Source of the DNA: Microbacterium sp. AK009
GTDB taxonomy: Bacteria; Actinomycetota; Actinomycetes; Actinomycetales; Microbacteriaceae
Assembly (NCBI RefSeq): GCF_013410955.1
Contig: NZ_JACCCG010000005.1
Coordinates: 1 to 64,000 of the forward strand
Reading direction: 5' to 3'
Length of the DNA: 64,000 nt
The notes under the pieces are model-generated. The model searched no databases. It was not told where the DNA came from and was given only the letters and a program-made list of their open reading frames with translations. This document shows positions 1-64,000 of this stretch, one piece after another. Positions within the stretch are counted from its first letter, which is position 1; each line of letters starts with the position of its first letter. A program made the position numbers and the translations under genes.

Positions 1-484
1 TGCGCTCCGCAAGAATCTCCAACTCCGCCCGCGCACGACCCGGCGTCTCGTCCAGGCAGATCTCCGCCGCCAGCTGATCGAACTCCCCCTTCAGCTCCAC
101 GGGCAGCCGCCTAACGATGTCCTCCACCACTGCGACATGCGCCCGGGTGAGCAGCCCCTTCTCCAGACAGTGCACCGTCGCGGGATAGTCGTTCACCAGC
201 GTGTACGCCGAATCGATCTGGCGCTGCACCGCACGGTCGGACACCCGCACCGCGGCCGCGATCTCGGCCGCGACACCGCGGAGTGCCATGTCCCGGTCCC
301 GCACCACCGCGGAGGATCCCTCCGCCAGCCGCGCCGCGAACGCACCCGCTTTCGCCAGCGCGCGGGCCTGCGCCGCCTCCGCCTGAGCCAACACCTGCTG
401 CGCTTGCTCGGCCTCCGCCACGATTCCCGTCAACTCCACACGGTCCTCGTCGCTGAGGAGAGTGAGTCGCGGGTTCGAACGCAT
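1..484 (-). CDS. DUF222 / HNH-family protein, N-terminal part (runs off the window)
   Basis: The frame is open from an ATG at 484 to the window edge, giving about 161 residues of the N-terminus. The visible part is alpha-helical and Ala/Glu-rich and contains ERGLLTRAHV-like text (here EKGLLTRAHVAVVEDIV), which is characteristic of the DUF222 region found in front of an HNH nuclease domain in many Actinobacteria. The HNH motif itself would lie beyond position 1 and is not seen. These genes are multicopy and often associated with mobile DNA, but their role is not well defined. Frame, codon use and family pattern agree; the nuclease domain is inferred. Confidence 0.75.
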   Translation of the reverse strand, partial: MRSNPRLTLLSDEDRVELTGIVAEAEQAQQVLAQAEAAQARALAKAGAFAARLAEGSSAVVRDRDMALRGVAAEIAAAVRVSDRAVQRQIDSAYTLVNDYPATVHCLEKGLLTRAHVAVVEDIVRRLPVELKGEFDQLAAEICLDETPGRARAELEILAER

Positions 485-714
485 GTATGAAGCATCCCAC
501 CACCCTCCGACATCCACACCCGAAACCCTCAACCACAACGTGAAGGCAATATCGCGGCAGGTTGGCAGCGGGCAGCCCGACCGCTCGGGGACGCAGGGTG
601 TCCATCCCGAACCCGTCGCAACGCTGGGGCGGGCGCGGAGGCAGCTCACACCCCGAACTCCGGAACGCTCAGGCGTGCAGACGATCCACCCGGGAAAAAC
701 CAGGCGACCAACCC

Positions 715-1344
715 TTACGCGTGCAGCCGATCCGCGGGAGGGATCGTCGCAGCATCCTGCGGCACCCGCCCCTCGAGCCACCGGGCGAGCACTCCCCCGG
801 GCACGTCCTCGCGCACCAGCGCGAAGCAGTAGTGGTCGCGCCAGTCACCGTCGATGTGGATGTACCGGCGCCGGAGCCCCTCGTAGCGGAACCCGAGCTT
901 CTCCACGACCCGCAGACTCGCCCGATTCTCGGGCCGGATGCAGATCTCCATCCGGTGCAGCCGCGCCTCGGTGAAGCACACGTCGGTCGCGAGCGCGACG
1001 GAGGTGGGCGTGATCCCGCGACCCGCGAACCGTTCGCTCACCCAGTAGCCGATGGTGGCGGTCGCGAGAGACCCCCGCGCGATCCCCCACACATTGAGCT
1101 GACCGGCGATCTCGCCGTTGTACTCCATGACGAAGGGGATGCCGGCGCCGTCACGATACTGCTGCAGCAGACGCCGGATGCCCGCGCGCATGTCGAACGA
1201 CACGGGCCCGTCGGGGCTGGTGGCCTCCCACGGGCGCAGCCACGACCGATTGCTCAACAGCTCGTTCTGCACGGTCCGGGCGTCCCGCTGGCGGATGAGC
1301 CTGATCGAGATCGGACCGTGCTGACGGGGGGATGACAGGTCCAC
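715..1344 (-). CDS. GNAT family N-acetyltransferase (RimJ/RimL-like)
   Basis: A 209-residue protein with the GNAT acetyl-CoA fold of the RimJ/RimL type, which acetylates N-termini or small amines. The strand 4 and pyrophosphate-loop region reads IGYWVSERFAGRGI (about residues 97-110), followed by HRMEICIRPENRASLRVVEKLGFR, the usual RimJ C-terminal signature around residues 130-155. The substrate cannot be told from sequence. The start is GTG at 1344; a shorter start is possible. It lies downstream of galU on the same strand with a 36-nt gap, so co-transcription is possible. Confidence 0.88.
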   Translation of the reverse strand: MDLSSPRQHGPISIRLIRQRDARTVQNELLSNRSWLRPWEATSPDGPVSFDMRAGIRRLLQQYRDGAGIPFVMEYNGEIAGQLNVWGIARGSLATATIGYWVSERFAGRGITPTSVALATDVCFTEARLHRMEICIRPENRASLRVVEKLGFRYEGLRRRYIHIDGDWRDHYCFALVREDVPGGVLARWLEGRVPQDAATIPPADRLHA

Positions 1345-1380
1345 ACGCCCCCCTTGCTACGGCGGTGACGCCGTGTCAGG

Positions 1381-2268
1381 TCACAGCTTCGCCGCGAACT
1401 CCTTGAACCAGGGACGCAGCTCCGGGCCGAGGTCTTCTCGGTCGGCGGCGAGCTGCACGATGGCCTTGATGTAGTCCACTCTATCGCCGGTGTCGTAGCG
1501 ACGGCCGCGGAACACCACGCCGTAGACCCCCGGTCCGTCGGGGTCGGCGGCCATCTCCTGGAGGGCGTCGGTCAGCTGGATCTCGCCGCCCTTGCCGGGC
1601 TCGGTGCGCTCGAGGATCTCGAACACCGACGGCGAGAGGACGTAGCGCCCGATGATCGCGAGGTTCGACGGCGCATCCTCCTTCGCGGGCTTCTCGACCA
1701 GGCCCGTGACCTTCACCACGCCATCGCTGTCGGTGGCTTCGACCGCGGCCGCGCCGTAGAGGTGGATGGAGTCGGGGTCGACCTCCATGAGGGCCACGAT
1801 CGCCGCGCCGCGCTTCGTGTGCTCCTCGAGCATGGTCGTCAGCAGCGGGTCGCGCTCGTCGATGAGGTCGTCGCCCAGGAGCACGGCGAACGGGTGGTCG
1901 CCGACGTGGGCGCGGGCACGCAGCACCGCGTGACCGAGTCCCTTCGGCTCACCCTGGCGCACGAAGTGGATGTCGGCGAGGTCGCTGGAGTGCTGCACCT
2001 TCGCGAGCTTGGAGTGATCGCCCTTGCGCTCGAGCGTGGACTCCAGCTCGGGAACCGAGTCGAAGTGGTTCGACAGGTTGTTCTTGTTCCGCCCGATGAT
2101 GATGAGCACGTCGTCGATGCCGGCCGCGGTGGCCTCCTCGACGACGTACTGGATCGCCGGCTTGTCGACGACGGGGAGCATCTCCTTCGGCATCGCCTTG
2201 GTGGCGGGGAGGAAACGCGTTCCGAGTCCGGCGGCGGGAATCACGGCTTTGAAAGAGCTACGAGGCAC
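1381..2268 (-). CDS. galU: UTP-glucose-1-phosphate uridylyltransferase
   Basis: GalU makes UDP-glucose from UTP and glucose-1-phosphate for cell-envelope polysaccharides. The 295-residue protein shows the nucleotide-binding N-terminus KAVIPAAGLGTRFLPATK, then MLPVVDKPAIQYVVEEA, the central LLGDDLID, and VEKP further on, all standard for the family, and the length is normal. Two in-frame GTG codons exist at 2274 and 2268. A TACAAT box (2276-2281) ends 1 nt before the first and 7 nt before the second, so the second is the better leaderless start. The gene is divergent from the 5-FTHF cyclo-ligase gene. Confidence 0.95.
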   Translation of the reverse strand: MPRSSFKAVIPAAGLGTRFLPATKAMPKEMLPVVDKPAIQYVVEEATAAGIDDVLIIIGRNKNNLSNHFDSVPELESTLERKGDHSKLAKVQHSSDLADIHFVRQGEPKGLGHAVLRARAHVGDHPFAVLLGDDLIDERDPLLTTMLEEHTKRGAAIVALMEVDPDSIHLYGAAAVEATDSDGVVKVTGLVEKPAKEDAPSNLAIIGRYVLSPSVFEILERTEPGKGGEIQLTDALQEMAADPDGPGVYGVVFRGRRYDTGDRVDYIKAIVQLAADREDLGPELRPWFKEFAAKL

Positions 2269-2275
2269 GCCCACG

Positions 2276-2281
2276 ATTGTA
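2276..2281 (-). promoter_or_regulatory. -10 box of galU (leaderless)
   Basis: TACAAT on the minus strand ends 7 nt before the GTG at 2268. Transcription would start at or near the start codon. Confidence 0.55.
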
Positions 2282-2347
2282 GGGGGTGGATTCCTCGGGA
2301 AAGGACTTGCCGCCCCTGAGCACCGTGAGCGGCGCGAGCCGTCCGCC

Positions 2348-2353
2348 TAAGAT
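2348..2353 (+). promoter_or_regulatory. -10 box of the 5-FTHF cyclo-ligase gene (leaderless)
   Basis: TAAGAT lies 6 nt before the ATG at 2360 and no Shine-Dalgarno sequence is present, which suggests a leaderless mRNA. Confidence 0.55.
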
Positions 2354-2359
2354 CGACGC

Positions 2360-2956
2360 ATGTCAGACGCGATCGCCGATGCCAAACGGGCGCTCCGCGC
2401 CGACCTGCGCGAGCGCCGCAACCTGATTTCGCCGGCAGCCCGCGAAACCGCGGAAGACGGCATCGCCGCGCAGCTGAACGCGCTGGTCGAACGCCTGGGC
2501 GTCCGCTCGATGTCGTGCTTCCTCTCCACGACGACAGAGCCCGGCACCCGGCGCTTCGTCACCGAGGCGGTGCGCCGCGGCATCCGGGTGCTTCTTCCGA
2601 TCACCCGCACCGACGGCCTCCTCGACTGGTCGGTCGCCACGCCCGACCTCGACATCACCGAGGGGATGTTCGGCCTGCCCGAGCCGGTCGGCGAGGTGCT
2701 CGGGCCCATCGCGGTGAACGACGTCGATCTGCTCGTCATCCCCGCCGCCGCCGTCGGACAGGACGGAACGCGCCTCGGCTGGGGGCGAGGCTTCTTCGAC
2801 AAGACGCTCGGGTCGATGGAGCGGTGCCCCCCGGTCTACGCCGTCATCTACGATACCGAGCTGCTCGACGCGGTGCCCCGCGACCTGCACGACCAGCCGG
2901 TGTCGGGCGTGGTCACCCCGACGCGTACGATCGATCTCGCGCCCGCCCGACGCTGA
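2360..2956 (+). CDS. 5-formyltetrahydrofolate cyclo-ligase
   Basis: A 198-residue enzyme that converts 5-formyl-THF to 5,10-methenyl-THF with ATP, in one-carbon metabolism. The N-terminal KRALRADLRERR (residues 9-20) and the signature LGWGRGFFDKTL (about residues 140-151, the phosphate-binding GxGxGxxD-type loop) are present, followed by VPRDLHDQPVSGVVTPTR near the end, as in the family. It is followed by the FmdB and mscL genes on the same strand with 30-35 nt gaps, so the three probably form a small operon led by the leaderless promoter at 2348. Confidence 0.95.
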   Translation: MSDAIADAKRALRADLRERRNLISPAARETAEDGIAAQLNALVERLGVRSMSCFLSTTTEPGTRRFVTEAVRRGIRVLLPITRTDGLLDWSVATPDLDITEGMFGLPEPVGEVLGPIAVNDVDLLVIPAAAVGQDGTRLGWGRGFFDKTLGSMERCPPVYAVIYDTELLDAVPRDLHDQPVSGVVTPTRTIDLAPARR

Positions 2957-2986
2957 CCCGGCGCACCCCCGACGAAAGACACCGCC

Positions 2987-3295
2987 ATGCCCACCTACGC
3001 CTACGCCTGCAAGCAGTGCGGGCACCGTTTCGACGCCGTGCAGTCCTTCGCCGATCCGGCCCTGACGACCTGCCCCGAGTGCGAGGGTCCGCTGCGCAAG
3101 GAGTACGGCTCGATCGGTGTCACATTCAACGGCTCCGGCTTCTACCGCACCGACTCGCGTTCCGGTGGCGAGGGCTCCAAGGGCGAGAACAAGAAGAGTG
3201 AGAGCGCACCGGCGAGTTCCGGTGGCGAATCGTCCGGGTCTTCGACATCATCGAAGTCCGAGGCGAAGGCCTCCCCCGCGTCCAGCGGTTCGTAG
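2987..3295 (+). CDS. FmdB family zinc ribbon protein
   Basis: A 102-residue protein with an N-terminal zinc ribbon of the FmdB/CxxC_CxxC_SSSS type: MPTYAYACKQCGHRFD with CKQC (about residues 8-11) and TCPEC (about residues 28-32) as the two zinc knuckles, then the conserved GSGFYRTDSR segment. The C-terminal third is a low-complexity Ser/Gly/Glu/Lys tail. Family members are small putative regulatory proteins of unknown exact role. Its position between the cyclo-ligase gene and mscL is a familiar actinobacterial arrangement. Confidence 0.92.
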   Translation: MPTYAYACKQCGHRFDAVQSFADPALTTCPECEGPLRKEYGSIGVTFNGSGFYRTDSRSGGEGSKGENKKSESAPASSGGESSGSSTSSKSEAKASPASSGS

Positions 3296-3330
3296 CCCGG
3301 CGGCAGCCGGCGACGTCGGAAGGCACATCG

Positions 3331-3768
3331 ATGATCAAGGGCTTCAAGGAGTTCATCCTCCGCGGGAATGTGATCGACCTGGCCGTCGCGGTCGTGATCG
3401 GCGCCGCGTTCACCGGCATCGTCAACATCCTGGTGTCGGCCTTCATCAATCCGCTCATCGGGCTGGTCTTCCAGACCGGTAATCTCAACGACGCGCTCGT
3501 TCTGCGGGTCCCGACGTTGTTCGGCGGCGAGTCGGTTTTCGCGTTCGGTTCGATCATCGCCGCGGTCATCAACTTCCTCGCCGTCGCGACGGTGGTCTAC
3601 TTCGTCTTCGTCATGCCGATGAACCACTGGAAGAAGCGCCAGGAGGCCCGCGCCGGTGCGACGACCGAGCCGGCGGCCGACCCGGTGCCCACCGAGCAGG
3701 AGCTGCTCATGCAGATCCGCGACCTGCTTGCGACTCAGGGCCGCGCCGAGGGACAGCCGCGTCAGTAG
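3331..3768 (+). CDS. mscL: Large-conductance mechanosensitive channel MscL
   Basis: MscL is a pentameric inner-membrane channel that opens under hypo-osmotic membrane tension. The 145-residue protein starts with MIKGFKEFILRGNVIDLAVAV, the conserved N-terminal helix and TM1, followed by a periplasmic loop and TM2 (FAFGSIIAAVINFLAVATVVYFVFV, about residues 69-93), then the cytoplasmic helix ending in PTEQELLMQIRDLL. GGAAGG 7 nt upstream supports the ATG. Its stop overlaps by 7 bp the end of a small convergent gene. Confidence 0.95.
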   Translation: MIKGFKEFILRGNVIDLAVAVVIGAAFTGIVNILVSAFINPLIGLVFQTGNLNDALVLRVPTLFGGESVFAFGSIIAAVINFLAVATVVYFVFVMPMNHWKKRQEARAGATTEPAADPVPTEQELLMQIRDLLATQGRAEGQPRQ

Positions 3769-3956
3769 TGGGGCGGTTTCTCGCGCCGCATCCGTTCATC
3801 ATTCGGTCCGGAAAGACCATCGGATGCCGCCGGCGCGGCGTCTTCGCGGTCGTCGACGGCTGAGGGCTCGGCCACCGTGTCGGGCGCGGGGGTCAGCCGG
3901 GCACGCCGTGACCCCGGGACCCGTTCGACGCGCTGTCGGGGCTTGTCCTCGGGCAT
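3762..3956 (-). CDS. Small hypothetical protein, 64 aa
   Basis: An ORF of 64 codons starting 4 nt after the stop of the large helicase-like gene on the same strand, so it would be translated from the same mRNA. The protein is highly charged and disordered in appearance (Arg, Asp, Glu, Pro), with no recognisable domain. Its tail overlaps the mscL stop by 7 bp. It may be a genuine small co-transcribed gene or only an open frame; no homologue is recognised. Confidence 0.4.
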   Translation of the reverse strand: MPEDKPRQRVERVPGSRRARLTPAPDTVAEPSAVDDREDAAPAASDGLSGPNDERMRREKPPHY

Positions 3957-3960
3957 CGAA

Positions 3961-6900
3961 CTACTCGATGAAGTCGACCGGCTGCGTGTCGGGGTCGGCG
4001 GTGATCGTCGGCGCCCCGAGCAGCTCGGCGATCCGCGCGGCGACGCCTGCCGGGTCGCTGTACAGGTCGAAGGAGTGCACGCGCACGTAGTGCCAGCCGA
4101 GGCGCCGGAGGATCTGCGGCCGAAGCCGCAGGGCTTCGCGCAGCGACTCGCCCCGGGTCTCGGGATCGGTCTCGGCGACGACGGCCTTGCCGTTGTACTG
4201 GGCGACCAGCGGCAGCAGCCCCCGATACTGCACGTCGACCGAGACGCCGAGGCGGCGAAGCTCGCGCGCGAGTGACCGGGTGAGCGGGTCGGCGAGGTCT
4301 TCCAGGCGGGCTTCGCGCGCGCGGGCGGCGATACCGCCGAGGATGCCCATGAGGGTCGCGGCACCGTGCTCGAGGCGTCCCTCGTCGAACGCCGACGGAC
4401 GGATCGACGACACGATCACCATCGACCGGCGGGCACGGGTCATACCGACCGTCAGCAGACGCTCGCCGTCAGGGGTCGACAGGTCGCCGAAGTCGCTCAG
4501 CACCCGGCCGTGCTTGGTGAGGCCAAACCCGAGCGAGAAGATGACGCGGTCGCGGCTCTCGGCGACCGACTCCTCGAGGCTGAGGACGGCGAACGGCTCG
4601 GCGGTGTCGCGACCGACGAAGTCGGCCACGTCGGTCCGTCCGGCGAAGGCGGCGCCGACGGCGGCGCGGATGCGTTCGGCGTGCTTCCGCGACGCGGTGA
4701 CGACCATCAGCGACTCCGATGCCCGGTTCACCGCGTGCTCGACCACCAGGGTGACCACGCGGGCCACCTCGGCGTCAGGGCTTTCGACGGCGCCGCTGAT
4801 CGGGTCGGGCGCGCCCGTGCCGCCCTCGACGTAGTCGACGCTGAGGCTCCCGCGACCGAGGTACGACCCCGCCCAGGGGAGCGAGACGATCTCGCCGCCG
4901 TAGAAGGCGTCGTTGACGAGCGCGGCGAGGTCTTCTCCCCCGGCACGGTAGCTGCGGGTGAGGGTCTCGACGGGGAACAGCTCGGAGAGACGCACGAACA
5001 CGCTCTCCTCGTCGAACGGCTCGTCCGGCGCGTCGGGGTCGTCGGTCGGGATGGCAGAGGCCACCCGGAACGGGGTGGGCTTCTGCGTCACCGGGTCACC
5101 GAACACGACGAGCTGACCGCCGCGCCGCAGAGCGGGTGCCGCCTCGGCGAGGCAGAGCGCCCCGGCATCCGCGATGATGACGACGTCGAAGCGCAGGGTG
5201 TCGGGAATGAGCGGCACGTCGTAGGGCGAGGCGAGCCACACCGGAGCGAGGGTGCGCGAGAGCGTGGGAGCTGCCTCGAGGAACTGCTCGGGGCTGATGT
5301 CGCCCGACTTCAGGGCGGTCCGCAGACCCGCGGCCTCATCGGCCTCATCGACGATGCCGATGCGCCACTGCGTGGCCAGCTGTGAGGCCAGCAGCGGGCC
5401 GGAGGCGCCGGTGTGCGCTTCGTCGACGAGGCGGAAGTCGCGTTCGAGACGGTCGACGACGGCGGTGTTGGCGCCGAGGAGCGCGCGGTCGGTGCGCAGC
5501 AGGTACTCCAGCGCCGACTGCCACCAGGCCCACTCAAGCTCGGCGCCCACCTGCTGCTCGGGGACGTGACGCACCGAGAGCTCGGTGAGGAGGGGTTCGA
5601 GGCCGAGCCCTGCCAGCTCGGAGCGCAGGGTCGCCCGCTCGACGAGGTTGTCGAAGACATCCGACTCCGCAGCGAGTTCGGCGAGCGTCCGCACCAGCTG
5701 CGACACCGGGATGGAGCCGAGCGCGTCGGCGCCCGAGCGCCCGAGGACCTCGTCGAGCTCGGCGAGGTCGGCGTCGACGCGCTGCCACGCGACCTGCACG
5801 TCGGCGAGACCGAACGGCACCTCGGGGATGACACCGGCCTCGACGTAGCGGTGCCATTCGGTGCGCTGCTGCTGCACCCGCAGGAGTGCCTCGTGCATGT
5901 CGACGATGTGCACGCCGGGGCGGATGTACTCGCGGGAGAGGCGCTTCAGCCGGCGCCGGTTCGACGCGTTCATCGACGGCGAGTCGCGACGCGGACCGTG
6001 CGCCTGGATGAGCTCGCCGAGCGGCCGCTCGAACACGGTCGGGCTGAACCGGTCGAGCGAATCGCGGATGCCCGAGAGCAGCCGCAGCTGCACGCCGAGC
6101 TCGGCGACGCTCTGGAACGGCCGCATGTGGGTCTGGCCCACCATCGCGTAGCCGCGCTCCAGCAGGGCGGGAACGTCGGCGCGGTGCAGGCGGGCGGCGA
6201 GGCCGTGCGCACGACGGGCGTCGGAGGTGGTGGCGAACGAGACGCCGAACCACGGCGAGTCGTGGGGGCCGAAGCGGAACTCCCCCAGCCGTGCCGCGGT
6301 CGCGAGCTTCGCCGCGGCCTCGCGCCGCTTGCCGGCGAGGCGGATGAGCGTGCTGACGTCGAACCGCGCGGCGGTCGTCGGGGCGGGATCGAGGGCCGAC
6401 AGCTCGGCGAGGCGCCGCAGCACGTCGAGGGTGCAGACGCCGAGGTCGGAATGCTTCGTGGTGAGCGCGTGGCGGTAGTCGCGGAGCACGGTGCGCAGGC
6501 GCACGAGGGCGTCGTCGACTTCGGCGACGGCGGGCTTCTCGGCCTTCTCGTTGCGCCCGATCGCACGGATGAGATCACGGCGCACGTGCCGGGGCGAGAC
6601 GGTGAGGCCCGGGAGACCCACTCCCGCGAGACGGTGGCGGACGCCTTCGAGTGTGGCACGGCGAGCGCTCACGACGAGGACCCGTCGCCCTTCGCGCACG
6701 AGCGAACCGACCGCGTTGATGACGGTCTGGGTGCCGCCGGTGCCGGGGAGCGTGTGCACGACGAGGGACTGGCCCGACGCGATCCGCGCGAGCACCCCCT
6801 CCTGCTCGGCGTCGGCGTCGAGCAGCAGCGCATCGGCGGCCGGGGGTCGCTCGTCGGCGGGGAGGATCGAGGGAATCTCCCGGCGGTGCATCACCCGTTC

Positions 6901-7692
6901 GCGATCGGCAGGATGCCCCGCCAGGGCGTTCAGCACAGGGTGGTCGAGGTGGGCCGCGTCGCGCGACATCACCGAGGCGACGTCGGCGAAGGTCGAGACC
7001 ACCAGTCGCGGCTGCACCGCGACGTTCGGCAGCGACGCGGTGAGCGCCCGCAGGTGGTCGATCACCGGCTGCGGTTTGAACACGCCGCCGTCGTAGGCGA
7101 GAGCGGCGAGCGCCCGCGCGTCGACGGTGATGCCGAAGTGGGTTTTCAGCGCCCGGATGAGTTCGGGGTTGACCTGGAAGGTGCCGAGCAGCTTCAGCTC
7201 GAAGTCGGAGTGGTGCCGCCGGATCGCGAGCGGACGCAGGAGCACGGGCGCGGTGCAGGCGAGGCCGCCCAGGCGCCAGGAGGCGAGACCGACGGCGAGG
7301 TGGACGGCGTCTATCCCTCGCGCGGTGCGCAGCTCGACGTTCTTCGCGGTGATGCGCTCAGCGGCGAGGCGCGCGTTCCGCAGCGCCACTTCGTCGCGGA
7401 AGAGGCCCGACAGCAGCGTCGAGCGTCCGGTGATGAACTGCGGAAGGCTCCCCGGGTGGGCACCGGTGATCTCGATGCCCTCTTCGCGGGAGTCGCTGTA
7501 GTGCAGCAGCGTCGAGCGTCCGCCCAGTTGCGACGCCTGGCGTCGCAGGCGCTCCCGCGCGGGGTCGGCGATATGCGCAACCGTGACACCCGGTTCCGAA
7601 AGACCGAGGTCTCCGGGGTTCACGGCCGCACCGGGCACGGTATTTCCCCGGTTCACCATGACATCGGACTCGACTCGCCACACGTCAGCCAC
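3961..7692 (-). CDS. Large helicase-like protein (SF1/Upf1-like) with altered ATPase motifs and a C-terminal endonuclease-like domain
   Basis: A 1243-residue protein with the layout of actinobacterial SF1 helicases with DUF4011-like N-terminal parts. Motif I is at residues 316-323 but reads PGTGGTQT, with Gln where the P-loop Lys belongs. The motif II position reads IIADAGAL instead of a DEAS/DEAG form. Motif III (VVFGDPVTQ), the YR motif (TRSYRAGGEDLAAL) and motif VI (VGMTRARRSMVIVSS) are kept. The last 90 residues (QILRRLGWHYVRVHSFDLYSDP) resemble the MTES_1575/DUF559-type restriction-fold tail. A fold of this kind without Lys and Glu would not be expected to hydrolyse ATP normally. The start is GTG 7692; a TAGTGT box at 7691-7696 would instead favour GTG 7683. 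Function unknown. Confidence 0.85.
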   Translation of the reverse strand: MADVWRVESDVMVNRGNTVPGAAVNPGDLGLSEPGVTVAHIADPARERLRRQASQLGGRSTLLHYSDSREEGIEITGAHPGSLPQFITGRSTLLSGLFRDEVALRNARLAAERITAKNVELRTARGIDAVHLAVGLASWRLGGLACTAPVLLRPLAIRRHHSDFELKLLGTFQVNPELIRALKTHFGITVDARALAALAYDGGVFKPQPVIDHLRALTASLPNVAVQPRLVVSTFADVASVMSRDAAHLDHPVLNALAGHPADRERVMHRREIPSILPADERPPAADALLLDADAEQEGVLARIASGQSLVVHTLPGTGGTQTVINAVGSLVREGRRVLVVSARRATLEGVRHRLAGVGLPGLTVSPRHVRRDLIRAIGRNEKAEKPAVAEVDDALVRLRTVLRDYRHALTTKHSDLGVCTLDVLRRLAELSALDPAPTTAARFDVSTLIRLAGKRREAAAKLATAARLGEFRFGPHDSPWFGVSFATTSDARRAHGLAARLHRADVPALLERGYAMVGQTHMRPFQSVAELGVQLRLLSGIRDSLDRFSPTVFERPLGELIQAHGPRRDSPSMNASNRRRLKRLSREYIRPGVHIVDMHEALLRVQQQRTEWHRYVEAGVIPEVPFGLADVQVAWQRVDADLAELDEVLGRSGADALGSIPVSQLVRTLAELAAESDVFDNLVERATLRSELAGLGLEPLLTELSVRHVPEQQVGAELEWAWWQSALEYLLRTDRALLGANTAVVDRLERDFRLVDEAHTGASGPLLASQLATQWRIGIVDEADEAAGLRTALKSGDISPEQFLEAAPTLSRTLAPVWLASPYDVPLIPDTLRFDVVIIADAGALCLAEAAPALRRGGQLVVFGDPVTQKPTPFRVASAIPTDDPDAPDEPFDEESVFVRLSELFPVETLTRSYRAGGEDLAALVNDAFYGGEIVSLPWAGSYLGRGSLSVDYVEGGTGAPDPISGAVESPDAEVARVVTLVVEHAVNRASESLMVVTASRKHAERIRAAVGAAFAGRTDVADFVGRDTAEPFAVLSLEESVAESRDRVIFSLGFGLTKHGRVLSDFGDLSTPDGERLLTVGMTRARRSMVIVSSIRPSAFDEGRLEHGAATLMGILGGIAARAREARLEDLADPLTRSLARELRRLGVSVDVQYRGLLPLVAQYNGKAVVAETDPETRGESLREALRLRPQILRRLGWHYVRVHSFDLYSDPAGVAARIAELLGAPTITADPDTQPVDFIE

Positions 7693-7858
7693 ACTAAGCG
7701 CCCGCCTGGTCCCGCGCCGTTAGGCGGGGCGGGTTTTCGCGGTATTGGCGACACGCCGAGTGATCGGCCTTTCCTGCACAGGCTGCCCCGACGACCGATC
7801 ACTCACAGATGCCGTGACAGCACCCGCGAGACAGCGGACGACGGGCGAGGATGTCGTC

Positions 7859-8380
7859 ATGATCGCCGCCCTCGCTCCCCGGTTCCTCCTGCACCCCTCC
7901 CCCGTCGGCGAGGTGCTCATCGTTGCTTCGGATGAGGCCCTTCTCACCGTCCACCCGATCCACGGACCGGTCGAGCCGGAGCTCGAAGGACTCGCCCGCC
8001 GGTACGGCGATGTGGAGCCCGGTCCCGCGCACCCGCCCGCCCGCCGCGCCGCCGACCAGCTGGACGAGTACTTCGCCCGCGAGCGCCGCGCGTTCGACCT
8101 TCCGCTCGACCTCGGCGCGACGACCGGCTTCACCCGGCTCGCCCTGGAGGCGATCCGGCAGATCCCCTACGGCGAGACCGCCGGCTACGGCGAGGTGGCG
8201 ATCGCCGCGGGCAGCCCCGGCGCGGCGCGCGCGGTCGGCACCGCCTGCGCGACCACCCCGTTCTCGATCGTCATCCCCGTGCACCGTGTGGTGCGCGCCG
8301 ACGGGTCGCTCGGGGAGTACGGCGGCCACCCCGAGGTGAAGCGATTCCTTGTCGACCTCGAGCGCGCGGCGGGCGTGTAG
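7859..8380 (+). CDS. Alkyltransferase-like protein of the Ogt/MGMT family without the acceptor cysteine
   Basis: A 173-residue protein with the complete O6-alkylguanine-DNA alkyltransferase layout: a divergent N-terminal domain, then TGFTRLALEAIRQIPYGETAGYGEVA (helix-turn-helix entry), ARAVGTAC and the active-site loop. The loop reads IPVHRVV at residues 139-145, where active enzymes have PCHRV; the codon is GTG at 8279-8281. It therefore cannot accept an alkyl group at that position. Family members of this kind (alkyltransferase-like proteins, with Trp or Ala instead of Cys) bind damaged bases and recruit excision repair. The Val variant is unusual. The frame is open upstream, but ATG 7859 fits the family N-terminus. 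Confidence 0.88.
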   Translation: MIAALAPRFLLHPSPVGEVLIVASDEALLTVHPIHGPVEPELEGLARRYGDVEPGPAHPPARRAADQLDEYFARERRAFDLPLDLGATTGFTRLALEAIRQIPYGETAGYGEVAIAAGSPGAARAVGTACATTPFSIVIPVHRVVRADGSLGEYGGHPEVKRFLVDLERAAGV

Positions 8381-8394
8381 GCCGCCCGTCACGC

Positions 8395-8429
8395 GCGGCC
8401 CCGCGGGAGTCTCCTCTCCGCGGGGCCGC
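8395..8429. terminator. Bidirectional hairpin between convergent genes
   Basis: Perfect 12-bp inverted repeat GCGGCCCCGCGG / CCGCGGGGCCGC with an 11-nt loop, between the convergent Ogt-like and symporter genes. No clear T-run follows, as is common at this GC content. Confidence 0.65.
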
Positions 8430-8459
8430 CGATCCGTGGCATCCGGATCAGAGATGTGC

Positions 8460-10091
8460 CTAGTGGTTCGTCGCCTTCTCGGCACCGAAGCCGGTGAGCG
8501 AGCGCACCTCCATCTCCGCTGCCTTGGTGCGGCTCTCGCCGCCCCGGGAGGTGACCGATCCGAGCCAGCCGAGGAAGAACCCGACCGGGATCGAGACGAT
8601 CCCCGGGTTGTTCAGCGGCCAGATCGCGGTGCCCACCTTGAACACGCTGGTCTCCGACCCCCAGAAGACGGGCGAGAGCACGATGAGGATGATCGCCGCG
8701 GCGAGTCCTCCGTACATGCTCCACACCGCCCCGCGGGTGGTGAAGTTCCGCCAGAAGAGCGAGTACAGGATGGTCGGGAGGTTGGCCGATGCCGCCACCG
8801 CGAACGCGAGCGCCACGAGGAACGCGACGTTCTGACCCTGCACCGCGATGCCGCCGAGGATGGCGAGGATGCCGATCACGATGACGGTGCGCCGGGCGAC
8901 CTTCACCTCTCCGTCGGGCGGGACGTTGCCCTTCTTCACCACGTTGGCGTAGATGTCGTGCGCGAACGACGCCGCCGCCGTGATGGTCAGGCCCGCGACC
9001 ACCGCGAGGATCGTCGCGAACGCCACCGCGCTGATGAATCCGAGCAGCAGCGGTCCGCCGAGCTCGAGCGCGAGGAGCGGCGCGGCGGAGTTGACCCCGC
9101 CGGGCGCCGAGGCGATCCGTTCCGGGCCGACGAGCGCCGCAGCGCCGTAGCCCAGCACGAGGGTCAGCAGGTAGAACAGGCCAATCAGCCAGATCGCCCA
9201 CACCACCGAGCGACGTGCCTCCTTGGCGGTCGGCACCGTGTAGAAGCGCATCAGCACGTGCGGGAGGCCCGCGGTGCCGAGCACGAGCGCGATCGCGAGG
9301 GAGATGAAGTCCCACGGGTTGCCGCCGTACTGCAGGCCCGGGCCGAGGATCGCATCCGCCGGCTCGGTGACCGACGCCGCCACGGCGTTCTCGAGGAGCG
9401 TGTTCAGGCTGAAGCCGTTGATCGCCAGCACCCAGATGGTCATGACCAGCGCGCCGCCGATGAGCAGGAACGCCTTGACGATCTGCACCCAGGTGGTGCC
9501 CTTCATGCCGCCGACGAGGACGTAGACGATCATGATGACGCCGACGACGGCGACGACCACCGACTGCCCCACGGTCTCGGTGATGCCGAGGAGCAGCGCG
9601 ACGAGTCCCCCGGCCCCCGCCATCTGCGCCAGCAGATAGAAGAAGCACACCGCGAGCGTGGTGATCGCCGCGGCCATGCGCACGGGGCGCTCCTTCAGGC
9701 GGAAGGAGAGCACGTCGGCCATTGTGAACTTGCCGGTGTTGCGCATCAGCTCTGCCACGAGCAGCAGGGCGACGAGCCACGCGACGAGGAACCCGATGGA
9801 GTAGAGGAAGCCGTCGTACCCGTTGATGGCGATCGCGCCGCAGATGCCGAGGAAGGACGCTGCGGAGAGATAGTCGCCCGAAATGGCGAACCCGTTCTGC
9901 GGCCCGGTGAAAGAGCGTCCGGCGGCGTAATAGTCCGCGGCGGTCTTGTTGTTCCTACTGGCACGGATGACGATGAACAGGGTCACCGCGACGAATGCGC
10001 CGAAGATCGAGATGTTCAGTATCGGATTGTTCTCGGCGGTGTCGACCGCGGCGCTGACCGCCGACCCGACGGAGGCGAAGAATTCGTTCAT
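8460..10091 (-). CDS. actP: Cation/acetate-type sodium:solute symporter
   Basis: A 543-residue sodium:solute symporter (SSS family) with about 13 membrane segments. Features typical of the acetate permease subgroup are the N-terminal TM, then NNKTAADYYAAGRSFTGPQNG and FAISGDYLSAASFLG (about residues 47-80), and GGMKGTTWVQIVKAFLL (about residues 165-182). It would import acetate or another short monocarboxylate with Na+. Its start overlaps the stop of the upstream DUF485 gene by 4 bp, so the two are translationally coupled, as in yjcH-actP. The exact substrate is inferred. Confidence 0.92.
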   Translation of the reverse strand: MNEFFASVGSAVSAAVDTAENNPILNISIFGAFVAVTLFIVIRASRNNKTAADYYAAGRSFTGPQNGFAISGDYLSAASFLGICGAIAINGYDGFLYSIGFLVAWLVALLLVAELMRNTGKFTMADVLSFRLKERPVRMAAAITTLAVCFFYLLAQMAGAGGLVALLLGITETVGQSVVVAVVGVIMIVYVLVGGMKGTTWVQIVKAFLLIGGALVMTIWVLAINGFSLNTLLENAVAASVTEPADAILGPGLQYGGNPWDFISLAIALVLGTAGLPHVLMRFYTVPTAKEARRSVVWAIWLIGLFYLLTLVLGYGAAALVGPERIASAPGGVNSAAPLLALELGGPLLLGFISAVAFATILAVVAGLTITAAASFAHDIYANVVKKGNVPPDGEVKVARRTVIVIGILAILGGIAVQGQNVAFLVALAFAVAASANLPTILYSLFWRNFTTRGAVWSMYGGLAAAIILIVLSPVFWGSETSVFKVGTAIWPLNNPGIVSIPVGFFLGWLGSVTSRGGESRTKAAEMEVRSLTGFGAEKATNH

Positions 10092-10441
10092 GCGCCGGCC
10101 GCCTCTCGCTGCTCGAGTTCCTCACGGATCTCTTCGGCGATCGGGTCGAGTTTCCGGTTCGCGAACCAGACATAGAGCATCGTGATGCCGAAGGTGGTGA
10201 CGAATTGTCCGAGGCCGAACAGCAGGCCGACGGTGATGTCACCCCACACGCGCTGCGACATGAAGTCCACTGCGAAAGACGACAGCAGAACGTAGGCGAA
10301 GTACCAGACGAGGAACGCGATGGCGAAGGGGAAGATGAAACTGCGTTGCCGCCTCTTCAATTCACCGAAACGCGGCGATTCCTCCACCGCGATGTAGTCG
10401 ATTCCGCCCGGCGGGGCGGACTCGGTACGTCGATCGGACAT
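10088..10441 (-). CDS. DUF485 family membrane protein (YjcH-like)
   Basis: A 117-residue protein with two membrane helices (about residues 38-60 and 72-95) preceded by the family motif FGELKRRQRSFIFPF. DUF485 proteins are small partners encoded directly upstream of acetate permeases. AAGGAGG precedes the ATG by 5 nt, and the gene ends with a 4-bp ATGA overlap with the symporter gene. It is divergent from the GAF-LuxR regulator at 10583. Confidence 0.92.
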   Translation of the reverse strand: MSDRRTESAPPGGIDYIAVEESPRFGELKRRQRSFIFPFAIAFLVWYFAYVLLSSFAVDFMSQRVWGDITVGLLFGLGQFVTTFGITMLYVWFANRKLDPIAEEIREELEQREAAGA

Positions 10442-10582
10442 GTGGCCTCCTTGCACACAATCCCTGGGCGCTTTTCGCGCCGGTCCCGAACTGAAGACGC
10501 CCAACATCGACGGAGAGCGCCTGCTAGGGTCGACGCTACGAAAGGCGGCGACGCAGCCGTCACCCCCGGAAGTAGGTAGTTC

Positions 10583-11440
10583 GTGGTCGGTTCGCCGAAC
10601 GCTCCGAGCGACGTGCAACTCGTTTCCCGTGCCGTGGGAGATCTCACCCGCCGCACCGGCTTCCCCGTCGCGTTCGGCGGCCTCTCCCGCGACGACGCGA
10701 TCCACGTCTCCGCGATCTCCGGTGCCCGCACCCGGTACCTCGAGGGACTCGTCGTGCACCCGATGCGGGGTCTCGGCGGTCGCGCCTACGTCGAGAAGCG
10801 ACCGCGGCTCGCGCTGGACTACCGCACCGCCCGCAGCATCACACACGACTACGACCGCGCCATCCTCGGCGAGGGCATCGCCACCCTCTTCGCGGTGCCG
10901 GTCCTGGTGTCGGGGAAGCCGCGCGGCGTCATCTATTGCGGATCGTGGGGCGAGCGCCGCGTCGGCGACGTCATCGCCCGCCCCGCCTTCCAGGTCGCCG
11001 AGGAGCTCGCGACCGAGCTCCGCGTCCGAGACGAGGTGGCCCGGCGGCTGGAGACCTTCACCCCGTCGCAGCTGCCCGCGGCCGCGATGCCCGCCGCCGC
11101 GCGCGAGGAGCTGCGGGAGAGCTACGCCGAACTGCGCAGCATCGCCGCGGGAGTGGATGACGACGGGCTCCGCCAACGCTTGGCGCGCGTCGAACAGCGG
11201 CTGGCCGCGCTCACCCACGACGAGGCGAACCCGGCCAACACCGACATCCACCTCTCCCCCAGAGAGATCGACGTCCTCGCCCGCGCGGCACTCGGTGAGA
11301 CCAATAGCGAAATCGGCGAGACCCTCGGGCTTCGCGAAGCGACGGTGAAGTCGTATTTGAAATCGGCCATGGCGAAACTGGACGTCTCGACCCGCCATGC
11401 CGCGGTGATGCAAGCGCGTCGCGCGGGTCTTCTCCCCTGA
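10583..11440 (+). CDS. GAF and LuxR-type helix-turn-helix transcriptional regulator
   Basis: A 285-residue regulator. The N-terminal 150 residues resemble a GAF sensing domain (VHPMRGLGGRAYVEKRPRL; GEGIATLFAVPVLVSGKPRGVIYCG). A linker follows, then a C-terminal LuxR-type HTH (LSPREIDVLARAALGETNSEIGETLGLREATVKSYL, about residues 222-258). Divergent placement from the DUF485-symporter operon, with 141 bp between, makes it the likely regulator of monocarboxylate uptake. The start is GTG 10583; no ATG fits better. Confidence 0.88.
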   Translation: MVGSPNAPSDVQLVSRAVGDLTRRTGFPVAFGGLSRDDAIHVSAISGARTRYLEGLVVHPMRGLGGRAYVEKRPRLALDYRTARSITHDYDRAILGEGIATLFAVPVLVSGKPRGVIYCGSWGERRVGDVIARPAFQVAEELATELRVRDEVARRLETFTPSQLPAAAMPAAAREELRESYAELRSIAAGVDDDGLRQRLARVEQRLAALTHDEANPANTDIHLSPREIDVLARAALGETNSEIGETLGLREATVKSYLKSAMAKLDVSTRHAAVMQARRAGLLP

Positions 11441-11485
11441 ATTGCGCCATTTCGATGTTGACGGTGCGATTTCGTTGTCGCACCC

Positions 11486-11491
11486 CATAAT
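11486..11491 (+). promoter_or_regulatory. -10 box of the lsr2-like gene
   Basis: CATAAT lies 8 nt before the ATG at 11500, consistent with a leaderless transcript. Confidence 0.5.
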
Positions 11492-11499
11492 GTGTGACC

Positions 11500-11847
11500 A
11501 TGGCCCGAAAAATTGTGCACCAGCTCGTCGATGATCTGGACGGAACCGTCCTCGAAGTCGGCGAAGGCGAAACAGTCCTCTTCTCTCTCGACGGCGTCGC
11601 ATATGAGATCGACCTCACCGTCGACAATGCCACTGAATTCCGCGACACCTTGTCCCGATATGTAGACGCCGCCCGAACGGTGTCGACCGGCCGGGCGGCC
11701 GAATCCGCAGCATCCCGCAAGCGCCGCCGCACGGGACAGGCCGATTACACCGCCGTTCGCCAGTGGGCGAAAGAGCGCGGAATGTCCGTGTCGGAGCGAG
11801 GGCGCATTCCTGCCTCGGTGATGGAGGCGTACGAAGCCGCGCACTAG
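11500..11847 (+). CDS. Lsr2-family nucleoid-associated protein
   Basis: A 115-residue Lsr2, the actinobacterial bridging protein that binds AT-rich DNA and silences acquired genes. The N-terminal dimerisation part reads MARKIVHQLVDDLDG and GVAYEIDLTVDNATEFR. The C-terminal DNA-binding part normally carries the AT-hook-like RGR, seen here as SERGRIPASVMEAY (about residues 98-111). Length and layout are normal. This gene and its upstream region are visibly less GC-rich than their neighbours. Confidence 0.95.
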   Translation: MARKIVHQLVDDLDGTVLEVGEGETVLFSLDGVAYEIDLTVDNATEFRDTLSRYVDAARTVSTGRAAESAASRKRRRTGQADYTAVRQWAKERGMSVSERGRIPASVMEAYEAAH

Positions 11848-11988
11848 GCGCATCAGGTCGACGGGATTCGCGGCTCTTTCCGTGTTTCGTGGGTATCGGG
11901 TTGGAGAACGCTGGGTATCGGCGCCCTCGCTTGCAATGGCGCTCGATTCTCGGAAGCGTGGCTGACTCCACCACGGAAGGAGAAGCAC

Positions 11989-12273
11989 ATGCTCACTCTC
12001 ACCGAGAACGCCGCCACCGCTGTCAAGGCTGTGGTTGCGGGCACCCCCGACGTCCAGGCCGCCGGAATCCGCATCCGCGGAGCCGAGGCACCCACCGCCG
12101 GCTTCGAACTGACCCTAGCTCCGCAGCCCGAGCCTGCGGACGCCGTTGTCGAAGCGGATGGCGCGCGCGTCTTCCTTGACAGCACCGCGCAGGCGGCGCT
12201 GGACGACCAGATCCTCGACGCGCAGATGAACGATGACGGCTCGGTGCGCTTCGCCCTCGCGGCGCAGGCGTAA
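11989..12273 (+). CDS. HesB/IscA-like protein without cysteines
   Basis: A 94-residue protein with the A-type Fe-S carrier fold pattern (MLTLTENAATAVKAVV ... GIRIRG ... GFELTLAP ... VFLDSTAQAALDDQILDAQ). True IscA/HesB proteins use three conserved Cys residues; this protein contains none, so it cannot hold an Fe-S cluster in the known way. GGAAGGAGAAG before the ATG is a strong ribosome binding site. Annotation pipelines often call this family 'Fe-S cluster assembly protein', but that activity is not supported by the residues. Confidence 0.85.
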   Translation: MLTLTENAATAVKAVVAGTPDVQAAGIRIRGAEAPTAGFELTLAPQPEPADAVVEADGARVFLDSTAQAALDDQILDAQMNDDGSVRFALAAQA

Positions 12274-12292
12274 CGACTGAAGTAGTAAGACG

Positions 12293-12318
12293 GGCCTCGG
12301 TGCAGACGCACCGGGGCC
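12293..12318 (+). terminator. Hairpin terminator after the HesB-like gene
   Basis: GGCCTCGGTGC / GCACCGGGGCC with a 4-nt loop and one G-T pair, 20 nt after the stop and before the tRNA promoter. TTCGTCGTC follows instead of a clean T-run. Confidence 0.6.
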
Positions 12319-12333
12319 TTCGTCGTCGGCGGA

Positions 12334-12339
12334 TAGACT
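12334..12339 (+). promoter_or_regulatory. -10 box of tRNA-Arg
   Basis: TAGACT ends 10 nt before the mature 5' end of the tRNA, the same spacing as the -10 of the tRNA-Thr fragment at 53574-53611. Confidence 0.55.
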
Positions 12340-12349
12340 CGATTCGCCA

Positions 12350-12421
12350 GCCTCTGTAGCTCAATGGAAGAGCAGTTGCGTCCTAAGCAAACGGTTGGGG
12401 GTTCGAGTCCCTCTAGGGGCA
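12350..12421 (+). tRNA. tRNA-Arg (anticodon CCT)
   Basis: A 72-nt cloverleaf: acceptor GCCTCTG pairs with TAGGGGC (two wobble pairs), D-arm GCTC/GAGC, anticodon loop GTCCTAA giving CCT, T-arm with TTCGAGT loop, discriminator A. CCA is not encoded. The outermost anticodon-stem pair is a G-A mismatch. It would decode the AGG codon. Confidence 0.92.
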
Positions 12422-12444
12422 TAGGAGCACGAGAGGCTTGTGCT

Positions 12445-12960
12445 TCACGCTCGCGGGGCGGCGGTATCTCCCGAAGGCTGAGCCCCCGGCGCACCCTGCG
12501 CGGTGTTCGCCAAAAGGCTCTGAGCCCGGAGCAGCTCGTCGGACCTGACGGTCACGTCCCACCTCTCCGCAAGGAACTGCTTGACGGAGCTGAAGTCGCG
12601 GCGGCCCCGGGTGGCCAGGTGTCCGACGAAGCCGAACACCGCCCCCCAGAGCGCACCGAGGCCGAGGCCGAGGAGCAGCAGCAGGATCCACGCGGCGACG
12701 TTGTCGGCTAGTAGCCCGAAGAGCAGCCCGATGAGAAGGCCGAACCAGGCGCCAGAGGCCGCGCCGTAGCCGGCAGCCGTCCAGTTCGTCATCCGGCCGG
12801 TCACCTGCTCCTCGATCCGAACGTTGTAGCCGATAATCGCGACGTGCTCGACGGGGAACTGCTGATCAGACAGCCTGTCGACCGCCGCCTGCGCGTCGGC
12901 GTACTCGGTGAAGCTCGCCAGCACGGAGCGTGCCTGGCTAGAAGCTGCTGCGTCGGTCAC
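12445..12960 (-). CDS. General stress protein 17M-like membrane protein
   Basis: A 171-residue protein with an N-terminal domain like general stress protein 17M (VLASFTEYADAQAAVDRLSDQQFPVEHVAIIG, about residues 13-44) followed by a Gly-rich double membrane segment (ASGAWFGLLIGLLFGLLADN and AAWILLLLLGLGLGALWGAVF). Two nearby GTG codons are possible starts; the one at 12960 has GGGGGAG 5 nt upstream and is preferred to 12966. The role is unknown but stress-linked in the family. It ends 23 nt from the convergent tRNA-Arg. Confidence 0.85.
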   Translation of the reverse strand: MTDAAASSQARSVLASFTEYADAQAAVDRLSDQQFPVEHVAIIGYNVRIEEQVTGRMTNWTAAGYGAASGAWFGLLIGLLFGLLADNVAAWILLLLLGLGLGALWGAVFGFVGHLATRGRRDFSSVKQFLAERWDVTVRSDELLRAQSLLANTAQGAPGAQPSGDTAAPRA

Positions 12961-13137
12961 GGTCACTCCCCCGATTTCCTGCGGTATCGACCCCTCGCCA
13001 GATCCCCCGGCTGGTCCTCCGCCCATGGTGCGACACGGCGCCGACGACGTCAACGGCCTCCGAAACACCCGGCCCGCTGTGTGACGCCCGATGACAACCC
13101 GTTCGACCTCCCTCCGCGGCATCCCGATGCTGGAGGC

Positions 13138-14523
13138 ATGAGCAAGCAGATCCGGTTCAACGCCTTCGACATGAACTGCGTCGCGCACCAGTCATCCGGC
13201 ATGTGGCGGCATCCCGATGACCAGTCCGCCCGGTACAATGACCTCTCCTACTGGACCGACCTCGCTCGCCTCCTCGAACAGGGCACCTTCGACGGCATCT
13301 TCATCGCCGACGTGCTCGGCACCTACGACGTGTACGGCAACTCCAACGAGGCCGCGATCCGCCACGGCGCCCAAGTGCCGGTCAACGACCCGATCCTGCT
13401 CGTGTCGGCGATGGCTGCCGTCACCGAGAACCTCGGGTTCGGGGTGACCGCGGGCACCGCGTACGAGCACCCCTACCCGTTCGCCCGGCGCATGTCGACG
13501 CTCGACCACCTCACCAAGGGGCGGGTCGGCTGGAACGTCGTCACCGGGTACCTGCCGAGCGCCGCGCGCAACATGGGGCACGACGACCAGCTCGAGCACG
13601 ACCAGCGCTACGACGTCGCCGACGAGTACCTCGAGGTGCTCTACAAGCTGTGGGAGGGGTCTTGGGAGGATGACGCGGTCATCCGCGACCGCGAGAGCGG
13701 CGTCTTCACCGACCCGAGCAAGGTGCACGAGATCGGCCACTACGGCACGCACTACACCGTGCCCGGCATTCACCTGTGCGAGCCGTCGCCGCAGCGGACA
13801 CCCGTGATCTACCAAGCGGGGGCCTCCCCGCGCGGCATCGCGTTCGCCGCCGGAAACGCCGAGGCGATCTTCGTCGCCGCGCCCACCAAGCACGTGCTGA
13901 AGGCGACGGTCGCGCGCATCCGCGACGCCCTCGAGGCGGCGGGGCGACCGCGCGATGCCGCGAAGATCTACACCCTGCTGACGATCATCACCGACGAGAC
14001 CCCCGAGAAGGCGCGGGCAAAGCACGCCGACTTCCTCCAATACGCCAGCCCCGAGGGTGCGCTCGTGTTCATGTCGGGATGGATGGGCGTCGACCTGTCG
14101 GAGTACGACCTCGACGACCCGATCGGCAACGTGCAGAGCAACGCCATCCAGTCGACGGTGTCGAACTTCCAGGCCGCGAACGACGACGGCGAGGAATGGG
14201 TCGTGCGCGACATCGGCCGGCACAGCGCGATCGGCGGGCTCGGCCCCCTCATCGTGGGTGGACCCGAGGAGATCGCCGACGAGCTGCAGGCGTGGGTCGA
14301 CGAGACGGATGTCGACGGCTTCAACCTCGCCTACGCGATCACCCCCGGCACGTTCGAAGACATCGTGAAATGGGTCATTCCCGAGCTGCGGCGCCGGGGC
14401 GTCTACCCCGAGGCGTACGAGCCCGGCACCCTGCGGCAGAAGCTGCACGGGCGGGGCGACCGCCTGCCGGAAGACCACCACGGATCGCGCTACACCGTCG
14501 GGCAGGCCCTCACCGTCGGGTAG
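13138..14523 (+). CDS. NtaA/SnaA/DszA-type FMN-dependent monooxygenase
   Basis: A 461-residue flavin-dependent monooxygenase of the bacterial luciferase-like superfamily, nitrilotriacetate monooxygenase component A type. Typical features are IRFNAFDMNCVAHQSSGMWRHP at the N-terminus, LARLLEQGTFDGIFIADVLG, EHPYPFARRMSTLDHLTKGRVGWNVVT (about residues 111-137) and the C-terminal YAITPGTFEDIVKWVIPELRRRGVY. It needs FMNH2 from a separate reductase, none of which is adjacent. GGAGG lies close to the ATG at 13138. Its last codons and stop fall inside the first copy of a 30-bp direct repeat. Confidence 0.92.
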   Translation: MSKQIRFNAFDMNCVAHQSSGMWRHPDDQSARYNDLSYWTDLARLLEQGTFDGIFIADVLGTYDVYGNSNEAAIRHGAQVPVNDPILLVSAMAAVTENLGFGVTAGTAYEHPYPFARRMSTLDHLTKGRVGWNVVTGYLPSAARNMGHDDQLEHDQRYDVADEYLEVLYKLWEGSWEDDAVIRDRESGVFTDPSKVHEIGHYGTHYTVPGIHLCEPSPQRTPVIYQAGASPRGIAFAAGNAEAIFVAAPTKHVLKATVARIRDALEAAGRPRDAAKIYTLLTIITDETPEKARAKHADFLQYASPEGALVFMSGWMGVDLSEYDLDDPIGNVQSNAIQSTVSNFQAANDDGEEWVVRDIGRHSAIGGLGPLIVGGPEEIADELQAWVDETDVDGFNLAYAITPGTFEDIVKWVIPELRRRGVYPEAYEPGTLRQKLHGRGDRLPEDHHGSRYTVGQALTVG

Positions 14524-14534
14524 CGTCGCGGTAT
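14505..14534 (+). repeat. 30-bp direct repeat, copy 1
   Basis: Identical over 30 bp to 16240-16269. This copy covers the last five codons and the stop of the monooxygenase gene and a TAGCGT -10-like box (14521-14526). The two copies bracket the sulfatase gene. Confidence 0.95.
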
Positions 14535-16224
14535 CGGACTGGATGACACGGCGACCCCCGGGCGCCCGCAGAATCGTCACCTCGGTGGCGGCCTTGGGGT
14601 TGCGCCGCGGCCGCCGGCGAGCTGGCGGGCGACAATCGTCACGGCTCTCGCCTGGGTGGCGGTCTTCGGCGCCCCGCTCATCGCGGGAGCGCTCGATCCC
14701 GGCACGGGCCTGGCGCTGCGCCTGCCGGTGGAGACGATCCTCGTCCTGCTGATCGCCGTCGCCGTTCCCGACGGGGTGATCCGACGGGTCGTCGCCTACG
14801 CGTTCGGGGCCGTCACCGTCGCTGCGGCCCTCGTCGCACTGCTCGACCTGTCGTTCCGGGGAACGATCGACCGCGGTTTCGCCGCCACCGAAGACTGGCG
14901 CGCCGTCATCAACGCCTACAAGGTCGTCCAAGACGTGGTGGGGCCGATCACCGCCGCCCTCGCGGCCGTCGTCGTCATCGCGCTCGCGGTCGCTGCGGTG
15001 GCCGTTGTGGGTCGGTGCGTGCTGCGGTGCGCGCGGACGGTGTCGCGCGTCGGCGCACGGGGGCGGATGGCGGTCGCCGCCGCGGCGACCGCGTGGGTGA
15101 TCCTGTCGGTCGTCGGGGCGCAGCATCCCTCGGGAACTTCTGTCGCCTCGGCGGATGTCACGACGACCCTGGTCGGTGAAGCCGTGCAGGCGGCGGAGAG
15201 CATTCCCGAGCAGGAGGCCTTCGAGCAGGCGCTCCAGGACGACACTCTTGCGGGCGCACCTTCGGGCGAGCTGCTCGCGGGGCTGCGCGGCAAGGATGTC
15301 GTCATCGCGTTCGTCGAGAGCTACGGGGAGGTCGCGGTGTCGGGCGCCGAGCCGATGGCGGGCATCACCCAGGTGATCGACGACAGCGCCGCGCGGCTGA
15401 CGGCGGAGGCCTACCTCGCCCAGAGCGCGTTCCTCACCTCCCCCACCTTCGGCGGTGTCAGCTGGCTCGCCCACGGCACGCTGCAGAGCGGCGCGTGGGT
15501 GGACACGCAGCAGAAGTACGACGCGCTGATTTCGAGCGAGCGGATGACGCTGAGCCGCCTGTTCGGCGAGAGGGGCTGGCGCACGGTCACGGTCAACCCC
15601 GCCCACACCGAGCCGTGGCCGGAGGGTGAGGCGTTCTACGGTTTCGATCGGATGCTCGACGAGCAGCAACTGGCGTTCGATGGCCCCGCCTTCGGTTTCG
15701 CGCGCGTGCCCGATCAGTTCACCTGGCAGCGCTTCGTCGACGAGGAGCTGAGCCGCGACGACGCGGCGATCATGGCCGAGGTCTCTCTCGTGTCGTCGCA
15801 CACGCCGTGGACGCCGACGCCCCGGCTCGTGCCGTGGTCTGACCTCGGCGACGGCAGCGTCTTCGCCGATCAGCTGGACGACGCCGCCGCGGCGAGCTTC
15901 TGGCCGGACGAGCAGCGCATCCGCGCCGACTACGCCGACGCCATGCAGTACTCCCTCGGCGCGACGCTGTCGTTCGTCGAGGCCTACGACCCCGCCGATC
16001 TCGTGCTCGTGCTGGTGGGCGACCACCAGCCCTCCCGCGTCGTCAGCGGGCCCGACGCCGACAACGACGTGCCCATCACGATCATGTCGAAAGACCCCGC
16101 CGTGTTCGAGCGGATCGAAGCGTGGGGGTGGGATGCCGGGTTCCGGCCGTCAGCCGACGCGCCGGCGTGGCGCATGGATGCCTTCCGCGATCGGTTCGTC
16201 GACGCGTTCAGCGGAGCGGGCTGA
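14535..16224 (+). CDS. Sulfatase-like membrane hydrolase, start codon unclear
   Basis: The frame is open from just after the monooxygenase stop. It encodes an N-terminal part with about four membrane segments, then a sulfatase/phosphoglycerol-transferase-like domain: LRGKDVVIAFVESYGE, SPTFGGVSWLAHGTLQSG (nucleophile region), TVNPAHTEPWPEGEAFYGFD, and VLVLVGDHQPS (metal ligands) near the end. No ATG, GTG or TTG begins the frame before the first membrane segment. The codon at 14533, exactly where the next gene has its ATG after the same 30-bp repeat, is ATC in this frame; GTG 14656 would cut into the first helix. The 5' end may be truncated or mutated. The substrate is unknown. Confidence 0.75.
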
Positions 16225-16239
16225 GCGCGGCAGCCGCCG

Positions 16240-16269
16240 GGCCCTCACCGTCGGGTAGCGTCGCGGTAT
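16240..16269 (+). repeat. 30-bp direct repeat, copy 2
   Basis: Identical to 14505-14534. This copy holds the TAGCGT box (16256-16261) and the first two bases of the ATG of the isocitrate lyase/PEP mutase-type gene. Confidence 0.95.
16256..16261 (+). promoter_or_regulatory. -10 box of the isocitrate lyase/PEP mutase-type gene
   Basis: TAGCGT lies 6 nt before the ATG at 16268; leaderless arrangement. Confidence 0.5.
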
Positions 16270-17050
16270 GACCTCCGAGACCAGCACGCAGGACAAGGCA
16301 CGCACGCTGCAGGCGCTTCATGAGGCGCCGGAGATTCTGCAGGTGGTGAACGTCTGGGACGCGATCAGCGCGAAGGTGATCGCCGACCTCCCCCAGACGC
16401 GAGCTCTTGCCACCGCCGGGCACTCGATCGCGGCGAGCCTCGGCTACCCCGACGGCGGGATGCCGCTCGACACCGCCCTGGACGCGGCGGGCCTCATCGC
16501 CCGGTCGGTCGACCTGCCCGTCAGCGCCGATCTCGACGACGGATACGACGACCCGGCGGAGACCGTGCGGCGCGCGATCGGCCTCGGCATCGTCGGCGCC
16601 AACATCGAAGACCGCATGCGCCCCTTCGACGAGGCGGTCGCGCGCGTCCACGCCGCGGTGCGTGCCGCGGAGGCCGAGGGTGTCACCTTCCAGCTGAACG
16701 CACGCACCGACGCCCTCATCCGCGGCGGCGACGCGCCCATCGAAGAGCGCATCGACGAGGCCATCCGACGCGGCCGGGCGTTCCTCGACGAAGGCGCGGC
16801 CCTGGTGTTCGTCCCCGGCGCGCTCCAGCGACCGCATGTCGAGCGCATCGTCGACGCGCTCGGGCCGCTGAAGCTGTCGGTCATCGGCCTGCCCGGAGCA
16901 CTGCCGGCGACCGACTACGAGCAGCTCGGCGTCGCGCGCATCTCCTACGGTCCGCTCACCCAGCGCGTCGCGCTCCGGGCCCTCCGCGATCTCGGCGAAG
17001 AGCTGTACGCCGGTGGGGTCATCCCCGCAGACACTCCCGCGCTGAACTGA
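16268..17050 (+). CDS. Isocitrate lyase / phosphoenolpyruvate mutase family protein
   Basis: A 260-residue TIM-barrel enzyme of the ICL/PEP mutase superfamily, whose members cleave or form C-C or C-P bonds in 2-methylisocitrate-, oxaloacetate- or phosphonate-type acids. Motifs: VVNVWDAISAKVIADL (about residues 25-40), LPVSADLDDGYDD (metal-binding Asp cluster), GANIEDRMRPFDEAVARVHAA and FQLNARTDALIRGG. It lacks the KKCGH lyase motif of true isocitrate lyases, so the reaction is undefined. The SRPBCC gene follows 13 nt later. Confidence 0.88.
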   Translation: MTSETSTQDKARTLQALHEAPEILQVVNVWDAISAKVIADLPQTRALATAGHSIAASLGYPDGGMPLDTALDAAGLIARSVDLPVSADLDDGYDDPAETVRRAIGLGIVGANIEDRMRPFDEAVARVHAAVRAAEAEGVTFQLNARTDALIRGGDAPIEERIDEAIRRGRAFLDEGAALVFVPGALQRPHVERIVDALGPLKLSVIGLPGALPATDYEQLGVARISYGPLTQRVALRALRDLGEELYAGGVIPADTPALN

Positions 17051-17063
17051 CGCCGCTGACGCC

Positions 17064-17495
17064 ATGTTCACCGTCACCGAGATCGTCCTGATCGCGCGTT
17101 CACGCGCCGACGTCTTCGCCTACCTCACCGACGCCGGCCGGCGCCCCGAGTGGGACGAGACCGTCATCTCCGAAAGGTTGACCTCGCCCCCGCCGGTCGG
17201 GGTGGGGAGCACGATCCACAGCCGGATGCGCGTCATGGGCCGCGAGGTCGATTTCCACTGGCAGGTCACCGAGTACCTGCCGCCCGGACGGATGGCCATC
17301 GTCAGCACGAAGGGCACGTTCCCGACATCCCTCCTGTTCGAGCTCGCCGACGAGGCCGCGGGAACCCGCGTGAGCGCCACCATCGACGGCGAGCCCTCGG
17401 GCATGCTGCGGCTGGTGGAGCCGATGATCGAAGACTCGATCCGCTCGACCCTGGCGACCGGACTCGGCCGGGTCGTCCGCATCCTGGAGGCGTGA
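17064..17495 (+). CDS. SRPBCC family protein
   Basis: A 143-residue protein of the START/polyketide-cyclase-like SRPBCC fold, a hydrophobic ligand-binding cavity: FTVTEIVLIARSRADVFAYLTDAGRRPEWDETVI at the N-terminus and a C-terminal long helix (SIRSTLATGLGRVVRIL). Start ATG 17064, 13 nt after the preceding gene, so probably the second gene of that unit. The ligand is unknown. Confidence 0.85.
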   Translation: MFTVTEIVLIARSRADVFAYLTDAGRRPEWDETVISERLTSPPPVGVGSTIHSRMRVMGREVDFHWQVTEYLPPGRMAIVSTKGTFPTSLLFELADEAAGTRVSATIDGEPSGMLRLVEPMIEDSIRSTLATGLGRVVRILEA

Positions 17496-17571
17496 GCAAG
17501 GCCGTCGCGATCAGGCCTGTCGTCGAGAGATCATTCCGCCCCGGATGGCGCGGATGCACCATCATGGAAGG

Positions 17572-17742
17572 GTGACCTCTCGCCTTCCCCTCCTGGTGTC
17601 CTTGGCCTCGCTCGGCATCCTGTTCCTGTCGATCATCTTCGTCTTCCTCCTGGTGATCGGCAGCTACTTCGGGATCGTCCCGTTCACCGAGAACCACGAG
17701 TCCACCGAGGCACTCGCGCACGCGCTCGCTCTCGTCGCCTGA
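17572..17742 (+). CDS. Small single-pass membrane protein, 56 aa
   Basis: A GTG-started ORF with a short basic N-terminus, one strong membrane segment (LVSLASLGILFLSIIFVFLL, about residues 7-26) continuing to IGSYFGIVPF, and a polar C-terminal tail. No family is recognised. It sits 47 bp before the VIT-family gene on the same strand. Confidence 0.55.
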   Translation: MTSRLPLLVSLASLGILFLSIIFVFLLVIGSYFGIVPFTENHESTEALAHALALVA

Positions 17743-17776
17743 CCGGTCCGCTCTTCTCGCCGCCCCTCGGCGGCGG

Positions 17777-17782
17777 TAACGT
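17777..17782 (+). promoter_or_regulatory. -10 box of the VIT-family gene
   Basis: TAACGT lies 6 nt before the GTG at 17789; leaderless arrangement. Confidence 0.5.
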
Positions 17783-17788
17783 CGGGCC

Positions 17789-18514
17789 GTGACCGAGGAT
17801 CGCGTCTCGACAGGGCACCCCGGTGAGCCGCACCGGCCCGGGCTCGCCCAGCGGCTGAACGGACTGCGCGCCGGTGTGCTCGGTGCCAACGACGGCATCG
17901 TCTCCACCGCAGCAGTGGTCGTCGGTGTGGCGGGCGCGACGGCGGAGGTCGGTCCGGTTCTGCTCGCGGGCGCCGCGGCCCTCGTCGGCGGCGCGGTCTC
18001 CATGGCCCTCGGTGAGTACGTGTCGGTGTCGAGCCAGCGCGACAGCGAGCACGCGCTGATCGAGAAGGAGCGCCGCGAGCTCGCCACCGACCCCGAGGGC
18101 GAGTTCGCTGAACTCGTCGACCTCTACCGCGCACAGGGGCTCAGCGAGCAGACGGCGACCGCGGTGGCGAAGGAGCTGACCGAGAGCGACGCCCTCGCCG
18201 CGCACCTCTCCATCGAGCTGAACATCGATCAGAGCGATGTCGTCAGCCCCTGGTCGGCCGCCATCGCCTCGGCGGTCGCCTTCACGATCGGCGCCCTGCT
18301 CCCCCTCGCGACGATCCTCCTCGTCCCCCACCCCGCCCGCATCTGGCTCACCTTCGTGAGCGTCCTCATCGCCCTCGCCGTCACCGGATACGTCGCCGCG
18401 TGGATCGGCGGCGCCCGGCGCCTCCGCGCCGTCATCCGCACGGTCGTCGGCGGAGCACTCGCGCTCGGCGCGACCTACCTCATCGGCACGCTGCTCGGCA
18501 CCGGAGTGGCCTGA
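17789..18514 (+). CDS. VIT1/CCC1 family Fe2+/Mn2+ transporter
   Basis: A 241-residue membrane protein of the vacuolar iron transporter family. The N-terminal NGLRAGVLGANDGIVSTAAVVVGVAGA (about residues 16-42) and AGAAALVGGAVSMALGEYVSVSSQRD (about residues 53-78) are the diagnostic metal-binding first helices. A cytoplasmic helical segment rich in Glu follows (about residues 80-150), then three more membrane helices. It likely moves Fe2+ or Mn2+ out of the cytosol. Confidence 0.92.
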   Translation: MTEDRVSTGHPGEPHRPGLAQRLNGLRAGVLGANDGIVSTAAVVVGVAGATAEVGPVLLAGAAALVGGAVSMALGEYVSVSSQRDSEHALIEKERRELATDPEGEFAELVDLYRAQGLSEQTATAVAKELTESDALAAHLSIELNIDQSDVVSPWSAAIASAVAFTIGALLPLATILLVPHPARIWLTFVSVLIALAVTGYVAAWIGGARRLRAVIRTVVGGALALGATYLIGTLLGTGVA

Positions 18515-18619
18515 CCGCCGCGGAGGGATTCTGCCACACCAGCGCGAGAAGCGAAAGGGAGCAGTCAGCACGCTGGAAGTGGAGTTCACTGGTGTCCCAG
18601 GCAGAAGGACGAGGACGCC

Positions 18620-18928
18620 ATGCTGACCGAGTCACCCCGCGCATCCAGGGAGCCGTTCGACAGGAAGCCGCTCGGCACCGAGCAGCTCAAGACGGGGCCG
18701 CTCCACACGGACCAGTTCGAACTCGTGCGGCTTGCGGCCGGGGGCTGGGTCATCACCGATCTCGCTCTGCCGCATGACGATCCGGCCTGTCTCCTCGCCT
18801 ACGTGCAGGACGATGGATCGCGGTTCGAGGTCGTCTGGGTTCAGCCGCCGGTGCGGACCGGATGGTTCGACTCCCTCGACGAGATCCTCGATGAGGCTCG
18901 CGCGCGCCGGCACCGGCGCGCGGCCTGA
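18620..18928 (+). CDS. Hypothetical protein, 102 aa
   Basis: A soluble, acidic protein with WVITDLALPHDDPACLLAYVQDDGSRFEVVWV in the centre and an Arg-rich tail. GAGGAC 4-5 nt before the ATG is a plausible ribosome binding site. Codon use is normal for the genome. No domain is recognised. It is convergent with dnaE2, with 36 bp between. Confidence 0.65.
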   Translation: MLTESPRASREPFDRKPLGTEQLKTGPLHTDQFELVRLAAGGWVITDLALPHDDPACLLAYVQDDGSRFEVVWVQPPVRTGWFDSLDEILDEARARRHRRAA

Positions 18929-18964
18929 GCGTCGCGTCACCGTCGGCTCGAGGCATCCACGCGG

Positions 18965-21900
18965 TCAGCGGAAGTCGCGCGAGCGGTGACCCACCCCCAC
19001 CCGCAGGTCTTCGAACCGGTCGGCGACGAGGTTCGTCACCCCTTCCGCTGAGCGCTCCAGCATTCCCCGCACGATGAGGGCCGGCGAATCCCGAGCCACC
19101 CGTCGATAGCGGTTCCAGACCCCGACCGAGCAGATGACGTTGACGACGCCGTGCTCGTCTTCGAGGTTGAGGAAGGTGATGCCCGACGCTGTGGCGGGCC
19201 GCTGGCGGTGGGTGACGAGGCCCGCCACCTCGACGCGCCGGTCCGGGTCGTGCGTCCGCAGCTCTCGTGAGGTCAACACGCCCCGCGCATCCAGCCCCGA
19301 GCGGAAATGCGTCAGCGGGTGGTCGTCGGTGGAGATCCCGGTCGCCCACAGGTCTGCGGCGAGGATGTCGTAGCTGGACTGATCCGGGAAGAGCGGTGGC
19401 TGCACCGCGACCATCGATTCGGGGAGGAACTCCGCACGGTCCTGTGCGGCGGACCCGGCGATCCAGAGCGCCTCGCGCCGGGTGATCCCGAAGCACTCGA
19501 ACGCTCCCGCCGTGGCGAGCGCCTCCAGCTGGGCCGCGGTGGCCCCGGTCCGGCGGACGAGATCCCGCATGTCGCGGTAGTCGCCCCGCTGCCGTCGCTC
19601 GGTCACGATTTTCGCGGCGAGCGCGTCGCCGATCCCCTTGATCGCCGCGAGCCCGAGCCGCACGGCGTGGTGACCGTCCCGCCGATGCGCGGCCGACTCA
19701 TCGGGCGCTGCCGGGTCGAAGACCGGCACCGCAGGCTGGGTGCGATGCGCGCACTCGGGGCGGCCGGTGACACCGCGTTCGTCGCCCACGGGCTCGAGCG
19801 TCGCATGCACATCGGAGCGGAGCAGATCGGGGCGCTGCACCTCCACCCCGTGCCGGCGCGCATCGGCGACGAGGGTGGCGGGCGAGTAGAACCCCATCGG
19901 CTGCGCCCGGAGGAGCCCCGCGAGGAAGGCCGCGGGATAGTGCAGCTTGATCCAGGAGCTGGCGTAGACGAGGAGCCCGAACGACAGCGAGTGCGACTCG
20001 GCGAAGCCGAAGTTCGCAAAGGCCTGGATCTGACGGTAGATCGCGTCGGCGTCCTCTCCGACGAGGCCGTTGCGCGCCATCCCCTCGTACAGGCGCTCGC
20101 GGAGCGACTCGATCCGCTCGACTCCCCGCTTGGACCCCATCGCACGACGCAACAGGTCGGCATCCTCACCGGAGCAGTCGCCGATGGCCATCGCCATCTG
20201 CATGAGCTGCTCTTGGAACACCGGCACCCCCAGGGTGCGCTGCAGCACGGGCGCGAGCTTCGGGTGGGCATAGGTCACCGGCTCCTGACCGAGCTTCCTC
20301 CGTACGAACGGATGCACCGCCCCGCCCTGGATGGGACCGGGGCGGATGAGGGCGATCTCCACCACGAGGTCGTAGAACCGGCGCGGCTGCAACCGAGGGA
20401 GAAGGCCCATCTGGGCACGGGATTCGACCTGGAACACCCCGATCGAATCGGCCCGGCAGAGCATGTCGTACACCGCCTGCTCCTCCTTGGGGAGGGTCGC
20501 CAGCTCCCATCGCTCGCCGGTGGCGGTGTGGATCATGTCGAAGCAGTACTGCAGGGCCGCGAGCATCCCGAGGCCCAGCAGGTCGAACTTCACCAGCCCC
20601 ATCCAGGCCGCGTCGTCTTTGTCCCACTGGATGACGGTGCGATCCTCCATGCGGGCGTGCTCGATGGGCACCACTTCGCCGACGGGCCTGTCGGTGAGCA
20701 CCATCCCCCCGGAGTGGATCCCGAGGTGGCGGGGGGCCTTCAGCAGCTCGGAGGCGTACTCGACCACCTGGGCGGGGATGTCGTTGTCGGGAGCGGACTC
20801 CAGTGACGCCCCCCAGCGCTCGACCTGCTTGGACCACGCGTCCTGCTGGCCGGTGGAGTAGCCAAGAGCCTTGGCGACGTCGCGGACGGCGTTCTTGGGC
20901 CGGTACTGGATGACGTTCGCCACCTGGGCGGCGCGGTCACGGCCGTAGGTGGCGTAGACCCACTGGATGATCTCCTCGCGCCGGTCGGAGTCGAAGTCGA
21001 CGTCGATATCGGGCTCTTCGTCCCGGAGGCTGGAGAGGAAGCGCTCGAAGGGCAGCTCGTAGGCGATGGCGTCGACCGCAGTGATGTCGAGCAGGTAGCA
21101 GACCGCGCTGTTGGCGGCCGACCCGCGCCCCTGACAGAGGATGCCGCGGCGCCGCGCCTCTTGCACGATGCCGTGCACGATGAGGAAGTAGCCGGGGAAG
21201 TCCTTGGTCTCGATGACCTGCAGCTCCCGCTCGATGCGCGCGCGGTTCTCGGCCGACAGGTCGGGATACTTGCGGGGAACGGCCTCCCACACCAGGTGAC
21301 GCAGCCACGTCATCGGCGTGTGCCCCTCGGGAACCTTCTGGCGCGGCAGCGCCGGGCGCGCGCGCCGCAGTGGAAAGGCCAGCTCGTCGGCGAGCTGCAC
21401 CGTGCGCGCCACCGCTCCGGGGTAGCGGGCGAAGCGCTCGGCCATTTCGGCCCCGGAGCGCAGGTGCGCGGCGGCGTGGGCGGGCAGCCATCCGTCGAGC
21501 TCGTCCAGCCCCCGGCGCGCGCGGATCGCGGCGACGGCGGCGGCGAGCCGCGCCCGCTCGGGGGCGGCGTAGTGGACGTTGTTGGAGGCCAGCAGCGGCA
21601 GCCCGCGCTCGCGGGCGAGGGCGGTGAGGATGTCGTTGTCGCGGGTGTCGGTCGGGTTGCCGTGATCGATGAGTTCGACGTTCACCGCCTCCGGGCCGAA
21701 CAGCGCCACGAGGCGGTCGAGCTCGGCGGCGGCGCCCGTCGGTCCGTCGTCGGCGAGCGCGCGGCGAACGGCGCCCTTGCGGCATCCGGTGAGGATCGCC
21801 CAGTGCCCGTCCGCCCGCTCGGCCAGCTCATCGAGGTCGTAGACGGGACGCCCCTTCTCCGACCCCGCGAGCTGGGCACGGGTGAGGGCAGCGGCGAGCC

Positions 21901-22393
21901 GGTGGTAACCCTCCTCCCCCCGGGCGAGCACCAGCAGGTGCGACCCCTCCGGATCGGGATCACCCGCCCGCGACGGGGTGGGAGACCGGTCGTCGTACCC
22001 GAGCGACAGCTCCGCTCCGAACACGGTCTTCACCTGCAGGTTCTCGGCGGCCTCGGCGAACCGCACGATGCCGTAGAACCCGTCGTGGTCGGTGACGGCC
22101 AGGGCATGGAGGCCGAGACGCTCGGCCTCCTCTGCCAGCTCCTCCGGAGAAGACGCCCCGTCGAGGAACGAGAACGACGAGTGCGCGTGCAGTTCGGCAT
22201 AGGGCACCGTCTCAGCGGGACGCTCGATGGCGGGCGGGACGTAGGGGCCGCGCTTGTGCGACCAGGCGGGGCTGTCACCCCCGTCGGCACCCGCGGGGAT
22301 GTTGCGCGGTCGACGCCGGTCGCTGAGGACACGCTCGAGCTCCGACCAGGGGACGCCGGGATTGTTGAAGCCCATCAGCAGGCCCGTCCGCAT
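18965..22393 (-). CDS. dnaE2: Error-prone DNA polymerase III alpha subunit DnaE2
   Basis: A 1142-residue C-family polymerase, the translesion polymerase of the ImuA'-ImuB-DnaE2 mutasome. An N-terminal PHP domain (AELHAHSSFSFLDGAS, LAVTDHDGFYG) is followed by the polymerase core with PDIDVDFDSDRREEII (catalytic Asp residues, about 450-465), GSAANSAVCYLLDIT, and the palm/fingers and HhH regions. The C-terminal OB-like part (EVAGLVTHRQRPATASGITFLNLEDEHG) is normal for DnaE2. The start at 22393 is 3 bp after the imuB stop. Induced by DNA damage through the upstream SOS box. Confidence 0.95.
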   Translation of the reverse strand: MRTGLLMGFNNPGVPWSELERVLSDRRRPRNIPAGADGGDSPAWSHKRGPYVPPAIERPAETVPYAELHAHSSFSFLDGASSPEELAEEAERLGLHALAVTDHDGFYGIVRFAEAAENLQVKTVFGAELSLGYDDRSPTPSRAGDPDPEGSHLLVLARGEEGYHRLAAALTRAQLAGSEKGRPVYDLDELAERADGHWAILTGCRKGAVRRALADDGPTGAAAELDRLVALFGPEAVNVELIDHGNPTDTRDNDILTALARERGLPLLASNNVHYAAPERARLAAAVAAIRARRGLDELDGWLPAHAAAHLRSGAEMAERFARYPGAVARTVQLADELAFPLRRARPALPRQKVPEGHTPMTWLRHLVWEAVPRKYPDLSAENRARIERELQVIETKDFPGYFLIVHGIVQEARRRGILCQGRGSAANSAVCYLLDITAVDAIAYELPFERFLSSLRDEEPDIDVDFDSDRREEIIQWVYATYGRDRAAQVANVIQYRPKNAVRDVAKALGYSTGQQDAWSKQVERWGASLESAPDNDIPAQVVEYASELLKAPRHLGIHSGGMVLTDRPVGEVVPIEHARMEDRTVIQWDKDDAAWMGLVKFDLLGLGMLAALQYCFDMIHTATGERWELATLPKEEQAVYDMLCRADSIGVFQVESRAQMGLLPRLQPRRFYDLVVEIALIRPGPIQGGAVHPFVRRKLGQEPVTYAHPKLAPVLQRTLGVPVFQEQLMQMAMAIGDCSGEDADLLRRAMGSKRGVERIESLRERLYEGMARNGLVGEDADAIYRQIQAFANFGFAESHSLSFGLLVYASSWIKLHYPAAFLAGLLRAQPMGFYSPATLVADARRHGVEVQRPDLLRSDVHATLEPVGDERGVTGRPECAHRTQPAVPVFDPAAPDESAAHRRDGHHAVRLGLAAIKGIGDALAAKIVTERRQRGDYRDMRDLVRRTGATAAQLEALATAGAFECFGITRREALWIAGSAAQDRAEFLPESMVAVQPPLFPDQSSYDILAADLWATGISTDDHPLTHFRSGLDARGVLTSRELRTHDPDRRVEVAGLVTHRQRPATASGITFLNLEDEHGVVNVICSVGVWNRYRRVARDSPALIVRGMLERSAEGVTNLVADRFEDLRVGVGHRSRDFR

Positions 22394-22396
22394 CGA

Positions 22397-23965
22397 TCAG
22401 TCATAGCGGCCCTCGGCGATCCACGAGCCGCCGGCGCAGACCAGCAGCCAGGCGGTGCGGTCGGCGTCGACCACCTGGAACCGGTGCGCACGACGGCTGC
22501 GGGCGGCATCCCAGCTGCGCTCGACGATGGGCCACGGGCCCGCCCACTCCATGATCGCGCGGGGACGCCCCGACTCCACCAGCACCGAGGGCGTCGCCGT
22601 CACGCGGTCGCGTTCGTCGACGGCGACCGGCCCGCCCTCGCCGGTGACGACCTGCACCGGCACCGGTTCGGGGAAGACGGTGCCCGGGAGGGGGTCGGGA
22701 AGGCTCCCTGGCCAGGGGCGGGTGCGCTCGGCGGTCACGACGGTGCGGTCTCCCCACGGCACGAGCACCAGACGCTCGGTGAGCCACCTCCCCCCTCCCA
22801 CCTCGGCGGTCAGCACGCCGCGGTGACCCAGCATCGCCTGCACCCGGGAGAGCACGTGATGGACCCGCTCATCCGTCCCGGCGCCGAACATCGCCGGGGC
22901 GTGGTGCGAGGCGGCGTCGACGGCCTCAGGTGAGACGCGCACGAGCGCCACGCCGCTGGCCAGCACTCCCCCGTCCTCTCCTGACGCCTCTTCGGCCAGC
23001 TGCCACCGCACCCGGTCGACGACAGCCGCCGCGTCGAAGGAGTGGGGGTGAAGCCAGACACGTTCGCTCCGCTCCCCGCGGTCTCCGGTGAGCTCGACCC
23101 GCAGCTCGGTGCAGACGAGGTCGATCGCGCCGAGGCGCGAGATGAACTCGTCGGCGGCGATCCGCAGGGCGAACGCCACCTGCTCGGCGATCTCGAGGGG
23201 CGGCTCGAAGGCGACCTCGCGGTGCAGCTCAGGGGGAGGCACGCGCGGCTCGACGGGACGCGAATCCAGACCCGACGCCAGCCGGTGCAGCCGCATCCCC
23301 GGCTCCCCCAGCCGTTCCCGCACCCGCTCGGCGTCGAGGCGACTGAAGTCACCGAGCGTCTGCACCCCCAGGCGCGCCAGCAGCGCCACGACATCGGGAT
23401 CGGCGAGGGCGGTGATCGGAAGCGGGGCGAGGAAACCCGCCGCACCCCCGGTGGGAACGACCGAGACCGGATCGGAGGGGCGGGTGTTGCGGGCGGCCTG
23501 TTCGGCGGTGAAGGGTCCGTCGGCGATGCCCGCGCGCACGTCGGCGACGCCGAGCGCGCGGACCGTGCCGAGGAGCACGCGGGCGGCGTCGGTCTCGCCC
23601 CCGTAGTACCGGGCGGGACCCCGGGCGCGCAGCGCGCACAGACCCGGGCGGATGATCTGCACCCCCGGCGCCCGCTCCTCCAGCGCCGCGACCAGCGGCG
23701 CGAACGCGCGGTGATCACGGGCGTCGTCGGCCTCGACCACGCGCAGTCCCGGGCATCGGGACTGCGCGTCTCGGCGACGCTGTCCGCGGCGGACCCCGTC
23801 CGCGCGGGCGGCGGCCGAGCAGGCGGTCACCATCCCCCCGGCGATGATGGCCACCGGGACGTCCTCGGCAGCCGGAGCCGAACTCGCAGCATCGCGCGCC
23901 AACGCCGCCACGGGCCAATCCGGGACCCACAGCACGAGGCTGCGCACGGGGGCGTCGGGGCGCAT
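22397..23965 (-). CDS. imuB: Y-family DNA polymerase-like protein ImuB
   Basis: A 522-residue catalytically inactive Y-family polymerase homologue that connects DnaE2 to the beta clamp. It starts RSLVLWVPDWPVAALARD, where active polymerases have an Asp-containing FAHVDCD-type motif, and keeps the helix-hairpin-helix region (LLARLGVQTLGDFSRLDAERVRERLG, about residues 195-220) and little-finger domain. Its C-terminal domain interacts with partners in the family. Start ATG 23965 overlaps the imuA' stop by 1 bp (TGATG). Confidence 0.93.
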   Translation of the reverse strand: MRPDAPVRSLVLWVPDWPVAALARDAASSAPAAEDVPVAIIAGGMVTACSAAARADGVRRGQRRRDAQSRCPGLRVVEADDARDHRAFAPLVAALEERAPGVQIIRPGLCALRARGPARYYGGETDAARVLLGTVRALGVADVRAGIADGPFTAEQAARNTRPSDPVSVVPTGGAAGFLAPLPITALADPDVVALLARLGVQTLGDFSRLDAERVRERLGEPGMRLHRLASGLDSRPVEPRVPPPELHREVAFEPPLEIAEQVAFALRIAADEFISRLGAIDLVCTELRVELTGDRGERSERVWLHPHSFDAAAVVDRVRWQLAEEASGEDGGVLASGVALVRVSPEAVDAASHHAPAMFGAGTDERVHHVLSRVQAMLGHRGVLTAEVGGGRWLTERLVLVPWGDRTVVTAERTRPWPGSLPDPLPGTVFPEPVPVQVVTGEGGPVAVDERDRVTATPSVLVESGRPRAIMEWAGPWPIVERSWDAARSRRAHRFQVVDADRTAWLLVCAGGSWIAEGRYD

Positions 23966-24681
23966 CAGCCGACCGCCTCGAGGCGGGGAAGGGCCGGGAC
24001 CTCCGACGGCACCGAACGGACGGCGCCCACGCCACCGTCGGCTGCGGGGAGGGTCATCCGTGCCCGCCGGGGCATGGGCCACCGCCGGCTGCGCACATCG
24101 ATCGTGACCTCGCGCGCCGCCAGGTACCCGTGCCCCCGCCCCACCCCCGACCACGCCGGCTCGGCGAGATCCAGCGAGGCCTCGGCCTGAGGCCAGGGAC
24201 CCTGCACCAGCAGCACCGCACCGCGATCACGCAGGCGTGCCCCCAGCCGCGACACCTCGGCGTCCGCCGTGCGGGTCGTGGGGCGCACCGCCACCACGGG
24301 GATGACCTCGGCGAGAGTCGCGGCGACCGCCAGCCACCGCGGACCGGGGTCGGGGACGAGTACGAGGTGGGAGAGGTCGACCCCGGCGCTCTCGGCCGCT
24401 TCGATGCCGAAGTCGGGCATGCCCACCACCGCGCACCACGTGCCGTCTTGCGAGGGACCGGCCAGCAGCGCCGAGACCAGCGACGCGGAACGGGTGAGGG
24501 AGTACGCCGACCCGGCGCGGAGGCCGCCGCCGGGCAGGACATCGGCGAACGGTTCGAGAACCGGCAGCACCGGAGCATCCATCCGACGCCCCTGCACCCG
24601 CTCGAGCTGGGCACGCAGGCGATGGACCTCGCCGCGAACGTCGTCGCGGGTCGTCGTCTCGGTCTGCACGATCGCCCTCAC
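23965..24681 (-). CDS. imuA': ImuA' accessory protein of the mutasome
   Basis: A RecA/SulA-like accessory protein of about 238 residues. Key segments: VLPVLEPFADVLPGGGLRAGSAYSL, GTWCAVVGMPDFGIEAAESAGVDLSHLVLVPDPG and WPQAEASLDLAEPAWSG. Two GTG codons are possible: 24687, directly after the TAGCCT box, and 24681, 6 nt after it. The second fits the leaderless spacing. It is the first gene of imuA'-imuB-dnaE2, with an SOS palindrome overlapping its promoter. Confidence 0.88.
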   Translation of the reverse strand: MRAIVQTETTTRDDVRGEVHRLRAQLERVQGRRMDAPVLPVLEPFADVLPGGGLRAGSAYSLTRSASLVSALLAGPSQDGTWCAVVGMPDFGIEAAESAGVDLSHLVLVPDPGPRWLAVAATLAEVIPVVAVRPTTRTADAEVSRLGARLRDRGAVLLVQGPWPQAEASLDLAEPAWSGVGRGHGYLAAREVTIDVRSRRWPMPRRARMTLPAADGGVGAVRSVPSEVPALPRLEAVG

Positions 24682-24687
24682 CTCCAC

Positions 24688-24693
24688 AGGCTA
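24688..24693 (-). promoter_or_regulatory. -10 box of the mutasome operon
   Basis: TAGCCT on the minus strand, 6 nt before GTG 24681. It shares two bases with the SOS palindrome. Confidence 0.5.
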
Positions 24694-24707
24694 GAACATG
24701 CGTTCTA
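24692..24707. promoter_or_regulatory. LexA/SOS box upstream of imuA'
   Basis: TAGAACATGCGTTCTA has perfect 6-bp arms around 4 nt and contains the GAAC-N4-GTTC core of actinobacterial LexA sites. It lies 10 nt upstream of the imuA' start and overlaps the -10 box, so LexA bound here would block transcription. Confidence 0.9.
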
Positions 24708-24746
24708 TGAACTCAATGCCTGTGGCGAGCGTAGGAGGAGCCTCCG

Positions 24747-24778
24747 ACATCCTCTGCGCCCGGAAACGCAGAGGATGT
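24747..24778 (-). terminator. Hairpin terminator after the xylanase gene
   Basis: Perfect 12-bp inverted repeat ACATCCTCTGCG / CGCAGAGGATGT with an 8-nt loop, 11 nt past the xylanase stop and upstream of the SOS promoter. Confidence 0.65.
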
Positions 24779-24789
24779 TCGAAAGACGA

Positions 24790-26052
24790 TCAGTGCGGGG
24801 CGGTCCGCACCGTCTCGTGCAATCCTTCGCGCCCGATCGTCAGGGGCACCGCCGGCTGACCCGGAACGGCCACCTCGTAGTCGCCCCGGAACCCCGAGAG
24901 CCGCACGCGCCCCTCGGCATCGGTGCGCACGGTCGCCGGCGACACCCACCACTCGTCGGCGATCAGCCGGTGCAGCGCCTCGTATGCCGGCTTCGGCGAG
25001 CCGTCGGCCCGGACCAGCCCACCGGGCGCACCCAGCCACATGCCGCGGTCGCTGAACCCCCAGTAGGTGATCGCCTCGACGGCGGGATGCGAGACCAGCG
25101 AGCGATAGTGACGTTCGATCTCGTCGGCCTGCCGGGCCTCGCCTTCGGCGGTCGAGGGCCACGAGGTCACCTGGTAGTCGTTGAGGTCGTCGATCTCGGA
25201 GGGCATGAGATCTCCCGACAGCAGCGTCGTCTCGGTGAAGTGCAGGGGAAGACCGAAGCGCGCGAACCGGTCGGCGACGGCGAGGATCTCCTCCTCGCCG
25301 CGGTACCCCTGGTGCATGTGCGTCTGCAGCCCGATGGCGTCGGGACGGATGCCGGCCTCGAGCATCTCGTCGATGACCCGCTCGTACGCCGGCGACAGAT
25401 CGAAGTCGTTCACGAGCAAGACCGCGTTCGGGTTGGTCTCGCGCGCCTCCTCGAACGCCAGCCGCAGCATCGCCAGGCGACCCCGGTCTTTCGCGAGCCG
25501 GGTGATGCCGTTGTCACCGTTGTCGAACACCGGCATGATCACGGTCTCGTTGATGGCATCCCAGGTGTCGACGAGCCCGGCGAAGTCGGCGACGTCGCGC
25601 CGGATGCGCTCGCGCTGCACGCGCTCGATCTCATCGAGCTCGAGGTCGAGCAGCCACGGCGCGGTCACCGTGTGCCAGACGAGCGGATGCCCCTTCAGCG
25701 CCACACCGTGCCGGCGCAGCCACTGCGCAGTGCGGCGCATCTCGTCGGTGCGCGGCGCCCCGCGCACGGGCTCGAACCGGCCCCAGTAGAACGGCAGCGT
25801 CGCGGCGTTGTGGATCTGCAGCCAGAGCTCTGCCTCCGCAGCGGTCAGCTGCCACTCCCCCGTCAGGTCGTCGCCGTCGCCGACGTCGAAGCCGGTGTTG
25901 CCGAAGGCGAACTCGTGGCGCGTCTGGGCGACGGTGACCTCGGCGTCTGCGACCGGCTGGTCGTCGACGTCGACGACGGTGAGGACGGCCTCACCGAGGC
26001 GGTGTGCGGGAGCGGCGCCGAGGGCGACGGCGGGTGGGGCGACAGTGTGCAT
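24790..26052 (-). CDS. Endo-1,4-beta-xylanase-like protein, GH10
   Basis: A 420-residue glycoside hydrolase of family 10. The acid/base Glu is in WDAINETV (about residues 164-171), the nucleophile Glu in LHFTETTL (about residues 271-278), and HPLVWHT earlier; ITYWGFSDRGMW closes the barrel. An N-terminal beta domain of about 50 residues (LTVVDVDDQPVADAEVTVAQ) and a matching C-terminal strand-rich part frame the barrel. There is no signal peptide, so it would act inside the cell or by non-classical export, perhaps on imported xylo-oligosaccharides. Start ATG 26052 has a TAGCAT box 6 nt upstream. Confidence 0.9.
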   Translation of the reverse strand: MHTVAPPAVALGAAPAHRLGEAVLTVVDVDDQPVADAEVTVAQTRHEFAFGNTGFDVGDGDDLTGEWQLTAAEAELWLQIHNAATLPFYWGRFEPVRGAPRTDEMRRTAQWLRRHGVALKGHPLVWHTVTAPWLLDLELDEIERVQRERIRRDVADFAGLVDTWDAINETVIMPVFDNGDNGITRLAKDRGRLAMLRLAFEEARETNPNAVLLVNDFDLSPAYERVIDEMLEAGIRPDAIGLQTHMHQGYRGEEEILAVADRFARFGLPLHFTETTLLSGDLMPSEIDDLNDYQVTSWPSTAEGEARQADEIERHYRSLVSHPAVEAITYWGFSDRGMWLGAPGGLVRADGSPKPAYEALHRLIADEWWVSPATVRTDAEGRVRLSGFRGDYEVAVPGQPAVPLTIGREGLHETVRTAPH

Positions 26053-26058
26053 CCGTCG

Positions 26059-26064
26059 ATGCTA
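26059..26064 (-). promoter_or_regulatory. -10 box of the GH10 gene
   Basis: TAGCAT on the minus strand, 6 nt before ATG 26052; leaderless arrangement. Confidence 0.5.
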
Positions 26065-26095
26065 CGAACCGGGCGGTCCGGCACCGGCATCCCGG

Positions 26096-26114
26096 CGCTC
26101 TTTTCGAAAGAGCG
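26096..26114. promoter_or_regulatory. Inverted repeat between the HNH and GH10 genes
   Basis: CGCTCTTT-TCG-AAAGAGCG is a perfect 8-bp inverted repeat 32 nt upstream of the GH10 -10 box and 14 nt after the HNH stop. It may be the HNH terminator, or a LacI-like operator (a CTTTTCGAAAG core) for the xylanase gene. Confidence 0.5.
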
Positions 26115-26127
26115 TGCGCCGGGACGC

Positions 26128-26625
26128 TCAGGCCGCGAGGGCCAGATACGGCTCCCACCGCGGGTCGGAGCGCTCGGTGCCGCGCACCGTCCACTGCCCG
26201 CCGCGCGGCGGCTGCGGGGTGATCCTCAGCTCCCACGCCATCTCCTGCGGTGTGCGATCGCCCTTGACGTTGTTGCAGCGCAGGCAGCACGCCACAAGGT
26301 TCTCCCACGAGTCCGCACCACCCCGCGAACGGGGCAGGATGTGATCGATCGTCGACGCAGCTTTGCCGCAGTAACCGCAGCGGTGCCCGTCGCGGCGGAG
26401 GACACCCCGCCGGGTGACCGGCACGCGCCGACTGCCCGGCACACGCACGTATCTCGTCAGCAGGATGACCGCGGGGCGATCGTACGCCCCCGTCGCCCCC
26501 CAGACCGGTTCGTCGTCGATGTGCTCGACGACCGTGGCCTTGTCGTTCATCACGAGCACGAGCGCCCGCTTGAACGACACGACAGCCAGGGGCTCGTAGC
26601 CCGCATTCAGCACCAGAGTGCGCAT
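26128..26625 (-). CDS. HNH endonuclease
   Basis: A 165-residue HNH nuclease with the usual N-terminus MRTLVLNAGYEPLAVVSFKRA and the zinc/HNH core: CGYCGKAASTIDHILPRSRGGADSWENLVACCLRCNNVKGDRTP (CxxC at about residues 89-92, catalytic His in DH, Asn in WENLV, second CxxC). AGGAATG marks the start at ATG 26625. Members of this family are widespread single chromosomal genes in Actinobacteria with no settled role. A terminated short transcript lies 80 nt upstream. Confidence 0.92.
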   Translation of the reverse strand: MRTLVLNAGYEPLAVVSFKRALVLVMNDKATVVEHIDDEPVWGATGAYDRPAVILLTRYVRVPGSRRVPVTRRGVLRRDGHRCGYCGKAASTIDHILPRSRGGADSWENLVACCLRCNNVKGDRTPQEMAWELRITPQPPRGGQWTVRGTERSDPRWEPYLALAA

Positions 26626-26700
26626 TCCTGTTTCCCCTCGAATGGCCGGAACGGCTTTCACGGTTATTCGACTCGTGACGATTCGAGGGGCGGAGGGCAT

Positions 26701-26730
26701 GAAAAAAGGCGCTGTCTACAGACAGCGCCT
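26701..26730 (-). terminator. Intrinsic terminator of the 36-aa peptide transcript
   Basis: Perfect 10-bp stem AGGCGCTGTC / GACAGCGCCT with a 4-nt loop, followed on the minus strand by six T residues. This is the clearest Rho-independent terminator in the window. The stop codon of the small ORF starts at the end of the first stem arm and runs into the loop. Confidence 0.9.
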
Positions 26731-26826
26731 CGGCGCCACGGTCATCCCGTGGCCTCCATCGACATGATGCCGAAGGACGAGCAGGCCCAACGCATCCATG
26801 GTTCGGATACGTGGCGCGCCGTCCAT
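26716..26826 (-). CDS. Small ORF, 36 aa (leader peptide or small protein)
   Basis: An ATG at 26826 preceded by GGAGGGAG with 4 nt spacing starts a 36-codon frame (MDGAPRIRTMDALGLLVLRH..., ending RRCL). Its TAG lies in the terminator hairpin. A second hairpin (GCCACGG/CCGTGGC) forms just before the terminator. A possible promoter is TGAACC-17 nt-TATTAG ending at 26868. Either a small protein gene or a translated attenuator in front of the HNH gene. No homologue is recognised. Confidence 0.5.
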   Translation of the reverse strand: MDGAPRIRTMDALGLLVLRHHVDGGHGMTVAPRRCL

Positions 26827-26867
26827 CGGGCTCCCTCCGCTTCTCTAGAGCGTCAGCTGACCTCAGG

Positions 26868-26873
26868 CTAATA
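26868..26873 (-). promoter_or_regulatory. Possible -10 box of the short transcript
   Basis: TATTAG on the minus strand with TGAACC 17 nt upstream (26891-26896). It would give a transcript of about 155 nt ending at the 26701 terminator. Confidence 0.4.
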
Positions 26874-26929
26874 CACGCGACACGCCCGGGGGTTCAGCAG
26901 CGTGAACATCCTGTGACGTGTCGGAGAAC

Positions 26930-26968
26930 GACGAGGGCGCCCGGGGATATCCCCCGGGCGCCCTCGTC
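26930..26968 (-). terminator. Hairpin terminator after the M23 gene
   Basis: A perfect 17-bp inverted repeat (26930-26946 with 26952-26968) around ATATC, 15 nt past the M23 peptidase stop. No T-run follows. Confidence 0.7.
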
Positions 26969-26983
26969 GATTCAGACTGCGCG

Positions 26984-27898
26984 TCACCCTGCGTTGGCGA
27001 GCAGCCATTCGTAGGAGTCGACGACGGAGCCGTTGATGTAGGTCTCGAAGTGCAGGTGGCAGGCGGTCGAGCGCCCGGTGCTGCCCACGAGGCCGATGAT
27101 CTGACCGGCCGACACCGTCTGGCCGGCCTGCACGGTACGGCTGCCGTACGTCATGTGACCGTAGAGGGTCGAGACGCGCTGGCCGTTGATGACGTGGTCG
27201 ATGGTGACGGCGACGCCGTAGCCGCCGTAGCTCTCCTGCGAGACACGGACCACGCCGGCGGCGGCGGCGAACAGCGGCTCACCGCAGGGGGCGAGCATGT
27301 CGGTGCCCATGTGAGCGCCGCCGCGCGCGAATGTGCGGTCGCCGACGGTGAAGCCCGTGAGCGGCCAGCGCACCTCGCCGGTGCCCGGGGCGACCATCGT
27401 GAGGTCGACGTTCGCGCGAGCGCCGGACGACGACGATGAGGATGCTGCGGATGCCGCGAGCTCGGCCGCGATGCGCGCACGCTCGGCGGCGGCCTCCTCG
27501 GCCTTCTTCTTCTCGATCTCCTCCGCGGTGGTCGCCGAGTAGCTGCTGCGAGACAGCTCGGCCGCACCGGCGTCAGAGGCGACCACGAGCGACTGGGCGT
27601 CGTCGACGGCGACCTGCTGCAGCGTCATCGGGTCGGCGGTGGCACTCTCGACCGCGGCGTAGGCGGGGAGCGCGACCGTGGCGATGAGTCCGCCGACCAT
27701 CGTGAGGATCACCAGGGTGCGCGCAGGCTTCCGGCCGTTTCGGGGCCGTCTGCTCCTGGGCGGGGCGGCGACCGCCGGGCGGGCGGTCTTCAGAGTGGTC
27801 GTGCGGGCCGAGGCCTTGCGTCGGGTGCGGTCTCGGCGTTCGAGCCCCGGTCCGTCGGTCGCCGACGGGGAATCGGGGGTGTTGTCTGGATCGGCCAT
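26984..27898 (-). CDS. M23 family metallopeptidase (LytM domain)
   Basis: A 304-residue cell-wall hydrolase. A long basic cytoplasmic N-terminus (about 60 residues) is followed by one membrane segment (LVILTMVGGLIATVALPAYA, about residues 62-81), a Glu/Ala-rich coiled-coil stretch (EEIEKKKAEEAAAERARIAAEL) and a C-terminal LytM domain. Zinc ligands are visible: HMGTD (His, Asp) and CHLHFE (HxH), with GHM in between. It would cleave peptidoglycan cross-bridges outside the membrane. GGAGG precedes the ATG. Expression is probably controlled by the structured 140-nt leader. Confidence 0.93.
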   Translation of the reverse strand: MADPDNTPDSPSATDGPGLERRDRTRRKASARTTTLKTARPAVAAPPRSRRPRNGRKPARTLVILTMVGGLIATVALPAYAAVESATADPMTLQQVAVDDAQSLVVASDAGAAELSRSSYSATTAEEIEKKKAEEAAAERARIAAELAASAASSSSSSGARANVDLTMVAPGTGEVRWPLTGFTVGDRTFARGGAHMGTDMLAPCGEPLFAAAAGVVRVSQESYGGYGVAVTIDHVINGQRVSTLYGHMTYGSRTVQAGQTVSAGQIIGLVGSTGRSTACHLHFETYINGSVVDSYEWLLANAG

Positions 27899-27915
27899 TG
27901 TCCTCCGGCGCCTCC

Positions 27916-28040
27916 GCGCTGTTCAGCGCTGGCTCGTCGACACTCAGTGTGGGGGCACGATGTGCGGGGCGGGCCGCGTGAACGACGAGCCGATGAGGCA
28001 ATTCACGCGGAGTCCGTCGGCGGGCTTCTCGCCTGTGGAC
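27916..28040 (-). ncRNA. Structured 5' leader of the M23 peptidase mRNA, candidate regulatory RNA
   Basis: On the minus strand, CCGCGTGAA (28002-28010) pairs with TTCACGCGG (27974-27982) around a 19-nt loop. GGCTCGTCG in that loop (27983-27991) is a perfect 9-nt complement of CGACGAGCC at 27931-27939, so a pseudoknot can form. A further hairpin (GCGCTG/CAGCGC, 27916-27929) lies close to the ribosome binding site. M23 genes in Actinobacteria are often under c-di-AMP riboswitches, but the conserved core of that class is not recognised here. Confidence 0.5.
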
Positions 28041-28046
28041 CCTCAG

Positions 28047-28075
28047 AGGCTACCCGAAGGTAACGAATAAGTCAC
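28047..28075 (-). promoter_or_regulatory. Promoter of the M23 gene
   Basis: GTGACT (28070-28075) and TAGCCT (28047-28052) with a 17-nt spacer. It would start transcription near 28040 and give a leader of about 140 nt. Confidence 0.5.
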
Positions 28076-28788
28076 GTTGCGAGGAGCTGAACCTCGTCGT
28101 CGACGAGGAAGATGTGCGACGCCACCTCCACGGGAAGCTCGAGCGCCTCGTCGTTGTCATCCATCTCCACCAGCACGTACCCCTCGCTGTAGCGGTAGCT
28201 GCCGGTACCGCCCGGAACGACGCCGGCAGCCTTCAGCTGCTGCAGCAGTTCGGGGTCGACCTGGGCGGGCTCGGCCAGACGTCGCACCGTCCCTCGCAAC
28301 GGCCCGCCGGCGGCGTTGAGCTTGGTCACCAGGCCGATGACGCCCTGCTCGAACGTCTTCGCGGGGAGGTCTCCCAGCTGGTCGAGCCCGGGGATGGGGT
28401 TGCCGTAGGGAGACTCCGTGGGGTGGCCGAGCAGCTCGACGAGACGGCGTTCGACCTGCTCGCTCATGACGTGCTCCCAGCGGCAGGCCTCCTCGTGGAC
28501 GTAGGCCCAGTCCAGTCCGATGACGTCGGAGAGGAGCCGTTCGGCCAGACGGTGCTTGCGCATCACATCGACCGCCTTCTGACGGCCCGCGTCGGTCAGC
28601 TCGAGCCGACGGTCTTCGGACACCACGACGAGTCCGTCGCGCTCCATCCGCCCCACCGTCTGCGACACCGTCGGACCGGAGTGGCCGAGGCGCTCGGAGA
28701 TGCGCGCACGCAGCGGCACGATCCGCTCCTCCTCGAGCTCGAGAATGGTCCGCAGGTACATCTCGGTGGTGTCGATGAGGTCGGTCAT
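28072..28788 (-). CDS. DtxR/MntR family metal-dependent regulator
   Basis: A 238-residue iron- or manganese-dependent repressor. It has the N-terminal winged helix (MTDLIDTTEMYLRTILELEEE, RLGHSGPTVSQTVGRMERDGLV), the metal-binding dimerisation domain with HRLAERLL, CRWEHVMS and HPTESPYGNPIPG (about residues 75-145), and a C-terminal SH3-like/FeoA domain ending in SHIFLVDDEVQLL. Length matches full three-domain IdeR/DtxR proteins. It is divergent from serC. Which metal it senses cannot be told from the sequence. Confidence 0.93.
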   Translation of the reverse strand: MTDLIDTTEMYLRTILELEEERIVPLRARISERLGHSGPTVSQTVGRMERDGLVVVSEDRRLELTDAGRQKAVDVMRKHRLAERLLSDVIGLDWAYVHEEACRWEHVMSEQVERRLVELLGHPTESPYGNPIPGLDQLGDLPAKTFEQGVIGLVTKLNAAGGPLRGTVRRLAEPAQVDPELLQQLKAAGVVPGGTGSYRYSEGYVLVEMDDNDEALELPVEVASHIFLVDDEVQLLAT

Positions 28789-28830
28789 GTGGCAGGGTCC
28801 TCGCGGGTCTCAGGGGTGTTTCCAGCCTAG

Positions 28831-30030
<1,200 letters not shown>

Positions 30031-30054
30031 GCTACGCCGGCCGGACGCGCGGAT

Positions 30055-30633
30055 TCAGTCGTCGCCGTCCTCGTCGTCGCTGACGTCGTCGGCCTCGTCG
30101 TCGGCCTCGTCATCCGCGTCGTCGTCGGCCTCGTCCGTGTCGTCAGCGAGCTCGTCGATGTCCACGCCGTCGAGATCGCCGGCGTGGAGGATCGGCGAAC
30201 CGTCCTCATCGAAGTCGGCGGCATCGAGGTCATCGATGTCGTCGTCGAAGTCGGCGTCGTCGTCCTCCTCGGCGTCGTCATCATCCTCGGCGTCGTCACC
30301 GTCGAGGGCGGCCGCCTGCGCGGCCTGATACTCCGCCAGGCGAACCGCCCAGGGAACCCACTCGGGAGCCAGCAGCGCCCCGTCACCGGGAAGCAGTTCC
30401 GCCTCCAGCACGGTCGGCTCGGCGTCCTCGACGCGGGCGAGACTGACGGTCCAGAACCACCCCGGGTAGCCGTGCAGCCGGTTCTCGAAGCGGAGCGAGA
30501 CGACGCCGTCGTCTTCGACCCGCACATCGGCGGGCTCGCCGATCGTGTCGACCGGTGTGATCTCGCGAAGGGCCGCGAGGGCGAGGTCGTGAGCCTCGAG
30601 CAGCCGGGGGTCGGGCTCAGGCTTCGAAGTCAT
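30055..30633 (-). CDS. DUF3027 protein with a long acidic tail
   Basis: A 192-residue protein. Residues 1-100 carry the DUF3027 pattern (ALREITPVDTIGEP, LRFENRLHGYPGWFWTVSLA, EWVPWAVRLAEYQ). The last 80 residues are almost entirely Asp/Glu/Ala. The start ATG 30633 lies inside the end of the cold-shock gene (17-bp overlap), so the two are translated from one mRNA. Molecular role unknown. Confidence 0.85.
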   Translation of the reverse strand: MTSKPEPDPRLLEAHDLALAALREITPVDTIGEPADVRVEDDGVVSLRFENRLHGYPGWFWTVSLARVEDAEPTVLEAELLPGDGALLAPEWVPWAVRLAEYQAAQAAALDGDDAEDDDDAEEDDDADFDDDIDDLDAADFDEDGSPILHAGDLDGVDIDELADDTDEADDDADDEADDEADDVSDDEDGDD

Positions 30634-31000
30634 CGGCGACCTTGCGGAGGACGGCGGCGACCTTCTTCGAGTGCGACGAGCTGGGGTAGCGGCCACGGCG
30701 CAGATCGGCGCCGATGCCGTCGAGCAGCTTCACCAGGTCTTCGACGATGACGGCCATGTCGTCGGCGGGCTTGCGGGCCCGCTTGGCCAGGCTCACCGGA
30801 GCCTCCAGCACCCGCACCGACAGCGCCTGCAGACCGCGCCGGCCGTCGGCGACGCCGAACTCCACGCGCGCACCGGGTTTGGGCGCCGCCGAGCCCGCGG
30901 GGAGCGCGGTGGCGTGCAGGAACACGTCCTGGCCCTCATCGGTGGTGATGAAGCCGAAGCCCTTCTCCTCGTCGTAGAACCTGACCTTGCCGGTGGGCAT
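30617..31000 (-). CDS. Cold-shock domain protein with C-terminal extension
   Basis: A 127-residue protein. The first 66 residues are a cold-shock domain (MPTGKVRFYDEEKGFGFITTDEGQDVFLH, containing RNP1-like KGFGFI and RNP2-like VFLH), which binds single-stranded nucleic acid. The remaining 60 residues form a helical extension (DDMAVIVEDLVKLLDGIGADLRRGRYP...). This two-part form is typical of Actinobacteria and is followed by the overlapping DUF3027 gene. Confidence 0.92.
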   Translation of the reverse strand: MPTGKVRFYDEEKGFGFITTDEGQDVFLHATALPAGSAAPKPGARVEFGVADGRRGLQALSVRVLEAPVSLAKRARKPADDMAVIVEDLVKLLDGIGADLRRGRYPSSSHSKKVAAVLRKVADDFEA

Positions 31001-31139
31001 GAGACCTCGCTGAAATCGGTGCCTGCGTGGCGCGGGCATGACGGACGGCGGGCAGAGTTGTGCCCTCCCCCAGCCTACGCGGGCGGGCGCGAGCTCGTCA
31101 CCGCGGCGCATCCGAACTCCACTGCCGGAGCGCACCCGA

Positions 31140-31145
31140 TAGGCT
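31140..31145 (+). promoter_or_regulatory. -10 box of the 31154-33153 operon
   Basis: TAGGCT lies 8 nt before the ATG at 31154; leaderless arrangement. Confidence 0.5.
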
Positions 31146-31153
31146 GAGCGACG

Positions 31154-31420
31154 ATGAGCACGCCGACTTCGAACGCCGACCTTCCGGTGCGGCGGATCGA
31201 CCGCATCCTGGCCTTCATGTCGCTGGGACTGATCCTGCTGTCGATCGTGTGCTTCCTGGCCATCATGATCGGTTCGGCCACCGGCGCCGAGATGTCGGGC
31301 GGCGTCTGGCCCACCATCGGTGTCGTCGTCTGGATCGCGCCGCCCCTGGCCTTCGTCCTGATGCTGACGGTCCTCATCATGAGCTTCGTGCGAAGGGCGC
31401 GGGCCAACCGGGCAGGGTGA
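31154..31420 (+). CDS. Small membrane protein, 88 aa, two TM segments
   Basis: Two membrane helices (about residues 20-42 and 55-80) with basic ends (VRRIDRI, VRRARANRAG). Its stop overlaps the start of the helicase-associated gene (TGATG), so it is translationally coupled to it. No family is recognised; its placement before the XPB pair suggests only shared transcription. Confidence 0.75.
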   Translation: MSTPTSNADLPVRRIDRILAFMSLGLILLSIVCFLAIMIGSATGAEMSGGVWPTIGVVVWIAPPLAFVLMLTVLIMSFVRRARANRAG

Positions 31421-33153
31421 TGGCTTCCGACGAGCGCGCCCTCGCGACGTGGCTCGCCGGTCGCGACGACCGCGAGCTCGCCGACATCCTCATCGCCCGC
31501 GGCGTCTCGCCCTCGGCGCCCTGGAAGGACTTCTTCGACGCCGCCGACGCCCTGCTGGAGAAGACGTCGGTCGATCGCGCGATGATCCACCTCACGCGGG
31601 GTGAGCTGATCGCCCTGGCCGCGACCGTCGACGGCAGGCCCCTCCCCGCCTCGGCGCAGGCGCCGCCGGCGCGCCTGGCGCTCACCGGCGACGACGGCGC
31701 ACCGTGGCATCCCGTCGCCGCCGCCCTCCGCCACCTCCGCGCGGAGCGGCCCGACGCGTTCGAGCCCGCGGAGGGTGAGATCGCCCCCGCACCGGCGTCG
31801 GAGGAGGAGACGCTGGCGGCGGCCGAGCGCGTGTTCGCGACCGTCGGATCGCTCGCCGATGTGCTCGTGGCCGCCGCGCATGCGCCGCTCGCGCGGATCA
31901 CCTCGGGCGGCGTGAGCGCCGCAGACCGGCGGAAGCTCCTGGATGCCGGGGCGCTCGGCGAATCGGACGATCTCGACGACATCGTCGAAGCAGCCGCAGC
32001 GGCGGGCCTCCTCACCTCGGGTGGTCGCGACTGGGAGGTCTCGGCCACCGGAGACCGGTGGCTGGAGGGGTCGACACCCGAGCGGTGGCGGACCGTGGTG
32101 ACCGGGTTCCGCGATGCCCTGCCGTCCGGGGTGCGCACCCCGGAGGGCGGCTATCTGCCGGTGACGGCGTGGACGGCACGCTATCCGCTCGACGGGGAGT
32201 GGGAGCGCCGGTCCGAAGGCCTCGCACGCATCGCGCTGCAGTGGGGTCTCATCACCCCCGACTCGCACGAACCCGCGTGGGCGAGGTCGCTCAGAGGCGG
32301 CGCCGACCCGCAGCTCGACGAATTGACGCGGCACCTCCCCGCCGAGATCGACCGCGTCTACCTGCAGGCCGACCTCACCGCGATCGCGCCGGGCCCGCTG
32401 GCCCCGCGGCTGGAGCTGCGTCTGCGCCGGCTCGCCGTGCGCGAATCGCGCGCGCAGGCCTCGACCTATCGGTTCACCGCCGAGTCGCTGACCGCGGGGC
32501 TCACCGAGGGTGAGACCGCCGACTCGATCCGCGAGTTCCTCACCGGCCTGTCACTCACCGGCCTTCCGCAGCCGCTCGGCTATCTGATCGACAGCACCGC
32601 GGCCCGCCACGGTCTGATCAGGGTCAGGACGGATGCCGCGACGCGGCGCACCATGGTCGAAAGCGGCGATCCCGCGCTCCTCAACGCCGTCGCGGTCGAT
32701 CAGGGCCTGCGCGCCCTCGGCCTGGTGGCCGACGGCGCCGCCCTGACGACGGGGGTCTTGCAGGAGACGGTGGCCTGGGCGCTGAGCGACGCCCGGTACC
32801 CGGTGGTCTCCGTCGGCGACGACGGCCGCCCGGTGGTGCTGCGTCATCGGGTGCGGCAGAGCTCCGATCGCCCCGACCCGCCCGCCGAACCGCACGCGGC
32901 CCTCATCCGTGCCCTTCGCGGATCGCACGACGGCGACGCCGAGAACGCCTGGCTGGAGCGCGAGATCGTCCAAGCGGTGCGCAGCCGCGCCGTGATCGAC
33001 GTCGTCGTCCGCATGCCGGACGGGGCCGAGCGCACCTTCACCCTGGAGGCGACCGGGTTCGGCGGTGGGCGCCTGCGCGGCCGCGATCAGTCGAGCGACG
33101 TCGAACGCACCCTTCCGCTCTCCCACGTGGTCACCGTCCGCAGCGGGGCGTGA
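31420..33153 (+). CDS. Helicase-associated domain protein (XPB N-terminal-like partner)
   Basis: A 577-residue protein whose C-terminal half matches the helicase C-terminal domain XPB/Ssl2-like family (YLQADLTAIAPGPLAPRLELRLRRLAVRESRAQASTYRF, TGLPQPLGYLIDSTAARHGLIRV). It contains no Walker motifs of its own. In Actinobacteria it is regularly encoded next to the XPB helicase, here 57 bp upstream of it, and the two probably cooperate in DNA repair or transcription-coupled processes. Start ATG 31420 overlaps the preceding stop by 1 bp. Confidence 0.88.
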   Translation: MASDERALATWLAGRDDRELADILIARGVSPSAPWKDFFDAADALLEKTSVDRAMIHLTRGELIALAATVDGRPLPASAQAPPARLALTGDDGAPWHPVAAALRHLRAERPDAFEPAEGEIAPAPASEEETLAAAERVFATVGSLADVLVAAAHAPLARITSGGVSAADRRKLLDAGALGESDDLDDIVEAAAAAGLLTSGGRDWEVSATGDRWLEGSTPERWRTVVTGFRDALPSGVRTPEGGYLPVTAWTARYPLDGEWERRSEGLARIALQWGLITPDSHEPAWARSLRGGADPQLDELTRHLPAEIDRVYLQADLTAIAPGPLAPRLELRLRRLAVRESRAQASTYRFTAESLTAGLTEGETADSIREFLTGLSLTGLPQPLGYLIDSTAARHGLIRVRTDAATRRTMVESGDPALLNAVAVDQGLRALGLVADGAALTTGVLQETVAWALSDARYPVVSVGDDGRPVVLRHRVRQSSDRPDPPAEPHAALIRALRGSHDGDAENAWLEREIVQAVRSRAVIDVVVRMPDGAERTFTLEATGFGGGRLRGRDQSSDVERTLPLSHVVTVRSGA

Positions 33154-33196
33154 GCCCCGAAGCCCGCCCCACGGGGACCGTCGCCTCCGGCACCGG

Positions 33197-33202
33197 TAGA
33201 CT
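33197..33202 (+). promoter_or_regulatory. -10 box of the XPB gene
   Basis: TAGACT lies 8 nt before the ATG at 33211; leaderless arrangement. Confidence 0.5.
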
Positions 33203-33210
33203 GGAACGCT

Positions 33211-34854
33211 ATGGCTGACGGACCCCTCATCGTGCAGAGCGATCGGACGGTGCTGCTGGAAGTCGCCCATCCCGAGGCGGAATCGGCGCGGCACGAGTTG
33301 GCGATCTTCGCCGAACTCGAGCGCGCGCCCGAGCACATCCACACCTACCGAATCACCCGCCTGGGGCTGTGGAACGCCCGCGCCGCCGGCCACGCCGCCG
33401 ACGACATGCTCGCCACCCTCGACCGCTGGTCGCGCTTCCCGGTTCCCCCGTCGGTGTCGCTCGACATCCGCGAAACCGTCGGGCGGTACGGGCGACTCGT
33501 CATCGAACGCGACGACGAGGGCACGCTCGTGCTGCGCTCCGGTGACGCCCCGGTGCTGGCGGAGGTGTCGCGGAACAAGCGCATCCAACCGCTCCTCATC
33601 GGTCACCCCTCACCCGACACCTACGTCGTGGACGCCTGGGCCCGCGGTCAGATCAAGCAGGAGCTGCTGAAGATCGGGTGGCCCGCGGAAGATCACGCCG
33701 GGTACACGCCCGGCACCCCGCATCCGATCGATCTGGCCGAGAACGGCTGGCACCTGCGGCCCTACCAGCAGAAGGCCGTCGAGACCTTCGCCGACGGCGG
33801 CTCGGGAGTCGTCGTCCTCCCCTGCGGCGCCGGGAAGACCCTCGTCGGGGCCGGAGCGATGGCCGAGACGAAGACGACCACCCTCATCCTCGTCACCAAC
33901 ACCGTCAGCGCCCGGCAGTGGCGCGACGAGCTGCTGCGACGCACGAGCCTCACCCCGGAGGAGATCGGCGAGTACTCGGGGCAGGCGAAGGAGGTCAAGC
34001 CCGTCACGATCGCGACGTACCAGATCCTCACCGCCAAGCGGAAGGGACAGTACGCCCACCTCGCGCTTCTGGACGCGCTCGACTGGGGCCTCATCGTCTA
34101 CGACGAGGTGCACCTGCTCCCCGCCCCGGTGTTCAAGCTCACCGCCGACCTGCAGGCACGCCGGCGCCTCGGGCTCACCGCCACGCTCGTGCGCGAGGAC
34201 GGTCGCGAGGGCGACGTCTTCAGCCTCATCGGCCCCAAGCGGTTCGACGCCCCGTGGAAGGAGATCGAGGCGCAGGGCTTCATCTCCCCCGCCGTCTGCT
34301 ACGAGGTGCGCGTCGACCTGCCCGCCGACGAGCGTCTGGAGTACGCCGCCGCGGCCGACGAGGAGCGCTACCGCCTGGCCGCCACCGCGCCGGCGAAGAT
34401 CGACGTCGTCCGCCAGCTCGTCGCGCGCCACCCCGGCGAGCGGATCCTCGTGATCGGGCAGTATCTCGATCAGATCGACGAGCTCGCCGACGCCCTCCGG
34501 GCGCCCAAGATCACCGGCGCGACCCCCGTGGACGAGCGCGAAGAGCTCTACGGCGCCTTCCGCGAGGGCGAGATCTCGCTCCTCGTGGTGTCGAAGGTGG
34601 CGAACTTCTCGGTCGATCTCCCCGAGGCATCCGTCGCCATCCAGGTCTCCGGATCGTTCGGTTCGCGTCAGGAGGAGGCGCAGCGCCTCGGACGGCTGCT
34701 GCGCCCGAAGGAGTCGGGCCGCACCGCGAGCTTCTACACCCTCATCGCCCGCGACACCGTCGATCAGGACTTCGCGCAGAACCGCCAGCGCTTCCTCGCC
34801 GAGCAGGGCTACAGCTACACGATCCTCGATGCCGACGAGGTGGTGGCGGCGTAG
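33211..34854 (+). CDS. DNA repair helicase XPB
   Basis: A 547-residue SF2 helicase of the XPB/Ssl2 type, a 3'-5' DNA translocase. It has an N-terminal damage-recognition part, then NGWHLRPYQQKAVETF (Q-motif-like region), Walker A LPCGAGKTLVG (about residues 207-217), DEVH box YDEVHLLP (about residues 298-305), LTATLVREDGREGDVFSLIGPK, and C-terminal QVSGSFGSRQEEAQRLGRLLRPK (motif VI). Complete, normal length. Works with the upstream helicase-associated protein. Confidence 0.95.
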   Translation: MADGPLIVQSDRTVLLEVAHPEAESARHELAIFAELERAPEHIHTYRITRLGLWNARAAGHAADDMLATLDRWSRFPVPPSVSLDIRETVGRYGRLVIERDDEGTLVLRSGDAPVLAEVSRNKRIQPLLIGHPSPDTYVVDAWARGQIKQELLKIGWPAEDHAGYTPGTPHPIDLAENGWHLRPYQQKAVETFADGGSGVVVLPCGAGKTLVGAGAMAETKTTTLILVTNTVSARQWRDELLRRTSLTPEEIGEYSGQAKEVKPVTIATYQILTAKRKGQYAHLALLDALDWGLIVYDEVHLLPAPVFKLTADLQARRRLGLTATLVREDGREGDVFSLIGPKRFDAPWKEIEAQGFISPAVCYEVRVDLPADERLEYAAAADEERYRLAATAPAKIDVVRQLVARHPGERILVIGQYLDQIDELADALRAPKITGATPVDEREELYGAFREGEISLLVVSKVANFSVDLPEASVAIQVSGSFGSRQEEAQRLGRLLRPKESGRTASFYTLIARDTVDQDFAQNRQRFLAEQGYSYTILDADEVVAA

Positions 34855-34875
34855 CCGGATCATGAACGAGGGATC

Positions 34876-36090
34876 ATGAACGACCGGGAGCGGAAGTACG
34901 ACATCGTCCTGCTGGGTGCCACCGGCTTCGTCGGACGCCTCACCGCCGCGCACCTTTCGCGGAGCGCCCCCGAGGGCGCGCGGATCGCCCTTGCGGGCCG
35001 CTCCCCCGAGCGCCTGGTAGCCCTCCGCCGGGAGCTGGATGTCGCGTGGGACACCCTCACGGTCGACGTCGACGACAGCGCGACGCTCGACGACGTCGCC
35101 GCGTCCACGCGCGTGATCGCCTCCACCGTCGGGCCGTACGCGCGGCACGGCCTTCCCCTGGTGCGGGCCTGTGCCCGCGCGGGCACGGCCTACGCCGATC
35201 TCACCGGCGAGAGCACCTTCGCCGCGCGGAGCGTGGCGGAGGTGCACGAGGCGGCCCGCGACAGCGGCGCGCGGATCGTCCACTCGTGCGGGTTCGATTC
35301 GATCCCCTCCGACCTCGGCGTCGGACTCGCCCACGCCGCAGCCGGCGGCGGGCCCCTCGCCGAGGCGATCGTGCAGGTGCGCGCGATCAAGGGCGGCGTC
35401 AGCGGCGGGACGATCGACTCCCTCCGCCAGCAGCTGCTGGACGCACGGACCGATGCCTCGGCCCGCCGCGTCGTGGGAGACCCGTACGCGCTCACCCCGG
35501 GTCCCTCGAGGCGCCTGCCCGCGAGCAGCCGGGAGCGCGGGCTGCGCCTGGACGAGACATCCGACGTCTGGCAGGCACCGTTCGTGATGGGCGCCTACAA
35601 CCAGCAGGTCGTGCAGCGGACGAGCTTCCTCGGCGGCTGGTCGTACGGCGAGCTGATGCGCTACCGCGAGGTCGTCGACACCACGACCGGCGCGGCGGGA
35701 CGCATCATCGCCGCCGCGGTGTCGGCGGCGACCGGAGCCCTCGTCGCCGGGCTGCTATTCCCTCCCACCCGCGCGCTCCTCGACCGCATCCTCCCCTCTC
35801 CCGGAGAGGGGCCGAGCGCGCGGACGAGGGAAGCAGGCCGTTTCACGGTCGAGGCCGACGTCTACCCCGTCGAGGGCACGCCGACACGCACGCGGATCTC
35901 GGCGCCGTACGACCCGGGCTACGACGGCACGGCGGTGATGCTCGGCGAGTCGGCGCTCTGCCTCGCGTTCGACGACCTGCCGCCTCGCGGCGGCGTCCTC
36001 ACGCCGATGGCGGCGATGGGCGAAGCGCTCGCCGAGCGCCTCCGGCGTCACCGCTTCACGGTGGAGACGGGGCCTCTCCCCGGCGGCTGA
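34876..36090 (+). CDS. Saccharopine dehydrogenase-like / trans-acting enoyl reductase family protein
   Basis: A 404-residue NAD(P)-binding enzyme. The Rossmann motif is YDIVLLGATGFVGRLTAAHL (residues 8-27), followed by VGPYARHGLPLVRACARAGTAYADLTGE and HSCGFDSIPSDLGVGL, all diagnostic for this family, which in mycobacteria includes the enoyl reductase Rv2953 of phthiocerol lipid synthesis. The substrate here is unknown. Start ATG 34876 lies 22 nt after the XPB stop. Confidence 0.9.
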   Translation: MNDRERKYDIVLLGATGFVGRLTAAHLSRSAPEGARIALAGRSPERLVALRRELDVAWDTLTVDVDDSATLDDVAASTRVIASTVGPYARHGLPLVRACARAGTAYADLTGESTFAARSVAEVHEAARDSGARIVHSCGFDSIPSDLGVGLAHAAAGGGPLAEAIVQVRAIKGGVSGGTIDSLRQQLLDARTDASARRVVGDPYALTPGPSRRLPASSRERGLRLDETSDVWQAPFVMGAYNQQVVQRTSFLGGWSYGELMRYREVVDTTTGAAGRIIAAAVSAATGALVAGLLFPPTRALLDRILPSPGEGPSARTREAGRFTVEADVYPVEGTPTRTRISAPYDPGYDGTAVMLGESALCLAFDDLPPRGGVLTPMAAMGEALAERLRRHRFTVETGPLPGG

Positions 36091-36283
36091 CCCAGGCGCC
36101 GAACCACCGCATTCGCGACGAGACACCCGGCCGCGAGCGGTGGCTCGCCCCGACCGCGGTGGTCCGGCGGAGGGGATGCCGCCTTCGACCCTCCCCTCGC
36201 GGGGAGGTCGGAGGCCCTCAGCCCTGCCATGGCGGGGCATGTCGCACTCGTTGCGGGTGACATCGCCGTTAGCGCGCCGTTCG

Positions 36284-36377
36284 TGGGACACGCCCCACCG
36301 CGTGTCTCAGATGCGGTGGTCTGTGCCACGCGAGAGTCGCGAGTTGTGAGACACCGGAGCTCGGAGGGCGTGTCCCA
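36284..36377. repeat. Nested inverted repeat element
   Basis: Outer arms TGGGACACGCCC (36284-36295) and GGGCGTGTCCCA (36366-36377) are perfectly complementary. Inner arms GTGTCTCA (36302-36309) and TGAGACAC (36347-36354) also pair. Together they can fold into a long cruciform or RNA hairpin. Confidence 0.75.
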
Positions 36378-36610
36378 GAGCCGATCCGGACGGTTCGCAG
36401 CGACGCGCAGGGCCCGCACATCACGCCGCGCGGGCGAAGAACTCCCGCACGAGCTCGTGCTCCACCGCGTGACCGTAGACCCCGACGCCGCCATCCGACC
36501 CGTGATCGAGCGCGCCGTCCGGGCGAGCCTCGGCTGACACGGCGTGAGAGCGGAAAACCCCGCATCCCGCCTCTCCGCGCGATATCCAGACAGCGCGTAG
36601 CCCACCTCGA

Positions 36611-36616
36611 CATAAT
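36611..36616 (+). promoter_or_regulatory. -10 box of the response regulator gene
   Basis: CATAAT lies 6 nt before the ATG at 36623. Confidence 0.5.
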
Positions 36617-36622
36617 GAGGGG

Positions 36623-37315
36623 ATGACTGCACCTCGCATCCTCGTTGTGGACGATGAGCCGAACATCCGCGATCTGCTCATCACGAGCCTCCGATTCGCC
36701 GGTTTCCAGGTCAGGGCCGTCTCCAACGGTGCGCAGACGATCTCGGCCGTGCTCGAGGAGGAACCCGACCTCATCGTGCTCGACGTCATGCTCCCCGACA
36801 TGAACGGGTTCAGCGTCACCAAGCGCCTGCGCGGTGCCGGGTACACCGCCCCCATCCTCTTCCTCACCGCCAAGGACGAGACCGAGGACAAGATCACGGG
36901 CCTCAACGTCGGCGGCGACGATTACGTCACCAAGCCCTTCAGCCTCGACGAGATCGTCGCCCGCATCCAGGCGATCCTGCGGCGCACGATGCAGGCCGAC
37001 GAGGAGTCGGTCATCCGCGCCGGAGAGCTGACGATGGATCAGGACACCCATGACGTCCGGGTCGGCGACGTCTCGATCGACCTCTCCCCCACCGAGTTCA
37101 AGCTGCTGCGCTACCTGATGCTGAACCCGAACCGGGTGCTGTCGAAGGCGCAGATCCTCGATCACGTGTGGGAGTACGACTTCAACGGCGACGCCGGGAT
37201 CGTCGAGAGCTACATCTCCTACCTCCGCCGCAAGATCGATCCGCACTCGTCCGAGGCGCTGATCCAGACCAAGCGCGGGTTCGGGTACATGCTGAAGGCC
37301 GGCAAGACCGCCTGA
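36623..37315 (+). CDS. OmpR/PhoB family response regulator
   Basis: A 230-residue response regulator. Receiver domain with acidic pocket VDDEPN (Asp 9-10), phosphoacceptor Asp in LIVLDVMLPDMNG (about residue 54), Thr in LFLTAKDE and Lys in TKPFSLDE. C-terminal winged helix (VSIDLSPTEFKLLRYLMLNPNRVLSKAQILDHVWEYDF, IVESYISYLRRKID, KRGFGYML). The sensor kinase gene follows immediately, so they form a pair resembling actinobacterial MprA/TcrA-type systems. The signal is unknown. Confidence 0.95.
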   Translation: MTAPRILVVDDEPNIRDLLITSLRFAGFQVRAVSNGAQTISAVLEEEPDLIVLDVMLPDMNGFSVTKRLRGAGYTAPILFLTAKDETEDKITGLNVGGDDYVTKPFSLDEIVARIQAILRRTMQADEESVIRAGELTMDQDTHDVRVGDVSIDLSPTEFKLLRYLMLNPNRVLSKAQILDHVWEYDFNGDAGIVESYISYLRRKIDPHSSEALIQTKRGFGYMLKAGKTA

Positions 37316-37377
37316 CACCGCCTGACACCGGCCACACGGCGCACCGCAGCAGCGCCCGAGACGACGAGGAGCAGGCC

Positions 37378-39129
37378 CTGGGCCAACAGCCGGACGCGAT
37401 CACGCGATGGTGGCGCGGCACGAGTCTGCGCACGAAGGTGACAGGTGTCACGGTCGCGCTGCTGGTCGTCGGGCTGTTCGCAGCCGGGATCGGCACCGCG
37501 ATCTTCCTCCGCAACAGCCTCATCGCCAGCCTCGACACCCAGGTCGAAGCCCTCGCGACCACGGATTCGGCGGATCCGCTGATCGACATCGGGGTCGAAG
37601 ACGGCGTCCTGACCGCGCGCGCGATCCAGGGCGCGCCCCTGGCGGACTACTTCGTGGCGGTGTACGACCGCAACGGCGAACTGCTGACGACGGCCGGCGG
37701 GCGAGGGGGGACACAGCCCCAGCCGGCCTTCCCCGCCACCTACCCCGTCGCCGATGCGCAGACCAATCAGCTGAACATCGTGACGCTGCTCTCGCGCAAC
37801 GGCGAGGCGGAATTCCGGGCGACCGTCGCCGTCAGCGAGTACCCGGGCGGCGGCGGTGTGTACTCCGAGATGGTCGCGCTCCCCGTCTCGTCGGTGAACC
37901 GCACGATCGCCAACTACATCGCGATCTACGGCATCCTCGCCGTCATCATCATCGCCGTCGCGGCGGCCCTCACCCGCTTCCTCGTGACCCTGACCTTCCG
38001 CAGCCTCGGACAGGTGGAGACCACCGCCGACGCCATCGCCGCAGGCGATTTCAGCCAGCGGATGACCGACATCGAACCGAAGACCACCGAGGTCGGGCGC
38101 CTGAAGACCGCGATCAACGCGATGCTGTCGCGCGTGGACGCCGCGATCACGCAGCGCGATGCCACGGTGCGGCAGATGCGCCGATTCATCGGCGACGCCA
38201 GTCACGAGCTGCGCACTCCCCTGGTGACGGTGCGCGGCTACGCCGAGCTGTATCGGATGGGGGGGATCTCGGGAGACGAGGCGACCGGTCAGGCGATGGA
38301 GCGCATCGAGAAGGAGGCCGTCCGGATGGGCCTTCTCGTGGAGGACCTCCTGGCCCTCGCGCGCCTCGACGAGCGGAAGGACGTCGCGATCACCCCGGTC
38401 GACCTGGTGCCGATCGCCCGGGACGCGGGCCTGGACGCCCGGGCCGCCTCGCCGCAGCGGACGGTGACAGTGAGGGATGCCACCGTGCACGAGCTTCGTC
38501 CCGCCCTGACGGCGGAGGTCGACCCCGCCGTCACCGGGGGCGGACGCCGCGGTGGATCACCCGCCACCGCACCCATCCCCCGGCGCGGCGCCTCGCTGTC
38601 GCGCCTTCGGCGACGCCCGCGGAACACCCCGGACTCGCCCGCGGCCCCCGCAGAGAGCACGCCTCCGCCCCCGCCGACCGCCGCCCACGCCGCGGCGGCG
38701 TCCGCCGTCGTCGTCTGGGGCGACGAGAACCGCATCCGTCAGGTCGTCGCGAACCTCCTCGGAAACGCGCGCCGGTTCACCCCCGACGATTCGCCGATCG
38801 AGCTGCGGGTGGGAGTCGACCGGGATGCCAATCTCGGCTGGATCGAGGTCATCGACCACGGCGAAGGCGTTCCCGACCAGATCAAGGACAAGATCTTCCA
38901 GCGGTTCTGGCGAGCCGACACCTCACGTACGCGCGAGACCGGCGGCACCGGACTCGGCCTGTCGATCGTCGCGTCGATCGTCGACGCCCTGCACGGATCG
39001 GTCGATGTGTTCGACACCCCCGGCGGCGGCGCGACGTTCCGGGTCGGTTTCCCGCTGGCGGAGTCACGGGATGCCACGGAGCACCTCCTGCTCGAGACGC
39101 AGCCGCTGCCGCGTCCCCCTCGGGAGTGA
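37378..39129 (+). CDS. Sensor histidine kinase with an atypical linker; start codon unclear
   Basis: A kinase of about 583 residues. TM1 (VTVALLVVGLFAAGIGTAIFL), an extracytoplasmic domain of about 130 residues, TM2 (YIAIYGILAVIIIAVAAALTRF), HAMP, the phosphoacceptor helix with ASHELRTPL (His about 276 counted from this start), then N-box VVANLLGNARRF, G1 VIDHGEGVP, G2 GTGLGLSIV. Between DHp and N-box, residues of about 382-445 are Pro/Arg/Ala-rich low complexity, absent in typical kinases. No ATG/GTG precedes the conserved SLRTKV. CTG 37378 has GAGGAG 6 nt upstream and is taken as the start; CTG 37312, overlapping the regulator stop, is the alternative. Confidence 0.82.
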   Translation: MGQQPDAITRWWRGTSLRTKVTGVTVALLVVGLFAAGIGTAIFLRNSLIASLDTQVEALATTDSADPLIDIGVEDGVLTARAIQGAPLADYFVAVYDRNGELLTTAGGRGGTQPQPAFPATYPVADAQTNQLNIVTLLSRNGEAEFRATVAVSEYPGGGGVYSEMVALPVSSVNRTIANYIAIYGILAVIIIAVAAALTRFLVTLTFRSLGQVETTADAIAAGDFSQRMTDIEPKTTEVGRLKTAINAMLSRVDAAITQRDATVRQMRRFIGDASHELRTPLVTVRGYAELYRMGGISGDEATGQAMERIEKEAVRMGLLVEDLLALARLDERKDVAITPVDLVPIARDAGLDARAASPQRTVTVRDATVHELRPALTAEVDPAVTGGGRRGGSPATAPIPRRGASLSRLRRRPRNTPDSPAAPAESTPPPPPTAAHAAAASAVVVWGDENRIRQVVANLLGNARRFTPDDSPIELRVGVDRDANLGWIEVIDHGEGVPDQIKDKIFQRFWRADTSRTRETGGTGLGLSIVASIVDALHGSVDVFDTPGGGATFRVGFPLAESRDATEHLLLETQPLPRPPRE

Positions 39130-39255
39130 CGCACGACCGTCCTCTCCTGCACAACCCGCGCACCGCGCGCGGTTGTCCACCGATGCCGCCTTCGCCGGTG
39201 CGCGGTCCATGACGGTCTCTAGCGTGTGGGGTGTCCACTTCGAAAAGGAGCACCC

Positions 39256-39543
39256 ATGGCCACCTACTCCGTCGACAGCGATTCCCTCCTCGCCGCGACA
39301 TCCACCATCCGCGGCACCATCGACCGGATCCAGGCCGACACGCAGTCGATGCTGGCCCAGCTGACTCACCTGCAGGGCTCCTGGACCGGCAGCGCCGCCG
39401 TCGCGTTCCACTCCGTCGTCGACCAGTGGCGCGCTACCCAGCGTCAGGTCGAAGACAGCCTGAACGGCATCAACACCGCCCTCGCCTCCGCCGGCCGGCA
39501 GTACGCCGACGCGGAGCTCGCCACGGCGAGCCTCTTCCGCTGA
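39256..39543 (+). CDS. WXG100 family type VII secretion target
   Basis: A 95-residue ESAT-6-like helical hairpin protein. The turn motif is SWTG (W43, G45). The N-terminal helix and C-terminal helix are both about 40 residues. AAAAGGAG lies before the ATG. WXG100 proteins are exported by ESX/type VII systems; no secretion ATPase gene is in the window, so it is an orphan. A terminator follows directly, indicating a monocistronic unit. Confidence 0.92.
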   Translation: MATYSVDSDSLLAATSTIRGTIDRIQADTQSMLAQLTHLQGSWTGSAAVAFHSVVDQWRATQRQVEDSLNGINTALASAGRQYADAELATASLFR

Positions 39544-39570
39544 CCCCCCACGAAGCTGCAGCGGAAGACC

Positions 39571-39601
39571 GAGCGGTCCCTCTCTTCGAGGGGGACCGCT
39601 C
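39571..39601 (+). terminator. Hairpin terminator after the WXG100 gene
   Basis: GAGCGGTCCC / GGGACCGCTC inverted repeat with an inner CCCTC/GAGGG extension, 27 nt after the stop. Confidence 0.7.
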
Positions 39602-39688
39602 ACCTGTTCCGGTGTCGGCTACAGTCGAGGTGAATCACCAGCGTCGGTGTGTTCGCCGGCGTTACCCGCCCCCGGCAAAGGATCAACG

Positions 39689-41416
39689 ATGACCCCACGG
39701 CCCTGGCTCGCCCACTACCCGCCCGACGTGTCCCCCGAGCTCGACGAGACCCCCTTCACCCACCTGCCCGCGATGCTCCGTCAGGACGCCGTCGACTACG
39801 CCGACACCATCGCCTTCACGCAGTGCATGCCGAACGGCATGAACGGCTCGCTCACCTACGCCGACGTCGACAGCCTCTCCGACGACTTCGCCGCCTACCT
39901 CCGGGAAGTGGTGGGACTGTCCCCCGGCGACCGCGTCGCCGTGCAGATGCCCAACTGCCTCAGCTACCCCGTCGTCGCGTTCGGCATCCTCAAGGCCGGT
40001 TGCGTCCTGGTCAACACCAATCCCCTGTACACCGCCTCCGAGATGGCACGGCAGTTCGCCGACTCGGGTGCCACCACCCTCGTCATCATCGACATGTTCG
40101 CCGACCGTTTGCCGGAGGTGCTGTCGTCGACCTCGATCGGCACGGTGGTGACGGTGCGCATCGGCGAGTTCTTCCCACCCGTCATCGCCGGCGTCATCCG
40201 CATGGTGCAGAAGTTCTGGAATCGCTCACTCCCGCCGATCAGCGTGGCGCACACCCCCTTCCAGGAGGCGCTCAAAGCCGGCCGTGCACGCAAGTCCGCC
40301 GAGGCCATGGCGGCCTACCTCGACGACGTCGACCTCGACTCCGTCGCGGCGCTGCAATACACCGGTGGCACCACCGGCATCGCCAAGGGCGCGATGCTCA
40401 CGCACGGGAACCTCGTCGCCAACACCCTTCAGACGATCACGATGTGCAGCACGCACATGCGCCGTGGACGCGAGATCGTGCTGACCGCCCTGCCGATCTA
40501 CCACATCTTCGCGTTCACGGTGAATCTCCTCGGCTTCCATCATCTCGGCGCCCGGAACATCCTCATTCCCACTCCGCGGCCCCCGAGCAACCTCAAACGC
40601 GCCTTCGAGAACTATCGCATCACGTGGCTCACCGGGGTGAACACCCTCTTCAACGCCCTGCTGAACGAACGGTGGTTCGTCGACAGCCCGCCCCGTCATC
40701 TGGTCGCCTCGGCCGCCGGAGGGATGGCCCTTCACGGGTCGGTCGCCGCCCGGTGGCGCGAGGTCACCGGCACTCCCATCGTCGAGGGCTACGGCCTCAC
40801 CGAGTCCTCCCCCGTCCTGACGTTCAATCCCCTCGGGGGGCAGGGCAAGGACGGCAGCATCGGCATCCCCGTTCCCTCCACCGACGTGCGGTGCATCGAT
40901 GCGGAGGGCCGGGAGACCGCCGTCGGCGAGGCCGGAGAGCTCGTCGCACGCGGGCCGCAGATCATGAAGGGGTACTGGCAGCGCCCCGACGAGACAACAC
41001 TCGCGCTCGTGGACGGATGGCTGCGCACCGGCGACATCGCCACGATGGACGCCGAGGGCTACTTCACCATCGTCGACCGCAAGAAGGACATGGTGATCGT
41101 CAGCGGCTTCAACGTCTACCCCAACGAGATCGAGGAGCGGATCGCCGCCATGGCCGCCGTCGTCGAGGTGGGTGTCGTCGGGATCGACGACGACAGGACC
41201 GGTGAGGCGGTCCGGGCCTACGTCGTCGCCGGAACGCCGGCTCCCACGGAGGCCGAGGTGATCGCCCACTGCCGGGAGACCCTCGCGGCGTACAAGGTGC
41301 CGAAGTCGGTCGTGTTCGTCGAGGAGCTCCCCAAGAGCCCCATCGGGAAGATCCTCCGCCGCGAGCTGCGCGACAGCGCGCAGGCGGCGCCGACGCCCAG
41401 TGGTGAGCCCCGATGA
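39689..41416 (+). CDS. Long-chain acyl-CoA ligase (AMP-binding enzyme)
   Basis: A 575-residue ANL-superfamily ligase that activates a carboxylic (probably fatty) acid to its CoA thioester through an acyl-AMP. The P-loop-like LQYTGGTTGIAKGAMLTHGN (about residues 224-243), the core EGYGLTESSPV (about residues 366-376), the GWLRTGDIA hinge region and the C-terminal lysine in KSPIGKILRRELR are all present. AAAGGA 6 nt upstream supports ATG 39689. Overlaps the start of the following symporter gene by 4 bp. Confidence 0.93.
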   Translation: MTPRPWLAHYPPDVSPELDETPFTHLPAMLRQDAVDYADTIAFTQCMPNGMNGSLTYADVDSLSDDFAAYLREVVGLSPGDRVAVQMPNCLSYPVVAFGILKAGCVLVNTNPLYTASEMARQFADSGATTLVIIDMFADRLPEVLSSTSIGTVVTVRIGEFFPPVIAGVIRMVQKFWNRSLPPISVAHTPFQEALKAGRARKSAEAMAAYLDDVDLDSVAALQYTGGTTGIAKGAMLTHGNLVANTLQTITMCSTHMRRGREIVLTALPIYHIFAFTVNLLGFHHLGARNILIPTPRPPSNLKRAFENYRITWLTGVNTLFNALLNERWFVDSPPRHLVASAAGGMALHGSVAARWREVTGTPIVEGYGLTESSPVLTFNPLGGQGKDGSIGIPVPSTDVRCIDAEGRETAVGEAGELVARGPQIMKGYWQRPDETTLALVDGWLRTGDIATMDAEGYFTIVDRKKDMVIVSGFNVYPNEIEERIAAMAAVVEVGVVGIDDDRTGEAVRAYVVAGTPAPTEAEVIAHCRETLAAYKVPKSVVFVEELPKSPIGKILRRELRDSAQAAPTPSGEPR

Positions 41417-42378
41417 TCGAGGTGTTCCTGGCGACCGGTCAGGCCGTGGTGAACGAGCAGGACGTCGTCACCCCGTTCGAGCAGGTGCTGCTGGTGGGAC
41501 TGGTGTTCGTCATCATGTTCGGACTGGGCGCAGGGCTCACGCCGCGCGACTTCAAGCTCGCCCTCCGTCGCCCCTACGGGCTCATCATCGGTCTGCTCAC
41601 CCAGTTCGGGATCATGCCGCTGCTGTCGTACGTGCTCGTCGTCCTGGTGCTGTTCCAGCTTCCTCGGGAGTACGCCATCCCCGTGGCGATCGGTGCCCTG
41701 CTGATGGGGTGCGTCCCGGCCGGGACGACCTCGAACATCTTCACCTACTTCTCCAAGGGCAACCTCGCCCTGAGCGTGATCATGACGACCAACTCGACGC
41801 TCTGGGCTCTGATCCTCACCCCGCTGATGCTCGCCCTCTACGGGTCGTTCATCTTCACCCAGTCGACCGACCTGCAGATCCCGATCCTGAACATCGTCGT
41901 CACGCTCGCGACGCTTCTCATCCCGGTGATCGCGGGAATGCTGATCCGGCGGTTCAGCGCGAACGTCGGGGCGGTGATGGAGCTGCTCGGCGGGTTCTTC
42001 GGGCTGTTCTTCATCGTGTTCCTCATGGCGACCTGGGTGCCGCGCAACTGGGCGCTGCTGACCTCCACGCCGTGGCAGACCTACCTGGTCGCCATCGGCC
42101 TCGGTCTGTTCGGCATCGCCATCGCCTATGGGCTGGCCCGCGCCATCCGACTGCATCCGATGAACGCGCGCACGATCGGTCTGGAGACGGGAATCCAGAA
42201 CGGTCCGCTCGCGATCGCGATCGTGCTGCTGAGCTTCTCGGGAAACCCCGACATCGGGCTGATCCTCATCGTCCCGGCGCTGTATTCGCTCTTCATCGTC
42301 ATCGTGTCGACGTTCGTGACGCTGTGGTTCCGACGCGCGAACCTGGCAGAGGAGCAGAAGATCCCGAGTCTTCTCTGA
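41413..42378 (+). CDS. Bile acid:sodium symporter family protein
   Basis: A 321-residue membrane protein of the BASS family with about 9-10 helices. Visible motifs are FVIMFGLGAGLTPRDFKLALRRP (about residues 31-53), LLMGCVPAGTTSNIFTYFSKGNLALSV (about residues 95-121, the crossover Na+-site region) and ETGIQNGPLAIAIVLLSF (about residues 258-275). It would transport an organic acid with Na+. Translationally coupled (ATGA) to the acyl-CoA ligase gene, which suggests uptake and activation of one acid. The acid is unknown. Confidence 0.9.
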   Translation: MIEVFLATGQAVVNEQDVVTPFEQVLLVGLVFVIMFGLGAGLTPRDFKLALRRPYGLIIGLLTQFGIMPLLSYVLVVLVLFQLPREYAIPVAIGALLMGCVPAGTTSNIFTYFSKGNLALSVIMTTNSTLWALILTPLMLALYGSFIFTQSTDLQIPILNIVVTLATLLIPVIAGMLIRRFSANVGAVMELLGGFFGLFFIVFLMATWVPRNWALLTSTPWQTYLVAIGLGLFGIAIAYGLARAIRLHPMNARTIGLETGIQNGPLAIAIVLLSFSGNPDIGLILIVPALYSLFIVIVSTFVTLWFRRANLAEEQKIPSLL

Positions 42379-42388
42379 CAGGCGTCTG

Positions 42389-43057
42389 TCAGCGCCGACC
42401 GGGCCGCTCGCGGTCAGGGCGGATCAGGAGATCCCCGAGGTTCTCCGAGAGCCAGCCGTTCCACATCCCCACCCCGCGCCACGCATCGCTGACGATGTCG
42501 AACACCTCGGGGCCCCACATCCAGTCCGCGAGGGGCTCGGTGCGGCCGATCGCGAGGTGCGTGAGCCGCAGCAGGCCGATCCGGGGGTGGTCGATGGAGT
42601 ATCCCCGCGGTGCGGTCCGCAACGCGTTCTCGCTCATCGGCACGAGGTCATCCTCCGCGAGCGCCGAGACGAGACCCTCCACCTCAGGACCGCGACGGTC
42701 ATCGTCGACGAGCTCACGGAAACGGGCGAGCGCGGCCGGCGGGACATCGTACGAGCCGCCGCCGACGAGGAGACCGGTCGCCGAGAGCTGCAGGTAGTAC
42801 GCGACCGGCGCGAGCGAGACCATGCCGATGTGGAGCTTGTAGGGCGACTTGTCGGCGCTGAAGCGCACGTCGCGGTTCGGCCGGAAGATCTTCAGCTGAC
42901 CGAACTCCGGCTCGAGCTCGGCGGCGAGCGCCTCGAATGGAGCGCGCACCACCGCGTCATAACGGGCCTTGTTCGCCAGCCACCATTCGCGGGTGTTATC
43001 CGCCGCGAGCTCGTCGTAGAAGCGCGGGGCCGCCGGGTTCAATCCGTCGAAGCTCAT
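42389..43057 (-). CDS. DUF2461 domain protein
   Basis: A 222-residue protein covering the entire DUF2461 family length: NPAAPRFYDELAADNTREWWLANKARYDAVVRAPFEALAAEL, then FRPNRDVRFSADKSPYKLHIGMVS and YYLQLSATGLLVGGGSYD. The biochemical role of the family is not established. Convergent with the symporter gene, 10 bp between. Confidence 0.92.
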   Translation of the reverse strand: MSFDGLNPAAPRFYDELAADNTREWWLANKARYDAVVRAPFEALAAELEPEFGQLKIFRPNRDVRFSADKSPYKLHIGMVSLAPVAYYLQLSATGLLVGGGSYDVPPAALARFRELVDDDRRGPEVEGLVSALAEDDLVPMSENALRTAPRGYSIDHPRIGLLRLTHLAIGRTEPLADWMWGPEVFDIVSDAWRGVGMWNGWLSENLGDLLIRPDRERPGRR

Positions 43058-43122
43058 GCGGCAGATGGTAGTTGGTGCGGTGGGAGGCGGGGCGATGAGG
43101 TGGGATGCTGCGGGAGGACGGC

Positions 43123-43154
43123 GAAGAGCCCCCTCCCGGAGGAGGGGGCTCTTC
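43123..43154. terminator. 14-bp stem hairpin upstream of the DUF2461 gene
   Basis: Perfect repeat GAAGAGCCCCCTCC / GGAGGGGGCTCTTC with a CGGA tetraloop. It lies between groEL and the DUF2461 gene, which are on the same strand, and probably acts as a second terminator. Confidence 0.65.
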
Positions 43155-43171
43155 TTGGTTCGGACGGCTCA

Positions 43172-43206
43172 GGTCTCGATACGGCGCCTGCGGCGCCTAC
43201 TCGACC
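43172..43206. repeat. REP-like palindromic element
   Basis: It begins GGTCTCGATACG and ends CTACTCGACC with a GGCGCC-TGC-GGCGCC core. This form (GGTCTCGATACGC...GCTACTCGACC) is familiar as an interspersed palindrome in Microbacteriaceae genomes. Copy number elsewhere cannot be seen from this window. Confidence 0.65.
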
Positions 43207-44912
<1,706 letters not shown>

Positions 44913-44939
44913 TTAGCACTCAACAATCACGAGTGCTAA
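44913..44939. promoter_or_regulatory. CIRCE element (HrcA operator)
   Basis: TTAGCACTC-N9-GAGTGCTAA, an exact match to the CIRCE consensus. HrcA bound here represses groEL and releases it on heat shock. Confidence 0.97.
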
Positions 44940-45032
44940 TCCATTCTGGCACTCGGCATGGGTGAGTGCAAGCCGCACGACACACGGCGTGTGGCGGGGT
45001 CGCTGCGCAACGCCGACGGCGTCGTGCGGGTC

Positions 45033-45233
45033 TCAGACCACGCGGACCGATTCGGCCTGCGGGCCCTTCTGCCCCGACCCTACGGTGAACTCCACCGTCT
45101 GACCCTCTTCGAGCACCCGGAACCCGGTCATATCGATGTTCGAGTAGTGGACGAAGACATCCTGACCGTCACCGGCGGTGATGAAACCGTAACCCTTCTC
45201 GGCGTTGAACCACTTGACGGTGCCCTGTGTCAT
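45033..45233 (-). CDS. Cold-shock protein (CspA family)
   Basis: A 66-residue single cold-shock domain protein: [31 protein letters not shown] has both RNA-binding motifs (KGYGFI, VFVHY). Full length for the family. AGGAGAG lies 6 nt before the ATG. It acts as an RNA chaperone. The 130 nt upstream (45234-45363) contain no gene. Confidence 0.96.
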
Positions 45234-45363
45234 GACGAACTCTCCTGTACTGCGGCGGGACAGGGCCCATGCTAGGGAGCGCCGACAGGCCATATCCGGC
45301 TCCGAGGCGATTGTTGACCTGCCCGCTGTCAAACATTTACGCGGGCGAAACACTCACCCCGGT

Positions 45364-45966
45364 TCAGGGCGCGGGAGCCTCGTCGGCCGGCGCATCGGCC
45401 GTGCGATCCAGCCCGATGACGACGGTCAGCTGAAGCGCCTGACTCTCGTCCTCCGGGGTGTTCGGGTCATCGGCGAGCTGATAGACGTCGGTCTGCTCGA
45501 TGCGCGCGCCGCCGAGCACGAGGTCGGCCAGACCCGCGGCGGCAGCCTGGTCGCCGGGGAAGGCGTAGTAGACCGTGGTCTCGGCGAAGTCGGTCGTGCC
45601 GGCGCCGCTGGCCGAGACGGCATCGGCGGACCAGCCGGCCGCGACGATCTCATCCTTCACCTGGGTCGCCAGCCCCTGCTCGGGCGTGGCGTTGAGCACC
45701 TGGACCGCATAGGACGTATCGATCACCGGCTCGACGGTGGGCTGCGGTGACGCCGTGGGCTCGGCATCGGGGGCGAGCTGGATGCGCCCCGACGTCAGCA
45801 GGGTGCCGAAGATGCCGACGACGATGAGCACGATGGTGGCGAGGCTCGCCCAGAGGAGCACCGCCCACGGACGCATCCGGGGGTTCTCCGCCCGGTGCGC
45901 ACCGACGCGTCCGCCGTCCGCGGGGAGGTCATCGAAGCGATCCCGCGGATAGGTCCTTGTCGGCAC
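45364..45966 (-). CDS. LytR C-terminal domain membrane protein
   Basis: A 200-residue protein: a cytoplasmic N-terminus of about 30 residues, one membrane helix (AVLLWASLATIVLIVVGIFG, about residues 35-54), a Pro/Thr linker and a LytR_C domain (YAVQVLNATPEQGLATQVKDEIVAAGW, about residues 86-112). Domain of unknown function found beside or fused to cell-wall ligases. Start GTG 45966. Confidence 0.9.
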   Translation of the reverse strand: MPTRTYPRDRFDDLPADGGRVGAHRAENPRMRPWAVLLWASLATIVLIVVGIFGTLLTSGRIQLAPDAEPTASPQPTVEPVIDTSYAVQVLNATPEQGLATQVKDEIVAAGWSADAVSASGAGTTDFAETTVYYAFPGDQAAAAGLADLVLGGARIEQTDVYQLADDPNTPEDESQALQLTVVIGLDRTADAPADEAPAP

Positions 45967-46046
45967 CAGAAGATGCTACCGAAGCGGGCGGAGGCAACCT
46001 AAGCGGCAGCTGGACGAACGCGAGGAGGATGCCGGGACGGGGCCCC

Positions 46047-46298
46047 TCAGCGAGAAGTCGCCGCCGTGCGGATGACGCGTGCGCGCAGGCGCGCGTCGCG
46101 GATGCGGCGCAGCCGTTTGACGAGCATCGGGTCGTACTCCTGCGCCTCGGTCGTGTCGATCAGCCGCGTCAGCAGCTGGTAGTAGCGCCCGGGCGACATG
46201 CCGAGGCGAAGGCGAATGGCCTCCTCTTTGGCGCTGCCGTGCCGCGTCCACAGCGCCTCGAAGTCGAGGATCAGCCGGTCTCTGTCGCTCAGGGGCAC
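46047..46298 (-). CDS. DUF3263 domain protein
   Basis: An 83-residue protein: LSDRDRLILDFEALWTRHGSAKEEAIRLRLGMSPGRYYQLLTRLID is the full DUF3263 domain, a small helix-turn-helix-like actinobacterial family. A basic C-terminal tail follows. It commonly sits next to the LytR_C gene, here 80 bp upstream on the same strand. Probably a small DNA-binding protein; the role is unknown. Confidence 0.9.
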   Translation of the reverse strand: MPLSDRDRLILDFEALWTRHGSAKEEAIRLRLGMSPGRYYQLLTRLIDTTEAQEYDPMLVKRLRRIRDARLRARVIRTAATSR

Positions 46299-46307
46299 CC
46301 GCCCACG

Positions 46308-47333
46308 CTAACCCCGGATCCCCGGCTCCTCCGGGCGCCACTCCACGAATGCGCCGAGCGGGTCGACCACAGCGCACCCGACCCCGTCGAGGGCGAGGAC
46401 GAACCCCGACCATCGCCCCGGATCCAAGGGCGGATGCCACTGATCGGCCATGCCCGCGGGGGTGAGGCTGACCCACCGCGCCCCCGCCGTGGCGCGGAGG
46501 GTGTCGATCTCGGCGCGAAGGCGCACCCGGCCCTCGCGCGGGATATGCGGGAGGACGCCGGGCGTGGTGATCACGAGGGTGGCATCGGCCGGAGCCGAGG
46601 CGGCGGCCTGGGCCACGACGCCCGGTTCCGAGGCGTCGCCCCGCCACATCCGCGGCGGATCGGCCGCCGCGATGTCGAGCGCGGCGAGGAGGCGCTCGCG
46701 CCGCCCCGTCTCGCCCGGCCAGACCAGGGCGGCGAGGAACGCGCGATCGTCCGCGTCCGCGGCATCCAGGGGGGAGAGATCCACACCAGCCCGCCACACC
46801 ACCTCCGGCACGGTCATCGTCTCGGCGACCGCCGCGGCCGCCGGCCCGCGCAGCGTGCTCTCGAGGACGACGGGCGAGACCCCGTCGACGGGGTCGAGCG
46901 CGGGCCCGCCGGCATAGCGGTAGGAGTACCGGTCGGGGTACAGACACAGGCCCGCACTCGCGCCGACCTCCAGCAGGGCGATCGGCCCGCTGATCGCGGA
47001 CAGCGCGGGAAGGAGCGCGGCGCAGCGGAGCGGCTCGTTCGTCTGCAGCGACCGGCGCGTGCACGCCTCGACCACCGCCTGAGCGTGCCGCGTCGTCCAC
47101 GCCGCCCACGCGGTGTAGTCCTCCTCCGGCGCCCCGAGGAGGCGCGTGACGGCGAACACGAGCGGCGGTTGACGGCGCGTCGGGGGGATCCTCGCCAGCA
47201 GCCGCTGCAGCGCCGGGTCGCCGGCCACTCCGGCGGCCCAGGCTTGGTAGAGCGCCGAGCGACCGGGCGCTTCGGTCTCGGCGAACCGCCGATACCGCTC
47301 GGCGACCTCACGGAGGGTATCGGCGTCGGACAC
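46308..47333 (-). CDS. DUF2332 family protein
   Basis: A 341-residue protein of the DUF2332 family: RYRRFAETEAPGRSALYQAWAAGVAGDPALQRLLARIP at the N-terminus and GPIALLEVGASAGLCLYPDRYSYRY (about residues 117-141), which resembles a methyltransferase SAM-binding loop. Function unknown. GTG 47333 is preferred over upstream codons because the family N-terminus begins there. Divergent from msrB. Confidence 0.88.
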   Translation of the reverse strand: MSDADTLREVAERYRRFAETEAPGRSALYQAWAAGVAGDPALQRLLARIPPTRRQPPLVFAVTRLLGAPEEDYTAWAAWTTRHAQAVVEACTRRSLQTNEPLRCAALLPALSAISGPIALLEVGASAGLCLYPDRYSYRYAGGPALDPVDGVSPVVLESTLRGPAAAAVAETMTVPEVVWRAGVDLSPLDAADADDRAFLAALVWPGETGRRERLLAALDIAAADPPRMWRGDASEPGVVAQAAASAPADATLVITTPGVLPHIPREGRVRLRAEIDTLRATAGARWVSLTPAGMADQWHPPLDPGRWSGFVLALDGVGCAVVDPLGAFVEWRPEEPGIRG

Positions 47334-47455
47334 TCCCCCATCGTGCCGCGGTCGGGGCCCCGTCGGCATCCCGGATGTGTCGCCGAGTGTCCGCGCAGAG
47401 CGCACCCGCGCGTCCCGGGTCGCGGGTCTGCGGTTGAATGGAGGCAGGAGGTTCC

Positions 47456-47863
47456 ATGTCTTACACGGTGGACAAGTCCGACGAGCAGTGGCGGGCCGAG
47501 CTCAGCCCCGAGCAGTACGCGGTGCTGCGCGAGGCGGCGACGGAGCGCCCCTGGACCGGGGAGCTGCTCGACGAAGAACGCGCGGGTCTGTACACCTGCG
47601 CCGCCTGCGGGGCTGAATTGTTCAAGAGCGGCACGAAGTTCGACTCCCACTGCGGGTGGCCGAGCTTCTACGAGTCGATCCGACCCGAAGCCGTCGAGCT
47701 CATCGAGGACAACAGCCACGGGATGGTGCGCACCGAGGTGCGCTGCGCCGCCTGCGGATCGCACCTCGGCCACGTCTTCCCCGACGGCTTCGGCACTCCG
47801 ACCGGCGATCGCTACTGCATGAACTCGCTCGCCCTGGACTTCACTCCCGAATCGCCCGCGTGA
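47456..47863 (+). CDS. msrB: Peptide-methionine (R)-S-oxide reductase
   Basis: A 135-residue MsrB that reduces methionine-R-sulfoxide. Zinc ligands CAAC (about residues 50-53) and CAAC (about residues 99-102), the substrate pocket SHCGWPSFYE and the catalytic Cys in DRYCMNSLAL (about residue 122) are present. AGGAGG precedes the ATG. The stop overlaps the GTG of the nitroreductase gene (GTGA), suggesting coupled expression of two redox repair genes. Confidence 0.96.
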   Translation: MSYTVDKSDEQWRAELSPEQYAVLREAATERPWTGELLDEERAGLYTCAACGAELFKSGTKFDSHCGWPSFYESIRPEAVELIEDNSHGMVRTEVRCAACGSHLGHVFPDGFGTPTGDRYCMNSLALDFTPESPA

Positions 47864-48429
47864 GCGCGACGAGCGAGGCGGTGTTCGACGCCGTCGCCGG
47901 TCGCCGCTCGTGGTCGCGGGTGACCGACGACGCGCCGACCCACGAGGAGCTGGTCCGACTCGTCGCTGCAGCCGGACGGGTGGCCGATCATTCGTCCCTG
48001 CGTCCCTGGCGACTGATCGAGGTGCGCGGCGACGACCGCCGGCGACTCGGCCGGGCGATCAACAAGGCCGAAGGGCACAAGGGCGCCTCGACGAAACCGC
48101 AGCGCGCGCCCCTGCTCATCGCCGTCGTCGCGAGCTACCGCAAGAGCGCCAAGGTGCCCCGCTGGGAGCAGGAGGCCGTCGCCTCCGGCGTCGCGCACAT
48201 GCTGAGCCTGCTGCTCGACGATGCCGGCTGGGGAGTGATCTGGCGCACCGGCCACTACACGCGCAGCAAAGCGGTGGCCAAGGCCCACGGGCTGAAGAAG
48301 AACGAAGAGCTGCTGGGCTGGCTCTACGTCGGCGGGAAGCCGAGCGATGCCCGGCCGGGTCGGCGCACGCCGATCGAGGCCGACCGCTTCCTGTCGCGCA
48401 TGCCGGCTGACACGCGCGACCCCCGCTGA
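47860..48429 (+). CDS. Nitroreductase family protein
   Basis: A 189-residue FMN-dependent oxidoreductase: FDAVAGRRSWSRV, HSSLRPWRLIEVRGDDRRRLGRAI (FMN-phosphate-binding region) and GVAHMLSLLLDDAGWGVIWRTG (about residues 108-129). The C-terminal ELLGWLYVGGKP is typical. The electron acceptor is unknown. Start GTG 47860 overlaps the msrB stop. Confidence 0.9.
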   Translation: MSATSEAVFDAVAGRRSWSRVTDDAPTHEELVRLVAAAGRVADHSSLRPWRLIEVRGDDRRRLGRAINKAEGHKGASTKPQRAPLLIAVVASYRKSAKVPRWEQEAVASGVAHMLSLLLDDAGWGVIWRTGHYTRSKAVAKAHGLKKNEELLGWLYVGGKPSDARPGRRTPIEADRFLSRMPADTRDPR

Positions 48430-48448
48430 CGCGCCTCTAGACGACGTA

Positions 48449-49396
48449 CTAGCGCCGCAGCATCCGCCGCCACGGCAGGCTCACGACGACGACCGACAAC
48501 AGCGCGAGCGTGATCATCGCGATCGCCTGGAGCGTCCCGGGACTGCCGATCGCCGGCCAGAACGCGTCGATGAGGACGGATGTCGCCAGCTGTCCGACGA
48601 CGGCGCCGAGCCCGAGCAGCAGCACACCGGTGGTCCCCACGAGCGCTGCCGACAGGATGATGTACGACACGCCGATGGCACCGCCGAGGTAGAGCAGCGG
48701 ATTCGTCGGGAACTGCGCGGGCGGACCGGAGAGGGCGACGCTGATCGCCGCCCCCACCGCGAGGATCACCGTGCCGCCGATGAAGTTGACCAGGGTCGCG
48801 GTCAGGGGTGAGCCGACCCGCGCCCGAAGACGACCGTTGGTCGCCTGCTGCCAGGCGATGCCCGCACCGGTGAGGAGCGGCAGCACGAGCATCCACACCG
48901 GGACGGCGGCGAGCGTGTCACCGCTGAGCGCGAATGCGACGGCGGCGACAGCGAGCACGGCGCCCAGAAGCCGGGGAACGGTGACCGCGACCGCCCCGGC
49001 GGGTCCGTAGCCGGTGCGATCCAGGATCAGGCCCGACACCGCTTGACCGGCGACGACGCCCACGGTGAAGAGCGACACCCCGATGATCCCGACGGCCAGT
49101 CCCTGCGTCGCCACCGTCAGAGCGCCTGCGGCCCCGCCCAGCAGCATCCACCAGGGGATCGAGCGTTCCCGGAGGCCTCGTCGAAGCGCCGTGACGCCTC
49201 GCCGGCCGCCCGGCGTCACCGCCGAGAGAACGGCGACGAGGAGAAGACCCGAAGCGAACGAGATGACGGCGGCGACCACCCCGTCGCCGACACTCACACC
49301 CAGTTGACCGTTCACCCGCGCCTGCAGCGCGGTCAGCACGCCGACGAGGACGGCGCCCGAGACGGCGAGGCTCAGCGGAACACGCGGCGCGGGCAT
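48449..49396 (-). CDS. DMT superfamily transporter (DUF606/YdcZ-type)
   Basis: A 315-residue membrane protein with 10 helices in two internal repeats, each beginning with a segment like AVSGAVLVGVLTALQARVNGQLGVSVGD (repeat 1) and GAGIAWQQATNGRLRARVGSPLTATLVNF (repeat 2). This is the DUF606 pattern of two fused five-helix units. The substrate is unknown. Convergent with the nitroreductase gene. Confidence 0.92.
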   Translation of the reverse strand: MPAPRVPLSLAVSGAVLVGVLTALQARVNGQLGVSVGDGVVAAVISFASGLLLVAVLSAVTPGGRRGVTALRRGLRERSIPWWMLLGGAAGALTVATQGLAVGIIGVSLFTVGVVAGQAVSGLILDRTGYGPAGAVAVTVPRLLGAVLAVAAVAFALSGDTLAAVPVWMLVLPLLTGAGIAWQQATNGRLRARVGSPLTATLVNFIGGTVILAVGAAISVALSGPPAQFPTNPLLYLGGAIGVSYIILSAALVGTTGVLLLGLGAVVGQLATSVLIDAFWPAIGSPGTLQAIAMITLALLSVVVVSLPWRRMLRR

Positions 49397-49459
49397 CCCT
49401 CCATGATGCAGTCAGGGCCGGGGTTGTACGGACGCGGGACGCGGAGCGGCCTCCCGACG

Positions 49460-49465
49460 TACGCT
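49460..49465 (+). promoter_or_regulatory. -10 box of the 49471 gene
   Basis: TACGCT lies 5 nt before the GTG at 49471; leaderless arrangement. Confidence 0.45.
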
Positions 49466-49470
49466 GAAGT

Positions 49471-50133
49471 GTGCCCGTCACCCGTCGAACCCGAACGCTG
49501 CTCAGCTGGCTGCCCGCGGCGCTTCTGGTGCTGATCATCGGCGCCATCGTCGTCGGGACGTTCACGGTGCAGGCGTCGTGGTGGGCCGAGGACGATCCGG
49601 AGGCCTCGGCCGACCAGAAGGCATCCGACGGCGGGAGCATGCTGACCGACGCCGGGTTCGACTACGTCAACGTCGAGGGCGTGCTGCGGGTCCGCGTCGG
49701 CGACGGCGCCCTGCCGGCATCCGACCTCGGGCTGCGTGCCAACGAGACCAAAGCGGCCGAGTTCCGCCGGCCGGTGCGTGCGCTCATCGCCGCCGGCGAC
49801 GAGGTGCACGTCGTGGAGGACGTCGTCGCCGCCAGTGCGACGGCGGCGGATGACCGGCTTGCGACGCTCACCGTGGCGATCGACGGCGCGGGCTCGTGGC
49901 GCGGCGCGATCGACGGGCTGCAGGCGCGCGCGGCGGAGTTCGGCTGGGACGCCGCGCAGTTCGAGGGCCTGGACGAACGCCTGCTGGAGTTCAACTCGAC
50001 CGGGTCTGGCGAGGTCTTCGAGGTCGAGATCGGGCCGGGATCGGATGCGGACACCGCCGTCACCGCAGAGGTGGCGTTCTCCCGTGAGGGCGGAGCGACG
50101 ACGGTGGCGCTGCGCTTCGCTCCGCCGGAGTAG
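49471..50133 (+). CDS. Hypothetical membrane-anchored protein, 220 aa
   Basis: A basic N-terminus and one membrane segment (WLPAALLVLIIGAIVVGTFTV, about residues 13-33) are followed by an acidic extracytoplasmic domain of about 185 residues with alternating strands. No family is recognised. Monocistronic; divergent from the DMT transporter gene and ending 43 bp before the tRNA-Thr gene. Confidence 0.75.
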   Translation: MPVTRRTRTLLSWLPAALLVLIIGAIVVGTFTVQASWWAEDDPEASADQKASDGGSMLTDAGFDYVNVEGVLRVRVGDGALPASDLGLRANETKAAEFRRPVRALIAAGDEVHVVEDVVAASATAADDRLATLTVAIDGAGSWRGAIDGLQARAAEFGWDAAQFEGLDERLLEFNSTGSGEVFEVEIGPGSDADTAVTAEVAFSREGGATTVALRFAPPE

Positions 50134-50175
50134 CGCGTGGCGGCGCGCGTGTGGACGACGGTCGACGCGATGTGG

Positions 50176-50248
50176 AGCCGGCTACGGGACTCGAACCCGT
50201 AACCCCCTAATTACAAGTTAGGTGCGCTACCAATTGCGCCAAGCCGGC
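50176..50248 (-). tRNA. tRNA-Thr (anticodon TGT)
   Basis: A 73-nt cloverleaf on the minus strand: GCCGGCT/AGCCGGC acceptor, GCGC D-stem, CCTAA-CTTGTAA-TTAGG anticodon arm giving TGT, ACGGG/CCCGT T-arm with TTCGAGT. CCA is not encoded. The 5' 38 nt are repeated at 53574-53611, so the gene is the target of the adjacent integrated element. Confidence 0.96.
50211..50248. repeat. att core, tRNA-side copy (38 bp)
   Basis: Identical over 38 bp to 53574-53611. Covers tRNA-Thr positions 1-38, from the 5' end through the anticodon loop. It is one end of the integrated element. Confidence 0.93.
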
Positions 50249-50251
50249 CTG

Positions 50252-50267
50252 CCGCGGAATTCCGCGG
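50252..50267. repeat. 16-bp perfect palindrome beside tRNA-Thr
   Basis: CCGCGGAATTCCGCGG lies 3 nt upstream of the tRNA 5' end, inside the element. It may be an integrase or repressor site, or a transcription signal. Confidence 0.6.
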
Positions 50268-50300
50268 ATCTGAGGGACCTCCGTTGAGTTAGGTGCAGGC

Positions 50301-50327
50301 TGACCCCGCACAAACCCCGCACATTCA
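50301..50327. repeat. Arm-type repeat, left copy (27 bp)
   Basis: Matches 53444-53470 in direct orientation at 24 of 27 positions (the three central bases differ). Contains two ACCCCGCA units. Overlaps the integrase stop codon. Probable arm-binding site of the integrase. Confidence 0.7.
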
Positions 50328-51413
50328 ATTCCTCAGCACTGAGTCTAGAGCGTCCGCCGCGCGGGTCCCGCCGACCGTCTTCGACATGTAGACACCCATC
50401 GTCAGCGACGGGTCCGCGTGCCCCAGGTACTCGGCAATGTCCCGCGGCGTGAGGCCTGCCTGATCCAGCGCTGTCGCTACCGTCTTCCGGAACGAGTGGA
50501 AGGTGTACCCCGGCAGGTTGTGCCGCTTCCGGAAGTCCGCCCACTCGGCCGCAGCTCGGCGAGGATCGCGACGCTTCCCGAGCACGGTGGGGAACACGAC
50601 CCCGTCGAGGTTCAGCCCGCCCTTCACGCGCCGCTCGGTGAGCATCCCCACGACACCGGCGGGCACGCGGATGCACCGCTCCCCCGCATCGGTCTTCGCG
50701 TCACCGATCGTCACGGTGCCCTTCTCGAGGTCCACGCCCGTCCAGACCAGGTTGCACGCCTCGCCGATGCGGACACCGGTGCCGGCGACGAACAGCACCA
50801 GGTCCGTCATATCGACCTCGGCGAGCCTCTCGTCGGCGCGCACCGTCTCCAGCAGCCCGGACAGTTCGTCCAGCGGGATTTGGATGGCGCCCTTCGCCTT
50901 CCCCTCGACCGCCGCGAGCTCACGCACCGGGTTCGTCCTGATCGCGTCTGAGCGGGCGGCGAGGCCCATCATGCCCGACAGCACCGCCCGCGCTGTCTTG
51001 GCCGCTCCTGGGCCGTTCTCGCGCGCCACGAGGTCGATGAAGCGCTGCAGCCTGTCCGTCGTCGCCTCCGACACCGCGAGGTCACCGATGCGGGGCACGA
51101 TCACCCGGTCGATGGTGTGCCGGTACGCGTCCAGGGTGCGCGGCGCGCGACCGGCTTTCGCCTCCAGGAACCGACGTCCGAGGTCCCGGATGCGGGTCTC
51201 GCGCTTCACGTCGACGCCGGCGCCGAGCTGGATGTCGACCAGCGCCGCTTTCAGCTTCGTCTCGGCCTTCGCTCGAGAGGTGGCAAATCTCTCCACCTGA
51301 CGCAGCCGGCCGTCGTCGAACCGGTAACGAGTACGCGCCCGCCACTTCCCCGGCTCCACCTCGACCAGCGAGACGGCGCCGTAGCTGGACAGCGGGGTGC
51401 GCGGCCTAGCCAT
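50325..51413 (-). CDS. int: Tyrosine-type site-specific integrase
   Basis: A 362-residue phage-type integrase. It has an N-terminal arm-binding domain (PGKWRARTRYRFDDGRLRQVERF), an SAM-like core-binding domain, and a catalytic domain with Arg in GTGVRIGEACNL (about residue 217), HSFR (TFHSFRKTVATAL, about residues 306-309), GHADPSL (His) and the nucleophile Tyr in MGVYMSK. All catalytic residues are intact. Located at the tRNA end, as expected. Its ATG overlaps the repressor stop by 1 bp (TGATG), so it is made only when the repressor mRNA is translated. Confidence 0.95.
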   Translation of the reverse strand: MARPRTPLSSYGAVSLVEVEPGKWRARTRYRFDDGRLRQVERFATSRAKAETKLKAALVDIQLGAGVDVKRETRIRDLGRRFLEAKAGRAPRTLDAYRHTIDRVIVPRIGDLAVSEATTDRLQRFIDLVARENGPGAAKTARAVLSGMMGLAARSDAIRTNPVRELAAVEGKAKGAIQIPLDELSGLLETVRADERLAEVDMTDLVLFVAGTGVRIGEACNLVWTGVDLEKGTVTIGDAKTDAGERCIRVPAGVVGMLTERRVKGGLNLDGVVFPTVLGKRRDPRRAAAEWADFRKRHNLPGYTFHSFRKTVATALDQAGLTPRDIAEYLGHADPSLTMGVYMSKTVGGTRAADALDSVLRN

Positions 51414-52210
51414 CAGTCATCGACCAGTGGCTCGACGCTGGCGATACGCCCGGTTCGCGGGTTCAGCGGCGGTCGGTGAATGGACGTGCGCACGCCATCG
51501 CTGGCGCCGTAGTCGAGGTCGAAACGTTCGATGAGCGCGACGACTCTTCGTCTGATGTAGTCGACGCGCTCGCCGATCTCGCTGTCTTGCGGGATGCCTT
51601 TGCTCGGGAAGTCAGCCAGGCGTCGGAGACCCGAGAGCAAGCCCCGGTACATCTCGACGACTTCCTGCGCCTCTTCCGCGACCTCCTCCTCGGTACGGGG
51701 GATGTGAGAGATCGGATCACCTAGGCGGTCCTCGATGAGCCAGCTCTCCTCGACCGGAATCGACTCGATCTCGCCCGCCAACACCGACCCGGCGAAATCG
51801 ATTCTTAGCAGCGACTTCTCGATGCTAGTGATGTGCTTGACGACAAACACCGTGATCGGCCAGTACGTATTGACGCCCATGAGCTGGACGTCGGACAGCC
51901 GCACCGCCATCTCCGCGTTGGTGAGCTTCCCGTCCAGCGGGTGGCCCTCCTGCCTGAACATCTCCCACGGCGTGACCACATCGACCAGCAACGCCAATGG
52001 CGATATGCGCAGGGCATTGGCGATTAGGAGCAGCTCCGTCGTCGTGAGATCGCGCTTCCGCCCGCTCTCAAGGTTGGCGATGATCGCACGCGTGATTGCC
52101 TTGGAGGGGATCGCGTCAGCGAGATCCTGCGCTGTCATCCCTCGCCACATCCGATAGTCGGCCACGCGGGCACCGATGGGGGCTGGCTCTCGCGAGGGGT
52201 TCGGTGTCAT
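51413..52210 (-). CDS. XRE-family repressor of the element
   Basis: A 265-residue protein with an N-terminal HTH (IGARVADYRMWRGMTAQDLADAIP, AIIANLESGRKRDLTTTELLLIANALRI; about residues 12-70). The rest is a helical region without a recognised domain or protease motif. Position divergent from the excisionase gene, with CTACAC/GTGTAG repeats between, fits a lysogeny-type repressor. Cotranscribed with the integrase. Confidence 0.85.
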   Translation of the reverse strand: MTPNPSREPAPIGARVADYRMWRGMTAQDLADAIPSKAITRAIIANLESGRKRDLTTTELLLIANALRISPLALLVDVVTPWEMFRQEGHPLDGKLTNAEMAVRLSDVQLMGVNTYWPITVFVVKHITSIEKSLLRIDFAGSVLAGEIESIPVEESWLIEDRLGDPISHIPRTEEEVAEEAQEVVEMYRGLLSGLRRLADFPSKGIPQDSEIGERVDYIRRRVVALIERFDLDYGASDGVRTSIHRPPLNPRTGRIASVEPLVDD

Positions 52211-52280
52211 TCCTACACTCTATCCGGCCAATGAGTACTTGCGCTACACAATGCGGTGGGTTACGGTGTAGTGTAGTAAC
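52211..52280. promoter_or_regulatory. Operator region between repressor and excisionase genes
   Basis: CTACAC occurs at 52213 and 52244 and its complement GTGTAG at 52266 and 52271, all within 64 bp of the divergent promoter region. Likely repressor binding sites. Confidence 0.55.
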
Positions 52281-52328
52281 GACACTTCAGCCGGAGTGGA
52301 TGTGCACTATCGAAGCAGAGGAGCGGAT

Positions 52329-52532
52329 ATGACGACGCCGACGACAGCGCCCGAGATGCCGGAGGTGATGACGCGCGCCGAGGTCGCAGAGTTCACCCGT
52401 ATCTCGCTCGCGACGCTTGCCAGGTGGGCAGGCGAGCGCCGAGGACCCCGGTTCGTGAAGGCGGGCGGGAGAGTGCTTTACCGCAAGCACGACGTCCTCG
52501 CCTGGCTCGACAGCCTGTCGGAGGCGTCCTGA
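52329..52532 (+). CDS. Excisionase/AlpA-type helix-turn-helix protein
   Basis: A 67-residue MerR-like winged helix protein (VMTRAEVAEFTRISLATLARWAGERRGPRFVKAGGRVLYRKHDVLAWLDS), the standard excisionase (HTH_17) form. AGAGGAG lies 5 nt before ATG 52329. First gene of the rightward unit, overlapping the next start by 1 bp (TGATG). It probably directs excision with the integrase. Confidence 0.88.
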   Translation: MTTPTTAPEMPEVMTRAEVAEFTRISLATLARWAGERRGPRFVKAGGRVLYRKHDVLAWLDSLSEAS

Positions 52533-52825
52533 TGGCAGACGGCGCAATGGCCGTGCTGTTCGACCTCAGCCGGCGGGTTGCCGATCTCGAGAAGCGGGTC
52601 GGTCCCACGTACGGCCCTCCGATTCGCCGAGAGCCCTCGACCCCCGCGCGACGCGTCTCGCGGGACACCCAGGCGCTCCTCGACTACTGGAGCACCCTGC
52701 AGCGCACCGACCCGGATGCCGTTGACGCGGACGCGATCCGCCAGTGGCTCAAGACCCCAACAAAGCGACATGCCCCGGGGGCAACCGAGGCATGTCCAGT
52801 CACCAAGAAAGGCAACTACTCATGA
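52532..52825 (+). CDS. Hypothetical element protein, 97 aa
   Basis: Contains VLFDLSRRVADLEKRVGP (a short coiled coil, about residues 8-25) and VSRDTQALLDYWSTLQRTDPDAVDADAIRQWL. Both ends overlap neighbouring genes (TGATG start, ATGA end), which strongly suggests translation in series. No family is recognised. Confidence 0.7.
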   Translation: MADGAMAVLFDLSRRVADLEKRVGPTYGPPIRREPSTPARRVSRDTQALLDYWSTLQRTDPDAVDADAIRQWLKTPTKRHAPGATEACPVTKKGNYS

Positions 52826-52956
52826 ACGAGGCTACCATCCAGACCCTGCTCGCCGAGGGACCGACCCTCGAAACCTACGACGACGAGTCCACGCCGACCC
52901 TGCAGTACACGATCACCGCAGCGGGCGAGCGATGCTCGGTTCCGGGATGGCGATGA
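52822..52956 (+). CDS. Small element protein, 44 aa
   Basis: ATG 52822 overlaps the preceding stop (ATGA) and has AGAAAGG about 11 nt upstream. An acidic small protein (MNEATIQTLLAEGPTLETYD...). The frame closes at 52956, but a neighbouring frame continues with a helix-turn-helix-like stretch to 53030, so the two may be parts of one frameshifted gene. Confidence 0.55.
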   Translation: MNEATIQTLLAEGPTLETYDDESTPTLQYTITAAGERCSVPGWR

Positions 52957-53030
52957 CTGACGTCGCCCGCCGCCTCGGTGTCACGTACGGTGTCGTCGTC
53001 GGCCACGCCAAACGACGCCGCGCCGCTTGA
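52948..53030 (+). pseudogene. HTH-like fragment, possibly the frameshifted end of the 52822 gene
   Basis: In a different frame from the 44-aa gene, MTDVARRLGVTYGVVVGHAK (then RRRAA) resembles a helix-turn-helix recognition unit. ATG codons at 52948 and 52954 could start a tiny separate protein; otherwise a one-base shift upstream would join it to the preceding ORF. Which applies cannot be decided here. Confidence 0.35.
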
Positions 53031-53034
53031 CGAC

Positions 53035-53040
53035 TATTCT
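53035..53040 (+). promoter_or_regulatory. -10 box of the 53048 gene
   Basis: TATTCT lies 7 nt before the ATG at 53048, so this gene can be transcribed independently of the excisionase unit. Confidence 0.5.
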
Positions 53041-53047
53041 CGGCGGC

Positions 53048-53446
53048 ATGATCATCGACCACCGCCTGACCGCGCGAGCAGAGTACAACGCGGCCGGCGG
53101 CGACCGTGAAGCCTTCGATGTGTACCTCGTGACTCGACTTCGCGAGGAAGCTCGCGCGCTTGGCGCGAATCCGGACAATCTCGACGTCGCCTGTTACGAG
53201 CTCGAACCAGACGCATTCGGGAGGGTCTTCGTGCTGGCTCGCTTCACCGCACCCGACGTCGCGGAGATCGTCGGCGGTCACCACGACGGGTCACGGCATC
53301 CGATCGCTTCAGGCACTGAGACGCTCCAGATCCACAAAGACAGAGGCTCCAAAGAACCGCTCACTGAAGGCAACTCATTGCACTACCGAAAGGTAGGCAT
53401 CAGCGACCAGACCGGACTATGGGTATTCGAGCCGGCGACCAGTTGA
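53048..53446 (+). CDS. Hypothetical element protein, 132 aa
   Basis: A soluble protein (IIDHRLTARAEYNAAGGDREAFDVYLVTRLREEARAL...) of mixed alpha/beta appearance with codon use less biased to GC than the chromosome. No family is recognised. It is the rightmost gene of the element and has its own TATTCT box, so it may be the cargo gene expressed in the integrated state. Confidence 0.65.
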   Translation: MIIDHRLTARAEYNAAGGDREAFDVYLVTRLREEARALGANPDNLDVACYELEPDAFGRVFVLARFTAPDVAEIVGGHHDGSRHPIASGTETLQIHKDRGSKEPLTEGNSLHYRKVGISDQTGLWVFEPATS

Positions 53447-53470
53447 CCCCGCATTTACCCCGCACATTCA
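53444..53470. repeat. Arm-type repeat, right copy (27 bp)
   Basis: Direct repeat of 50301-50327 with three mismatches. A further ACCCCGCA unit lies at about 53538. Together with the left copy it would flank the core in the circular form. Confidence 0.7.
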
Positions 53471-53573
53471 CCGCGCAACAGTGATAGCGCCTGACGTACT
53501 GTGCTCTGTTGGCAGTAGGGCGGGCGGGGAATGTGAGACCCCGCAATAACCCCTGATATGGCCGCTAACTGAC

Positions 53574-53611
53574 TTACAAGTTAGGTGCGCTACCAATTGC
53601 GCCAAGCCGGC
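53574..53611. repeat. att core, far copy: displaced 5' half of tRNA-Thr
   Basis: 38 bp identical to tRNA-Thr positions 1-38, in the same orientation but without the 3' half. It marks the right end of the element. Confidence 0.93.
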
Positions 53612-53621
53612 AAGGCCTTCC

Positions 53622-53627
53622 ATCCTA
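53622..53627 (-). promoter_or_regulatory. Apparent native -10 box of tRNA-Thr, now displaced
   Basis: TAGGAT on the minus strand ends 10 nt before the tRNA 5' end sequence of the fragment at 53611, the same spacing as at tRNA-Arg. It now drives only the tRNA fragment. Confidence 0.5.
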
Positions 53628-53669
53628 TCGAGGGATGCGGGCTGTCGAGCGGCGGACCAGGGCGAGCTG

Positions 53670-54632
53670 TCAGGGAGTCGCCGTCGGCGACGGCGTCTCG
53701 GTCGGGCTCGGCGATGCGGTCTTGTAGTAGGCGTCGCTGCCGATGGTCAGCACGAACTGCGAGAACTCCTGCGGGTCGTCGAGGGCCCCGACGTACGGCA
53801 CGCCGTTGACGAGCACCATCGGGGTTCCGGTCAGGGTGACCCCGTCGGTCTCGGGAATCCCGTTCAACGCCCGCTCGGTGGCATCCCGAGCCCAGCTGAG
53901 GAACGACTCCTCCTCGATGCAGGAGCGCACGAGCTTCGGCGACTCGGCACCGGCCGCCTGCGCCAGGTCGGCGAGCTCGCTGTCGGTGAAGCCGTCGGTG
54001 TCGACCTCGGGCTGCTCGCGCAGCAGGGCGTCGTTGAACGCGAAGAACTCCTCGGGCGAGTGGGTCGCCACGCAGGCGGCAGCGGCCGCCGCACGGAGCG
54101 AGTACTTCGTGCCGTTGGACTTGGCGGTGAGCATCGCCACCGGGTGGTAGGTCAGATCCGCCGCACCCTGCGAGACCCAGGTCTTCAGCTGCTGCACATT
54201 GGCGAGCTGGAACTCCCGCGACCCGGTCGACAGGTAGTCGACATAGACACGGATGTCGACGACCGCCGCCTCGGTGGGCGTCGGCGTGGGAGAGGGGGTG
54301 GCCTCGGGCGTCGCCTCGACCGTCGCGCTCGCGGCAGCGTCATCCGCAGCCGCCGCCACCTCGGGCGCTGCCACACCCGAGACCGACGTCACGGCGAACC
54401 CGTCGTCGGTGACGTTCTGGGGGCGCAGCTCCGGGCGGGACATCGACGACCCGACCGCCCACGTCACCATCACCGCAGCGACCGTCACGACGCCCACCGC
54501 GAGCAGCGTCAGTCCGCCGCGGCGCAACCAGCGCAGACGCGACTGACGCGCCTGCACCTGCTGCGCCTTCTCGCGCACCGCGTTCCGTCGTTCACGGGGG
54601 GCCGGAACGTTCGGTGACTGGTCGTGGGACAT
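53670..54632 (-). CDS. DsbA-like thioredoxin-fold membrane protein without CxxC
   Basis: A 320-residue protein: basic cytoplasmic N-terminus, one membrane helix (GLTLLAVGVVTVAAVMVTWAVG, about residues 40-61), a long Ala/Thr/Pro linker, then a DsbA-type thioredoxin domain (VDIRVYVDYLSTGSREFQLANV, SLRAAAAAACVATHSPEEFFAFNDALL, GTPMVLVNGVPYVG). The cis-Pro motif (TPMV) is kept, but the active-site CxxC position reads STGS, so it cannot work as an oxidoreductase by the usual mechanism. A chaperone-like or structural role is possible. Confidence 0.87.
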   Translation of the reverse strand: MSHDQSPNVPAPRERRNAVREKAQQVQARQSRLRWLRRGGLTLLAVGVVTVAAVMVTWAVGSSMSRPELRPQNVTDDGFAVTSVSGVAAPEVAAAADDAAASATVEATPEATPSPTPTPTEAAVVDIRVYVDYLSTGSREFQLANVQQLKTWVSQGAADLTYHPVAMLTAKSNGTKYSLRAAAAAACVATHSPEEFFAFNDALLREQPEVDTDGFTDSELADLAQAAGAESPKLVRSCIEEESFLSWARDATERALNGIPETDGVTLTGTPMVLVNGVPYVGALDDPQEFSQFVLTIGSDAYYKTASPSPTETPSPTATP

Positions 54633-54791
54633 GAAACCTCTCGGACGAAGGGGGCTGCCGATGGGCAACAGGCGGGGCGCTGACGAGGCGGGCCGGGGAC
54701 GATGCTAATCAGGCAGGCTGGGAAAAGCCCAGACGGACACCGGTCATCGCCGTCGTTTCCGCCCGCGCGCCCGCGTGACATACTGAAGGAT

Positions 54792-54811
54792 GACGCCCGA
54801 TGGTGGGCGTC
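54792..54811 (+). promoter_or_regulatory. Hairpin in the 5' UTR of the ABC ATPase gene
   Basis: GACGCCC/GGGCGTC with a 6-nt loop, just after a CATACT box (54779-54784) that would give a leader of about 90 nt. An in-frame ATG at 54790 also exists, so an N-terminally longer form cannot be excluded. Confidence 0.4.
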
Positions 54812-54879
54812 TGCGGTCATACCGCTCCATTCACAACGGATCGTCCGGCACGTACCTGCCGGTGAAGGAGAAGAAAACC

Positions 54880-55986
54880 ATGGCGTCCGTCACGTTCGAC
54901 AACGCAACCCGTCTCTACCCGGGCGGCACCCGCCCCGCCGTCGACAAGCTCAACCTCGAAGTGGGCGACGGCGAATTCCTGGTCCTCGTCGGACCCTCCG
55001 GCTGCGGCAAGTCCACGTCGCTGCGCATGCTGGCCGGCCTCGAAGAGGTCAACTCCGGCCGCATCCTCATCGGCGACCGCGACGTCACCGATGTCCCGCC
55101 GAAGGACCGCGACATCGCGATGGTCTTTCAGAACTACGCGCTGTACCCGCACATGACCGTCGCCGAGAACATGGGCTTCGCCCTGAAGATCGCCGGTGTC
55201 GGCAAGGAAGAGCGCGCGCAGCGCGTTCTCGAGGCGGCGAAGCTCCTCGACCTCGAGCAGTACCTCACGCGCAAGCCGAAGGCGCTCTCGGGTGGTCAGC
55301 GTCAGCGTGTCGCGATGGGCCGCGCCATCGTCCGTCAGCCCCAGGTGTTCCTCATGGACGAGCCGCTGTCGAACCTCGACGCCAAGCTCCGCGTGCAGAC
55401 CCGCACCCAGATCGCCTCGCTCCAGCGACGCCTGGGCGTCACCACGGTCTACGTCACCCACGACCAGACCGAGGCCCTCACGATGGGTGACCGCATCGCC
55501 GTCCTCAAGGACGGCCTGCTCCAGCAGGTCGGCTCGCCGCGCGATCTGTACGAGCGCCCGAACAACGTCTTCGTGGCCGGCTTCATCGGCTCGCCCGCGA
55601 TGAACCTGTTCCCGTCCTCGCTCGCCGAGGGCGGCGTGCACTTCGGTTCGGAGATCGTGCCGCTCGACCGCGACACCGTCGGCCGCGCCCACGGCTCGGA
55701 GGTCACCGTCGGTGTCCGCCCCGAGGACATCGTCGTCGGCCCCGCCGACGGCAAGGGCCTGTCGGTCACGGTGGACCTCGTCGAAGAGCTCGGCGCGGAC
55801 GGCTACCTGTACGGCCACACCGACATCAACGGCAAGCGGACCGACATCGTCGCCCGCGTCGACGGACGCCGCCACCCGATGGCCGGCGACACCGTCACCC
55901 TCGCCGCGACCGCGGGCCACGTGCACGCGTTCGACATGGAGACCGGCGAGCGCCTCAACGACGCCCCCGTCGTCTCCGGCTCCTGA
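54880..55986 (+). CDS. Sugar ABC transporter ATP-binding protein (UgpC/MsmK type)
   Basis: A 368-residue ABC ATPase. Walker A GPSGCGKSTSLRML (about residues 38-51), Q-loop VFQNYALYPHMTV, signature LSGGQRQRVAMGRAIVR (about residues 136-152), Walker B VFLMDEPLSNLD, H-loop VTHDQ, and a C-terminal OB-fold regulatory domain (VGVRPEDIVVG). No permease genes are adjacent; such orphan ATPases (MsiK/MsmK) energise several sugar transporters. GAAGGAG supports ATG 54880. Confidence 0.94.
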   Translation: MASVTFDNATRLYPGGTRPAVDKLNLEVGDGEFLVLVGPSGCGKSTSLRMLAGLEEVNSGRILIGDRDVTDVPPKDRDIAMVFQNYALYPHMTVAENMGFALKIAGVGKEERAQRVLEAAKLLDLEQYLTRKPKALSGGQRQRVAMGRAIVRQPQVFLMDEPLSNLDAKLRVQTRTQIASLQRRLGVTTVYVTHDQTEALTMGDRIAVLKDGLLQQVGSPRDLYERPNNVFVAGFIGSPAMNLFPSSLAEGGVHFGSEIVPLDRDTVGRAHGSEVTVGVRPEDIVVGPADGKGLSVTVDLVEELGADGYLYGHTDINGKRTDIVARVDGRRHPMAGDTVTLAATAGHVHAFDMETGERLNDAPVVSGS

Positions 55987-56054
55987 CACACCACGACGCG
56001 GCGCGGGCGGGTTCACTGAGCCCCCCGCGCCGCGGCATGTCCCGGGAGGAAAAG

Positions 56055-57362
56055 ATGGTCGATTCCCTGAGCATCACCGCCAGCGCGGTGGACCCGGGAC
56101 TGCTGACCCTCCCCTGGTCGACACCGCTGGCCGACTGGCCGTCGAATCACATCGTCTTCCTCCCCAAGGGCATCTCCCGCCACCTCGTGCGGTTCGCCAC
56201 CCTCTCCGGCAGGGTGGTGGCGATCAAGGAGACCACCGAGGAGATGGCCCGCCGCGAGTACGACATGCTGGGGAACCTCCACCGCCTCGACGCCCCCTGC
56301 GTGGAGCGCGTCGCGGTGATCGCCGGCAGGACGGATGCCGCGGGCGAGCCGCTCCCCGCCGCACTCGTCACCTCGCACCTGCGCTTCTCGCTCCCCTACC
56401 GGGCCCTCTTCACGCAGGTCCTGCGTCCCGACACCGCCACCCGCCTGGTCGACGCCCTCGCGCTCCTGCTCGTGCGCCTCCACAACGTCGGCTTCTTCTG
56501 GGGTGACGTCTCCCTGTCCAACACCCTCTTCCGCCGCGACGCCGGCGCCTTCGCCGCCTACCTCGTCGACGCCGAGACCGGGGAACTGCATGAAAGCGGT
56601 CTGACGGCGGGTCAGCGCGCTCACGACCTCGACGTCGCCCGCACGAACATCGCCGGGGAGATCATGGACCTCGAGGCGGGCGGACGTCTCGAGGGAGGCG
56701 TCGACGCCATCGCGATCGCCGACGGCATCATGGAGTCGTACCGCTCCCTGTGGGGCGCCCTGACGGACACCGAGACATTCCAGTCCGACGAGATCTGGCA
56801 CATCACCGAACGCGTGCACCGCCTCAACGACCTCGGCTTCGACATCGGCGAGATGTCGATCGACACCACGCGGGACGGCACCCGGGTCTCGATCCAACCG
56901 AAAGTCGTCGACGCCGGACACCACCAGCGTCGGCTGCTGCGCCTCACCGGCCTGGATGTCGAAGAGAATCAGGCGCGCCGGCTCCTCAACGACCTCGATG
57001 AGTACCGCGCGCGGGTGTCTCGACTGGGGGCGGACGAGGAGATGGTCGCCCACGAGTGGCTGACCCGGGTGTTCGAGCCCGTGGTGAAGGCCATCCCCTT
57101 CGAGTACCGGGCCAAGCTCGAACCCGCCGAGGTCTTCCACCAGGTGCTGGAGCACCGCTGGTACATGTCGCAGGAGCGCGGTCGCTCCGTGCCCCTGGCC
57201 GAGGTGCTGACGAGCTACATCGACGACGTGCTGCGCCATCGCCGGGACGAGGCGACGGTGATGGGCCCTCCCACCGAGACGACCGGGATTCCCGTCATCA
57301 CCGGCGAACTCGCCCTCGCCGACGGCGAGGAGGAAGAGGTCGACTGGCGAGACCTGGTCTGA
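56055..57362 (+). CDS. DUF4032 kinase-like protein
   Basis: A 435-residue protein with a DUF4032 domain after a protein-kinase/LPS-kinase-like N-terminal half: RVVAIKETTEEMARREYDML (a VAIK-type Lys, about residue 59), GFFWGDVSLSNTLFRRDAG (catalytic-loop-like GDxxxxN) and YLVDAETGE (DFG-like position). A phosphotransferase role is plausible but unproven. GGGAGG 5 nt before ATG 56055. Same strand as the ABC ATPase gene, 68 bp downstream. Confidence 0.88.
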   Translation: MVDSLSITASAVDPGLLTLPWSTPLADWPSNHIVFLPKGISRHLVRFATLSGRVVAIKETTEEMARREYDMLGNLHRLDAPCVERVAVIAGRTDAAGEPLPAALVTSHLRFSLPYRALFTQVLRPDTATRLVDALALLLVRLHNVGFFWGDVSLSNTLFRRDAGAFAAYLVDAETGELHESGLTAGQRAHDLDVARTNIAGEIMDLEAGGRLEGGVDAIAIADGIMESYRSLWGALTDTETFQSDEIWHITERVHRLNDLGFDIGEMSIDTTRDGTRVSIQPKVVDAGHHQRRLLRLTGLDVEENQARRLLNDLDEYRARVSRLGADEEMVAHEWLTRVFEPVVKAIPFEYRAKLEPAEVFHQVLEHRWYMSQERGRSVPLAEVLTSYIDDVLRHRRDEATVMGPPTETTGIPVITGELALADGEEEEVDWRDLV

Positions 57363-57376
57363 GAAGTCGGCGCCCG

Positions 57377-58018
57377 TCAGTACCCGACGGTGAACCGTTC
57401 GCGGTGATGCTTCGGCTGCTCGATCTCGTCGACGACGGCCACACCCAGGTCGGGGCCGGAGATAAAGGACTCGCCGTCGGCGCCGGTCACCAGGACGTCG
57501 CCGCCGTCGCGGTAGGTCCCGGTCCGCTCACCCGGGTTCCATGCCCCGAAGCCGCCCGCGGGGTGGACGTAGAACCAGTCGCGATCCCCCGAGCCCGTCT
57601 GCAGATCTTCGAGCACGCCGATCGCCTCGAGCGCCTCGGGCTTGTACTCCTCGGTGAAGCCCGGGGTGTCGACCACGCGGGGTCCCCCCGGCGACACCAG
57701 GCTCCCCCCGGCTCCCCCGATCACACCGACGCGCACCGACGCGGGCAGCTCGCGCACGAGCTCGGCGACGGCGGGCCGCACCTGGCCCGCCATGTCTGCG
57801 CGCGCAGGAACGCTGAGGACGACGACATCCACGCCTTCCAGTTCTGCGACCAGACCCGGCACATCCAAGAGCGTGCCCTCGATGTAGGTGACGTGGTCGA
57901 GCCGCTCGCTCGGCACCGAGCGGGCGACCGAGACCACCGTGTGGCCCCGCGAGGCGGCCTCTGCGGCGATGTGACCTCCGGCGTAGCCGGTTCCTCCGAT
58001 GACGGCGATGCGAGCCAT
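57377..58018 (-). CDS. NAD(P)H-binding oxidoreductase (atypical SDR)
   Basis: A 213-residue Rossmann protein: ARIAVIGGTGYAGGHIAAEAASRGH (residues 2-26; GxxGxxG) and VDVVVLSVPARADM, EYKPEALEAIGVLEDL, YVHPAGGFGAWNPGERTG. It matches the YwnB/NAD(P)-binding domain family related to NmrA-type reductases. AAAGGATC before the ATG. The substrate is unknown. Convergent with the DUF4032 gene. Confidence 0.9.
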   Translation of the reverse strand: MARIAVIGGTGYAGGHIAAEAASRGHTVVSVARSVPSERLDHVTYIEGTLLDVPGLVAELEGVDVVVLSVPARADMAGQVRPAVAELVRELPASVRVGVIGGAGGSLVSPGGPRVVDTPGFTEEYKPEALEAIGVLEDLQTGSGDRDWFYVHPAGGFGAWNPGERTGTYRDGGDVLVTGADGESFISGPDLGVAVVDEIEQPKHHRERFTVGY

Positions 58019-58077
58019 GTGGGATCCTTTCCTGCTCCTGGAATCATTCAAGCCGACGATCGCCCCACCGCCGGGCG

Positions 58078-59451
58078 TCACACGAGGATGCTGAGCGGAT
58101 TCTCCATCTTCGCCACGAACGCTGCCAGCCACTGAGCGGCCAGCGCGCCGTCGAGCACCCGGTGATCGGCCGACAGTGTCACCGTCATCACCGTTCCGAC
58201 CACGAGCTCGCCGTCGACCACGACCGGGGAGGGCTGCGCCGCCCCGACCGCGAGGATGCCGGAATGCGGCGGATTGATGATGGCGGCGAACTCCTCGGTG
58301 CCGTACATGCCGAGGTTCGACACCGAGAAGCTGCCGCCCTCGAGTTCCTCCTGCTTGAGCCGTCCCGCCCGCGCGCGCTCCACGTGATCGGCGATCGCGG
58401 CGCTCACCTCGCCCAGTGGCATCCGATCGACCCCGCGGATGACGGGGGTGACGAGACCCCCGGGAACGGAGACCGCCACGGCGATGTCGGCGTGCGAGAA
58501 GCGGTGCATGGCCTGCTCGGTCCAGATCGCGTTCGCCTCCGGCACGTCCAGGAGCGCCGCGGCGACAGCCTTGATCACGAAGTCGTTGACCGAGATGCGC
58601 GTCGTCCGCCCTTCGTTGATGCGGGCGCGGAGGGCGAGGAGTTCGTCGACCCGGATGCGGGCGCGCAGGAAGAAGTGCGGCACGGTCGACGTGCTCTCGG
58701 TCAGCCGGCGGGCGATCGCACGGCGCATCCCGGAGTGCGGGATCACCTCGACGTCGGCCGCGGGGGATTCCTGCGTGCGGGCCGCGATGGGGGGACCCGC
58801 GGGGGCACGCACATCAGGAGCGGCCGGCGTCGAGGGGGACTGCGCTGCGGGAGGGGGTTGCTCGTCGAGGTCTCGGCGGACGATCCGGCCGTTCGGACCG
58901 GTGCCGACCAGGGACGACAGGTCGAGGCCGCGCTCGGCGGCCAGGCGCCGCACGAGCGGCGAGGCGAAGAGGCGGCGCGTCGGCGCGGGATCCGACGGGG
59001 GCCCAGGGTTCGACGGGGGCCCAGGGCTCGACGGGGGCCCAGGATTCAACGGGGGCTCAGCGGCCGACGGGGTCTCAAGCTCCGTGACGGCGGCCGGCGG
59101 AAGGAGGGTGCCGTCCTCGGAGGACTCCGTTCCCGCGGTCGCGCCGGTCGTGGCGGCCGCGTCCCCGGGCTCGGCGGCGGATGCGCTCTCCCCGGCGACG
59201 GCGACGTCCTCGCCCTGTGCGGCGAGCACCGCAATGGGAGAGCCGACTTCGGCGGAGCCGCCCTCGTCGACGAGGATGCGGGCGAGGACCCCCGCTTCCT
59301 CGGCTTCGTATTCGACGACGGCCTTCTCGGTCTCGATCTCGACGATCGGCTGCCCCGCCGCCACCTCGTCGCCGACGGCGACGAGCCAGCTCTGGATCGC
59401 GGCTTCGGTGGCCCCGGCGGCGAGCGCCGGCATCCGCACGACGGCGGCCAT
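58078..59451 (-). CDS. 2-oxoacid dehydrogenase E2 component (dihydrolipoyl acyltransferase)
   Basis: A 457-residue E2: one N-terminal lipoyl domain with the lipoylated Lys in EIETEKAVVEYEA (about residue 48), a Pro-rich linker with four tandem six-residue units, a peripheral-subunit-binding domain (SPLVRRLAAERGLDLSSLVGTGPNGRIVRRDL, about residues 163-195), then the catalytic domain with SVSNLGMYG and the active-site HRVLDG (about residues 430-435). Start ATG overlaps the E1 stop by 1 bp. No E3 gene is adjacent. Confidence 0.93.
   Translation of the reverse strand: MAAVVRMPALAAGATEAAIQSWLVAVGDEVAAGQPIVEIETEKAVVEYEAEEAGVLARILVDEGGSAEVGSPIAVLAAQGEDVAVAGESASAAEPGDAAATTGATAGTESSEDGTLLPPAAVTELETPSAAEPPLNPGPPSSPGPPSNPGPPSDPAPTRRLFASPLVRRLAAERGLDLSSLVGTGPNGRIVRRDLDEQPPPAAQSPSTPAAPDVRAPAGPPIAARTQESPAADVEVIPHSGMRRAIARRLTESTSTVPHFFLRARIRVDELLALRARINEGRTTRISVNDFVIKAVAAALLDVPEANAIWTEQAMHRFSHADIAVAVSVPGGLVTPVIRGVDRMPLGEVSAAIADHVERARAGRLKQEELEGGSFSVSNLGMYGTEEFAAIINPPHSGILAVGAAQPSPVVVDGELVVGTVMTVTLSADHRVLDGALAAQWLAAFVAKMENPLSILV
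58989..59060 (-). repeat. Four tandem 18-bp units in the E2 linker
   Basis: Units at 58989, 59007, 59025 and 59043 of the form GGYTCGACGGGGGCCCAG; the two outer units have diverged. They encode PGPPSx-type repeats of the flexible linker between the lipoyl and E1/E3-binding domains. Confidence 0.9.
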
Positions 59452-61640
59452 CAGCGGCCTCCCCACTCGGTGCGGACGCGTTCCAGCCCCCGCACCACCT
59501 CTTCGGTGCGGGCGATCGCGGCGCGCTCGAGCACCCGGGAGATGCTGGGGCTCGCTTCTCCCCCCGTCACCCGCTGCACGGGCTGATCGAGCCAGTCGAA
59601 GAAGCGACGCTGGATCTCATCGGAGAGCCACGCCCCGTACGACGGCCCCTGGGACCCCTGCTCGACGATGAGGACGTTGTTGGTCTTGCGGATGCTCTCA
59701 CCGACGGTGTCCCAGTCCAGCGACGCCCGGTCGAGCCAGCGCAGGTCGATGACCTCCGCGTCGATCCCCGTCTGGTCGACCGCTTCGAGAGTGTGACCGA
59801 CCATCGAGAGGTAGGTGAGCACCGTCACCTCCTCGCCGACGCGCCTGATGGCGGCGCTCCGCGGCGGGATCACGTAATCGAGGTCACCGTCGGGAACGCG
59901 ATCTGCGGTGCCGTAGAGGTCGACGTGCTCGATGACGAGCACGGGATCGTCCAGGGCGAGCGCGGCGTTCATGAGCCCGACGTAGTCGGCGGCCGTGGAG
60001 GCCGCCACGATCCGCCAGCCGACGCTGGTGGCGAAGATCCCCGCCGGGTCCATGAGGTGCTGCGAGCCGTACCCCGAGCCCATCGCGACCTTGGTGCGCA
60101 GCACCAGTGGAACGCGGTTGTTGTCGCCGAACATGTGACGCGCCTTGCCGACCTGGTTGAACACCTGGTCGGCGGCGACCCACATGAAATCGGGGTACAT
60201 GAACTCCACGACCGGACGGAATCGGCCGTCCAGCGCCACGCCGCCGGCCAGACCGAAGAAGCCGTTCTCGCTGATGGGGGTGCCGATGACCCGGTCGGGT
60301 CCGAAGGCCTTGGCCAGGCCCTTCGTGGCGCCGTTCGTCCCGCCGTTCAGGCGATGGACGTCCTCGCCGAGCACGATGATGCGCGCGTCTTCCGACATCC
60401 GCCGGTTCATCGTCTCGGCGACGGCATCGACGAACTTCACCTCCCGCCACCCCCCGGTGTGCGCGGCGGGCTCTGCCACCCGAAGACCGGCGAGCTCGCT
60501 CTCGTCGCCGCGGATCCCGCGGTCGGCGTGGGCCGGGTCGGGCCAGAGGGCGGGACGGATGCGGGAGCGACCAGCACTGTCGGGATCGTCCTCGATCAGC
60601 GCGGAGACCACATCGGCCATCGCGGCGACGGCCTGTTCGCGCACCCCCTCGATCTCCTCCGGCGAGGCGATCCCCAGGGCGGCGAGCTCGCGAGCGGTCT
60701 TCTCCAGCGGGTCGCGCGCGCGCCACTGCGCCTCCTCCTGCTTCGTGCGGTAGCCGAAGGCGCTGCCGGGGTAAGGACCGTTCTGGTGGAAGAAGCGATA
60801 GACCTCCGCCTCGATCACGGCGGGGCCCTCTCCCGCGCGCATGCGCGCGAGGGCCTCCTGAGTGGCGAGGTGGACGGCCAGCGGATCCATGCCGTCCACG
60901 CGCCAGGCGGGGATGCTGAAGCCCTGGGCTCGGATCGAGAACCGCGGGTCCGCCGAGGCTTCGCTGGCGTGGGTCGACACCGCGTAGAGGTTGTTCTCGA
61001 TGAAGTACATCACCGGCAGCCGCCAGGTGGCGGCGAGGTTCATCGACTCCAGCACCGAGCCGATCTGACTGGCCCCGTCGCCGAAGTAGTTGACGGTGAC
61101 ATCGGTGGTGCCCGCGTGCTTCTGCGCCCACGCGTTTCCCGCGGCGAGCGGCGCGCCGCCGCCGACGATCGCATTGGTGCCCAGCGCCCCGGCCTCCAGC
61201 CACTGCAGGTGCATGGACCCGCCACGACCACCCGAGAACCCCTCGGCGAGGCCGAGGATCTCGGCGAGCGTGCGCTGCAGGAGGGCCCGCAGGTCGGGCG
61301 TGACCAGGGCGTCCAGGCTCAGGCCGCCCCCCGACACGTGCGCGATCGCCTTGGCGAGGAACTGGTGGTGGCCCCGGTGCGACCCGTTGACCGCGTCGGA
61401 TGAGCGCAGCGTCACGATGGATCCGACCGCCCCGCCCTCCTGGCCGATGCTGGAGTGCGCAGGGCCGTGGACCAGACCCTGCGCGGCGAGGTCGAGGACG
61501 GACTCCTCGAACGCGCGGATGAGATGCAGGTGACCGAGCATCGTCGTCAGCAGCGCAGGGTCGGCCGCCTTCCAGTCGGCGGCGGTGGTGCGCAGTTCCA
61601 CCCACGGTGTTCCGGTGTCCAGCCGGCGACGTCGGGGCAT
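59451..61640 (-). CDS. Fused E1 alpha/beta subunit of a 2-oxoacid dehydrogenase
   Basis: A 729-residue TPP enzyme in which the E1 alpha (residues about 1-340) and E1 beta (about 380-729) subunits are joined. Alpha part: HGPAHSSIGQEGGAVG, GGRGGSMHL, and the TPP motif GDGASQIGSVLESMNLAATWRLPVMYFIENN. Beta part: GLGEDV-like IIVLGEDVHRLNGGTNGATKGL and GIDAEVIDLRWLDRASLD. Substrate specificity (pyruvate, acetoin or branched chain) is not clear. AAGGAG 5 nt before ATG 61640. Divergent from the VOC-GntR unit. Confidence 0.92.
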   Translation of the reverse strand: MPRRRRLDTGTPWVELRTTAADWKAADPALLTTMLGHLHLIRAFEESVLDLAAQGLVHGPAHSSIGQEGGAVGSIVTLRSSDAVNGSHRGHHQFLAKAIAHVSGGGLSLDALVTPDLRALLQRTLAEILGLAEGFSGGRGGSMHLQWLEAGALGTNAIVGGGAPLAAGNAWAQKHAGTTDVTVNYFGDGASQIGSVLESMNLAATWRLPVMYFIENNLYAVSTHASEASADPRFSIRAQGFSIPAWRVDGMDPLAVHLATQEALARMRAGEGPAVIEAEVYRFFHQNGPYPGSAFGYRTKQEEAQWRARDPLEKTARELAALGIASPEEIEGVREQAVAAMADVVSALIEDDPDSAGRSRIRPALWPDPAHADRGIRGDESELAGLRVAEPAAHTGGWREVKFVDAVAETMNRRMSEDARIIVLGEDVHRLNGGTNGATKGLAKAFGPDRVIGTPISENGFFGLAGGVALDGRFRPVVEFMYPDFMWVAADQVFNQVGKARHMFGDNNRVPLVLRTKVAMGSGYGSQHLMDPAGIFATSVGWRIVAASTAADYVGLMNAALALDDPVLVIEHVDLYGTADRVPDGDLDYVIPPRSAAIRRVGEEVTVLTYLSMVGHTLEAVDQTGIDAEVIDLRWLDRASLDWDTVGESIRKTNNVLIVEQGSQGPSYGAWLSDEIQRRFFDWLDQPVQRVTGGEASPSISRVLERAAIARTEEVVRGLERVRTEWGGR

Positions 61641-61697
61641 CGCATCTCCTTCGATGAGGGGCGGCCGCATAAGGCGGGGATCCCCACGGTACGACTG

Positions 61698-61709
61698 ATT
61701 GGATCCAAT
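61698..61709. promoter_or_regulatory. Candidate GntR operator, copy 1
   Basis: ATTGGATCCAAT is a perfect 12-bp palindrome, 58 bp upstream of the E1 start, in the divergent region controlled by the nearby GntR gene. Confidence 0.6.
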
Positions 61710-61761
61710 ATCAAGAGGATCCCTGGGATTCTGTGGCGGATCGGCATCTTCAGTGGCATCC

Positions 61762-61769
61762 TGGATCCA
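61762..61769. promoter_or_regulatory. Candidate GntR operator, copy 2
   Basis: TGGATCCA (within CTGGATCCAA) repeats the core of the first palindrome 18 bp before the VOC gene start. A third GGATCC lies at 61717. Confidence 0.45.
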
Positions 61770-61786
61770 AACGGAAGGTGAACGCG

Positions 61787-62317
61787 ATGACGCGAGACTT
61801 GCCTGGGATGCGCGGGATGGACCACGTCGGCATCACCGTGCCCGATCTCGACGAGGCCGAGCACTTCTTCGTCGACGTCCTCGGTGCCGTCCCGGTCTAC
61901 CGCCTCGGCCCCAAACGTGCCGACGACGACTGGATGACCGTCCAGCTCGGGGTCCACCCCCGCACCGAGATCCGCGAGATCCGCTTCTATCGACTCGGGC
62001 ACGGGACCAACCTCGAGGTGTTCGCCTACGACGCCGCTGACGGGCAGGCGCCGCCGCCGCGCAACAGTGACATCGGCGGTCACCACCTCGCGATCTATGT
62101 CGACGACATGGATGCCGCGATCGCCCACCTGCGCGCGCACGACGTCGAGATCATGGGAGAGCCCGTCGCCAGTGCGGGAGCCAGCGCCGGACAGCAGTGG
62201 CTGTACTTCCGGGCGCCGTGGGGACTGCAGCTCGAACTGGTGAGCTTCCCCGGCGGCAAGGCGTACGAGAGCGGCGCCGACACGCTGCTGTGGCATCCGG
62301 CGAGACCGGCCGAATGA
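61787..62317 (+). CDS. VOC family protein (glyoxalase/dioxygenase fold)
   Basis: A 176-residue metalloenzyme-like protein: GMDHVGITVPDLDEAEHFFVDVLGAVPVYRLG (residues 8-39, first metal His) and GGHHLAIYVDDMDAAIAHLRAHDVEIMG (second His), with LQLELVSFP carrying the Glu ligand. Reaction unknown. ACGGAAGG upstream; the stop overlaps the GntR start by 4 bp. It faces the E1-E2 operon. Confidence 0.9.
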   Translation: MTRDLPGMRGMDHVGITVPDLDEAEHFFVDVLGAVPVYRLGPKRADDDWMTVQLGVHPRTEIREIRFYRLGHGTNLEVFAYDAADGQAPPPRNSDIGGHHLAIYVDDMDAAIAHLRAHDVEIMGEPVASAGASAGQQWLYFRAPWGLQLELVSFPGGKAYESGADTLLWHPARPAE

Positions 62318-62997
62318 GCGGCACCGACGTGCGCAGCCGTGTCGGCGACGCCGGCGCCCGCATCGCCGAGCAGGTGCGCGAGGGAATCGTGCGGGGCACC
62401 TTTCCGCCGGGAACCCGCATCCGCCAGGAGGATCTCGCCGAGCAGTTCGGCGCCAGCCGCGTCCCGGTGCGGGAGGCGATCCGTCAGCTCGAATACGAGG
62501 GACTCATCACCGTCGTCCCCAACGCGGGGGCCTGGGTGGCGCGCCTCACCCTCGCCGAGTGCGAGGAGATCTACCGTATGCGCGAGCGCCTCGAGCCGCT
62601 GCTGCTCGGCTACAGCGCACCGCTGCTGACCGGCGACGCGATCGCCGAGCTCGACGCGCTCGCCACGCGGATCAGCGAGGTCGGCGCCGACACCGACGCG
62701 TTCCTCGAGCTCGACGCCGAATTCCACCTGCGCAGCTACCGCGCCGCCCGGACCACCCATCTCGGCGACCTGGTGGGCAGGCTCTGGAACGCGACGGCGC
62801 CCTACCGACGCGCGTACGTCTCCTCGTGGGCCGAGGAATCCCGTCGCATCGCCCATGAGGAGCACCATCTCATCGTGGCCGCCCTGCGGGACGGCGACAC
62901 TGAAGAGGCCGAGCGCGTCCTCGCCGGTCACATCCGGCGTACGCGGCGTCAGCTGGCGCGCAGCCCCGAGATCTTCGCTCCCGATCCGCTCACCTGA
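62314..62997 (+). CDS. GntR family transcriptional regulator (FadR/VanR-type)
   Basis: A 227-residue regulator with an N-terminal winged helix (AEQVREGIVRGTFPPGTRIRQEDLAEQFGASRVPVREAIRQLEYEGLI, about residues 14-61) and a C-terminal FCD ligand domain (LDAEFHLRSYRAA, EEHHLIVAALRDGDTEEAERVLAGHI). Likely controls both this unit and the divergent E1-E2 operon through GGATCC palindromes. Overlaps by 8 bp the end of the convergent reductase gene. Confidence 0.93.
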   Translation: MSGTDVRSRVGDAGARIAEQVREGIVRGTFPPGTRIRQEDLAEQFGASRVPVREAIRQLEYEGLITVVPNAGAWVARLTLAECEEIYRMRERLEPLLLGYSAPLLTGDAIAELDALATRISEVGADTDAFLELDAEFHLRSYRAARTTHLGDLVGRLWNATAPYRRAYVSSWAEESRRIAHEEHHLIVAALRDGDTEEAERVLAGHIRRTRRQLARSPEIFAPDPLT

Positions 62998-64000
62998 GCG
63001 CGTCGAGGAGGAGGGGGAGGTGCGAGACCGCCGGCGCGATCTCCCCACGCTCGATCCGGTGGGCGATCTCGGTGATCCTCGCGTTGACCGGAGTGGCGAT
63101 GCCGAGCTCCGCGCCCCGGCGCACCACTTCGCCGTTTAGATCGTCCACTTCGCTGTGCCGCCCCTTCCGCCAGTCCTGCAGCACGGTCGTCGTCGCACCG
63201 GGCACGACGAAACCGGCGAAGAGACGATCGGTCATGACCTCGACCACCCCTCTCGAGTCGTCGAGGTCGGCGGGTTCCAGCCCGAAGATCGGCAGGGTGC
63301 GGTGCCCCTGGGCTTCACCGACGGCCAGGGCTTCGTCGCCGGCCGCGATCATGACGTCGCGGAAGCCGGGCTGATGGAGCGCGTCGAGCATGGGGAGACC
63401 GAGGATCGCCGAGGTCACGAGAAGGGTGCAGTTGCTGACCAGCTTCATCCACTTGGCGCTGAGGATGTCATCGAAGCGCGCCACGGTACCCGAGAGCGCG
63501 AGGAGGTCGGCCACGGGCTCGATCCGCTCAGCCCCGCCGGGCAGCCGGCCGACAGCGAACCAGGAACGCTCCCGCGGGGTGTGCCGATGCACGACAGCCG
63601 GCTCGGTCATCGTCGCGGAGCACTCGATGACCGCTCCCACCGCGCGTGAGGCGCCCACCGCCTCGATGACGGTGTTCGCCGTCATCCCGTTCTGCACCGC
63701 CGCCATCACCCCGTCAGGTGCGAGATAGGGCGCGATCAGCCGGCTCGCCCAGCCGGCGTCGTAGGCCTTCATCACCAGCAGCACGACGTCGAAGCCCGCT
63801 CGCAGCTCGGCGACCTCGCAGAGGTGGATGATGCGGGGGCGGACGAGCAGTTCGTCATCGGCAGTGAGGATGCGCAGGCCCTCCGACCGGATCGTCTCGA
63901 CGTGCACCGGCCACTGCTCGACGAGCGTCACATCGACGCCCGCCCGGTGCAGGTCCGCTCCGATCGAGGCGCCGTTGGCACCTGCTCCGACGACGGCGAC
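62990..64000 (-). CDS. 2-dehydropantoate 2-reductase-like protein, N-terminal end cut by the window
   Basis: 337 codons are visible; the start lies beyond 64000. The Rossmann motif VAVVGAGANGASIGADLHRAGVDVTLVE is at the edge, followed by DVVLLVMKAYD, AAVQNGM, and the C-terminal ketopantoate reductase domain with KWMKLVSNC (catalytic Lys) and EVDDLNGEVVRRGAELGIATPVNARI. Family members reduce ketopantoate to pantoate or act on related 2-oxo acids; near an E1-E2 operon a different 2-oxo acid is possible. Confidence 0.9.
   Translation of the reverse strand, partial: VAVVGAGANGASIGADLHRAGVDVTLVEQWPVHVETIRSEGLRILTADDELLVRPRIIHLCEVAELRAGFDVVLLVMKAYDAGWASRLIAPYLAPDGVMAAVQNGMTANTVIEAVGASRAVGAVIECSATMTEPAVVHRHTPRERSWFAVGRLPGGAERIEPVADLLALSGTVARFDDILSAKWMKLVSNCTLLVTSAILGLPMLDALHQPGFRDVMIAAGDEALAVGEAQGHRTLPIFGLEPADLDDSRGVVEVMTDRLFAGFVVPGATTTVLQDWRKGRHSEVDDLNGEVVRRGAELGIATPVNARITEIAHRIERGEIAPAVSHLPLLLDALR

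Follow-up and report, generated by a model that had tools for sequence, protein, structure and literature searches.

How does a gene come to lie between two perfect copies of a 30-bp sequence that its genome holds nowhere else? The question arises in the window analysed here, a stretch of 64,000 nucleotides from Microbacterium sp. AK009, where the 3' end of a monooxygenase gene and the 5' end of a mutase-type gene share 30 identical bases on either side of a putative sulfatase gene. The original prediction saw in this arrangement either an insertion that duplicated the junction or a unit that can be lost by recombination.

Genes at the locus and the repeat pair

The features of the locus are as follows.

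13138..14523, + strand: FMN-dependent monooxygenase of the NtaA/DmoA family (TIGR03860, PF00296), with stop codon TAG at 14521-14523
14505..14534, + strand: copy 1 of the 30-mer, covering the five final monooxygenase codons, the stop codon and 11 nt more; presumed sulfatase promoter
14521..14526, + strand: TAGCGT, putative -10-like box, read from its pattern, which includes the monooxygenase stop codon
14521..14580, + strand: block with 1/60 variable sites among four relatives and 9/60 when this genome is included
14533..14535, + strand: ATC at the expected leaderless start codon position in five species (ATG in G232)
14533..16224, + strand: sulfatase-superfamily protein (weak PF00884), whose first canonical in-frame start comes only at 14656
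16240..16269, + strand: copy 2 of the 30-mer, a leaderless-type promoter with the first two bases of the mutase ATG
16256..16261, + strand: TAGCGT, putative -10-like box of the mutase promoter, likewise read from its pattern
16268..17050, + strand: PEP mutase / isocitrate lyase superfamily protein (PF13714)

The perfect 30-nt identity that was first noticed between 14505-14534 and 16240-16269 is confirmed at these coordinates. The copies lie 1735 nt apart, start to start, and the base right after the repeat differs, giving ATC at copy 1 and ATG at copy 2. A plain arithmetic estimate puts the chance of finding 30 bp perfectly repeated within 64 kb at far less than one per million windows. In the genome as searched (14 contigs; 3,463,163 bases, or 3.46 Mb), 26 of the repeat's 30 nt find 2 matches at up to 3 mismatches, and the reversed control finds 0. 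Many genomic occurrences of the 30-mer, which the original prediction had named as an outcome that would speak against it, are not seen, there being two copies. A dispersed repeat of the REP or MITE type requires many copies and was rejected at this count. The 21-nt core, GTCGGGTAGCGTCGCGGTATG, is similarly rare, with 3 matches in this genome at up to 3 mismatches, the third of them elsewhere and carrying 3 mismatches, and a regulon under one operator was rejected on this rarity.

The monooxygenase scores 562.7 bits against TIGR03860, where the cut-off is 279.7. Its homologues elsewhere have comparable C-termini, such as GQAVSG in G271 and GAKVSVG in G001, so its end looks native. The name sulfatase for the gene between the repeats is a weak one: the protein reaches 24.3 bits against PF00884, below the curated cut-off of 25, and an NCBIfam search gave no match at E ≤ 0.001. 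It is the only plus-strand open reading frame (ORF) of at least 120 aa wholly inside the repeats, where a 129-aa minus-strand ORF also lies; the domain scan of this interval covered the sulfatase. Within the group of related species described below, dN/dS is 0.19-0.29 for the sulfatase and 0.11-0.18 for the mutase (15/15 pairs each), and 0.03-0.06 for the monooxygenase (6/6 pairs, four species).

At all eight other monooxygenase loci checked by tblastn (L056-L061, L063 and L067, with ~2.4-5.9 kb of flank per side) neither a sulfatase nor a mutase gene is a neighbour. The nearest sulfatase homologues, at 66%, are in G302 and G240, and neither monooxygenase nor mutase adjoins them within regions of 12-13 kb. 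A plasmid origin was considered and rejected: 24 plasmid records match, and among the 20 matches listed only the monooxygenase part of the query aligned. A tRNA-Arg (CCT) gene lies at window positions 12350-12421, upstream of the variable locus.

Gene order and divergence of the copies in related species

Among the matches listed in a search of 366 genus genomes, the sulfatase-then-mutase order occurs in six species including this one, whose genome we label G000; the others are G118, G241, G040, G114 and G232. G118 and G241 align with the query from the monooxygenase end through the mutase. G040 and G114 align in two pieces ~800 nt apart and carry an additional gene in the interval from sulfatase to mutase, suggesting that the same promoter junction took up or lost a second gene. 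G232 has the sulfatase-mutase order and is missing the monooxygenase 3' end. This genome and its five relatives are 83-92% identical in nucleotides over sulfatase and mutase, and ~83-95% identical in DNA over the aligned genes from monooxygenase to dnaE2.

The copies are imperfect in all five relatives and perfect only in G000 among the six. Over the box and the next 5 nt, they agree at 10 or 11 of 11 positions in all six species. Over the 16 nt before the box, agreement falls from 16 in G000 to 14 in G241, 12 in both G118 and G040, 10 in G232 and 8 in G114. The last value is within the range of unrelated promoters, since 34 of 40 control flanks of 16 nt match at 8 or fewer positions and the six exceptions had been picked by a pattern sharing GTCGGG. 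Copy 1 reads CTCCCC in the four relatives that have the monooxygenase end, with one further difference in G114, as against CTCACC in G000; of the six species, only G000 therefore has the perfect match, which one or two substitutions explain. Copy 2 has a one-base insertion between box and ATG in G118 and G040. The copy-1 core is conserved in 4/4 relatives that keep the monooxygenase end, and with it the TAGCGT box over the TAG stop codon.

Single-gene trees conflict, and the concatenated tree firmly unites only G114 and G232 (99; other nodes 65-84), so some exchange between species is likely. The sulfatase-mutase spacer is almost identical in G241 and G232, which no firm node groups, and the two may for this reason not be independent.

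The surroundings of the three genes vary further. The extra gene of G040 (L051:8277-8942) is of the AhpC/TSA type (PF00578), and the frame of that in G114 (in the L052 spacer) seems, by eye, to extend into GTCGGGTAG, the mutase box. In G241, IS21-type istA/istB genes (L050:3510-5503) stand in place of the first part of the monooxygenase. The monooxygenase match of G232 stops at window position 13720 and is followed on the other strand by an AAA-ATPase gene with an N-terminal acetyltransferase-like part (L053:5720-7114), which occupies the expected place of the monooxygenase 3' half; this stretch is matched by 56 of the 366 genus genomes, G232 included. G118 has an ORF directly upstream of the monooxygenase that we take to be a fatty-acid desaturase. 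Where the window has a short spacer between the cyclase-type and VIT1 genes, G114 has two extra ORFs of 100 and 257 aa (L052:3242-4318).

A predicted leaderless promoter at each copy

In both copies TAGCGT is followed by the 6 nt CGCGGT and then by a start position, which is the layout of a leaderless promoter; no Shine-Dalgarno site was seen by eye at these start positions. Leaderless genes with TANNNT ~12 bp upstream are common in Actinobacteria, according to the portion of Zheng et al. (2011, PMC3160421) considered here. The mutase gene is like them, having such a box ~12 bp 5' of its start codon, with TAGCGT 6 nt before the ATG. The sulfatase gene has its box at the same distance, ~12 bp 5' of its start position. 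As in mycobacterial leaderless translation, on the passages of Shell et al. (2015, PMC4633059) used here, the start position follows the promoter directly. Unlike the leaderless genes in that portion of PMC3160421, the locus holds two near-identical modules 1.7 kb apart, and the sulfatase copy is followed in five species by ATC rather than ATG or GTG.

The box seems native to the mutase gene, to judge from homologous sequences: 21 of 26 mutase homologues outside the group (25 from genus genomes, one from another family) have TANNNT 4-8 nt 5' of a start, where 0.6 would be expected after shuffling. Nor is the core peculiar to this locus. At up to 2 mismatches it has 27 matches in 22 of the 366 genus genomes, compared with 5 for the reversed pattern, and 10 of the 27 fall in the six-species group. 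At 15 of the other 17, an ORF of 130 aa or more begins with the expected ATG or GTG, and these belong to ~8 gene families as judged by eye; the core pattern itself includes ATG, so it is the open frame, and not the codon, that tests these matches. We infer that both copies are active as promoters and that the sulfatase is expressed from copy 1. In five species the sulfatase has no ATG or GTG at the leaderless position, a codon that mycobacterial work (PMC4633059) found to be required, so copy 1 may fail to function as an ordinary leaderless promoter.

The start of the sulfatase

Neither ATG nor GTG stands at the expected 5' end of the sulfatase in G000, G118, G241, G040 and G114. These are the species whose copy 1 overlaps the monooxygenase, and all five have ATC. 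Behind this promoter core G232 carries an ATG instead, and its N-terminal tail is shorter and different. Between the monooxygenase stop and codon 42, that codon included, the in-frame ATG, GTG or TTG codons are GTG at codon 42 in the five species and GTG at codon 29 in G114; in the other four of the five, none precedes the conserved TALAW. Codon 42 directly follows TALAW, and ALAW is also present in G232, G302 and G240. As this conserved motif precedes codon 42, translation should begin earlier. Across 14533-14655 and its counterparts in four relatives, no canonical start precedes a conserved hydrophobic stretch, apart from the GTG at codon 29 in G114.

We regard it as possible though doubtful that these five Microbacterium species begin translation of the sulfatase at an AUC forming the extreme 5' end of a leaderless mRNA, perhaps as a brake on expression. 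In mycobacteria, which differ in this from the sulfatase, only ATG or GTG worked at the leaderless 5' end and ATC served as the negative control; ATC with a Shine-Dalgarno site gave low activity above background (both from the same passages of PMC4633059). The consulted part of PMC11497404 makes no mention of AUC. The 41-codon tail has 10, 10 and 11 variable sites by codon position, without periodicity, and no frame stands out in its counts of synonymous and nonsynonymous changes. Because mycobacteria rejected ATC and the tail has no codon periodicity, we keep the AUC start as a candidate and not as a finding. The tail has no indels in 10 pairs with 6-22 substitutions each, which is not telling because two neighbouring spacers have just 1-4 gap runs per 33-60 substitutions. 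The low variability of the block 14521-14580 rises when this genome is included, so its conservation is not general; its 30-nt windows then have 2 and 7 variable sites, a level that many monooxygenase windows match.

Readthrough of the monooxygenase stop codon into the sulfatase is possible, the two genes being in the same frame in 5/5 species; against it, the sulfatase of G232 starts with ATG and no monooxygenase 3' end precedes it. Two further candidates were rejected. In four species the TGA of a candidate upstream ORF forms part of a GTGA overlap, but G000 lacks this TGA and in G114 an earlier break interrupts the frame. A structured 5' RNA finds no Rfam match (10000-20000 yielded none besides a tRNA); the folding of 14533-14600 and its counterparts is no more stable than that of shuffled sequences (z of 1.12, 1.48 and -0.10 in the three of five sequences that were folded), and the consensus fold has changes on both sides at 1 of 20 pairs.

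Origin of the two copies

The best reading, which we consider probable without holding it as settled, is that an old duplication of the junction has been retained as two compact promoters of the predicted leaderless kind. The junction sequence would be such a promoter in itself, with TAGCGT, 6 nt, and then a shared start point for transcription and translation. Copy 2 would drive the mutase gene, and copy 1, over the monooxygenase stop codon, the sulfatase gene. The duplication would predate the split of the six species and would probably have occurred when the sulfatase entered between monooxygenase and mutase, or after; the promoter core would have been kept since as the remaining repeat drifted, and one or two chance substitutions would suffice for the perfect match in G000. 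We infer this order of events from the sequences compared. That the monooxygenase/mutase junction was duplicated long ago is likely, and the duplication itself is the part of the original prediction that finds support.

A generic promoter would account only for the core and not for the similarity upstream of it. When the region upstream of copy 2 is compared with the monooxygenase 3' coding end, the shuffles scoring as well (out of 2000) number 0 in G241, 1 in G232 and 3 in G000; they number 47 in G118, a weak result, 86 in G114, where the alignment is off the box, and 200 in G040. The same scores are reached by 0, 0 and 1 of 36 control promoters in G241, G232 and G000, the one scoring above G000 having been picked by a pattern sharing GTCGGG, and by 3, 3 and 9 in G118, G114 and G040. 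The copy-2 region thus resembles the monooxygenase 3' end in three of the six species, and weakly or not in the other three.

Short gene conversion or template switching between the two promoters, after the sulfatase was in place and not via its insertion, would suit a shared stretch of just ~35-45 nt, as well as the lone copy-1 change in G000, which is toward copy 2; the conflicting gene trees, too, make local exchange likely here. One substitution does not prove conversion, however, and conversion by itself leaves unexplained why the sulfatase lies between the copies, and we judge this reading unlikely. We also think it unlikely that the copies share no origin, two generic leaderless promoters having converged and the monooxygenase end having come to overlap one of them. 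The core is indeed found upstream of other genes, and the copy-2 flank scores are reached by 10% of shuffles in G040 and by 4% in G114, with the alignment away from the box. But in G000, G241 and G232 the similarity reaches 10-14 nt beyond the upstream edge of the core, in the codon register of the monooxygenase, and 34 of the 40 control flanks stay at 8 matches or fewer, the exceptions being those picked for GTCGGG.

Least probable is that the sulfatase was recently inserted with duplication of the junction, or is a cassette lost via recombination of the 30-mer: the repeat is perfect only in this genome among the six species and has no further copies in it, but five relatives share the order, their repeats have diverged, the only ORF scanned inside the repeats is the sulfatase, with no transposase, as had been noted at the outset, and no match across the joined monooxygenase and mutase ends turned up among 366 genomes at E ≤ 1e-45 (a threshold at which 96 of them, including the six, gave a match of some kind and weaker joined sites would go unseen). 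The comparison proposed with the original prediction, for a relative with monooxygenase and mutase joined by a single 30-bp copy, found no such empty site and no instance of loss in this search; the same order with diverged repeats, which it had set beforehand as the contrary outcome, is largely what the relatives show. Perfect direct repeats flanking a gene are like an IS insertion with target-site duplication; unlike in such an insertion, the repeats are 30 nt long, promoter-like and common to several species. A mobile element was rejected, with neither transposase nor integrase found among the scanned ORFs between the repeats and no third copy, and none of 25 of the 28 inverted pairs in 12500-18500 forms terminal inverted repeats just inside the direct repeats. 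A recent insert or removable unit is not supported, and the sulfatase gene appears to be a long-standing resident.

Under an old junction duplication, a conspicuous perfect repeat can consist of two promoter copies that were kept, and not be the scar of a recent event, and a gene entering between two others might acquire its promoter through duplication of the junction. Were the ATC start true, the sulfatase would also be an exception to the requirement for AUG or GUG in leaderless translation that was established in mycobacteria.
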